Source of the DNA: Hyphomicrobiales bacterium
Lineage (GTDB): Bacteria > Pseudomonadota > Alphaproteobacteria > Rhizobiales > Rhizobiaceae
Direction: 5' to 3'
Length of the DNA stretch: 44,512 nucleotides
Assembly (NCBI GenBank): GCA_024224595.1
Contig: JAAENI010000468.1
Location: forward strand, 1 to 44,512
Shown here: positions 1 to 44,512 of the stretch, piece by piece
Position numbering within the stretch: position 1 is the first letter of the stretch
How the letters are laid out: every line of letters starts with the position of its first letter
Position numbers and translations under genes: made by a program
Notes under the pieces: model-generated
Seen by the model: only the letters and a program-made list of their open reading frames with translations
Told to the model about the DNA's origin: nothing
Database searches by the model: none

Positions 1-8
1 AAGAATTA

Positions 9-1916
9 ATGCTAACACTACTCAGAAATTCAATTGGCGGATGGGTTGCCAAGACATTTATATTACTTCTTGTGGCAAGCTTTGGTGTCTGGGGTGTTTC
101 CGGAGCGATTATTGGCGGCCTTTCAGGTTCAGTGATACAAGTCGGCAAAACCAGTGTTTCAGCGAATGACTATGCTCTCGCTTATGAAAGGGCCCGCTTT
201 AGCCTGTCACGCCAGATTGGCCGCCTGCTCACGCGGGAAGAAACTCGCATCTTCGGTATTGAAGCAAATGTCATCACACAGTTATTGAGTGGTGCGGTAT
301 TGGATGAAAGCGCCAGAAAGATGGGGCTTGGCTTATCGGACAAAAATCTCGCCAGCCTGATTGGAGAAGATAAAGCCTTTCAGGATGCCAGCGGGAATTT
401 TAATCGCCGGGTTCTAACTGAACAACTAAGACAATTGCGCATCAGTGAATCAGATTATGTTGAAAATCGTCAGGCAGTCGCAGTTCGCAATCAACTGCTG
501 GAAGGAGTTTCAGCCAATACCAAGACACCACAGGCCTATATCGAGGCATTTGACGCCTACCGAAATGAAAAGCGCCAGTTTGAATATGTAGTTTTATCTC
601 CTGACGTGCTGGCGGAAAAACCAGCACCCACACCACAGGATATTAATGCTCATTTTGATAAAAACAAATCCGATCATGTTGCACCGGAATATCGAAAAAT
701 TGTCATTGTGAAACTTGAGGCTGAAGATATCGCCGATGCAGAATCAATTACGCCTGAAGAAGTTGCAAAGGCCTATGAGGAACAAAAATCCGGTTTCACC
801 CAGGATGAAAAGCGGACAATTCAACAGCTTAACCTTGATGACGACGCCCAGGGCAAGGCTATTTTAAAGCGCATCAACGAAGGAGAACTGTTTACTACAA
901 TTCTCGAAGAAATTGGCAAGACTGAAAAAGAAATCACAATTGGTGAATACACGCAAAAAGATCTGCCTGATACCAGCGTTGGAGAGGTCGCCTTTGCCCT
1001 CGAACTAAATAAAGTCAGCGAGGTTGTCACTGGAATATTTGGACCTGTCCTTCTGCGGGTAACAAATATCACAGCAGAAAGTATAAAACCTCTTGCCGAA
1101 GTTGAAAGCGATCTGCGTAAACGTTTGGCAACTACAAAAGCCGCGGATGAGCTATTTGATATTCATGACAAGCTGGAAGATGAACGCGCTGCCGGTGATA
1201 ATTTAAGTGAAGCGGCAACCAAAGTAAGTTTGACTGCAAGAACAATTGAAAAAGTTGACGCCCAGGGCCGTGACGACAAGGGTGAACCCGTTGCCGATAT
1301 ACCACAATCCGCCAAACTTTTAAGTGAAGCATTCAAAACCGCAGAAGGCGTTGAAGCTGATCCAATATCATTGGGTAGTACCGGCTTTGTCTGGTATGAG
1401 GTAAAAGAGATAATTTCTGAACGCCAAAAGAAGCTTGAAGAAGTCAGGGAACTGGTGAGCAAAAACTGGATCGAAGAAGAAACCTCCAGCGCTATAGAAA
1501 AGATCGCCATGGACCTTAATTCCCGCCTTGTATCAGGTGAAGAATTTGCCGCAGTACTGGACGGTGTATTACCACCTTCAACCGAAACAAAGGTGGCAAA
1601 AATCAATAAAAGCGCGGAAATGTCTCGAGAAGACACCAGTGATGATCTGGGTAAAGTAGCAGTAGGCGCTGGTTTTGCCATTGCTGAACAAAAAACAGCA
1701 CTGGCAGTTGGAGCAAAAAAAGGCACCCATATCGTACTAAAGGTCATCAATATCATCAAAGGAGAAGGAAATTCTGTTGGCCCGGAGGAAATCAAGCGAC
1801 TTGATGAGGCCCTTGGTGATGACCTGTTAAATCAATTGATCAGCGATTTGCGTGAGAAGGAAACCGTGACGGTTAACCAGAGTGCCGTTCTCGCAGCACA
1901 AAATCTGATCAGGTAG
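9..1916 (+). CDS. ppiD: SurA N-terminal/PpiD-like peptidyl-prolyl cis-trans isomerase, membrane anchored
   Basis: 635-aa ORF; N-terminal single TM (WVAKTFILLLVASFGVWGVSGAI) as in alphaproteobacterial PpiD-like proteins; located directly upstream of trpD. Confidence 0.8.
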   Translation: MLTLLRNSIGGWVAKTFILLLVASFGVWGVSGAIIGGLSGSVIQVGKTSVSANDYALAYERARFSLSRQIGRLLTREETRIFGIEANVITQLLSGAVLDESARKMGLGLSDKNLASLIGEDKAFQDASGNFNRRVLTEQLRQLRISESDYVENRQAVAVRNQLLEGVSANTKTPQAYIEAFDAYRNEKRQFEYVVLSPDVLAEKPAPTPQDINAHFDKNKSDHVAPEYRKIVIVKLEAEDIADAESITPEEVAKAYEEQKSGFTQDEKRTIQQLNLDDDAQGKAILKRINEGELFTTILEEIGKTEKEITIGEYTQKDLPDTSVGEVAFALELNKVSEVVTGIFGPVLLRVTNITAESIKPLAEVESDLRKRLATTKAADELFDIHDKLEDERAAGDNLSEAATKVSLTARTIEKVDAQGRDDKGEPVADIPQSAKLLSEAFKTAEGVEADPISLGSTGFVWYEVKEIISERQKKLEEVRELVSKNWIEEETSSAIEKIAMDLNSRLVSGEEFAAVLDGVLPPSTETKVAKINKSAEMSREDTSDDLGKVAVGAGFAIAEQKTALAVGAKKGTHIVLKVINIIKGEGNSVGPEEIKRLDEALGDDLLNQLISDLREKETVTVNQSAVLAAQNLIR

Positions 1917-2017
1917 CATCTAATAATATGCAATCTGTTTTGAAGATTTGTTGGTGCGAGTTAAAATAAAGGACAAAACTCTTGAAATTGAGGGTTTCGG
2001 ATTAAACCATAAGATTA

Positions 2018-3049
2018 GTGGGGATAAAATTGAGTAACCTGAAAGAATTCATCGCCATTGTAGCTGATGGAAATTCCCTCAATCGTATACAGACTCAAAC
2101 AGCATTCTCAATCCTGATGTCCGGGGAAGCGACTCCTTCCCAAATTGGTGGTTTGCTGATGGCAATGAGAGTTCGTGGTGAGAGTGTTGAAGAATTTGTT
2201 GGTGCAGTATTGGCCATGCGGGCAAAAATGCTTGCGGTCGACGCTCCGAGCGATGCAGTAGACATCGTTGGCACCGGCGGGGATGCATCGGGTTCCTACA
2301 ATGTCTCGACCTGCGCGGCAATCGTCGCAGCCGGAGCAGGTCTCACGATCGCAAAACATGGCAATCGCTCACTGTCTTCAAAATCGGGCTCTGCCGACGT
2401 GCTTGTCGCTCTGGGGGTCAATCTGGAACTTTCCCCGGGTCAGATTTCAGACTGCATCGAAGAAGCGGGTGTCGGTTTTATGTTTGCACCCGCCCATCAT
2501 TCTGCCATGCGCCACGTGGGACCAACGCGTATTGAACTTGGAACCCGCACAATATTTAATCTGCTTGGGCCCATGTGCAATCCCGCTGGTGTCAAAAGGC
2601 AGTTACTGGGCGTATTTTCACCCAAATGGTTATTACCTGTAGCCAAAACGCTGGCGGAACTGGGCTCGGAAAAAGTGTGGGTAATGCATGGGGAAGGTCT
2701 GGACGAAATTACTATAACAGGCACCACACAAGTGGCAGCCCTTGAAAATGGTCGGGTCAATACATTTGAAATAACTCCACAAGACGCTGGCCTGCCGATA
2801 CATGATTTGTCCCAGATACTAGGCGGAGATGCGCAATACAATGCAGCAGCAATGTCGCGCGTATTGGAAGGTGAGCCCAGCGCCTATCGTGATATTGTAT
2901 TACTTAACGCCGGTGCGGCTCTGGTCATAGCCGACAAAGCAGAAGATATAAGAGACGGCGTAAACCAAGCGGCAATTGCGATTGATAATGGCCATGCAAA
3001 AACCGCACTGGAAAAACTTGTGCGGGTATCAAATCAGGGCTTGGCATAG
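2018..3049 (+). CDS. trpD: anthranilate phosphoribosyltransferase
   Basis: 343 aa; [27 protein letters not shown] and [17 protein letters not shown] motifs of TrpD. Confidence 0.97.
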
Positions 3050-3061
3050 GACCCGATTTTC

Positions 3062-3871
3062 ATGACAGACATTTTAAAAAGAATAGAAAAATACAAACGC
3101 CGGGAAATCGCGGCTGCCAAAACGGTGGTGTCACCTTCAGAAATCAAAAAACACGCAGATGCTGCAGCCAAACCACGTGGGTTTATCAGCGCGTTGCGCG
3201 CCAAACATCAAAACAACGAGTATGCTTTGATTGCGGAAATCAAAAAGGCCAGCCCATCCAAGGGTCTAATTCGTGATGATTTTGATCCTCCTGTTCTGGC
3301 AACTGCCTATCAGCAAGGCGGTGCCGCATGTTTGAGTATATTAACTGATAAACCATCTTTTCAAGGAGCACCTGAATTTTTGGTCGCAGCGCATCAAGTT
3401 GTGGATCTTCCCATATTGAGAAAAGATTTTTTGTTTGAGCCCTATCAGGTCTACGAGGCCCGTGCCTGGGGCGCTGATTGCATCTTGATCATCATGGCCT
3501 GCCTTTCCAGTGATGAGGCCATTGAACTGGAACAAACAGCAATCCAGCTTGGTATGGATGTTCTGGTTGAGGTTCATGATGAAGAAGAACTTGAACGGGC
3601 AACACAATGCCTGAAAAGCGAAATGATTGGCATTAACAACCGCAATCTTAAAACATTTGAAACCAGCCTGGAAATCAGCGAACGCCTGGCAGCAAAAGTT
3701 CCCGGAGACAAACTGATTGTTGGCGAATCCGGCTTAATCACCCCGGCAGATTTGGCTCGTATGAGTGTTTCCAACATTCGAACATTTCTCATCGGAGAAA
3801 GTCTGATGCGTCAAAAAGACGTAACCGCCGCCACAATCAGCCTGTTGGCCAACCCCGCCCACGCAGCCTGA
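3062..3871 (+). CDS. trpC: indole-3-glycerol phosphate synthase
   Basis: 269 aa; [61 protein letters not shown] motifs. Confidence 0.97.
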
Positions 3872-3903
3872 AAACGAACAACTGAATTTAGAGTTATACT
3901 TTT

Positions 3904-4404
3904 ATGGCCAAATTGACACATATAAACAAATCCGGCGAAGCGCAGATGGTGGATGTTGGCAACAAAAAAATCTCATCCCGCGTGGCAATTGTCGAAGGTT
4001 GTGTGAAAATGCAACACCAAACACTGACCATGATTAAGTCGGGAAATGCCAAAAAAGGTGATGTCATTGCCACCGCCCGTATCGCCGGAATCATGGCGGC
4101 AAAAAAAACCGCCGAACTGATCCCCTTATGTCACCCCATTGGCCTGTCAAAAGTATCGCTGGAAATCGAGTTTGATAATTCGCTTCCCGGTTTGATCGTG
4201 CGCGCAACCACCAAAGTCGAAGGTAAAACCGGAGTTGAAATGGAAGCATTAACCGCTTGTTCGGTAGCCTGTCTGACAATTTATGACATGGCCAAGGCTG
4301 TCGATAGAGGGATGGAAATTGGTCCTGTCCGGCTGATTGAAAAATCTGGTGGTAAATCCGGTCACTGGAAAATTGGCGACGGCGATGCGACCAACGGCAC
4401 CTGA
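3904..4404 (+). CDS. moaC: cyclic pyranopterin monophosphate synthase
   Basis: 166 aa; [19 protein letters not shown]-like, [24 protein letters not shown] motifs. Confidence 0.97.
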
Positions 4405-4417
4405 AACTGGAAAATTG

Positions 4418-4714
4418 GAGCGCTTTCGATGAAATACGAACCGTTTGATGCCCTGTATTGGCCCACTCAGCTAGACGCGGAGCGCCGCGCGATGCTCATC
4501 CATCGGGCAAGTTTCGCAACGACGCTGATGGGCCAATACAGGACACCCGCCTTTTTACATAAGCTATTGAAACAATTTGATAGTCGGGCCGTTCGAAATT
4601 GTCCAGCATTGTTGAATCGCGCTTGTGGTGCTTTGGTAGCACAGCGCACAATTCGCCTGGCAAGTGAACAATTTCGAATCGGTCAAACGATTCATATTTC
4701 ATCGAAAGTGCTCT
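4418..4714. repeat. ~296-bp intergenic inverted-repeat (RIME/MITE-like) element between moaC and moeA
   Basis: Terminal arms gagcgctttcgatgaaatacgaaccgtttga (4419-4449) and the reverse complement of tcaaacgattcatatttcatcgaaagtgctc (4684-4714): 28/31 identical. Nested inverted repeats inside: cctgtattggccca (from 4452)/tgggccaatacagg (~4529-4542), and ttcgaaattgt (~4593)/acaatttcgaa (~4669). Confidence 0.85.
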
Positions 4715-4716
4715 AA

Positions 4717-5943
4717 ATGATTGATGGCCTGATTCCGGCAACCGATGCCCTGCAAATAATCCTGCGCGATGCCGCACCTCAAACCAGTGAATTTATAAAG
4801 CTGCGCCAGGCAAATGGCCGCGTGCTTAAATCTGACCTCAACGCATTGCGAACCCAGCCTCCATTTGATGCAAGTGCCATGGATGGCTATGCGGTACGCC
4901 AGCAGGATATTGCTAACATACCGGCCAGACTGAAAGTTATCGGACAATCAGCTGCTGGTCATCCATATCGCGGCAGTATCGGCAATAATGAAGCGATACG
5001 GATATTTACCGGTGCTCCAGTGCCCGATCAAACTGATACGATAATTATTCAGGAACATACCCGGGCAGATGGAGGTCATGTCAACATTCTCAAGGGAAAC
5101 AACCCGGGTAAATTTATTCGCCAGGCAGGTTTGGACTTTCGCGAGGGTGAATGTCTGCTGCAATCAGGAAGAGTAATCGACCCCCAGTCAATTTCACTGG
5201 CTGCTTCAATGAACCACCCGCAACTGGAGGTTTGGAAAAAACCCGTTGCGGCAGTATTGGCGACGGGTGATGAACTTGTAATGCCGGGCAATTCACTGGC
5301 ACAAGGTGAAATCATCGCGTCCAACAGCTTTGCGTTGGCCTCAATTGTTGAAGATGCCGGTGGTGAGGCACTCGATATGGGGATTGCCAAAGACAAAGTG
5401 GAAAGTCTGATTGAACACGTGCAAAGTGCGATCAATCAGGGTGCAGATATGATTATCACCATTGGTGGTGCCTCAGTTGGAGACCATGATCTTGTTCTGC
5501 CGGCCATGCAGAAGATTGGTTTTGAATTTGAGTTTTCCAAAATTGCCATGCGCCCGGGTAAACCCTTTCTGTTTGCCAAAAACCAGTCAACAGGTAAAAC
5601 CATTCGCATGCTGGGCCTGGCCGGCAATCCGGTGTCTTCAATCATCGCGGGACAGATTTTCGTTCGCCCACTGGTTAATGCGATGGCCGGTCTGCCTGAG
5701 GCCTATTCCAAACCACAACAGGCAATTTTGGGGTGCGATTTAAAAGCCAATGACGAACGGCAGGAATATATGCGGGTATTGATCAAGGTTGATGACAACG
5801 GAACACTGATTGCAACACCCTTCGAGACCCAGGATTCATCAATGTTGGCAAATCTGAACAGAGCAGATGCTTTGCTCATCCGTGCGGTAAATGCTCCGGC
5901 TGCAAGTTCTGGTGAGGCTTGCGAAATAGTGTTGTTGAAATAG
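4717..5943 (+). CDS. moeA: molybdopterin molybdenumtransferase
   Basis: 408 aa; PPFDASAMDGYAVR, ATGDELV, GGASVGDHD, MRPGKPFLFA, GLAGNPVSS motifs. Confidence 0.97.
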   Translation: MIDGLIPATDALQIILRDAAPQTSEFIKLRQANGRVLKSDLNALRTQPPFDASAMDGYAVRQQDIANIPARLKVIGQSAAGHPYRGSIGNNEAIRIFTGAPVPDQTDTIIIQEHTRADGGHVNILKGNNPGKFIRQAGLDFREGECLLQSGRVIDPQSISLAASMNHPQLEVWKKPVAAVLATGDELVMPGNSLAQGEIIASNSFALASIVEDAGGEALDMGIAKDKVESLIEHVQSAINQGADMIITIGGASVGDHDLVLPAMQKIGFEFEFSKIAMRPGKPFLFAKNQSTGKTIRMLGLAGNPVSSIIAGQIFVRPLVNAMAGLPEAYSKPQQAILGCDLKANDERQEYMRVLIKVDDNGTLIATPFETQDSSMLANLNRADALLIRAVNAPAASSGEACEIVLLK

Positions 5944-5967
5944 TCGGTTTATCCAGGATAAAACTGG

Positions 5968-6999
5968 TCAATTGGGCGGTTTTGCCAGAGACTGACGCTC
6001 AACAATGAATGGCTTCAATTCAATACTGGAAGACATTGTCTGATTTCTGCGCATCTCCAACAGTTGCTCTGCGGCAATTTTTCCCATTTCCCGATGCGGA
6101 ATATGCACGGTTGTCAACTCCGGCTCGATTATCGAGGATACTTCGATATCATCAAATCCGGTAATCGAGATATCCTGCGGCACACACAGACCCAAAGATT
6201 TGAGGCGCTTTGTTGCACCAATCGCCAATATATCGTTTCCACAAATTATCGCGGTTGGTCTTGGGCCATTTTCCAAAAGTGTTTCCACTGCATCACCAGC
6301 ACTTGTGAAATCATACTGCGCCTCTTTCAAACAAAAATCCCGTTCGGAAATATTAAATTCCGAAATAGCTTCCCTAACACCCGTCACACGATCGCGGGCT
6401 CTATCATTCTCTAGTGTTAATCCTGCAATCATACCAATTTTTGTATGACCTAGTTTAAGTACCTTTATTGCCATTTCCCTTGCTGCCGCCCGATTATCAA
6501 ACCCAACAAAACAATGATCAGAATCCTGTCTGAAATTCCACGCCAGAACGTATGGAATTCCTCTCTTTTTCAAAAATTCATATATCCCTTCTCGCCTATC
6601 TTCGCCTATTAAAAGAATGGCGTCCGCACCGCCTGCGATCAGCGATCGTATTTGTACTTCTTCGCGTTCGCGCTGGTAAGATGAACTGGCGACCAGCAAT
6701 GTTGACCCATTCTCGAACAGGGTTTCCTGAAATGCCTGAAGTCCACGGGCAAAAATCGCATTTTCCATTGTTGGAATAACAGCACCAACGGCATTTGTGC
6801 GTTTTGCTGCAAGTGCGCGTGCACCAAAATTCGGTGAATAACCCAGTTGGTCGACGGCCGATTTGACTCGCAACAAGGTGTTTTTCGCCACGCTGTTCGG
6901 TGAATTAAGAGACCTGGAAACCGTTGCGGTTGAAACACCGGCCACTCTGGCAACATCTTCCAGTGTTGGTAAAATAGGAATCGACAAGTTCGTCTCCAT
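5968..6999 (-). CDS. LacI-family transcriptional regulator, putative regulator of the sulfonate operon
   Basis: HTH TLEDVARVAGVSTATVSRSLNSPNSV; periplasmic-binding-like C-terminus; divergent from TRAP/hps/suy genes. Start chosen at METNLS; the ORF is open to 7110. Confidence 0.92.
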   Translation of the reverse strand: METNLSIPILPTLEDVARVAGVSTATVSRSLNSPNSVAKNTLLRVKSAVDQLGYSPNFGARALAAKRTNAVGAVIPTMENAIFARGLQAFQETLFENGSTLLVASSSYQREREEVQIRSLIAGGADAILLIGEDRREGIYEFLKKRGIPYVLAWNFRQDSDHCFVGFDNRAAAREMAIKVLKLGHTKIGMIAGLTLENDRARDRVTGVREAISEFNISERDFCLKEAQYDFTSAGDAVETLLENGPRPTAIICGNDILAIGATKRLKSLGLCVPQDISITGFDDIEVSSIIEPELTTVHIPHREMGKIAAEQLLEMRRNQTMSSSIELKPFIVERQSLAKPPN

Positions 7000-7095
7000 G
7001 TTGGAAAAACACAGACATTTCACACTTAGTGAAATCAGGGTTCTCCTTAACGCACTATAATGACTAAATAAATTGATCACATAACTAATAAATAA

Positions 7096-7109
7096 TGTAA
7101 GCGCTTGCA
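7096..7109. promoter_or_regulatory. LacI-family operator-like site 1 (TGTAAGCGCTTGCA)
   Basis: Near-perfect 14-bp palindrome with central CG in the divergent intergenic region. Confidence 0.8.
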
Positions 7110-7117
7110 AATTTCAA

Positions 7118-7131
7118 TGTAAGCGCTTACA
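7118..7131. promoter_or_regulatory. LacI-family operator-like site 2 (TGTAAGCGCTTACA)
   Basis: Perfect 14-bp palindrome, 22 bp centre-to-centre from site 1. Confidence 0.85.
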
Positions 7132-7136
7132 AATAT

Positions 7137-7159
7137 CAAATTGCGCTGTGCGCAATTTG
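7137..7159 (+). promoter_or_regulatory. Perfect hairpin-forming palindrome just upstream of the Shine-Dalgarno of the 62-aa ORF
   Basis: CAAATTGCGC-TGT-GCGCAATTTG, 10-bp perfect arms, followed by the ggaggag SD. Confidence 0.6.
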
Positions 7160-7176
7160 TAGTGGAGGAGAGATAA

Positions 7177-7365
7177 ATGCTGAAAATAGCCTTTGCCCTG
7201 TTTCTGGTTTTCACAGTGAATGTCATTCTGGGATCGATAGGAAGCACGCAGTTTTTAGGAGATGTGGGAGAGTTATTGATTGTAATCTCATCAGTGATCT
7301 TCTTCGTTATTGCAATTATACAAAGTGAAAATAACAACCAAACCGCCACCAACAGTGATGACTGA
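7177..7365 (+). CDS. small (62 aa) putative membrane protein, first ORF of the operon
   Basis: Strong SD (gtggaggagagataaATG); two hydrophobic segments (MLKIAFALFLVFTVNVIL / LLIVISSVIFFVIAII); sits between operators and dctP. Confidence 0.65.
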   Translation: MLKIAFALFLVFTVNVILGSIGSTQFLGDVGELLIVISSVIFFVIAIIQSENNNQTATNSDD

Positions 7366-7394
7366 GGTGGTTTTTCTTTCTTAGGAGGAACAAA

Positions 7395-8540
7395 ATGAGT
7401 GACAAACAAGAACTAAAATCGGCCGAACGTCGAAATTTCCTGAAGCTAACCGGCAGCGGTGCTTTTACAGCCGCCATGATCGCAGGAGCAGCTGGCACAC
7501 TGTGGTCAGAAGAAGCAGTCGCACAAACTGCGAAGGAAGAAAAAGAACGTAAAAATGCTGCAGAACACACCATGAATTTGGCCACAGCATACATCATTGG
7601 CGCATCGCGTAGTTATCCAATTCTTCAGCTTGATTTGAAAGAAAATATCCAGAATGCAACCAACGGCAAAGTTTATGTCAGACTTTCTCCAGGCGGCCAA
7701 TTGGGTGCAGGCGGAGCACTGGTGCAAAAAGTCCAAGGCAACACAATTCAGGCAGCACAGCACTCAATATCAAATTTCGCACCATTTGCACCTGTCGCGG
7801 ACTTAATCAATTTGCCGTATTTCTGTGGTGCCAATCAGCGATTTGTCAATCTGGTAACATCGGATGCCTGGAAAAATGCAGTTAATCCAAAGATTGCCGC
7901 CAAAGGATTTAAAGCGCTTCTTTATGTAGTTATTGATCCACGAGTCGCGGCAGTGCGCAAAGGCGGTTCTGGCCCTATCCTGACCCCCGGCGACATGAGC
8001 GGGGTAAAGTTCCGGGTTCCAGGATCGAAAATGCTTCAACAATACTATCGTATGGTTGGTGCCAATCCAACACCCGTTGCATGGGGTGAAACACCTTCTG
8101 CCATTAAACAAGGTGTCGCAGATGCCCTCGATCCATCGGTTGGCGCATTATATGTATTCGGTTTCAAAGACATCCTTAGTCATGTGACTTTCACTCAGGC
8201 TGTGCCAGATAGTCAGGTCTATTCATGTAATCTCGAATGGTTCAATTCTCTACCCGCTGAAGTCCAGCAGGGTGTTGAATTTGGCTCAGAGATTACAGCC
8301 CAGCAAAACCTGGCGAAAGTACCTTCCGCACGCAATTATGCCATGTCGGAATTGCGCAAATCCGGCGTTGAGTTTCACTCCCTGTCCGAAGATCAATTGG
8401 CTGAATGGAAGGCCACAGGCGGATATCAAAAGAGTGAATGGGACAGTTTCAAAACAGAACTGGCCGGGAATATGGACAATTTTGCCAAGCTTGAAGAAGC
8501 TGCTGGGACTACCAGTAAATACTATGTCCATGATGCCTAA
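7395..8540 (+). CDS. TRAP transporter substrate-binding protein (DctP type), Tat signal; putative sulfonate binding
   Basis: Twin-arginine ERRNFLKLTGSG leader; DctP-family features (VYVRLSPGGQLGAGGALVQKVQ, GVKFRVPGSKM); followed by DctQ and DctM. Confidence 0.92.
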   Translation: MSDKQELKSAERRNFLKLTGSGAFTAAMIAGAAGTLWSEEAVAQTAKEEKERKNAAEHTMNLATAYIIGASRSYPILQLDLKENIQNATNGKVYVRLSPGGQLGAGGALVQKVQGNTIQAAQHSISNFAPFAPVADLINLPYFCGANQRFVNLVTSDAWKNAVNPKIAAKGFKALLYVVIDPRVAAVRKGGSGPILTPGDMSGVKFRVPGSKMLQQYYRMVGANPTPVAWGETPSAIKQGVADALDPSVGALYVFGFKDILSHVTFTQAVPDSQVYSCNLEWFNSLPAEVQQGVEFGSEITAQQNLAKVPSARNYAMSELRKSGVEFHSLSEDQLAEWKATGGYQKSEWDSFKTELAGNMDNFAKLEEAAGTTSKYYVHDA

Positions 8541-8558
8541 AGGCACTCGTATCTGAAG

Positions 8559-8581
8559 GACGGCGCCAATTTGGCGCCGTC
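8559..8581 (+). terminator. Strong stem-loop between TRAP P and Q genes (attenuator or mRNA stabiliser)
   Basis: GACGGCGCCAA-T-TTGGCGCCGTC, 11-bp perfect arms, followed by a pyrimidine-rich tract tctttt. Confidence 0.7.
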
Positions 8582-8628
8582 TCTTTTCAAATACTCATCA
8601 AAATCATACAGCGTAACCCGGGAGATAG

Positions 8629-9147
8629 GTGATGCAGCGGATTTTCAAGCAAATAGACGCCAATATCGAACGTTGGGCGCTTTTGGTATTTTATGTACTT
8701 CTTGTCTTAACAATGTCTGTTGAAGTTATTCGCCGTGAAGTTTTTTCATATTCCTCCATATGGGGTGAGGAAATTGTTCGCTACTCATTCATCTACCTGG
8801 CCTGGATTGGCGCTGCTTCAGCGGTAAAAGAGCGGGCGCATATTCGCATAGATGTACTACTTCACTATGTTTCCGCACGCACCAAGACATTGATATATAT
8901 TCTGGGTGATTTAGTGATGTTTGCTGTCGCATGTGTGGCGTTATATTGGTCTTATGAAACATTTGCAGTTGCCTGGAAGTTTGGCGCAGTCAGCCACGGT
9001 CTTCGGGTGCCAATGGTCTGGTTTTTGTTTGCGGTCCCAGCCGGTTTCTCACTAATAATTTTCCGTTTAATCCAATCGTTTCTTCGAGACATCCGTGACC
9101 TGCGAACAGGCGGTGACGTTTTCGAAGGTAACAAGATGTTTGATTAA
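8629..9147 (+). CDS. TRAP transporter small permease (DctQ)
   Basis: 172 aa, 4 TM; SVEVIRREVFSYSSIWGEEIVRYSFIYLAWIGAASAVKERAHIRID typical of DctQ. Confidence 0.93.
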   Translation: MMQRIFKQIDANIERWALLVFYVLLVLTMSVEVIRREVFSYSSIWGEEIVRYSFIYLAWIGAASAVKERAHIRIDVLLHYVSARTKTLIYILGDLVMFAVACVALYWSYETFAVAWKFGAVSHGLRVPMVWFLFAVPAGFSLIIFRLIQSFLRDIRDLRTGGDVFEGNKMFD

Positions 9148-9156
9148 GGTATCGCT

Positions 9157-10488
9157 ATGCTAGGTCTTCAACAACAACTACAAGCAGTCGAACTTGGTTG
9201 GGATTTTTATATTCCTGTACTTATATTTGTCGTATTTATTGCACTCGCAATTCCCATCTGGGCGGCAATAGGTTCAGCAGTAATTGTCATGCTTTTGATG
9301 TCGGAAGTATTGCCACTTTCCCTGGTAGGTGAATCCCTGTTTGATGGCATTGATGCATTTGCCCTCACAGCCGTGCCATTGTTCATTCTGACTGGGGATG
9401 TGTTGGTTCGCACAGGACTCAGTCGAAAATTTCTGGATGTAGCCGAAGCCCTTACCTGCTTTGCCAAAGGAGGATTTGGTTCGGCCACGGTGCTGGTCTG
9501 CGGTATGTTTGCCGCGATCTCTGGTTCAGATGCGGCCGGAGCGGCAGCGGTCGGTCGCATGACCATTGCACGCCTGGTTGAAAGCGGATATCCAAGACCC
9601 TATGCCTGCGCTCTGGTAGCCGCAGGTGCATGCACTGGAGTGTTGATTCCACCCTCAATTGCCTACATTATCATTGGCCTGGTGCTTGGAGTATCCGCCT
9701 CGACTTTGTTCCTGGCAGCACTCATCCCCGGCCTAGCCATTCTGGCATCTATTCTGATCACCAATTTGATCGTCAATCGCTTTTATTCATATGAAGGTGG
9801 AGGTCAGATGACCTTTGGTGAGTGGGGAACTCGCTTGTGGCAAGCAATCCGATCCGGTTGGTACGCGTTTCTGGTACCCGGCATTATTTTCTACGGAATT
9901 TTTTCGGGTCGCCTGACACCAACCGAAGCAGGAGCCACAGCGGTTATTGTCACTATTATCATGGGCTTTATCCTGAAAACACTAAAACTGTCAGATTTTC
10001 CGGCAATGCTTGTCAGTTCTGCTAAGGTGAATGGGGTCATATTGCCAATCATAGCCTTTTCACTTCCGCTCGCCCAGACGCTTGCAGCGCTTGGTGTTCC
10101 GCAAGGTTTTGTATTTACAATCACCTCGTTCACAGAAAACCCATACATTTTGATATTGCTGATGATCGGTATTCTGATCGCGGCAGGATGCGTGATGGAG
10201 ACGACGCCCAATATTGTCATTCTGGCGCCCATTCTCAAGCCACTGGCGGATAACATTGGCATGAATGAAATTCAATTCTGCATCATGATGATTACTGCGT
10301 TAGGTGTAGGGTTTATCACCCCACCTCTTGGTTTGAATTTGTTCGTTGTGTCAGGAATATCCGGTGAATCCATCCTCAAGATTACCACACGGGTTGGACC
10401 TTTCGTTCTATGCATGTTGATCGTTGTGTTGCTTATTGCCTATATACCGACTGTCTCAACATACATGCTTCCAGACATACTTAAATAG
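9157..10488 (+). CDS. TRAP transporter large permease (DctM)
   Basis: 443 aa, multi-TM; DAFALTAVPLFILTGDVLVRTGLSRKFLDVAEAL, FAAISGSDAAGAAAVGRM motifs. Confidence 0.95.
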   Translation: MLGLQQQLQAVELGWDFYIPVLIFVVFIALAIPIWAAIGSAVIVMLLMSEVLPLSLVGESLFDGIDAFALTAVPLFILTGDVLVRTGLSRKFLDVAEALTCFAKGGFGSATVLVCGMFAAISGSDAAGAAAVGRMTIARLVESGYPRPYACALVAAGACTGVLIPPSIAYIIIGLVLGVSASTLFLAALIPGLAILASILITNLIVNRFYSYEGGGQMTFGEWGTRLWQAIRSGWYAFLVPGIIFYGIFSGRLTPTEAGATAVIVTIIMGFILKTLKLSDFPAMLVSSAKVNGVILPIIAFSLPLAQTLAALGVPQGFVFTITSFTENPYILILLMIGILIAAGCVMETTPNIVILAPILKPLADNIGMNEIQFCIMMITALGVGFITPPLGLNLFVVSGISGESILKITTRVGPFVLCMLIVVLLIAYIPTVSTYMLPDILK

Positions 10489-10499
10489 GAGAAAATCGA

Positions 10500-11807
10500 A
10501 TGCCTGTTGAATACCTGAAAAAGGCTGATCTACATTCAAAAAGTGACGCCACTGACGTAAGTGAAATAGTTCAGGGTATTTTGTCGGATATCGAAAATGG
10601 CGGAGATGAGGTTGATCTTGCTTACGCCAAGAAATTTGACAAATATGACGGCAATATTGAATTGAGCAAAGCTGAAATTGAGGCTGCCTGTGACCTGGTA
10701 CCTCAACAGCTAAAAGACGATATTCGCTTCGCCCAGGACAATGTGCGCAGGTTTGCAGAAGCACAAAAACAAACGATTGGTGACTTCGAACTTGAAATAG
10801 CGCCGGGTTTTATTGCTGGTCAAAAAAGTATTCCTGTTTCTTCAGCAGGTTGTTATGTACCAGGTGGCAGGTATTCCCATGTCGCTTCAGCGATAATGAC
10901 CGTCACTACTGCTAAAGTCGCTGGATGCGATCATATTGTCACCTGTTCACCTCCCCGCCCCGATATCGGCATTGCTCCTGCCATCATCTACGCAGCCCAT
11001 ATATCTGGAACCGACAAAATACTCGCGCTAGGTGGCGTCCAGGGTGTTGCAGCTATGGCCTTCGGCCTGTTTGGCCTGCCCAAGGCCAATATCCTTGTCG
11101 GACCGGGAAATCAGTTTGTCGCCGAAGCCAAACGTATTCTGTTTGGTCGTCTAGGCATTGACATGATTGCCGGACCAACCGACAGTTTGATATTAGCCGA
11201 TTTAACTGCCGATCCCAAAATTGTCGCGGCTGATCTGGTTGGCCAGGCCGAACATGGCTATAATTCGCCGGTCTGGCTGGTAACCAACGACCGCCCACTT
11301 GCAGAAGAGGTAATGCGCCTGGTACCGGACCTGATCGCTGACCTGCCGGAAGTCAATGGCACCAATGCCGCCGCCGCATGGAGTGATTATGCGGAAGTGA
11401 TTTTGTGCGATAATCGAGAGGAAATGGCAGCAACTTCTGATGATTATGCGCCTGAACATTTGACTGTCCAGGCACAGGATCCTCAATGGTGGCTTGAGCG
11501 TTTGAGTTGTTACGGTTCACTTTTTCTTGGTGAGGAGACGACAGTTGCTTTTGGCGACAAGGCCTCGGGAACCAATCACGTTTTACCAACATCTGGTGCC
11601 GCAAGTTATACTGGCGGTCTTTCGGTGCACAAATTCATGAAAATGGTCACGTGGCAAAAAGCCACTCGTGAAGGTTCCAAAGCTGTTGCCGAAGCTACTG
11701 CGCGCATTTCCCGCCTCGAAGGCATGGAAGGGCATGCGCGCACAGCAGATATTCGCCTGAAAAAATATTTCCCCGATCAAAAATTCGACCTTAGTTCCAA
11801 TGGCTGA
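10500..11807 (+). CDS. hpsN: HisD-like sulfopropanediol 3-dehydrogenase (HpsN-like)
   Basis: Histidinol-dehydrogenase family (AGCYVPGGRYSHVASAIMTVTTAKVAGC, GQAEHGYNSP, YAPEHLTVQ), but in an operon with TRAP genes, two 2-dehydrogenases and suyAB instead of his genes. Confidence 0.85.
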   Translation: MPVEYLKKADLHSKSDATDVSEIVQGILSDIENGGDEVDLAYAKKFDKYDGNIELSKAEIEAACDLVPQQLKDDIRFAQDNVRRFAEAQKQTIGDFELEIAPGFIAGQKSIPVSSAGCYVPGGRYSHVASAIMTVTTAKVAGCDHIVTCSPPRPDIGIAPAIIYAAHISGTDKILALGGVQGVAAMAFGLFGLPKANILVGPGNQFVAEAKRILFGRLGIDMIAGPTDSLILADLTADPKIVAADLVGQAEHGYNSPVWLVTNDRPLAEEVMRLVPDLIADLPEVNGTNAAAAWSDYAEVILCDNREEMAATSDDYAPEHLTVQAQDPQWWLERLSCYGSLFLGEETTVAFGDKASGTNHVLPTSGAASYTGGLSVHKFMKMVTWQKATREGSKAVAEATARISRLEGMEGHARTADIRLKKYFPDQKFDLSSNG

Positions 11808-12576
11808 ACCAATTTTATCCAATTCCAATAACTTGTTCGCCCTTGCGGGCAAAACTGCGTGTGTGACCGGAGCCAGTTCAGGTCTGGGTCGTCATGCCGC
11901 AACTTTTCTTGCCCTCAACGGAGCGCGCGTGATTGGTGTCGCGCGTCGTGAACAGGAACTAAAAAACTGGCAGTCATCTATATCTGCTGACACCCACATC
12001 GTAGTAGCTGACCTGTCAAAGCGCAACAACCTGAAACAAACTGTCGACGCCGTCGACCAGGCATTCGGCCCACCCGATATCCTGATCAATGCTGCGGGTA
12101 TCAATACCAGACAGACCGCTGGCGATGTGACTGATGAAGGCTGGAATTTAACAATCGATCTCAATTTGTCTGCCCCGTTTTTTCTGGCCCAGCATTTTGC
12201 TAGGGAAATGAAAAACAGGGAATGGGGCCGTATTGTGAACTTTGCATCTTTGCAAAGTTTTCGCGCCTTTCCCGGCGGTATCGCCTATGGAGCCAGCAAG
12301 GCGGGGATTGTCCAATTGACCCGCGCGATGGCTGAAGCCTGGTCACCCTTTGGTGTCAATGCCAATGCTATTGCCCCGGGATTTTTTAAAACCGAACTGA
12401 CATCGGCCGTATTCGATGACCCTGATAGAGCTGCTCGCAATGCAGCCCAAACTTGTTGCGGAAGGAATGGAGTTGTTGGGGACCTGGACGGCCCTCTTCA
12501 ATTTTTGTGTTCGGATGCCTCCGCCTATGTCACAGGTCAAATACTCAGTGTTGATGGAGGCTATACAGCAAAATGA
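11800..12576 (+). CDS. hpsO: SDR oxidoreductase, putative DHPS 2-dehydrogenase (HpsO-like)
   Basis: Rossmann TGASSGLGRHAA, catalytic YGASKAG, VDGGYTAK C-terminus; overlaps hpsN stop. Confidence 0.7.
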   Translation: MAEPILSNSNNLFALAGKTACVTGASSGLGRHAATFLALNGARVIGVARREQELKNWQSSISADTHIVVADLSKRNNLKQTVDAVDQAFGPPDILINAAGINTRQTAGDVTDEGWNLTIDLNLSAPFFLAQHFAREMKNREWGRIVNFASLQSFRAFPGGIAYGASKAGIVQLTRAMAEAWSPFGVNANAIAPGFFKTELTSAVFDDPDRAARNAAQTCCGRNGVVGDLDGPLQFLCSDASAYVTGQILSVDGGYTAK

Positions 12577-13562
12577 AAGCACTTATCTATACTGGCCCCC
12601 AAAGTCTGGCTTATGGCGAAGCTGACAAACCTCAACCCGGGGAAAATGAACACCTGATCAAAATCGACAGTGTCGGGATCTGCGGATCAGATATGCACGC
12701 TTTCTTGGGTCATGATGACAGGCGCCCTGCCCCGTTGATCCTTGGACATGAAGTTGCAGGCACTATTGAAGGTGGTGATAACGACGGATGTCGGGTAACG
12801 GTCAATCCACTTGTTACCTGTGGCCACTGCCAAGCCTGCACATCCGCACGTGATAATTTGTGCCCTGACCGACAAATCATTTCCATGCCACCGCGTGAAG
12901 GTGGATTTGCGCAGTATGTTACAATTCCTGCTTCAAATATTGTGCATGTACCCAATTCGTTCTCACTGGAAAAAGCAAGCTTGGCAGAACCAGTTGCATG
13001 TGGCTGGCATGCGGTACGCCTGGCTCAATCTGCACTTAACAGGGATATGTCAAACATATGTGCGATCATTATTGGCGGTGGTGCAATAGGAGTTGGGGCA
13101 GCTTTGTCACTGGCCTGTGTTGGCGTTAAAGATATCAATATTCTGGAACCCAACGAAAACCGTCGACGATTCATTTCTGCAACAACAGGCCTGCCGGTCA
13201 TCAAACCGGAGGATTGGAAGAATTCGAACACTGCTGATCTGGTTATTGACGCTGTAGGATTGGAACAAACCCGAAAATCTGCCTGCAAGATAGTTATGCC
13301 GGGCGGTGTCATTGCACATATCGGTCTTGGCTCGCCGGAAGGCGGCCTTGATATCCGGCGCATGACCCTTCAGGAAATTACTTTCTTTGGAACATATACC
13401 TATACCGCTGAAGACTTTCGGGCCACCGCTGAGGCGATGTTCCAAAACAAACTCGGTTCGCTGGACTGGTACGAAACACGTCCTCTCTCCCAAGGTGCGG
13501 TTGCTTTTGTTGACATCCTGCAAGGCACTGTCCCGGCATCTAAAATTATTCTCAAACCCTGA
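12573..13562 (+). CDS. hpsP: zinc-dependent alcohol dehydrogenase, putative DHPS 2-dehydrogenase (HpsP-like)
   Basis: MDR family: GICGSDMHAFLG, GHEVAGTI, CGHCQACTSARDNLC structural-Zn motif; overlaps SDR stop. Confidence 0.7.
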   Translation: MKALIYTGPQSLAYGEADKPQPGENEHLIKIDSVGICGSDMHAFLGHDDRRPAPLILGHEVAGTIEGGDNDGCRVTVNPLVTCGHCQACTSARDNLCPDRQIISMPPREGGFAQYVTIPASNIVHVPNSFSLEKASLAEPVACGWHAVRLAQSALNRDMSNICAIIIGGGAIGVGAALSLACVGVKDINILEPNENRRRFISATTGLPVIKPEDWKNSNTADLVIDAVGLEQTRKSACKIVMPGGVIAHIGLGSPEGGLDIRRMTLQEITFFGTYTYTAEDFRATAEAMFQNKLGSLDWYETRPLSQGAVAFVDILQGTVPASKIILKP

Positions 13563-13576
13563 CACAAGGAATTAAG

Positions 13577-13867
13577 ATGACTGAAATACCTCACCTTCTG
13601 GTCCATGACCACGACGATAGCGTTGGCGTTGTTGTGATCGAAGGACTCCTGGCCAACACTGATATGCTGGTCTGCGTAACACACGACAATTCCACATTTC
13701 GCCTGACATGCAGTGAAGATGTGCCGATTGGCCATAAAGTGGCTCTCAAAGATATGAAAGCGGGCGATACGGTTTTCAAATACGGAGAGGATATTGGCAT
13801 AATGAAAGCCGACGTCAAAAAAGGCGAACATTTACACATTCAAAATTGCAAAACAAAACGCTGGTAA
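13577..13867 (+). CDS. suyA: (2R)-sulfolactate sulfo-lyase subunit alpha (SAF domain)
   Basis: 96-aa SAF/UxaA-N protein ([20 protein letters not shown]...[21 protein letters not shown]) directly before suyB. Confidence 0.85.
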
Positions 13868-13878
13868 GGTACACCGAT

Positions 13879-15057
13879 ATGACTGACTTTTCAAAAATTA
13901 CAATCCAGGGTTATCGGCGTGAAAATGACCGTGTTGGCGTTCGCAACCACGTGTTGATCCTGCCGCTGGATGATATATCAAATGCTGCTTGTGAAGCGGT
14001 GGCAAATAACATCAAAGGAACGATGGCGATTCCCCATGCCTATGGCCGTCTTCAGTTTGGTGAAGATCTGGATATCCATTTCCGCACTATCATCGGCACC
14101 GGCGCCAATCCAAATGTTGCAGCGGTGGTGGTAATTGGTATTGAGCCGGGCTGGACCAAAAAAGTTGTCGACGGCATCGCTTTGACCGGTAAACCCGTTG
14201 TTGGATTTTCGATTGAACAAAATGGCGACCTGAAAACCATAATGGATGCCTCACGCGCCGCCAAGGACATGGTCCATTTCGCTTCTGAACTGCAACGCGA
14301 AGAATGCTCAATCACTGATTTGTGGATTTCAACCAAATGTGGTGAATCCGATACAACAACCGGGCTTGGCTCCTGCCCTACCGTCGGCAATATGTATGAC
14401 AAATTACTGCCCCATGGAATCTATGGTTGTTTTGGTGAAACTTCCGAAATCACAGGTGCCGAACACATTTGCCAGAAACGAGCAATCAATGAAGAAGTTG
14501 GTGAACGCTGGCACAAAATGTGGAAAGCCTATCAGGATGATGTAATTTTCGCGCACCAAACCGATGATTTGTCAGATAGTCAGCCAACCAAAGGTAACAT
14601 TGAAGGCGGATTGACCACAATTGAGGAAAAAGCTCTCGGTAACCTGGAAAAAATTGGCCGCACGTCCCAGTTCATTGATATTCTTGAACCTGCCGAAGCG
14701 CCTGAATCGGGTAAAGGATTGTACTTCATGGACAGTTCATCAGCAGCGGCGGAATGCGTGACTTTGATGGCGGCCGGTGGATATGTATTACATACATTCC
14801 CAACCGGTCAGGGCAATGTCATTGGTAATCCCATCGTACCGGTTATCAAGATCACGGCAAATCCACGTACAATTCGTACGATGAGTGAACATGTCGATGT
14901 TGATGTATCGGGTATTTTACGACGTGACATGACCATAGACCAGGCCGGTGATGAGCTGATAGAAATGATCCGCCGCACTTCGAACGGTCGTAACACCGCT
15001 TCAGAAGCGCTCGGTCATCGGGAATTTTCGATGACCAAAATGTATCGAAGCGCTTGA
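13879..15057 (+). CDS. suyB: (2R)-sulfolactate sulfo-lyase subunit beta (UxaA/GarD C-terminal family)
   Basis: [61 protein letters not shown]; paired with separate SAF subunit and hps genes. Start set at MTDFSK (13879); the track ORF opens at 13846. Confidence 0.85.
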
Positions 15058-15064
15058 ATTTGGT

Positions 15065-15088
15065 CGGGCGGTGCCCCCTCACCGCCCG
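15065..15088 (+). terminator. Putative terminator of the hps-suy operon
   Basis: CGGGCGGTG-ccccct-CACCGCCCG stem-loop 8 bp after the suyB stop, then cctttc. Confidence 0.65.
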
Positions 15089-15360
15089 CCTTTCAAATAC
15101 ACCAGCTGGCGCTTGTAGAACACGCATTGAGATGAGACGCAAATCATCACGCGAAGTCTTTGAATTGCCAACTTACCCCGCATGCCAATGGGCAATAACA
15201 GAACATCCTGACATTGAGAATCCATTGAATTCATCCAATAGTCGCCAATCGCGAATACATTCCTTTCGGTTGTCATCCAAATATTAACGCAAATGTGGGC
15301 TGATTTCATTATCAACAATTATGATCTTGAAATCTGATAAGTCGTTTTGCCTCGATTATT

Positions 15361-15646
15361 AAGAGTCTGTTCAATAATACACAACAGGGTTTGATTTTGC
15401 TTAAATTGTTCAATACCAAGGATATTTTCACAGCTCAGGGTGGTGCCCTTTGCAAGAGAATATTCGCCGATAGTGGGCAATTTGTGCAAAACCCCCATAT
15501 GCAAAACCTAATGGGCGGGCCATATTTTGGTGCTTGTTGGGACAAATCAAGTTTGAAGGCAACCAGCCTGCGGCACTTGATTTGTCCCAATGATCCCTGA
15601 AAATATGACCCGTCAAACCCTGTTGTGTAATCTTGAACAGACTCTT
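15361..15646. repeat. ~288-bp inverted-repeat element (MITE-like) carrying a central long hairpin
   Basis: Arms agagtctgttcaataatacacaacagggtttga (15362-15394) and the reverse complement of tcaaaccctgttgtgtaatcttgaacagactct (15613-15645), 31/33 identical. Internal palindrome gggccatattttggtgcttgttgggacaaatcaagt / acttgatttgtcccaatgatccctgaaaatatgaccc. Confidence 0.85.
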
Positions 15647-15867
15647 AGTGTCTGACAATTGAACAAAAAGCCTGCGTCAGCAAGAATATTATCAGTTTCC
15701 ATGTCTTCATCCTGAACATTTGATCCGTTATAATTTCGAATGACTAACATATCTGTCAATTATTCAACATTTGCAATCGGTGCGACCACTAGACTGCTGA
15801 TAAAGACAGCCAAAAGGGGTGTGAGCTGCATCGAATGAATAAGCAACAAAGTGTGGATGTTTTGAAC

Positions 15868-16977
15868 TCATTCAAGGATCAGCATTTCAAGGACTTTTTC
15901 TGACGAGCCAATAAAATTCAATCCACGTTCACCAGCAAGTGCATTCGTCAACATGCCCTGCCATTCATCTTTTTGAACACCATAAGATGAAGCTCTTGTG
16001 GAGACTCCTAAACCCGCCAGGAATTGCTCAAGGTTATTTACTCCGGTATCAAGATCAGGACCGAATATGCGTTTCAGATTTTGGTCGCATGCGCTGTCTT
16101 GTCCAATAACGCTAGCCATTATCTTTGGCAGGCTGAATGAGCATGCGAGACCATGGATGATACCATATTTGAGTGTGATGGGATAAGACAGGGAATGGGC
16201 AAGGGCGGTTTTGGTGTTAGAAAATGCTAACCCTGCAAATAGACAGGCTTTGGAAATGCGCGTTCTTAGACCTATATTTTCCAAGTCATCGACAAGTAGC
16301 GGCAGAGCTGAAATCACCTGCGATGCGGCATAGACTGCATAATTGGAGGAAACCGGGTTGGCATTGCGATTCCACAGGCTTTCGAGTGAATGGGACAAAG
16401 CATCAAGTGCTGTGTATATCGTCATTTGCCGTGGCAGACTGCGGGTCAGAGCGGGATCGATCACCGCATGGGTTGGATATAAAGAAGGTCGGGCAAGAGA
16501 ATATTTTTTTTGTGATTTTCCATCCCATACTGTTGCCCAGCGGGTGACTTCGCTGCCGGTGCCTGCCGTGGTTGGCACGGCAATGATCGGGTAGGAAGCC
16601 AGCCGGGTTTCATTTTCGCCGGTTTCAAGAAACTGCTGAACTGGTTCGAACCCCTTGTCAGTAGACGCCAGAACTTTAGCTGTATCAATTACTGAACCAC
16701 CACCCAGCGCAATGATAACCGTGTCTGCGGAAACGGAGTTGGCAAAGGTTTGGCAGTTGTCCCGCAGTGTTTCAAAATCAGGGTTTGGTGTAATATTGTT
16801 GATAACAGATTGTGGTTCGCCAATGCTGGATATCAGGCTTGCTGCAAGCTCGCTGAAATATTTCTCGTCATAAGTGACCAGACAACAGGGTCTGCCTGCA
16901 ACGATACCAGCGATTGCATTTAATGCACCTATTCCAAAAGTAATATTTACCGGATTTTCAAACGTCCACATTTTCAT
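15868..16977 (-). CDS. iron-containing alcohol dehydrogenase, phosphonoacetaldehyde reductase (PhpC)-like
   Basis: MWTFENPVNITFGIGALN N-terminus, GGGSVIDTAK, PTTAGTGSEVT, ALDALSHSLESLWNRNANPVSSNYA; resembles PhpC-type Fe-ADH. Start ambiguous (ORF open to 17031). Confidence 0.7.
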   Translation of the reverse strand: MKMWTFENPVNITFGIGALNAIAGIVAGRPCCLVTYDEKYFSELAASLISSIGEPQSVINNITPNPDFETLRDNCQTFANSVSADTVIIALGGGSVIDTAKVLASTDKGFEPVQQFLETGENETRLASYPIIAVPTTAGTGSEVTRWATVWDGKSQKKYSLARPSLYPTHAVIDPALTRSLPRQMTIYTALDALSHSLESLWNRNANPVSSNYAVYAASQVISALPLLVDDLENIGLRTRISKACLFAGLAFSNTKTALAHSLSYPITLKYGIIHGLACSFSLPKIMASVIGQDSACDQNLKRIFGPDLDTGVNNLEQFLAGLGVSTRASSYGVQKDEWQGMLTNALAGERGLNFIGSSEKVLEMLILE

Positions 16978-17424
16978 TGCAGGTGCAAATTCTCCTGTTC
17001 CATTTTCAGTTCCGGTTTCCCTGGCCGACAATGCTAATTACCGGATAATCTATGTGCATGAACGCAATGGAGAGATCCATTGACGGAAAGTTTTCATACA
17101 ATTTATCTTTCTACAAATATAACAAAAAGAACAGGTTCAATTTGAATAATAATTGCCGCATTTACAACACGGGTCTTCTCATGTAGCCCCCAAACAGGGG
17201 AGGCGTTCTGCATTTGGGCAAGTCTTGTGGGCTGAAATAGTTTTTGACAGCGGATTAATACTATGAGGATTATTGATGTTGGGGTAGCGGGATGAATAAA
17301 ACCTGACTGCCATTTTAATCATAGACTTTATTGTTTGTCACCACGAGTGAAAGCCTGCTTTCAAACCGCTCGTAGTTGAATTGATCGACGAGTAATGACT
17401 GGTTTGGAAGAGGGAGTTTGAAAT

Positions 17425-17672
17425 TTGTGTGGAATTGCCGGTATCATTAGAATTGATGGTGGAGAATCTATCCCGCGTGATGTTGTGAAATACATGACAG
17501 ACGCGATTGTTCATCGTGGGCCTGATGATGAAGGCTTTTTTGAAGTACCTGGGTTATGTCTTGGCTCGCGACGACTTTCTATCATCGACCTTCACAATGG
17601 GACACAACCGGTAGCAAATGAAAAGCAAACGGTTCACGCTGTATTTAATGGTGAACTATTTGATTACCCTGA
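17425..17672 (+). pseudogene. asparagine synthase (AsnB) N-terminal fragment, truncated
   Basis: TTG start then CGIAGIIRIDGG...IVHRGPDDEGFF...GSRRLSIIDLHNGTQPVANE...AVFNGELFDYPE, then loss of homology; synthetase domain absent. Confidence 0.85.
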
Positions 17673-18334
17673 ACGCAGGCTTCAACTGCAGCAATGGCGG
17701 AGGCTGCCGCCGCGACATCCATGGTAAATGGCAGGTTCATGCTGACAAATGCGATATCGATGTTGGAAAGCGCACGCATCTCGGCGATGTCTTCGGTATC
17801 ACCGGAAATATAAATACGAAAATCACTGATGTTGAGCATATAACCATTGTCGCGCCCTTTGGGATGAAATTTTTCCCGGCCAGCAGTAAAATTATATGCG
17901 GGGATTGCATCGATATTGATACCCAATGATGAAGTTGAGGCACCGTTTGCTATTTTTGATGCCCTGGATTTCAGGTTTGCAGATAATTTGTCGAATACAG
18001 TCGGGTTGGTGATAATTCTGGTCTTGTTAGCCACCAGACCATTGAGCGTTTCCTCTTTGTAGTGGTCGACATGATGGTGGGTGATCAGGAGCAGGTCGGG
18101 GCGCGGATATTTCGCGTATGCTTCGACTTTCCCTACAGGATCACAATAAATTACACCTGCAGGTGTTTCCATAACAAAAGAGGCATGGCTCACCGGATGA
18201 ACAGTGATTGTGCCGGCACTGGTGGTGAATTCATCTTGCGAATGGCTGGCAGCACGCGCAGCAAAAGGCAGAACGAATGTCATTCCCGCTGCGGCGGTTG
18301 ATGTGGCGATAAATCGGCGTCGCGTTTGCGGCAT
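17672..18334 (-). pseudogene. Tat-exported MBL-fold metal-dependent hydrolase, C-terminally truncated
   Basis: MPQTRRRFIATSTAAAGMTF Tat leader; LLITHHHVDHYKEET; ISGDTEDIAEM; ends at AAVEA and then runs antisense into the asnB fragment. Confidence 0.75.
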
Positions 18335-18422
18335 TGTATGCTCCTTGTTGGTGTGATGTTGAAAACAGTACAATATTCGAGCAATAATTGGGTAATTTCA
18401 CAAATTTTGGACATAAACTTCA

Positions 18423-18455
18423 AGAGTCTGTTCAAGAATACACAACAGGGTTTGA
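18423..18455 (+). repeat. Repeat arm (same family as element at 15.36 kb)
   Basis: agagtctgttcaagaatacacaacagggtttga. Confidence 0.85.
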
Positions 18456-18632
18456 GTATTCGTAAGCCTGTGTCGATGATACTGGTATATCTCGTGTGTG
18501 TTTTGTTCGATATTGGAGTAAATCAGGAAATTATTCATTGAATATTTGATTATGGCCCAAGAGACTATTATCCTTATTCCCGCGCCAATTGATGTTTTCG
18601 TGACGGTCAAGTTGCGCGCTGTTTGAAGCAAT

Positions 18633-18648
18633 ATTAAACCGGTTTAAT
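18633..18648. promoter_or_regulatory. Perfect 16-bp operator-like palindrome upstream of the PhyH gene
   Basis: ATTAAACCGGTTTAAT, central CG as in LacI-family operators, 36 bp from the ATG. Confidence 0.7.
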
Positions 18649-18683
18649 CAACCCTAACTTGAGTATTACAAAGAAGAATTGCC

Positions 18684-19865
18684 ATGTGTACCGATACGAA
18701 AATGCAAACGGGTTACTATGATCCCGATATGTGTGATTTGGGGGAGTTCGCTGATCTTGTTTCTCGCACCACAGACAGAATTGATATTCCAAACGCTTCA
18801 TCCGCCCCTGATAATATTCCGGTCTATGAATTGGTATCTATTGAGCTGCAACTGAAAGGCAAAGAAAAACGCAAGGAACTCATGGCAGAGTGGGCGCGTA
18901 TCCTGAAACTGGGTGCAGGTGTGCTTGTTATCAAGGGTGCTCAGCCTGATCATTTGGCAATTGATGATGCTACTGGCGTATACAATCAAATAATTGCCAG
19001 TGAAAAAGATGACAATGGTGGTGGTGCCGATCACTTTGCTGTCGCCGGTAGCAATGATCGAATCTGGAATTCGCTGCAGAAGTTGTGTGAAGCAGCGCCG
19101 GAAACATTCATTCGTTATTTTTCTTCCGAAGCAATTGATGCCGTTTGCGAGGCATGGCTAGGCCCAAACTATCAGATGACCGCTCAAGTTAACCTTGTTC
19201 GTCCCGGTGGACAGGCCCAGCAAGCCCATCGTGATTACCATCTAGGGTTTCAAACAGCTGAAACGAGTGCCTCTTATCCAGCCCATGTACACGACCTGTC
19301 GCCTTTGATGACACTTCAGGGTGGCATCGCGCATGCCGATATGCCACTTGAGAGTGGTCCAACTAAATTGCTTCCTTTTTCGCAACTTTACCGGCCAGGA
19401 TATGCTGCCTGGAGACTTAAGGATTTCACGGCTTATTTTGAGGAGCATCATGTGCAACTGGCGCTTGACAAGGGCGATGCGATATTCTTCAATCCGGCGC
19501 TTTTTCATGCTGCGGGCGAGAACAGTAGTTCTGATGTTCACCGGTTGGTGAATTTGCTGCAGGTGTCTTCCGCCTTTGGCCGTGCTATGGAATCGATTGA
19601 TCGAGTGAATATGTGCAGGGCGATATACGAACCGCTTTGTAAAGCGTGGAATTCTGAAATGCTGTCGGAGGTCCAGCTTGATGCGGTAATTGCCGCAACA
19701 GCCGAGGGGTATTCATTCCCTACAAATCTCGACAGGGATCCTCCAATTAATGGTCTTGCGCCAAAGACACAACAAGTTTTACTCAAGGAGCATATCCTGT
19801 CTCAGCAAGACCCGATTGTTTTTTTTCAACAGCTGGATCAACAATCACAACGCAGAAGGGTATAG
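18684..19865 (+). CDS. phytanoyl-CoA dioxygenase (PhyH) family Fe(II)/2-oxoglutarate-dependent oxygenase
   Basis: 393 aa; putative HxD...H triad QQAHRDYHLGF and FFNPALFHAAGENSSSDVHRLVNLLQ; intact ORF. Confidence 0.75.
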   Translation: MCTDTKMQTGYYDPDMCDLGEFADLVSRTTDRIDIPNASSAPDNIPVYELVSIELQLKGKEKRKELMAEWARILKLGAGVLVIKGAQPDHLAIDDATGVYNQIIASEKDDNGGGADHFAVAGSNDRIWNSLQKLCEAAPETFIRYFSSEAIDAVCEAWLGPNYQMTAQVNLVRPGGQAQQAHRDYHLGFQTAETSASYPAHVHDLSPLMTLQGGIAHADMPLESGPTKLLPFSQLYRPGYAAWRLKDFTAYFEEHHVQLALDKGDAIFFNPALFHAAGENSSSDVHRLVNLLQVSSAFGRAMESIDRVNMCRAIYEPLCKAWNSEMLSEVQLDAVIAATAEGYSFPTNLDRDPPINGLAPKTQQVLLKEHILSQQDPIVFFQQLDQQSQRRRV

Positions 19866-20331
19866 CGGAATACCCATTCGTTGTTTGAGCCTGTTTTTAT
19901 TCAAATTAGAATACCTGTCTATAGTGTCAGAAGTTCACCACTGGCAAACGCAAAGCGGGCGTATTGCAGGGGAATCGCATTTGAATTTTGGTATTCGCAG
20001 CCGCATGTGGTCTTGCCTTTTTATGCCGAATAGATTTTGCCCATTATCAAATACAAGTGATGATGAAGGTTTGGATGGAAGGATTTTTTGCCTGTTTCCA
20101 GACTTTCATGCAGGGTTTCACGCAGGTTGACAAAGGCGTTATCGCCGTCAATGCCGCAATCGAAAGGACAACGCACCCTGCAATCCAGCCATCCTGCGCC
20201 ATATGGCTTTCAATCTTGTAAACAAGGACAAATCAAAAGGATCAAATCGTGTTAAGTCCAAGCGGGCAGGATGGAACGATGAATTTTAGATCAAATTTAT
20301 AGCAAAAAAGTGAAATGCGATTGCCCTGGCC

Positions 20332-20736
20332 TTATTCTTGGTACTGAACCAATAATTTTTCGACTTTCAATTCTTCGTCGATTACTGAGCCTTCCTTGCA
20401 GTTCCCTTTTTTATCAATAATACATTGAAAAGCTGACCATTTATAATGTCCATTTTCACGGAGTGAAAAGAAACCAAATTCCGTGGAGAAGTAGGCTAAA
20501 AAACGGACATTCTTCGCTTTCGTATTTGGGTTCATGGTCCTTGTATAATTCTCTGCGTATTTCGGCAACTGGTCTTCAACAGACGCAAAAAAGCTTGAAA
20601 TATCTGTCGACCCATCGTGTGGTTCCAAAACAGGCTCTTTGTAGCCCATGTCTCTGCCAGCTTCATCGAAATGCTTTACAAGAGGAGCGTCAACTAGAGT
20701 TCTGTGTTTTCGTTTGGTAAGTTTAGTTGAGGACAT
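20332..20736 (-). CDS. hypothetical protein (134 aa)
   Basis: Intact ORF with good SD (taaggagtatcacaaATG); no family recognised. Confidence 0.6.
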   Translation of the reverse strand: MSSTKLTKRKHRTLVDAPLVKHFDEAGRDMGYKEPVLEPHDGSTDISSFFASVEDQLPKYAENYTRTMNPNTKAKNVRFLAYFSTEFGFFSLRENGHYKWSAFQCIIDKKGNCKEGSVIDEELKVEKLLVQYQE

Positions 20737-21011
20737 TTGTGATACTCCTTAAAGGGATTTTGGATTAAGGCCGCGAATTTGGAATAAAAGGTAAGTGATG
20801 TCAATTGAATATTCTATTTTCAGCAGTGGTTTTGTTGACTTGGTTAATGAGGTAAAGTCGCATGTGAAATGTTTACTGTCATGGAAATTCAACTATACCT
20901 AAAACCCATAAATCGATCAGTTGACAGTTGAGTGTAGCCGCCCGTGTTTTGAATATTGCGGTGACCCCTGTAGAATGTGTGCGTTAGGTGGGGTTCCCCA
21001 AACGCATACAA

Positions 21012-21043
21012 TCAAACCCTCTTGTGTATTCTTGAAAAGACTC
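21012..21043 (-). repeat. Repeat arm, inverted relative to 18423-18455
   Basis: tcaaaccctcttgtgtattcttgaaaagactc; reverse complement matches the 18424-18455 arm at 30/32. Confidence 0.85.
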
Positions 21044-21435
21044 AAAGAATAAGTGGCCCGCTTGCGGGGGATGCAACTTCACCAAATCAACAAGCTGTTG
21101 CTTGCTCAACTTTTCCAAATCATCCCGTTCCATATCCCCATTGATTCAGAACATCACTGATTTGGCAAGAGGGTGAGTAATTACCTTTATGAGAAAATCG
21201 CGGTGGCTTGGTAGTGGTTTAAACCAATTTGCTCACTAAAATATCGAACATCTCCAGCATTAATCTTAACATGCTAGCATTTATCTTGCTTTCTAAACTT
21301 GCCATGTTTACATTTCACCATACCACTCAACCTCAGTATCTGGTTCTTGTTTCTATTCTTACTGACCTCTGCGTACTCTTGGAAAATAAAACGGAGAGAT
21401 TGACATTGTGAAATGAATCCAGAAAGGAATGAACT

Positions 21436-22302
21436 ATGAACAAGCTATTTAGAAATGTCCTGGCAACAACAGCCTCCATTATAGTTTTCGCCAGCGCAAC
21501 GAACGCATCATCAGGGCCGGGTAAACAAGTGTCAGATGAAACAATTGCCGAACAGCGCAAGGCATTGGCAACCAACACGAAGAACGGTGGATTTGGTCCG
21601 CAATCTCCACGTGACATTGACGCGATCAATGGTAGCAATGGTCGCGTATTTGCTGAGGCGCCAATTTATACCAAGATGAATCTATGCAATATCCATTTTC
21701 ATGAAAATGCTGAGCACAAAGGTGGGGAATTTACCAAGTATGCAGGCAATGGTGACGGTCACGGATATGGTACCGGATTTCGATATTCCGGTAAATTAAG
21801 TGCAGCAGAACTCACTAAAATCGATAGGAAAGTTGGTGCAAGTGAACACGGTTATCTCGTTTCAGGTGACACAATTGAAGTTCACTATGTGCACACAACA
21901 GCCAAAGTTAAACCTGGGCCAACATTGGGTTCTTGCTTGAGTGATGCGATTAAAAACCCACAACTTCGTGTCGAAACTCAGGTATACGTTCTTGTGAACG
22001 ACGACAGCGCTCTGAATTTTGTTGAACTCACAAAACACAAGATGAAGAACGGTGTTTATCAGGCAGTAAACATTCCAACCAATACTGGAACGGCAGTCCA
22101 ATATGAAGGCTCCACAACAGGCCCGGGCTACAATGAAAAAGGCAGTCCATTTCAAGTATCATGGAGTGTTCGCCCAAAAGTAGCAAAGGTAAACATTTGG
22201 TCGGTGGATGAATGGCTCAAAAACAATATCTTTGACGAAGATCACGCGCATGGCGTAAGAAATCTGGTGATCAATCCAGATATTCTTTCACATGTCAGAT
22301 AG
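21436..22302 (+). CDS. delta-class carbonic anhydrase, secreted
   Basis: Signal peptide; MNLCNIHFHENAEHKGGEFTKYAGNGDGHGYGTGFRY (HxH...AEHK motif of delta-CA) and later TIEVHYVHTTA. Confidence 0.75.
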   Translation: MNKLFRNVLATTASIIVFASATNASSGPGKQVSDETIAEQRKALATNTKNGGFGPQSPRDIDAINGSNGRVFAEAPIYTKMNLCNIHFHENAEHKGGEFTKYAGNGDGHGYGTGFRYSGKLSAAELTKIDRKVGASEHGYLVSGDTIEVHYVHTTAKVKPGPTLGSCLSDAIKNPQLRVETQVYVLVNDDSALNFVELTKHKMKNGVYQAVNIPTNTGTAVQYEGSTTGPGYNEKGSPFQVSWSVRPKVAKVNIWSVDEWLKNNIFDEDHAHGVRNLVINPDILSHVR

Positions 22303-22424
22303 ACTCATCGTGAGAAATGGTTCTTCTGGCAACGAAACTGCATGCCAATGAGCTTCGGTAGTGCTGCTGCTTCACGGCAGGGTTTGAAAAAGTCCAATTT
22401 TCAAACAATCGTTTTGCATAGCCC

Positions 22425-22848
22425 CTATCAGGCTTAGTTTGAATCATTTGACTTGTTTTTCACGCTCGCTGGGCTGCGTTATGCTTCGCTTATGGTCATC
22501 CACACTGAAAGGAGCGGTCGTACCGGTTTCGGTGTAATCTCCTGTTTTAGGCTTTGATGCCGTGGCCAGCCTGCCCCGTCACATCGCCGCCAACCGTAAT
22601 CGTCAGGCCGCAGTGCCTTCAGCGTGAGCATCAATACGCTCATCACCGCCCGTCACCGCGCTTGCGCCCGTGATGATCGTCAGACTGGTGTCGGCGTTGT
22701 AGTCATTAATACCGTCTTCGTTGGTTCCGGTTATTCTGGATATCGTTACGCCCTGTTGGTGGTCAGTCAGACCACTTGTACAGGACGCGCCTTGCCAGCA
22801 AACGTGAATAAACGGTCAAATGATTCCGTGTAAACAAGAAACGGTCTA
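22425..22848. repeat. Inverted-repeat-bounded element containing a degenerate gene fragment
   Basis: Left arm tatcaggcttagtttgaatcatttgacttgtttttcacgctcgctgg; reverse complement of right arm ctagaccgtttcttgtttacacggaatcatttgaccgtttattcacgtttgctggc; shared core gaatcatttgac...tcacg. Confidence 0.65.
22535..22770 (-). pseudogene. Degenerate fragment of a repetitive adhesin/autotransporter-like passenger domain
   Basis: Reverse strand reads ISRITGTNEDGINDYNADTSLTIITGASAVTGGDERIDAHAEGTAA(frameshift)LTITVGGDVTGQAGHGIKA, resembling autotransporter-type TVGGDVTGxxGxGI repeats; no intact ORF. Confidence 0.45.
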
Positions 22849-24051
22849 GGCCGCGTTTGCGCCCTGGTCATCTTTCTGACTAGTTATGTACTCACAAAAA
22901 CTCGAGGCATCCATCGGTTTTGCAAAATAGTAGCCCTGTGCATATTCTATTCCCATCTCGCGTATGATATCCCAGGTCTGACGGTCTTCCACACCCTCCG
23001 CAACGAGACACATTCCCTGCTGGCGTGCCAGTTTGATCGCAGCGACGACTACTTCCTTGGAAAAATTGTCCGTTGCAATTGTTGATACATATGATTTGTC
23101 CAATTTCAATTCTGAATATGGGAAATCTTTCAATATATTGATGTTTGATGAACCGGTGCCAAAATCATCAATAGCAATGTCGAAATCATATATTCTTAAT
23201 CTTGACAGGACTTCCAGCGTCGCTGGTTCAAGATTTAATATACTGTTTTCGGTAATCTCAAAGCTGATTGATTTGCTGGTGACATTAGCGCTTTTCATAC
23301 GTGCCATCAATTGGGCGGGAAGAGCTGTTTTGTTGATCATCGTTGGGGGAAGGTTAAAGGCAAAAATCAGATCCGACCGTAGCGGAAGGAAGCGGCTTAA
23401 ATCTGATAGCACTTTCTCAAAAACAAGAAATGTCAATTCTTCCATGAAACCTTTTTTTTCGGCAAATGGTATGAATAAATTCGGGGCGATAGTTCCATAA
23501 TCAGGTTTTATCCAACGTACCAGCACTTCGGCACCGATGATCCGGCCATTTTGTACATCTACTTTGGGTTGATAGTAGGGTTTAAACTCCCTGTTTTTCA
23601 GTGCTTTTGCAAAATCGGCGTTCGTACATTTATACTCTCCAGCGTTATTCACCAGAGCAGTTTTGGGTTGATTTGAAAGAAACAGGGCATCAAGAGCATT
23701 TTTTTTCAACGGCTTGTTAATCCCGCCAATCAATTGCAAGTTGTGCAATTTCGCCAGACGGGCAGCATGGTCTATCAAATTGCCTTTTATCCCGGATATG
23801 ATTGCCAATTTTCCGGAATAGCCGAGTTCCTTCAAATGACGCATGAATTCGATTCCATCCATGTTCGGCATCTGAATATCACTAACGATCAGATCAAAGT
23901 CAGTCGATTTTTTTGACAACATGTCCAGTGCCACGGTGGAATCTTCAGCGCCGTGAATGGATTTTACTTTGAGGCCAGCAAAATATGCGGTGAGCACTGC
24001 AATCTGGACCGGGTCATCGTCAACAATTAGAACTGAATTATAATTTTGCAT
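22846..24051 (-). CDS. response regulator with EAL domain (cyclic-di-GMP phosphodiesterase)
   Basis: REC domain (LIVDDDPVQIAVL, DLIVSDIQMPNMDG) plus EAL domain (GAEVLVRW, FEITENS, IDDFGTGSSN, KLDKSYV, VAEGVED). Confidence 0.93.
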   Translation of the reverse strand: MQNYNSVLIVDDDPVQIAVLTAYFAGLKVKSIHGAEDSTVALDMLSKKSTDFDLIVSDIQMPNMDGIEFMRHLKELGYSGKLAIISGIKGNLIDHAARLAKLHNLQLIGGINKPLKKNALDALFLSNQPKTALVNNAGEYKCTNADFAKALKNREFKPYYQPKVDVQNGRIIGAEVLVRWIKPDYGTIAPNLFIPFAEKKGFMEELTFLVFEKVLSDLSRFLPLRSDLIFAFNLPPTMINKTALPAQLMARMKSANVTSKSISFEITENSILNLEPATLEVLSRLRIYDFDIAIDDFGTGSSNINILKDFPYSELKLDKSYVSTIATDNFSKEVVVAAIKLARQQGMCLVAEGVEDRQTWDIIREMGIEYAQGYYFAKPMDASSFCEYITSQKDDQGANAA

Positions 24052-24153
24052 TAAGAAATCGTTTTTTGATCAGTAATTTGGTTCAATATAATTTGAAATG
24101 ATTAATAATAGGAGAATTGTCTTTCATTTCTACAGAACCGACTGGCAACTCCA

Positions 24154-26934
24154 CTAAAGCTTGGAGTTTTGCACAATATCCTTATCCTCCTCATCTTGTG
24201 CGGCTTGTTTGAGGACAGATATGACTTCCCTAAAATCACAATTGATGGAATAAAACAGTTCATCCAATCTGGACTGGTTCTTTTGATTTGCTTCCAATTC
24301 CAGTGTTTTGCAGATTGCACTTAATTTACCCGCACCAATGTTTCCGCTCATCGAACACAGGGCATGAGCAGCTGATGCGGTATTTTCCAGATTTCTGGAA
24401 ATAACAGCTCTTTCCAGCTCAGCGAATGTAGCTGGCGCGCTGTCGAGATAAATATTGTGTAGCCGCTCCAGCGTTGCCTCAAATCCATCCCCTGTTATTT
24501 CTTTCAGGTTCTCCAAAAGACTGTCATCAAAAGGCGAGGCTGGGGCAGTGGATGTTCCACTATCTGAGGATGTTCCACTATCTGAGGGCATTTTTTGTGT
24601 ATTATCTGTTATTGCAACTGGTTCAATAACATTATTGTCGAGCCATTTTGCCAGGCAACTGCCAAGAGATTTAATGGTAAAGGGTTTGACAACAATATCA
24701 TCCATTGTCGCTTGCCGGGCATCTTTAGCAATCTGATTGGGCAAATGTGCGGTAAGCGCAATGATTGGAACTGGTTTATACTGGAAATGATGTTCGATTT
24801 TTCGCAACCGTCGGGTGGCTTCAAATCCATCCATTTCCGGCATGCTGCAGTCCATCAGAACCATATCGATATTGCCGCTTTCAAAACTCTTTATTGCTTC
24901 AGCGCCGCTTTCCACAACAATTGGGGTAACCTCATAGCGTGCCAGTGCCTGGATGATCACTTCACGATTTACGGCGCTGTCATCAACCACAAGAATGTTT
25001 TGATGTTCATAACTTGGTAATTCTGTTTCAGCTGCACTGACAGAATTGATGATCTGTTCTCCAAGGGGGTGACCCTGGACAATGCGATTAAAGGTATTCT
25101 GCACAGAAATTGAAGATACCGGCTTTTCGATAAAGTCATGAGCCTGACCATCTTTGACAAGTTTTTCCAGCTTTGCGTCACCCAGAGTCGTTATTGCTAC
25201 GCCATACTGATTTCCTTCAAGTTTTGGCAGTGACGCCAAAACACTTGAATCGGCAATAATGCAATTGTAACTTGTTGTATTGAACTGACTGATGTTTACC
25301 AAATCATGAAACTCGACCTGCCCGCCAAATCGATTTACCGATTCCAGAATGATTTCGGATGATTTTGATTCTGACAATAAAACTAATGTTTTGTGGGTTG
25401 GATATTGTTCTGGTGTGACAGGTTTTTCTATTGAATTCAGGGGTAGGGTGAAGCTGAATTCAGAACCCTGACCAACAATGCTGGTCACCGAAATAACTCC
25501 GCCCATGGCCTGTGTCAGTTGTTTGCAGATAGACAGGCCTAATCCGGTTCCACCATAGTTTCTGGTTGTTGTCTGGTCTGCCTGTGAGAAGCTGTCAAAG
25601 ACTTTGGCGAGATTGCCCTGTTCAATGCCAATGCCTGTGTCAGCGACGGTAAAACGGATGACTGGATTATGTTCTTCATGCTCAATATCGACATGGATGG
25701 CTACATTGCCTTCTTTGGTAAATTTCAGGGCATTGTTAACCAGATTGCTCAGTATCTGATTTAATCTTGTAGGGTCACCGGAAAAACTCAAGGGCACCTT
25801 TGGTGCCACATGGCATCCCAATTCCAGTTTTTTCTCTTCCGCCATTTGCATGAACAAGCTCATTACGTCGTTGACGAGACTCTCGGTTTCAATTTCCAGC
25901 GATTCCAGGTCCAGCTTGCCCGATTGTATTTTTGAGATGTCGAGAATATCGTTGATGATCGCCAGCAGACTTTTGCCGGATTTCATGATGACATTGGCAT
26001 AACGTTGATATTTTGGTGCCAGTTGAGCGGTTGCCAGGAGTTCTGACATCAATAACATGCCGTTCATCGGCGTTCTGATTTCGTGGCTAACCGTGGCCAG
26101 GAATTCAGATTTTGCTGCGTTTGCCTGTTCCGCCTCATCTTTGGCGACGACCAGATCGTGGGTGCGCTGCTCAATTTTTTCTTCCAGCGTCTGGTGATAT
26201 TCGAGTAGTTTATTGTCTCTGATCTCAATATCGTTTAGCATCTGGTTGAATGATTTGGCGAGAATGGCGATTTCACCAGATTGGTTTTCATCAGCTCTGG
26301 TGGTGTAGTCTTCGTTTCGACTGAGATCGATCATCAGTTTGGAGAGATTGTGCAATGGTGTGGTAATCTTTGTGATGACAGATGCTGATACCAGGATTGC
26401 GACAATTGCTGAAACCAGAGACATTAGAAGGTTTGCAATTATGTTGTTGAAAAATGTCGAGCGGACATTCGATATATTGGCAAGCAAATTTAACTGGCCA
26501 ATTCGCTCACCTGCATAATTGATGTCTGCAGGTACCCAAATATTGTCGAGAAACAAAAAAGAGTAGGCACTCTGGTTTTCCAGTTTTGTGACCTGTCCCG
26601 ACAAAACTGTGTCATAACCCATTTCAGTATAAGTGGTGTTGTCGGATGTTGAAACTGATGCAAATTTGTAAGTTTCGAATTTGCCAATGGCGGTCAATAT
26701 CAACTGGACTTGTCTTTTGTTCTTTTCCGATAATGGTTCTGCGATTGATGTTGAAAATACACTGGCAGTTTTTTTGAGCAGTTGATTTTGCTGGCCTAAT
26801 TCACGTTCGAATCCGAACCAGGAGACTATGCCAGAGGCGGTAATCACCGCAACAAATATCACTGCACCAAGCGCCAGAGACAGGCGGAATTTCAACCGCT
26901 CGCTACGTTTGAGTTTGTAGATTACGGTAGACAT
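24154..26934 (-). CDS. hybrid sensor histidine kinase (TM sensor-HAMP-HisKA-HATPase-REC-HPt)
   Basis: H-box EFLATVSHEIRTPMNGMLL; DTGIGIEQGN; GGTGLGLSICKQL; REC ILVVDDSAVNREV...VLMDCSMPEMDG; C-terminal HPt-like AAHALCSMSGNIGA. Confidence 0.95.
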   Translation of the reverse strand: MSTVIYKLKRSERLKFRLSLALGAVIFVAVITASGIVSWFGFERELGQQNQLLKKTASVFSTSIAEPLSEKNKRQVQLILTAIGKFETYKFASVSTSDNTTYTEMGYDTVLSGQVTKLENQSAYSFLFLDNIWVPADINYAGERIGQLNLLANISNVRSTFFNNIIANLLMSLVSAIVAILVSASVITKITTPLHNLSKLMIDLSRNEDYTTRADENQSGEIAILAKSFNQMLNDIEIRDNKLLEYHQTLEEKIEQRTHDLVVAKDEAEQANAAKSEFLATVSHEIRTPMNGMLLMSELLATAQLAPKYQRYANVIMKSGKSLLAIINDILDISKIQSGKLDLESLEIETESLVNDVMSLFMQMAEEKKLELGCHVAPKVPLSFSGDPTRLNQILSNLVNNALKFTKEGNVAIHVDIEHEEHNPVIRFTVADTGIGIEQGNLAKVFDSFSQADQTTTRNYGGTGLGLSICKQLTQAMGGVISVTSIVGQGSEFSFTLPLNSIEKPVTPEQYPTHKTLVLLSESKSSEIILESVNRFGGQVEFHDLVNISQFNTTSYNCIIADSSVLASLPKLEGNQYGVAITTLGDAKLEKLVKDGQAHDFIEKPVSSISVQNTFNRIVQGHPLGEQIINSVSAAETELPSYEHQNILVVDDSAVNREVIIQALARYEVTPIVVESGAEAIKSFESGNIDMVLMDCSMPEMDGFEATRRLRKIEHHFQYKPVPIIALTAHLPNQIAKDARQATMDDIVVKPFTIKSLGSCLAKWLDNNVIEPVAITDNTQKMPSDSGTSSDSGTSTAPASPFDDSLLENLKEITGDGFEATLERLHNIYLDSAPATFAELERAVISRNLENTASAAHALCSMSGNIGAGKLSAICKTLELEANQKNQSRLDELFYSINCDFREVISVLKQAAQDEEDKDIVQNSKL

Positions 26935-27022
26935 TCTAAAATCTCAATATCAGTTATTTTGAAGTGCAGAAGAAAACGTTTGTTTCATGTTTTTTGGGGA
27001 AAATCATTTCCCGAGTTTTTTG

Positions 27023-28282
27023 CTATTTTGCCAGACGTATAGTATTGCTATTGCCGTCGATGCCTTCCGGCATGGGAATGTCAGATTCTCCATAATTGGA
27101 GTTGATCACCAATTGCGGGCCCGAATCTATCTTGATCGTATTCGCAATAATCGCTGTCCAGTTTGACTTCTGGCCTAGACGGCTGGCCTTTTCCACCAAC
27201 AAATTGCCCTTTGAAAGATATATGGTTCCTTCAAACCGTTCGGCGTCTTTGCTTCTAATTGCAAATGTTCGACCAGGTTTAGCACTGCGTTGTTCAAAGA
27301 ATAAAATGCCGGCCAACGGTCCGGTTTTTGGTGCAGTCAAACTAATTTGTGTCGACACACCGAAGTTGAAAGGTGGTCCATTTCCCTCAAAGAAAAATCC
27401 AACATTAACACCTGTCATTGTTGCATTGCCGCCAAGCCGTAACGGTCCATTCTTGATAATATAAACTCCTGGCTTCAGAGTCACCGTTATCTTGCCGCCT
27501 AAAACAATACCACCACAGTAGGTGCCGGGAGAAAGGGATATTTTTCCACCCGTTTTGAAAAAGTTCTTATGGTCACAGAGACCAGAAACCGGTTCAGGGC
27601 GATCTATCAGGGGATCAGTAATTACAGGGGCATCAATAATGGGTTTAGGTTTGAAACTCACAAGCGGCCCTTTATAGCCGCCGGATGAGTAGGTTGTAGA
27701 GGCGCCTATGACCGATCTTGAGTCAGTGGCAATGCCGCTGGAATGGGATGAATTTGAAAAAATTGCACAATTATTGGCCTGAATTGATGAATTTCTTGTA
27801 ACCCTTAATGCATACTTGACTGCTTTATCCAGCGCAATCACACACAGATTTTGTGAGCCGGCACGAACTGCTGTTGCTGTTACTTTGATAGGTAATACAG
27901 TAGCGTTCAAATACTGCAATATGAGCGGCTCCCAATAATAGGAAACGTCAACCGCTATCTTCGATTGGTCAGACGAAGCTATCGTTGTAACATTCAGATT
28001 GATGGCTGACTTGGAACCCTCAACGATTCCCATGCTGGCATATATGTAGTTTTGAGCGATTGCCTGGATATCGGAGTCATTTATGCTCGTAAGCCCGGCC
28101 TCTTTGGTAGTCGCAAGGGCGGACGAATCTGCTGCTTCTTGCAGTTGAGACTTTTGCTTTAAATACATTGTGTAGTCAGCAGCACCACCCGCAGCAAACA
28201 GCAAGGGCACAGCCAAAGTAGCGGTTATCAAAGCAACATTTCCGCGTGTATCGAAGAAGAAATTTTTTAGAATGTCAGCCAA
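27023..28282 (-). CDS. Tad domain-containing (TadE/TadG-like) pilus assembly/secreted protein
   Basis: N-terminal DTRGNVALITATLAVPLLFAAGGAADYTMYLKQKSQLQEAADSSALA. Confidence 0.85.
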   Translation of the reverse strand: MADILKNFFFDTRGNVALITATLAVPLLFAAGGAADYTMYLKQKSQLQEAADSSALATTKEAGLTSINDSDIQAIAQNYIYASMGIVEGSKSAINLNVTTIASSDQSKIAVDVSYYWEPLILQYLNATVLPIKVTATAVRAGSQNLCVIALDKAVKYALRVTRNSSIQANNCAIFSNSSHSSGIATDSRSVIGASTTYSSGGYKGPLVSFKPKPIIDAPVITDPLIDRPEPVSGLCDHKNFFKTGGKISLSPGTYCGGIVLGGKITVTLKPGVYIIKNGPLRLGGNATMTGVNVGFFFEGNGPPFNFGVSTQISLTAPKTGPLAGILFFEQRSAKPGRTFAIRSKDAERFEGTIYLSKGNLLVEKASRLGQKSNWTAIIANTIKIDSGPQLVINSNYGESDIPMPEGIDGNSNTIRLAK

Positions 28283-28791
28283 TTTCTATTCCTGTGGTTG
28301 GCTGTATTGTACCGTATTTGGGGTTAATAAATTGTGTGCGCCAAGTTGAGGAAAATGCGCAAACTCGAATGCAATTAGGCAGAATTCACTGTGTGCTTAT
28401 GACAAGAGGTTGGAAATTCTCGCTACAATTCCGCTCTTAGTTTTGATTATGCTTTGAAGTTTCATCATTCACCTCATGTGATAAATATAAGCAAAATCGG
28501 TAGAAGAATTGTTAATTACCTTGTGTTTTCAAGGGTCTGCCGACTGTTCTGGGCTGCCACAGAGAAAGCTTTTGTTCCTAACGTAAAATTGCTCATTTAC
28601 ATATTTCATTTGATGGACAGAACTGACTGAATCTCCGATACTTGCAATCCGAGGTGTGCCATTTTGGATGGAAAAACAGCCATTCCTGTATCATCTTTCG
28701 GGCCTCAATCTTTCTTATTGAAGATCATCGGAATTTGTTGATTTATGCTGATTGTGCATTAAAGGTCCCGGCTGCAGCTCCACGCTAGAGT

Positions 28792-28818
28792 CTATCAGGC
28801 TTAGTTTGAATCATTTGA
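28792..28818 (+). repeat. Half-copy (27 bp) of the arm at 22425
   Basis: ctatcaggcttagtttgaatcatttga identical to 22425-22451. Confidence 0.85.
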
Positions 28819-28903
28819 TCATTTCTTGAAACCGGATTTGTTTTCAAGCAATCAAAACTGCCAAATAAAATTTCAGGAAAAATATTGTCGTTGTTTTATT
28901 GGT

Positions 28904-30940
28904 TTATCGGGTCCTGATATCGACAAATGTTTCATTGTAGCAGGCACCATCAACAATATCGGTTCTTATGTTTGTCGGGATCAGTGAATTAACGGTCAAT
29001 CCGGTCTGGCTTGTGTATAACCAGGTGCCTTTCGCGCTATATAGAACCCCGGGACGCACCGCATCGCTGACCTGGGTTTCTAAAGTGACACTGCCCTGAT
29101 TATTCCAGACTTCAACAATGTCGCCACTTTTTAATCCAACCTCGGTGGCATCTGACGGATTGATTTCTACAACTTCGTAACCGTCCGATTGATCGCAACC
29201 TCCAAATGTAGCGTTGGTGCGTTTTGATGAGGATGGGGTGATGAGCGTAAAGGCGCGTGATTTTGTAACGGTTTCATAGCGTGGTACCCCGTAACCGTAG
29301 CGTTTTTCAAGATCTGCAGAGTATAATTCAATTTTCCCGGAAGGGGTGGCTGGTAATACTGTGTCGCACATTATCAATTGCGACCCATTTTGAGCGCGCA
29401 TTTCCAGGGCCTTATCGAGAGGTATTTCGCTCGGCCTATATCCGTCTAGATGTTCATGGTTGCCATCCAGAGCGCAATCCATCAATTGCTGGTCTGTTTC
29501 CTTAAACAGGGGATCATTAAATCCAAACCGCTTGGCAATACGACGAAAAATTTCTGTATTCGGAAGGCTCTCACCTACAGGTGCAATAACAGGAGCAGCA
29601 CGCTGGACATAATTTTGGCCATAGGCTCCATAAATGTCGTCATATTCAAAATGGCTGGCAGCAGGCAATATGACGTCGGCATATTTCATACTGTCAGTCA
29701 TGACAATATCACAACCGACTACAAACAGATTCTCGCGACTGAGTGCCTTGATCATATTTGCTTGATCAGGATGCGTGCAAACTGGATTGTGATTATAAAT
29801 CATCGTTGCCATGACCGGTGGATCCAACGCTTTATCAAGCAATTTTTCACTAACATCGACGATGTTAAATGTTCTGGTTCCCGGTGGAATGAGATCAGGG
29901 CGTTGTAACCGATCTGTGGTTTTGGGGGCGGCAAGGCCTGATTTTGCAACTATCCCGGCACCCGGGCGTCCATGATTTCCGCTTAACGCCTGCAATGCCA
30001 TTGCGGCTCGCAGTCCCGAACCACCGCTGCGACCTCGTTCAATGCCATTACCGAGGGAGGCAGCGATATTTTTGCTGTTGATATAGAGGTCAACAAATTG
30101 ATTGAATTCCTGTCGGGTGAGGCCGCAGCGGCTTTCAACATCTTCAATTGTATACTGACGCGCCTGTGCCATATAGGGTTCGAACCCCAGTGTCCATTGG
30201 GCGATGAATTCGGTATCAAGAGCGTTGCGGTTTTCGAGTTCGCCAGCTACTGCCATTGCCAAAATCACATCGGTTCCAGGATGTATTTGCAGAAACAGAT
30301 CGCATTGTTCGGCGACTTTTGTGCGTTTGGGATCAATCACCACAACTTTTGCACCAAGGGCTTTTGCCTTTTTTACAACGCGGATAAAGTGCAGATTGGA
30401 AACTGTTACATTGTTTCCCCAAACTACAATCAAATCTGAATCAATTGCCTGCTCAGGTGGCATGCCCGAAGCATTGCCGTACAGGCTGGAATAGGCAGTT
30501 CCGCGTACACCGCCACAAAGTGGTCCACGGTCGAGCAGCGTGGCACCAAGCCGATGAAAGAACCGTCGGTCCATCGACCCACCAGCCAACTCGCCATGGG
30601 GACCCGCGTAATTAAACGGCAGTACCGATTGTGGGCCATAGCGATTGATGGCGTTGCTAAACCCATTGTAAACAAGTTCAATAGCCTGATCCCAGGATAC
30701 ATCCACGTAGTTGCCATCACCACTTTTGCCGACTCGCTTCATCGGGCGGGTTAGGCGGTTGGGACCATGGATCATCTGAGGATAGCTGCGTGCTACCTTG
30801 TTGCAAATTACCCCTTCCGTATACGGATTGGCCCTGGAGCCATGAACACCGACGACAATGTCGTTTTCGACAGTGATATTCAGACTGCATGTATCAGGAC
30901 AATCAAGCGGGCAAACGCTGGGTAAAATTTCAGGCATCAA
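28904..30940 (-). CDS. molybdopterin-dependent oxidoreductase (DMSO reductase family)
   Basis: 678 aa; N-terminal Fe-S motif VCPLDCPDTCSL...VICNK; LTRPMKRVGKSGDGNYVDVSWDQAI; MTDSMKYADVILPAASHFEYDD; C-terminal NPSDATEVGLKSGDIVEVWN. Confidence 0.93.
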   Translation of the reverse strand: MMPEILPSVCPLDCPDTCSLNITVENDIVVGVHGSRANPYTEGVICNKVARSYPQMIHGPNRLTRPMKRVGKSGDGNYVDVSWDQAIELVYNGFSNAINRYGPQSVLPFNYAGPHGELAGGSMDRRFFHRLGATLLDRGPLCGGVRGTAYSSLYGNASGMPPEQAIDSDLIVVWGNNVTVSNLHFIRVVKKAKALGAKVVVIDPKRTKVAEQCDLFLQIHPGTDVILAMAVAGELENRNALDTEFIAQWTLGFEPYMAQARQYTIEDVESRCGLTRQEFNQFVDLYINSKNIAASLGNGIERGRSGGSGLRAAMALQALSGNHGRPGAGIVAKSGLAAPKTTDRLQRPDLIPPGTRTFNIVDVSEKLLDKALDPPVMATMIYNHNPVCTHPDQANMIKALSRENLFVVGCDIVMTDSMKYADVILPAASHFEYDDIYGAYGQNYVQRAAPVIAPVGESLPNTEIFRRIAKRFGFNDPLFKETDQQLMDCALDGNHEHLDGYRPSEIPLDKALEMRAQNGSQLIMCDTVLPATPSGKIELYSADLEKRYGYGVPRYETVTKSRAFTLITPSSSKRTNATFGGCDQSDGYEVVEINPSDATEVGLKSGDIVEVWNNQGSVTLETQVSDAVRPGVLYSAKGTWLYTSQTGLTVNSLIPTNIRTDIVDGACYNETFVDIRTR

Positions 30941-31051
30941 ACTGATCCCGTGTTATTGGATGTTGCGTTACTATAACACTAATCGGCCTTTACGAAAGAG
31001 CCGCTTTAGGTGTTTCGAAAGTGCCAATTACTCATGGGGATGGAGGTTGAT

Positions 31052-31759
31052 ATGGCCAAAAACCCAGTTTCTATTTCCCCGTTGCTTTTTGTTTTGCTTG
31101 ATTCCAAATTATCGGATCCACTGCAGTTACAGTTCTATTATCAAATCAAAGACGCTGTGCTGGCCAGGCGATTGAAACCCGGAACAAGGCTGCCGGCAAC
31201 GCGGGCGTTAGCTATACAATTGAGCGTTTCCAGAAACACAGTACCGGCAGCTTTCGGGTTGTTGCGTTCGGAAGATTATATTGAAAGCAATCCGGGGTCG
31301 GATACGCAAATCACCAATCGATTATCGGAAGATTTGCTGTTGAAACAAGCCAAGTTGAATATTCCGTTTACAAACCCCGTAATGGCCTGAAAACGATCCA
31401 AGCTGGCAGAATTATTCGAAGGAGATGATCACACCAATCGACATCATGCTCCCGGAATGCGAGCCTTTCGACCTGGTCTGCCTGAATTGGATGAATTTTC
31501 ATTTAAGTTGTGGAGCAGAATGGTCGGGCATTCTTGGCGTCAACCTGCGAGTGAGTTATTGTCATCCGGTGATGTTGGCGGATATCTGCCATTGCGCCAG
31601 GCAATTGCCACTTATCTGGGAGCGGTGCGTGATGTGAGGTGCCAGACTGAACAGGTTTTCATAACCTTTGGAGCTCAACAGACTATTGACATGGTGGCAA
31701 GAGCAACCATTGATCCCGGTGATCATGTCTGGGTAGAAAATCCTGGATATGCCGGGTGA
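31052..31759 (+). pseudogene. MocR/PdxR-type GntR regulator with aminotransferase domain, frameshifted and truncated
   Basis: GntR HTH (PLQLQFYYQIKDAVLARRLKPGTRLPATRALAIQLSVSRNTV) ends 31390; aminotransferase domain resumes in another frame (FRPGLPELDEFSFKLWSRM...GYLPLRQAIATYL...FITFGAQQTIDMVARATIDPGDHVWVENPGYAG) and stops. Confidence 0.9.
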
Positions 31760-31958
31760 GAACACCGGGTGGTGTGATTTCCAATATTTCTGTCCCAACG
31801 ATATTGTTGGCGATGAAGGGATATCTTTTAACTCTTTTTGCAAGTTTCTCCCAGGTCGAATTATCCGCCGCAGCTACGCCGTCCACACCCTTAATCCCGA
31901 CACGTTGTTTTGCTCAATCCGGGCACTGGTGAACTAAAATAAAACCGCAAGAGTAATG

Positions 31959-32582
31959 TTACAATTCTTCTTGTTTATTTCCGGTAACACAGATTGCGGG
32001 TACGGGCTCCAAAGACAATTCGTGTAACGTAATATTTGTGAACTTGCAGCTCTTCATAACTAATTTGATTTCTTCACCCATATTGTAGGCATCTGCCCGG
32101 GTTGGGTTGTTGGTACGCGGTTGATAGGTGGAAGCAACCATGCCTCCGGGTGCAAGTGCTTCATAAATATTCTGAAACGCCAATTGGCGATCAGGAAAGA
32201 ATTGCACGACATTGGCGGAATATATCCGATCGTACTTGTCAGGAAATTCGCTCAAGTTTTTGATGTTGCCAAGATGTAGCTGACATAGTCCGGCTTTGAT
32301 TTCTGACGACATGCGCATCTGCGCCTGATTGAGCATTGTTGCTGAATGATCGATGCCTGTGAGGTTGCCACTGGTTATCAGTTTTGATGCGGCTTTCAAC
32401 CCAACGCCTGGCCCACAGCCGATTTCCAAAACCTGATGATGTTGTTCGATTTCCAAAAGGTCAACGGTCCATTGGTTGCGAGTGATGTTTGAACGGCGGT
32501 TAGCCATGATTTTTCCAGCGAAATAGCCCAACATCCCTGTGGGCTTTTTGAATTGTTGAATAATTATCGATTTGATTGGCAT
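31959..32582 (-). CDS. class I SAM-dependent methyltransferase
   Basis: VLEIGCGPGVGLKAA, GIDHSATMLNQAQMRM, EALAPGGMVASTYQP. Start MPIKS near 32582 favoured; ORF open to 32621. Confidence 0.85.
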   Translation of the reverse strand: MPIKSIIIQQFKKPTGMLGYFAGKIMANRRSNITRNQWTVDLLEIEQHHQVLEIGCGPGVGLKAASKLITSGNLTGIDHSATMLNQAQMRMSSEIKAGLCQLHLGNIKNLSEFPDKYDRIYSANVVQFFPDRQLAFQNIYEALAPGGMVASTYQPRTNNPTRADAYNMGEEIKLVMKSCKFTNITLHELSLEPVPAICVTGNKQEEL

Positions 32583-32586
32583 GGTA

Positions 32587-33075
32587 TTAATTTCCATCGT
32601 TATTTTTGTGTGACTGATCATTTAGCAGTTTGGCGATGTGGTCATTAAAGTCCTCAAGAGCTTTTGCAGTTTTGGCTGGCAACCCACGAGGAATGGAATT
32701 TGCCAGTCTGGCCAGGGGTTCTGCTTCACGGCGTAAAATCTCATTGAAAATCATCACGCCTTTCTCGCTCAGTTGAAAATAAGGCGAACGTTTATGGGAA
32801 GGATTTTGTGAAGGGATGACATAATGGTCCTTTTCCAGGGTGTTCATGATGATCTGAATATGCTGACGCGATACATTTTTGTGCTTTGCAATAGTTGCGA
32901 CTGTGCAGGCACCGTGGCGCGATAAGTGTTCAATGACCGCTCTTTTCGAGGGATTGATATCCAGATTCTGCAGTATTTGTTCAGACAATGATTTCAACAG
33001 GTTGTAACTTTTGCGAACCTGAGAGATTAGCGCGTAAACTTCGTTGTGATGTTGGTCCATTATCTCGTAGTCCAA
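32587..33075 (-). CDS. MarR-family transcriptional regulator
   Basis: Winged HTH: INPSKRAVIEHLSRHGACTVATIAKHKNVSRQHIQIIMNTLEKDHYV. Confidence 0.85.
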   Translation of the reverse strand: MDYEIMDQHHNEVYALISQVRKSYNLLKSLSEQILQNLDINPSKRAVIEHLSRHGACTVATIAKHKNVSRQHIQIIMNTLEKDHYVIPSQNPSHKRSPYFQLSEKGVMIFNEILRREAEPLARLANSIPRGLPAKTAKALEDFNDHIAKLLNDQSHKNNDGN

Positions 33076-33153
33076 TTTCTGTGTTTCTACTTTTGTGAAA
33101 GCAAAATTAATTGGGTTCCAGGCCGGTGACTTGCTTTCGGTTGATTAATCTTA

Positions 33154-33203
33154 TTATGACAACATACTTGTCAAAAAATGATTTGACAAGTATGTTGTCA
33201 TAA
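33154..33203. promoter_or_regulatory. Perfect 22-bp-arm inverted repeat between marR and the divergent membrane gene (double MarR-type operator)
   Basis: TTATGACAACATACTTGTCAAA-aaatga-TTTGACAAGTATGTTGTCATAA; each arm itself contains TGACAA-n5-TTGTCA. Confidence 0.85.
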
Positions 33204-33229
33204 TTATTTCACTCAACGGATTATTTGAA

Positions 33230-33934
33230 ATGTTTACCCAAACCCATTTGTTGTTGAATTCGGCGATCTTGACGAAGAGGCATGCTTTCAGCCGGAATTG
33301 TAGTGTTGTTGCCGGTGCATTATTTCCAGATAGTGATGTCTGGCTGATGTTTCTGGTTGAACGGGCAAAAAATACACCGGGTTGTGAGATATTTCATTAC
33401 CGGTATTTGCAGGAGCCATGGATATCCCTTCAGGCAGCTTTCAACTCATTTTTGGTTTATGTGACACTGTTTGCCGTTGGATATTTGTTTTCACGGACGA
33501 CAGCTTTGCGACCCTTATCAAGAACAGGCCTGTTAAATACTCGCGCATCAGATGGCTTAATTCGTGCGGGGGTATTGATGATGTTGTTCTCTGGTTCTGC
33601 CTTGCTCCATATCAGTATTGATTTTCTGCTTCACAATGAAGATGCAAGGCGTCAGTTCTGGCCGGTTTCCAATTGGATATTCAGATCACCGCTATCTTAT
33701 TGGGATCCGAATTATTTCGGCAATTATTTCGCGGTTTTCGAAATCCTGCTTGGTGTCAGTTTAACGATTATCCTGTGGCGTCGATTTCCAGTTTTGAAGT
33801 TAAGAATAATACTGGTGCTGATTTGTCTGGCCTATGCAGCGCCAATTTATACCTCAATATTTGGAGCCGCCAATCATGATAGAGGGCAGGGCTCATGTGA
33901 AAAACGTATTAAAACCAATCAACTTGGTAGCTGA
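33230..33934 (+). CDS. integral membrane protein, YdjM/DUF457-like (putative metal-dependent hydrolase)
   Basis: TQTHLLLNSAIL...VVAGALFPDSDVW, HISIDFLLHNEDA, several TM segments. Confidence 0.6.
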   Translation: MFTQTHLLLNSAILTKRHAFSRNCSVVAGALFPDSDVWLMFLVERAKNTPGCEIFHYRYLQEPWISLQAAFNSFLVYVTLFAVGYLFSRTTALRPLSRTGLLNTRASDGLIRAGVLMMLFSGSALLHISIDFLLHNEDARRQFWPVSNWIFRSPLSYWDPNYFGNYFAVFEILLGVSLTIILWRRFPVLKLRIILVLICLAYAAPIYTSIFGAANHDRGQGSCEKRIKTNQLGS

Positions 33935-34017
33935 GATGCGATAAGCAAACCTGTTCAATTGCCAGCAGGCATTCTATAAGCCTGAAAACAATTTCATGGA
34001 TCATTGGGAGACCTGGT

Positions 34018-34770
34018 ATGGATGAACAAACAGCGATCGTTACCGGTGCCGCACGTGGCATTGGACTTGCGACAACAAAACTGTTTCTGGCGGAGGGGCG
34101 CCGGGTGGCGATGGTCGATCGCGATGGAGACGAATTGTCAAAAGCATCGGCAGGGCTGGAACGTGCAATTGCGCTCAATTTTGATATCAGCGATCCCCAT
34201 CAGGTGAAGCAGATGGTGAGCGAAGCTGAAGCCGATCTGGGGCAGGTTGATGCGTTGGTCAATAATGCCGGTGTGGCAGATTTTGGCCCGATCGAAAGTA
34301 CAGATTTTCAGCGCTGGCGTGAAGTAATGGCGACCAATCTGGACGGCGTGTTCTTGTGTTCTCAAGCATTAACGCCGGCATTGAAAAAAACCCGTGGTGC
34401 GATTGTCAATATCGCTTCAATTTCCGGCCTGCGCGCATCGACATTGCGTGTTGCCTACGGCACATCAAAAGCAGCGGTGATCCATCTGACCCAGCAATAT
34501 GCTGCAGAACTGGGTGAATTTGGCATCCGGGTGAATTGTGTTGCACCGGGGCCAGTGCGAACCAAATTAGCGATGGCTGTGCACACGCAGGATATTATTG
34601 ACGCCTATCATGATGCCATTCCACTCAATCGCTATGGCTCAGAGGATGAAATCGCTCATGTCATTACATTTTTGTGCTCGTCAAAAGCCAGCTATGTAAG
34701 CGGGCAGGTGATTGCTGCAGATGGTGGATTTGAGAGTACAGGTATCGGGCTGCCATCGCTGCGAACATGA
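34018..34770 (+). CDS. short-chain dehydrogenase/reductase
   Basis: VTGAARGIGLATTKLF, NNAGVADFG, YGTSKAAVIHLTQ, GQVIAADGG. Confidence 0.93.
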   Translation: MDEQTAIVTGAARGIGLATTKLFLAEGRRVAMVDRDGDELSKASAGLERAIALNFDISDPHQVKQMVSEAEADLGQVDALVNNAGVADFGPIESTDFQRWREVMATNLDGVFLCSQALTPALKKTRGAIVNIASISGLRASTLRVAYGTSKAAVIHLTQQYAAELGEFGIRVNCVAPGPVRTKLAMAVHTQDIIDAYHDAIPLNRYGSEDEIAHVITFLCSSKASYVSGQVIAADGGFESTGIGLPSLRT

Positions 34771-34991
34771 TTGGTGAATTTATGCAAATACTGCTCCGTG
34801 TGCCTCTTGCTGGCCGTGAATGTCAGAATCGTTTTCACTTCTATCAAGTGGCAAATCCTGTTTTATCTCCCATCTTCGCATAGGGTCTAACAGACAACAT
34901 TACCAACAAATCTATTTATTGTCCCAAATACATTGCTTGACTGGAACCGCGCTTCGCGGCAATAGAGATTGCTAATCCCTCCAACCATCCG

Positions 34992-36515
34992 ATGCAGAAT
35001 ATTGTTGTAGCTACCATGACCCAGTTGATCGATACACGTGACCCCGAACCTAAGAGATTTATTGCCGGTGCTACCGGTGATTGGGAGGTCATTATTGGCC
35101 TGGAGGTGCATGCGCAGGTGTCTTCTCGCTCGAAACTTTTTTCAGGTGCTTCAACGCAGTTTGGTGCACCGGCAAATTCTAACGTTTCGATGGTTGATGC
35201 GGCAATGCCAGGCATGTTGCCGGTGATCAACGAAGAATGCGTGGCGCAGGCGGTTCGAACCGGGTTGGGGCTGAAAGCCAAGATCAACCTGCGTTCAGTT
35301 TTTGATCGCAAAAACTATTTTTATCCCGACCTGCCGCAGGGCTATCAGATATCACAGTTTAAAGATCCAATTGTCGGTGAGGGCGTGATCAAGATTGAAG
35401 TGGGGCCTGATAAGCAAGGCAATTATGAAGAAGTGGAGATTGGTGTCGAGCGTTTGCACCTTGAACAGGATGCAGGCAAATCGATGCATGATCAGCATCC
35501 AACCATGAGTTTCGTTGATTTGAACCGGACCGGCATCGCGTTGATGGAAATTGTCTCCAAACCCGATATACGCTCATCTGATGAAGCCAGGGCCTATGTC
35601 ACCAAATTGCGTACGATATTGCGATATCTGGGTACCTGCGATGGTAATATGGAGCAGGGATCAATGCGTGCTGACGTCAATGTTTCAGTGAGAAAGCCTG
35701 GTGGGGATTTTGGTACGCGATGTGAGATCAAGAATGTCAATTCGATCCGTTTCGTTGGACAGGCTATTGAAGCGGAGGCTCGTCGTCAAATTGCGGTGAT
35801 CGAGGATGGCGGAGTAATTGATCAGGAAACACGCCTTTATGATCCGGTTAAAGGTGAAACCCGCTCAATGCGTTCCAAGGAAGATGCCCATGATTATCGC
35901 TATTTTCCGGATCCAGATCTGTTGCCTTTGGAATTTTCTCAAAGCTATGTTGATGAATTAGCCAGCGATCTGCCTGAACTGCCCGATGACAAGCATGCCC
36001 GATTGCGTGATGAAATGGGATTGTCTGCCTATGACGCGGCGATCCTGGTTTCTGAAAAATCTATCGCTGATTATTATGAAAAAGTAGCCGAGGGACGTGA
36101 CGGAAAGCTTGCCGCCAACTGGGTTATCAATAATCTGCTCGGCAAACTGAAGGAGGAAGACTTTTCCATCAAGACTTCTCCGGTTTCTCCTGATCAGATA
36201 GGCGGTATTATTGATCTGATCAAGGCCAATACTATATCCGGTCAGATTGCCAAAGAATTGTTCGACATAGTTTGGTGTGAGGGGGGTGATCCAGCTGACA
36301 TTGTTGAACAACGCGGGTTGAAACAGGTGACCGATACCGGTGCGATCGAAGCTGCGGTTGACGAGATTATTGCTGCAAACCCTGACAAAGTTGCAGAAGT
36401 TCGCGAGAAACCGAAAATGGCCGGATGGTTTGTTGGTCAGGTGATGAAAGCGACTGGTGGTAAAGCCAGCCCGCAAATGGTCAATCAGCTTTTGCGAGAT
36501 AAATTAGAGCTTTAG
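34992..36515 (+). CDS. gatB: Asp-tRNA(Asn)/Glu-tRNA(Gln) amidotransferase subunit B
   Basis: [44 protein letters not shown]; likely start at [15 protein letters not shown] (35016). Confidence 0.97.
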
Positions 36516-36803
36516 ACCGTATCTTCTTCACACGGATTCATTTGACCGACTTTTTACGTTTGCTGGCAAAGCATGTTTTTCGCCCCGGAAGCATTTGGGG
36601 TCTGTATGAACACAAGAAAAGCATAACGTGGTCGAGAAAGCGTGGAAAGCCGACCTTTGCCTAAAAAACCGGGGTGACCAATCCAGTCCATCTGTGGCGT
36701 TGTAAAACTTGTTCGATCAACCAGATCGCACTGGGTTCTACTCATTGCCGAGTGAACGGGATTGATCCATCAAATGCTTCCGTGTAGAGAAGATGCGGTC
36801 TAA
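36512..36803. repeat. ~292-bp intergenic inverted-repeat element after gatB
   Basis: Left arm ttagaccgtatcttcttcacacggattcatttgaccga; right arm reverse complement ttagaccgcatcttctctacacggaagcatttgatgga; left arm also matches the reverse complement of the element end at 22.8 kb, extending through acgtttgctggcaa. Confidence 0.85.
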
Positions 36804-36845
36804 CGTGATACAATGACGTTTTGATTCAAGTTCCGGAGTATTGCC

Positions 36846-37331
36846 ATGTGGGTACGAACCGCTTCTATACGGGATATTGGCACAATCAGTCAGCTTCTGG
36901 ACCAGGTTTGGCATGATACCTATGACGATATTTATGGGGTCGAAAAGGTCAATGAGATTATCACACAATGGCATTCTAAAAGTGCACTTGAGCGAAACCT
37001 GAAACTGCCTGCCTCAGAGTTTCTGGTGGCAGATGACGGCAACAGAATTGCCGGTACAGCTTTTGCCAGTCAAATTGAAGCCAAAACCACGAAACTGCAC
37101 CAGCTCTATGTCCTGCCGGAATTTCAGGGCAAGGGGGTCGGCAAATTGCTGCTTGAGGAAATTGAAGATAGTTTTTTCGAAGCGCAAAATCTGGTTCTTG
37201 AAGTTGAAGAGCTAAACGAGCCAGCAATAAGATTTTACAAAAAATACGGATACAGTCAAACTGGCACAACAGCCAATTGCGGCGCTGATGATTCCGGCAT
37301 CGCCGCTCTGATTTTTACCAAGAAACGATGA
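36846..37331 (+). CDS. GNAT family N-acetyltransferase
   Basis: LHQLYVLPEFQGKGVGKLLLEEIE; EVEELNEPAIRFYKKYGY. Confidence 0.92.
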   Translation: MWVRTASIRDIGTISQLLDQVWHDTYDDIYGVEKVNEIITQWHSKSALERNLKLPASEFLVADDGNRIAGTAFASQIEAKTTKLHQLYVLPEFQGKGVGKLLLEEIEDSFFEAQNLVLEVEELNEPAIRFYKKYGYSQTGTTANCGADDSGIAALIFTKKR

Positions 37332-37675
37332 GTTTTTGGTGAGTGGTCACGTGATTATGCCGAGTTGTTGGAAGTATCTTTAACTCCTGTTGCTGCCAAT
37401 ATAAAATTTCATCTGGTTGATCGCGTTCCGGCAGCATTAATATGGTTATGAACAGCCATCATTGGCAGGCAAATTCAGTAAGGCAGCGTAAAAATTTTGG
37501 CATGATGGTGACAAAGCCGGACTTTGCCTGTTTGCGATGATGGTCGGACATTAGACGATCCATGAAATGTCAAAATCAGTTTGGGTCTTAATTATTGCGG
37601 AAAACTACTCATTATACGTTGAATTTATAACAAATCCTGTCATGCTCGATTTAGGCGATATAGGAGAAAAGTCTA

Positions 37676-39100
37676 ATGTCAGTAGAAAAAGAGCCAGGAT
37701 TTCGTAAAAGCGTAGAGTTGCTATTCATGCGTGCAGCGGAGAAAATGGACCTGGCGCCAGACCTCGTTAACAAGATACGGGTTTGTAATTCCACCTATAC
37801 CGTTCGCTTTGGCGTAAAATTACGAGGTAGAATTCAGACTTTTACAGGATATCGTTCGGTTCATTCTGAACATGCAGAACCGGTAAAAGGGGGCATTCGT
37901 TATGCCTTGAGTGTTGACCAGAACGAAGTTGAGGCACTGGCGGCGCTGATGACTTACAAATGTGCGCTGGTTGAAGTGCCATTTGGGGGGTCGAAAGGAG
38001 GATTATGCATCGATCCAAGAGCATGGGATGAAGAAGAGCTGGAACGTATTACCCGGCGTTTCGCCTTTGAACTGATTAAACGTGATCTGATCAACCCGTC
38101 TCAAAACGTACCGGCTCCGGATATGGGCACCGGTGAACGTGAAATGGCGTGGATTGCTGATCAGTATCACCGTATGAATACTACTGATATTGATGCGCGT
38201 GCCTGTGTAACCGGCAAACCGCTGGAAGCAGGCGGTATCCGTGGTCGGGTGGAAGCCACTGGGCGTGGCGTTCAATATGGTATTCGTGAATTTTTCCGCC
38301 ATGAGGCTGACAAACAGATAGCTGGTCTTGAGGGAGGCCTTGCAGGCAAGCGTGTGATTATTCAGGGGCTGGGTAATGTGGGCTATCATGCGGGCAAGTT
38401 CCTGCAGGAAGAAGATGATTGCAAGATCGTTGGCGTGATTGAGCGCGACGGTGCGATAATCAACGATAATGGGCTGGATATCGAAACGTTGAAGTCTCAC
38501 ATCAATGAACATGGCGGTGTTGCCAAATATCCCCATGGTACCTATGTGGAAAATGGTATTTCAGCCCTGGAGCATGAATGTGATATTCTCATTCCTGCGG
38601 CACTTGAGAGTGTGATTACCAGGGAAAATGCCGGACGCATCAAAGCCAGGTTCATCGTTGAAGCGGCGAATGGTCCAATTACCGCTGGTGGCGATGAAAT
38701 ATTGCGCAATAACGGCGTTGTGATTATGCCTGACATGTTTGCCAATGCGGGCGGGGTGACGGTTTCTTATTTTGAGTGGGTGAAGAATCTTTCTCATATT
38801 CGATTTGGCCGTATGCAACGCCGTCAAGAGGAAGCACGCCAGGAGATGGTGATTGAAGCCCTGGAGAAAATGACAGGGAAATCTTTCCCAGATGAGTTGC
38901 GCGGGGCTTTTGTCTCCGGTGCCGATGAGTTGACGCTGGTACGCTCAGGCCTGGATGACACGATGCGCGGGGCCTATATTAATATGCGCGAAACGTGGCA
39001 TCGCTTGAAACGCGATGACCCGAGCATGGATCTGAGGACTGCTGCTTATATGATCTCGATTGAGCGGGTGGCAAGTTCTTACCGGACACTCGGGTTATAA
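37676..39100 (+). CDS. Glu/Leu/Phe/Val dehydrogenase
   Basis: VKGGIRYALSVDQNEVEALAALMTYKCALVEVPFGGSKGG; VPAPDMGTGEREMAWIADQY; GLGNVGYHAG. Confidence 0.95.
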   Translation: MSVEKEPGFRKSVELLFMRAAEKMDLAPDLVNKIRVCNSTYTVRFGVKLRGRIQTFTGYRSVHSEHAEPVKGGIRYALSVDQNEVEALAALMTYKCALVEVPFGGSKGGLCIDPRAWDEEELERITRRFAFELIKRDLINPSQNVPAPDMGTGEREMAWIADQYHRMNTTDIDARACVTGKPLEAGGIRGRVEATGRGVQYGIREFFRHEADKQIAGLEGGLAGKRVIIQGLGNVGYHAGKFLQEEDDCKIVGVIERDGAIINDNGLDIETLKSHINEHGGVAKYPHGTYVENGISALEHECDILIPAALESVITRENAGRIKARFIVEAANGPITAGGDEILRNNGVVIMPDMFANAGGVTVSYFEWVKNLSHIRFGRMQRRQEEARQEMVIEALEKMTGKSFPDELRGAFVSGADELTLVRSGLDDTMRGAYINMRETWHRLKRDDPSMDLRTAAYMISIERVASSYRTLGL

Positions 39101-39422
39101 ATGGCAGTCTGGCACGTTGGCGGATTATTTCCGCAGGTGCAGTAATGGAAATGAAGAAGGTGGTTTTTACGCTGCTGGCCTGGATGTAGTTTTTTAATCC
39201 CTGCTACTGGGGGATGCAGAATCTATTGCCGGAGATTTGGGGTGATTGGGGGCTCAACCCCTGAATGAATAACTGCCAGCAATCGATGAATTCCTTTCTC
39301 ATAATGTGGTTTTTTAATTCGATGCCAAATTCCAAATTTTTGGCTTGAATTAATCCCACCATCTGCTTAGTAATCGTCCAGACTAAACAGACTTGTCCCC
39401 GGGAACAGGTCGTGTTTACGAT

Positions 39423-39498
39423 AGGGGTATAGCTCAGTTGGTAGAGCGACGGTCTCCAAAACCGTAGGTCCACAGTTCGAGTCTGTGTGCCCCTGCCA
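39423..39498 (+). tRNA. trnW: tRNA-Trp (CCA anticodon), CCA encoded
   Basis: aggggtatagctcagttggtagagcgacggtctCCAaaaccgtaggtccacagttcgagtctgtgtgcccctgcca; cloverleaf arms pair. Confidence 0.97.
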
Positions 39499-39528
39499 TA
39501 TAAATCAATAACTTAGCTGGTGTATATG

Positions 39529-41224
39529 GTAACCGGGGCAAAAAGGCGGGCAGTTTTTTTATCGCCGGGGATTCCCTTTTTACTCAAGTTATGAATCAAT
39601 CGACATATGGCCGAATCGCCCCTTGATATTGACGCACTGGATATTGCTGCTCTGAAGGCACTGATTTTGGAGTTGCTTGAGCAGGGTGCGGTGCGCGATG
39701 GCGAGAATGCGGCATTGCGCGAAGATATCCGTCGCCTTAAAGGCCTGAAAGGACCACCGGATATCAAGCCTTCGGGAATGAATAAGAAAGCGCGTTCACG
39801 TGCCAAGGCGGGGCGGGCCGCTAACAAGCGGCGGCGGGGCAAGAAGAAGGACCGAGTTGTGATTGATGAAAAGCGCGTAGTCACGGCTGATGCACCAGCT
39901 GGCTCTCGCTTTAAGGGCTATGAAGATTATCTGGTCCAGGATTTGATCTGCCGACCTCATAGTGTTTTGTTACGGCGCGAGCGCTGGCTTATGCCAGATG
40001 GCAGCTATGTTGTAGCGCCCCTGCCGGCGGGCACGCGAGGACATTTTGGCCCCGAACTTCGCCGTTTCATCCTCGCGCATTATCATGGGCTGCAGACCAG
40101 CGTTGAACGACTGGTAACATTGTTGGCTGATCTTGGAGTAGATATCTCCAAACGCCAGATCATGCGGCTGTTGAATGATGGTCAGGAGGGTTTTGTCGCT
40201 GAGAATAATGCGGTGTTACACGCCGGGCTGGAAAGCGCGCCCTGGGTCAGTGTTGATGACACCGGTGCGCGCCATCGCGACCGCAATGGCGTGACGACGC
40301 AGATTGGCAATGATGCTTTCGCATGGTTTGGAACCAGCTTTTCCAAGAGCCGCCTGAACTTCCTGTCGCTGTTGCGGGCAGGCCATAAGGATTATGTGCT
40401 GAATGAAGCGGTCTTTTCCTACATGGCTAAACTCAATCTGAGCGGGGTGGTGATAGCTCTTCTGGCAGGTGCACCCAAGCAGCACTTTGCCGATGAGGCC
40501 GCATGGCAGGCCGAACTTCACCGTCTTGGTATTGCGGACTTGAAAGTTCATCCCGATCCGCTACGCGTTGCCAGCGAAGGCGCATTATGGGGTGCCTTGT
40601 CGCATCACGGGCTGCTGGCGGATACTGTAATCCTCTCCGATGACGCTGGTCAGTTCAACATTGGAACCCATGCCCTGTGCTGGGTTCATGCCGAACGGTT
40701 GATCCACAAGCTGGATACCTTCACAGACCACCAGCGGCGGGAAAAGGAACGTATCCAAGCCCGGTTGTGGTGGTTCTATGCCGATTTGAAAGAATATCGC
40801 AAAATGCCAACGCGATTGCGGGCCAGACAATTGGCGCGGCGCTTTGATGCGCTGTTTACCAGCAAAACAGGCTTTGTAACCCTGGATCGGCTACTGGCTC
40901 GTCTTCATGCCAAACGCGATCATTTGCTCGTCGTCCTGGATCACCCGCATGTACCGCTCAATACCAACGGTTCGGAAAATGATATCCGTGCCATGGTCAC
41001 CCGGCGAAAACTCTCCGGTGGTACAAAATCTGAAACCGGCAGGCAGGCCAGAGACACTTTCATCGGACTAATCAAGACGTGCCGCAAGCTCGGCATCTCA
41101 TACTGGAATTATCTCGGTGATCGCCTCAAAGTGCCTGGTGCAACTGCCGTGCCCTACCTACCCGGACTCGTAAGACAACGATGCCTGGAAATGGCATGAA
41201 TGCCTGCCTTTTTGCCCCGGTTAC
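39529..41224 (+). mobile_element. IS66-family-like insertion sequence, single transposase ORF
   Basis: TIRs gtaaccggggcaaaaaggcgggca (39529-39552) / tgcctgcctttttgccccggttac (41201-41224), 23/24 identical, starting GTAA as in IS66; encloses the transposase ORF; no obvious 8-bp target duplication. Confidence 0.9.
39607..41199 (+). CDS. IS66-family-like transposase
   Basis: LKALILELLEQGAVRDGENAALREDIRRLKG N-terminus; WVSVDDTGARHRDRNGVTTQIGN; CWVHAERLIHKL; NTNGSENDIRAMVTRRKLSGGTKSETGR. Confidence 0.92.
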   Translation: MAESPLDIDALDIAALKALILELLEQGAVRDGENAALREDIRRLKGLKGPPDIKPSGMNKKARSRAKAGRAANKRRRGKKKDRVVIDEKRVVTADAPAGSRFKGYEDYLVQDLICRPHSVLLRRERWLMPDGSYVVAPLPAGTRGHFGPELRRFILAHYHGLQTSVERLVTLLADLGVDISKRQIMRLLNDGQEGFVAENNAVLHAGLESAPWVSVDDTGARHRDRNGVTTQIGNDAFAWFGTSFSKSRLNFLSLLRAGHKDYVLNEAVFSYMAKLNLSGVVIALLAGAPKQHFADEAAWQAELHRLGIADLKVHPDPLRVASEGALWGALSHHGLLADTVILSDDAGQFNIGTHALCWVHAERLIHKLDTFTDHQRREKERIQARLWWFYADLKEYRKMPTRLRARQLARRFDALFTSKTGFVTLDRLLARLHAKRDHLLVVLDHPHVPLNTNGSENDIRAMVTRRKLSGGTKSETGRQARDTFIGLIKTCRKLGISYWNYLGDRLKVPGATAVPYLPGLVRQRCLEMA

Positions 41225-41398
41225 TCCCTTATCCCGCTTAACAGTCCCTTATCCCGAATCCGCGTTACCCATATACCGGACATGCACTCCCTGCACAGCT
41301 CGCAAATTGGGGGCGAAAAGAGCGGCGGTTTTCCGCGAAAATATGATATTGTACGAATTTTCTGGTGCGCGGTCGAAAAACCAGTCACCCTTCCCGGA

Positions 41399-43459
41399 TT
41401 AAAAATCAGGGACCACCCGGTCGCGCCGCACCGCTGGCGCGTCAGACGCATCCAGTTCACGGGCATAGCGGTGACCGGCATAAACCGCGGCAGCGATGAT
41501 CGCCGGTGCATCGCAGTCACCAATCCGTTTCAACGTTTGCGGCAGCCCCCCGGCGCCGGCTGCGATGCCTTCGGTGAGTGTGTGATAAAGCTGGTCGTTG
41601 GGCGTGCGCGCCGTGACCAGAACCAGTGCGTCAGCGTCGATTCGCCTTTCCCGATCAGTATAGACGCTACGCGTGATAGCGTTGTTGCCATCAAAACTTT
41701 CCAAGCCGTGAGCAGTGACAATTTCTACATCCATTTCTATCAACCGGCGCTGCGCGCGGGCCTGTTCAACGGTGTAGGTTCCCCAGGCCGAAACCTTGTC
41801 CTCCGGGGTCACCATGACTACCTCGACGCCGTTGGTAGCTAGCCATTCGGCAACACAACCACCGATGTAATAGTGATCATCATCAAACAGTAGAACCCGG
41901 CCTTCCGGTAACTGTCCTGCCATGATGTCATCGGGGGTGAACAGTCGTTCTCGTGGTCCGAGGCTGGCAAGAGGCTTCATGCTGTTACGACCGAAACCGT
42001 CAACCCGCCAGTGCGCACCGGTGGCTATCGCGACATGGTCGGCCCCGAATGCCAGCACGTCGTCGGCGGAAAGTTCGCTTTCCCGGTAAATTTCGACGTT
42101 CGGCATTTTTTCGATCTGTTGCAGGCGGTAATCGCGAACCCGTGTCCACTCGTTGAGGCCTGGAAGGGCAGCTTCGATGGTGACACGACCGCCGAGTTGG
42201 CGTTTTGATTCAGCCAACGCCACCGAATAACCGCGTTGACCAAGCGCGCGTGCAGCTTCCAGCCCGGCCGGTCCGGCGCCGACCACCAGCACTGTCCCAT
42301 CCGACCCCTTCTTTTCGATGCGTTCGGGGTGCCAGTCGCGTCGCCATTCCTCACCCATCGTCGGATTCTGGGTGCAGCGGATCGGCACTCCCTGACCGTC
42401 GCCTGAATAACAGATGTTGCAACCGATACATTCACGGATGTCATCCCATCGACCTTCACGTATTTTCGCAGGCAAGAACGGGTCGGCAATCGATGGCCGG
42501 GCCGCTCCAATGAAATCGACGATGCCGCGTCTAACTTGTGACAGCATCGCATCGGGCGAGGTGAAACGGCCGACGGTGACCACCGGTTTCGTGGTTACGG
42601 ATTTGACAAACGACATGTAATCCTCAAGCGCACCTTCCTTGGCATAGCGCGAGTGCCCCATCTCATAACTGTAATCGCTGATGTTGATGTCCCAGATATC
42701 CGGAAGTTCTCCCAGTAATTCCATCATATCGCGACTTTCACCGGTAACCGGCACTCCGTCTTCACCTACGGTTTCGTCAGATGAAAAACGCACCGCCACG
42801 GCACAGGTATCTCCTACTGCCGTCTTGGTTTCCTCAATCAACTCACGCACTAGCCGAACCCGGTTTTCCAGCCTGCCTCCGTATTCGTCTGTACGGGTGT
42901 TGGTGGTGGCCGACAAAAAATGGGACAGCAGATAGCCATGCGTGGCGTAGACATAAACGATATCAAAGCCGGCCTGCTTGGCGCGCAAGGCGGCTTGACG
43001 GTGCCAGCGCCTGAGGTCACGGATATCCGACTTGTCCATCGCCCGTGTTTGATAGGGGTTGCCGGCCAAGTCTGGTATACTTGCCACATCCATGGATATT
43101 TCGCGCGAATACAGGTTAGCTGATCGACTTCCGCCATGCCATAATTCTGCTCCCGCGAGCGCGCCATGCGCATGAACCTGTTCTGTCATCATGGCATGGG
43201 CTTTGATATCGCCGTCATCCCAAAGCGAAGCATAGGGATATGGCAGATCATCGGATGTTGGGTGGATCGAACAATATTCGGTATTAACAACACCCCAGCC
43301 TCCTTCCGCCTTGACGGCGCGCAACTCCGCTAGCATTCGCGGCCGCTGCCAGCCCAGTCCAGTGCAATGGGGGACCTGATAGAAACGGTTCGGGGCAACC
43401 ACCGGACCGATTTTGACTGGCTCGAACAGCAAGCTGTAGCGCGGATCCACGTTAGCCAT
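41399..43459 (-). CDS. trimethylamine/dimethylamine dehydrogenase-like FMN/[4Fe-4S] flavoprotein (DgcA/TMADH family)
   Basis: NRFYQVPHCTGLGW, KAEGGWGVVNTEYCSI, ARPSIADPFLPAKI, ECIGCNIC...RCTQNPTMGEEWRRDWHPE, VLVVGAGPAGLEAARALG. Confidence 0.92.
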   Translation of the reverse strand: MANVDPRYSLLFEPVKIGPVVAPNRFYQVPHCTGLGWQRPRMLAELRAVKAEGGWGVVNTEYCSIHPTSDDLPYPYASLWDDGDIKAHAMMTEQVHAHGALAGAELWHGGSRSANLYSREISMDVASIPDLAGNPYQTRAMDKSDIRDLRRWHRQAALRAKQAGFDIVYVYATHGYLLSHFLSATTNTRTDEYGGRLENRVRLVRELIEETKTAVGDTCAVAVRFSSDETVGEDGVPVTGESRDMMELLGELPDIWDINISDYSYEMGHSRYAKEGALEDYMSFVKSVTTKPVVTVGRFTSPDAMLSQVRRGIVDFIGAARPSIADPFLPAKIREGRWDDIRECIGCNICYSGDGQGVPIRCTQNPTMGEEWRRDWHPERIEKKGSDGTVLVVGAGPAGLEAARALGQRGYSVALAESKRQLGGRVTIEAALPGLNEWTRVRDYRLQQIEKMPNVEIYRESELSADDVLAFGADHVAIATGAHWRVDGFGRNSMKPLASLGPRERLFTPDDIMAGQLPEGRVLLFDDDHYYIGGCVAEWLATNGVEVVMVTPEDKVSAWGTYTVEQARAQRRLIEMDVEIVTAHGLESFDGNNAITRSVYTDRERRIDADALVLVTARTPNDQLYHTLTEGIAAGAGGLPQTLKRIGDCDAPAIIAAAVYAGHRYARELDASDAPAVRRDRVVPDF

Positions 43460-44512
43460 TCCAGATGCCTTCATTTCGAACATCCTCCATTGCCAGATAA
43501 ATTCCCTTATGAAGGACATCCATCATTTCATCGATTTGTTTGCGAGTAATCGTCAGCGGGGGTGACATCACACACATGTTGATCATTGGTCGAACCAGCA
43601 AACCCAATTCCTGACAGTGTTTGTCGATACGATTGCCGATCTCGTAGTCAAGCAGTAGCGGGTCTTTTGCATCGCCGCTGATAACACATTCGACGCAACC
43701 CATCAGCCCGATGCCCCGAACATCACCGACAATGGGGATATCGAGCATGGTACGCAGGCGTTCCTGGAAATAAGGTCCGACTTCTTGGACGTATTGCAAT
43801 ATTTTCTCACGCTCCATGATCTCGATGTTTTTCAGCGCTGCCACGCAGGCAACAGGATGACCTGAATAAGTAAATCCGCTGGAAAAACACGCCCCATCCG
43901 CGTCTGACCCGGAGATTCTGGATAAGACGCGGTCGTTAATCAAAACCGCCCCAAGCGGCTGGTAGCCGGATGTCAGGCCCTTGGCCGATGTGATTATATC
44001 GGCATCAACGTCGAAAACATCTTTACTGGCAAAGAAATGACCCAGACGCCCAAAACCGGTGACAACCTCGTCAGAAATATAAAGAACGTCGTGACGGCGG
44101 CAGACCTCCAGACACCCGGCATGATAGCCCTCCGGTGGCATTATTATGCCACCGGACGCCAGAACCGGTTCGGCGATGAAAGCGGCGACCTTGTCAGGGC
44201 CCAGTTCGAGGATTTTGCTCTCAAGATCTTGAACCTTGGCATCACAGAAATCCTCGATGCTCATGCCATCCGGTCGGCGATAAGGATTTGGCGAGGGTAG
44301 CAGATGAACGAAGCCACGCTCGAAATCCATGTAATTCTTGTCCCGCGCCTTACCGGAGCATGATGCTGAAAGATAAGTGCTACCATGATAGGCGTCGTGG
44401 CGCGAGATAATGTGTTTTTTATCAGGCCGGCCAAGCACATTGTTGAAGAACAAAATGAAACGAAGCGCGGAATCAACCGCAGTGGAACCGCCAGTGGTAA
44501 AAAATACGTGGT
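43452..44512 (-). CDS. class III (omega-amino acid type) PLP-dependent aminotransferase, 5' end off the window
   Basis: Frame continues upstream of the track ORF (TTGGSTAVDSALRFILFFNN); AFIAEPVLASGG; ISDEVVTGFGRLGHFF; ITSAKGLTSGYQPLGAVL (PLP lysine). Confidence 0.92.
   Translation of the reverse strand, partial: HVFFTTGGSTAVDSALRFILFFNNVLGRPDKKHIISRHDAYHGSTYLSASCSGKARDKNYMDFERGFVHLLPSPNPYRRPDGMSIEDFCDAKVQDLESKILELGPDKVAAFIAEPVLASGGIIMPPEGYHAGCLEVCRRHDVLYISDEVVTGFGRLGHFFASKDVFDVDADIITSAKGLTSGYQPLGAVLINDRVLSRISGSDADGACFSSGFTYSGHPVACVAALKNIEIMEREKILQYVQEVGPYFQERLRTMLDIPIVGDVRGIGLMGCVECVISGDAKDPLLLDYEIGNRIDKHCQELGLLVRPMINMCVMSPPLTITRKQIDEMMDVLHKGIYLAMEDVRNEGIWNG

Follow-up and report, generated by a model that had tools for sequence, protein, structure and literature searches.

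A short hairpin transposon with a YTAR target borders native stop codons in a Hyphomicrobiales genome and a same-genus relative

The window (the whole stretch of 44,512 nucleotides analyzed here, from a Hyphomicrobiales draft genome) contains two genes that end in the same repeat. One encodes a response regulator-EAL (RR-EAL) protein of 401 amino acids (positions 22846 to 24051, minus strand; Pfam Response_reg, 1.2e-16, and EAL, 1.4e-63), and the other is gatB (34992 to 36515, plus strand), full length at 507 amino acids (Pfam GatB_N, 1.6e-116, and GatB_Yqey, 3.9e-50) and, in a gatB search, closest to genes of Rhizobium and Agrobacterium at about 80% identity. The sequence-only reading had placed the RR-EAL stop inside the conserved terminus of a repeat and had described another, independent gene as ending in that repeat. 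Both observations hold: positions 22848 to 22815, read on the minus strand, are TAGACCGTTTCTTGTTTACACGGAATCATTTGAC, whose TAG (22848 to 22846) ends the 401-aa open reading frame (ORF), and the Pfam matches support both genes as real. The same motif begins at the gatB stop (TAG, 36513 to 36515, plus strand), and its two occurrences in the window compare with none expected from shuffled window sequence.

At gatB, the repeat is one end of a complete two-ended element of 290 bp (36513 to 36802, plus strand; copy A), with both ends matched, no ORF, and one end-to-end hairpin with a predicted folding energy of −111.9 kcal/mol (z = −6.35). Its left terminal inverted repeat was matched with a relaxed pattern at 36513 to 36545 (plus strand; the exact motif spans 36513 to 36546), and its right terminal inverted repeat was matched at 36770 to 36802 (minus strand). 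At the RR-EAL gene, the terminal inverted repeat (22815 to 22848, minus strand; copy B) is an exact motif match, and a repeat search extended the family-matching part to 60 nt (22789 to 22848, minus strand; 85% complementary to 36513 to 36572). The search also placed a degenerate opposite end at 22416 to 22472 (plus strand; 70% complementary to 22795 to 22851), which resembles a second repeat family, with many matches of that part alone in a same-genus genome. Copy B (22419 to 22848, about 430 bp) thus looks like a composite element, with about 60 nt matching the family and a far end, near 22419, like another family. An identical 27-nt stretch, CTATCAGGCTTAGTTTGAATCATTTGA, belonging to a further repeat family, lies at 22425 to 22451 and at 28792 to 28818, and a similar stretch follows the stop of the cytochrome d1 gene at locus L268. 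The non-family sequence within copy B at 22500 to 22790 partly resembles, by eye only, a fragment of a repetitive surface-protein gene.

Further copies were sought in the draft genome that contains the window (G000) and in the one same-genus genome used (G001). The exact motif occurs four times in G000; with up to three mismatches allowed, there were 92 matches (the end of copy B among them), compared with 0 for a reversed-pattern control, and G001 contained 53 repeat ends. Two-ended copies span 96 to 290 bp (besides copy A, 265, 212, 186, 162, and 96 bp), have terminal inverted repeats of about 33 bp at both ends of the element, and contain no transposase-type ORF. They fold end to end, the 162-nt copy with a predicted energy of −107 kcal/mol (z = −17.8). 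The family hardly occurs outside the genus: no repeat ends were found in 39 other relatives, and among 398 genomes of the bacterial family only two further genera had any (one and two ends, respectively), all of them diverged. Searches of plasmids, phages, and viral contigs for the element gave no match, and an Rfam search of the window left it unmatched. Short, transposase-free copies, terminal inverted repeats, and many dispersed copies, with empty sites in the relative, are the marks of a MITE, and the present repeat forms the inverted termini of such a nonautonomous hairpin transposon, a new family of a known kind.

Other inverted repeats occur in these sequences. An element of about 302 bp at 4415 to 4716 directly adjoins the ATG that starts at 4717. 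With about 21 of 33 positions (by eye) like the present repeat at its right end, TAGAGCACTTTCGATGAAATATGAATCGTTTGA, it may represent a diverged sister family. A third repeat family (TAAGAGTCTGTTCAA..TACACAACAGGGTTTGA) has a two-ended copy of about 288 bp at 15360 to 15647 and single ends at 18422 to 18465 and 21012 to 21043. Elsewhere in G000 (C436:4887, L055), an end of the present repeat abuts TGTTGTGTATTCTTGAACAGTCTCT, which is the end of the family found at 15360, an insertion nested at another element's end. Two unlinked copies in G000 (C89:6055, L038, and C890:26270, L075) have the same first 128 bases, in which an end of the present family is joined to the end of another repeat (..GTCCGACAGACTGCTAG), suggesting a mobile chimera with unlike ends. 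A class-II aldolase gene in G000 (C238:18782-18839, L100) has at its stop a near-perfect hairpin of 58 bp in which repeat ends alone remain. Lastly, an inverted repeat of 24 nt (96%) at 39529 to 39552 and 41201 to 41224 surrounds an ORF (39607 to 41199) near a tRNA (39423 to 39495).

In the present family, C or T preceded the border TA at 83 of 84 ends, compared with 42% for all TA dinucleotides in the fetched sequence, and the rejoined target of two-ended copies was YTAR in 22 of 25 cases (CTAG, 9; CTAA, 7; TTAG, 3; TTAA, 3). CTAG was the commonest target (9 of 25) and yet is the rarest YTAR form among control sites, a preference like that of IS630. Because the outer Y and R bases differ between left and right ends (in copy A, left TTAG and right CTAA), the pattern suggests that TA (2 nt) within YTAR, rather than YTAR itself, is the duplicated target unit, in a comparison that draws on diverged orthologs and on a search pattern that starts with TA and so partly presupposes TA at both ends. 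IS701-like insertion produces a 4-bp duplication; such a duplication of YTAR was rejected, since the two ends of a copy have unlike inner and outer bases.

No transposase with matching ends was found in G000 or G001. The DDE_3 matches (two fragments in G000 and five in G001) had no matching repeat ends, and the genes inside or beside those one-ended copies that were checked were ordinary, with no transposase among them. Both assemblies often break at these repeats, and an autonomous partner may have been lost or left unassembled. Because no transposase with these ends was found, it is the TA/YTAR target pattern alone that points to the IS630/Tc1-mariner superfamily, to which the element probably belongs.

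Ten of the two-ended copies lie at stop codons; with the element taken out and the flanks rejoined, nine of them show a native stop at the border codon (seven TAG and two TAA). At gatB, the flanks minus the element read CTT TAA, so that a TAA stop has been turned into TAG; the G001 ortholog ends CTT TAG with no element, and the C terminus is typical of the protein family, named relatives terminating no more than a few residues away. The RR-EAL ortholog in G001 likewise lacks the element and has a native TAG at the same residue and an equal length (C termini, ...SLDISAA-TAG in G001 and ...DQGANAA-TAG in the window). As judged from these comparisons, the RR-EAL and gatB stops are native positions that the element has re-made, the RR-EAL TAG (22846 to 22848, minus strand) reading as the target TA plus the element's first base, G. 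The sequence-only reading had noticed neither this nor the two-ended hairpin MITE (36513 to 36802) to which the repeat belongs. In another case (C469), the copy sits between a convergent recO gene and ABC ATPase gene, and one CTAG formerly common to both has given way to one TAG for each.

The idea that these elements truncate genes through premature stops and so reshape proteins is directly illustrated by one copy of the ten, at a G001 gene of the metallo-beta-lactamase fold (C20), where the rejoined sequence reads GCA TAT TAT CAT... and the TAG was created by the element. As an account of the family, however, it is highly improbable, given the native stops in the other nine and the eight genes for which a G001 ortholog was compared (those for RR-EAL, GatB, RecO, a periplasmic binding protein, a cytochrome d1 protein, an aldolase, a cell-wall hydrolase, and a 78-aa protein). 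Those orthologs have stops of their own (five TAG, two TGA, and one TAA) with no end of the present family at the stop; the C terminus aligned within about 2 residues in seven of the eight, and all eight end at or within about 3 residues. The aldolase homolog, which is only 57% identical over the aligned part, ends a few residues later, and a different repeat end starts 15 bp downstream of its stop; at the G001 cytochrome d1 gene, a repeat end starts about 300 bp downstream. A Pfam family was found in 16 of the 20 stop-bordering genes of both genomes, domains were complete in the genes checked, and orthologs with longer C termini were not seen at most stop-bordering genes. Because the orthologs end at about the same place with their own stops, the element does not truncate the proteins, except that of G001 C20.

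To place these cases in context, genes were called on 804 kb (532 kb of G000 and 272 kb of G001) with our own ORF caller rather than curated annotation, and all other YTAR sites in the 804 kb, weighted by the observed targets, served as controls. Among 132 usable ends in both genomes, 20 lay exactly on a called stop, 1 was inside a gene, and the rest were intergenic. The single interior end contrasts with 73% of YTAR sites (P ~ 1e-72), and only 3 ends lay 50 bp or less upstream of a gene start, compared with 17% of control sites. The sequence-only reading had proposed, as one possibility, that selection favors insertions preserving termination; the near absence of ends from gene interiors and the avoidance of gene starts bear out a selective component, and these depletions probably reflect the removal of harmful insertions. 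Gene 3' ends were faced by 89 of 127 non-interior ends versus 40% expected (P ~ 1e-11), and the 3'-facing ends were enriched at every distance, not at 0 alone.

The other possibility raised from the sequence was a target preference for stop codons or CTAG-like sites, and the two halves of that proposal fared differently. The CTAG-like, or more broadly YTAR, preference is clear from the target counts given above, whereas no support was found for stop codons being preferred in themselves. At first sight, a transposase with a specificity for stop codons or translation-termination regions, over and above the YTAR motif, would account for the 20 of 127 non-interior ends (15.7%) that fall exactly on a stop, compared with 7.6% expected for noncoding YTAR sites (P = 0.0015). 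Three of the 20 cases are weak (the C207 gene, without a Pfam family, is possibly a spurious ORF, C238 is the 58-bp hairpin variant, and G001 C170 has 5 mismatches), and this unconditional excess gives P = 0.016 with 17 cases and P = 0.059 with 15. Once ends are conditioned on facing a gene 3' end, however, stops account for 20 of 89 (22.5%) versus 18.8% expected (P = 0.22); together with the 3'-facing enrichment at all distances and the 85% of ends that lie off stops, this makes stop-codon targeting very unlikely. Because the stop excess vanishes under that conditioning, targeting is unneeded: the coincidence with stops is as predicted from the target motif plus the removal of harmful insertions, which suffice.

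Pure coincidence, with no mechanism behind the two gene-end cases, was what a genome-wide majority of copies away from gene ends had been expected to indicate. That majority was indeed found, with about 85% of ends not exactly on a stop, and yet mere coincidence does not follow from it, since a stop is about twice as likely to be hit as a noncoding site with the same motif. TAR is mechanically part of the motif, the G that is lacking always comes from the element, and the 20 cases extend over two species, with empty orthologous sites and P = 0.0015 over matched sites; we consider coincidence the least probable of all the readings.

We therefore favor an IS630/Tc1-mariner-type MITE with a YTAR target, combined with purifying selection, as the best overall explanation, with a probability of about 0.88. 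Under this explanation, a transposase supplied in trans would insert the element at the TA of Y-TA-R, duplicating TA. YTAR is its own reverse complement and thus presents TAR (TAA or TAG) on both strands; many noncoding YTAR sites are gene stops, and because YTAR holds TAR on each strand, native TAA and TAG stops are good targets. A YTAR site read in frame 0 within a gene has to be that gene's stop. As the element opens with G (TA|GACCG...CGGTC|TA), insertion at a stop always restores TAG at that codon, whichever side it lies on, and leaves the protein as it was, while selection would remove insertions inside genes or beside starts, leaving survivors clustered at gene 3' ends and stops.

Two further readings were weighed. 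In one, the hairpin would act as an mRNA 3' element (a terminator, a stabilizer, or an RNase III site), and copies at stops would be positively selected, in keeping with the very stable hairpins predicted to begin at the stop codon itself (−107 and −111.9 kcal/mol for the 162-nt copy and copy A) and with the enrichment of copies at gene 3' ends. Neither window copy, however, has an intrinsic-terminator pattern, the depletion at starts and interiors accounts for the 3' bias without any benefit, and the orthologs lack the element; we regard this reading as quite unlikely. It is also unlikely, if somewhat easier to entertain, that the element ends have been shaped so that YTAR insertion always rebuilds a stop on both strands (Y-TA|G), with native stops, including a CTAG shared by convergent genes, serving as protein-neutral safe harbors, and with the stop lying within the base of a long hairpin in the mRNA, an arrangement that might influence termination or mRNA decay.

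Relative to known systems, the MITE with YTAR targeting described here has several partial counterparts. ISY100 and IS630 insert into TA and duplicate TA (PMC2170065), and IS630 is described there as preferring the TA in CTAG (Tenzen & Ohtsubo 1991, as cited in PMC2170065); insertion at TA, as the flanks suggest it for our element, would be shared with both, and the CTAG preference is shared with IS630, whereas both are autonomous, about 1 kb long, and have a transposase, which the present copies lack. MITEPsy1 of Pseudomonas syringae, a short MITE inserting at CTAG or YTAA (PMC3189936), has a reported 4-nt duplication and IS5-like origin, whereas here the unlike outer Y and R bases fit a 2-nt TA duplication. 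RUP, BOX, and QMITE repeats were set beside our element by their descriptions rather than by sequence. RUP of Streptococcus pneumoniae, which inserts at TA and is tied to IS630-Spn1, is similarly small, noncoding, and present in many copies with terminal inverted repeats (PMC2229807); it differs in having a named transposase source with matching ends, of which none was found here, and the sequences are unrelated as far as seen. BOX repeats of S. pneumoniae encode the stop codon of 36 genes with no evidence of truncation (PMC3049150), the same outcome of a gene stop within a repeat, although BOX is modular (boxA/B/C) with ends like those of ISSpn2, in contrast to our YTAR-target element. QMITE1 and QMITE2 of Coxiella burnetii overlap the last 1 to 50 bp of functional genes such as ubiB, recN, and ruvB (PMC5896051); they too are MITEs overlapping functional gene ends, but of another bacterium and another sequence, and some Coxiella insertions lengthen the protein rather than rebuild the stop. 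The BOX and QMITE precedents make the stop-codon effect a variation on one already published, and in the present case the sequence explains it simply.

Overall, we see a neat but for the most part ordinary consequence of target choice and natural selection. It offers a quantified worked case of apparent stop-codon targeting that can be reduced to a TAR-containing motif plus selection against genic and start-proximal insertions. For annotation, it is a warning that mobile elements can encode gene 3' ends while the protein stays unchanged, with TAA stops becoming TAG. At the convergent pair on C469, the overlapping stop codons of the two genes have been cleanly separated by the element.
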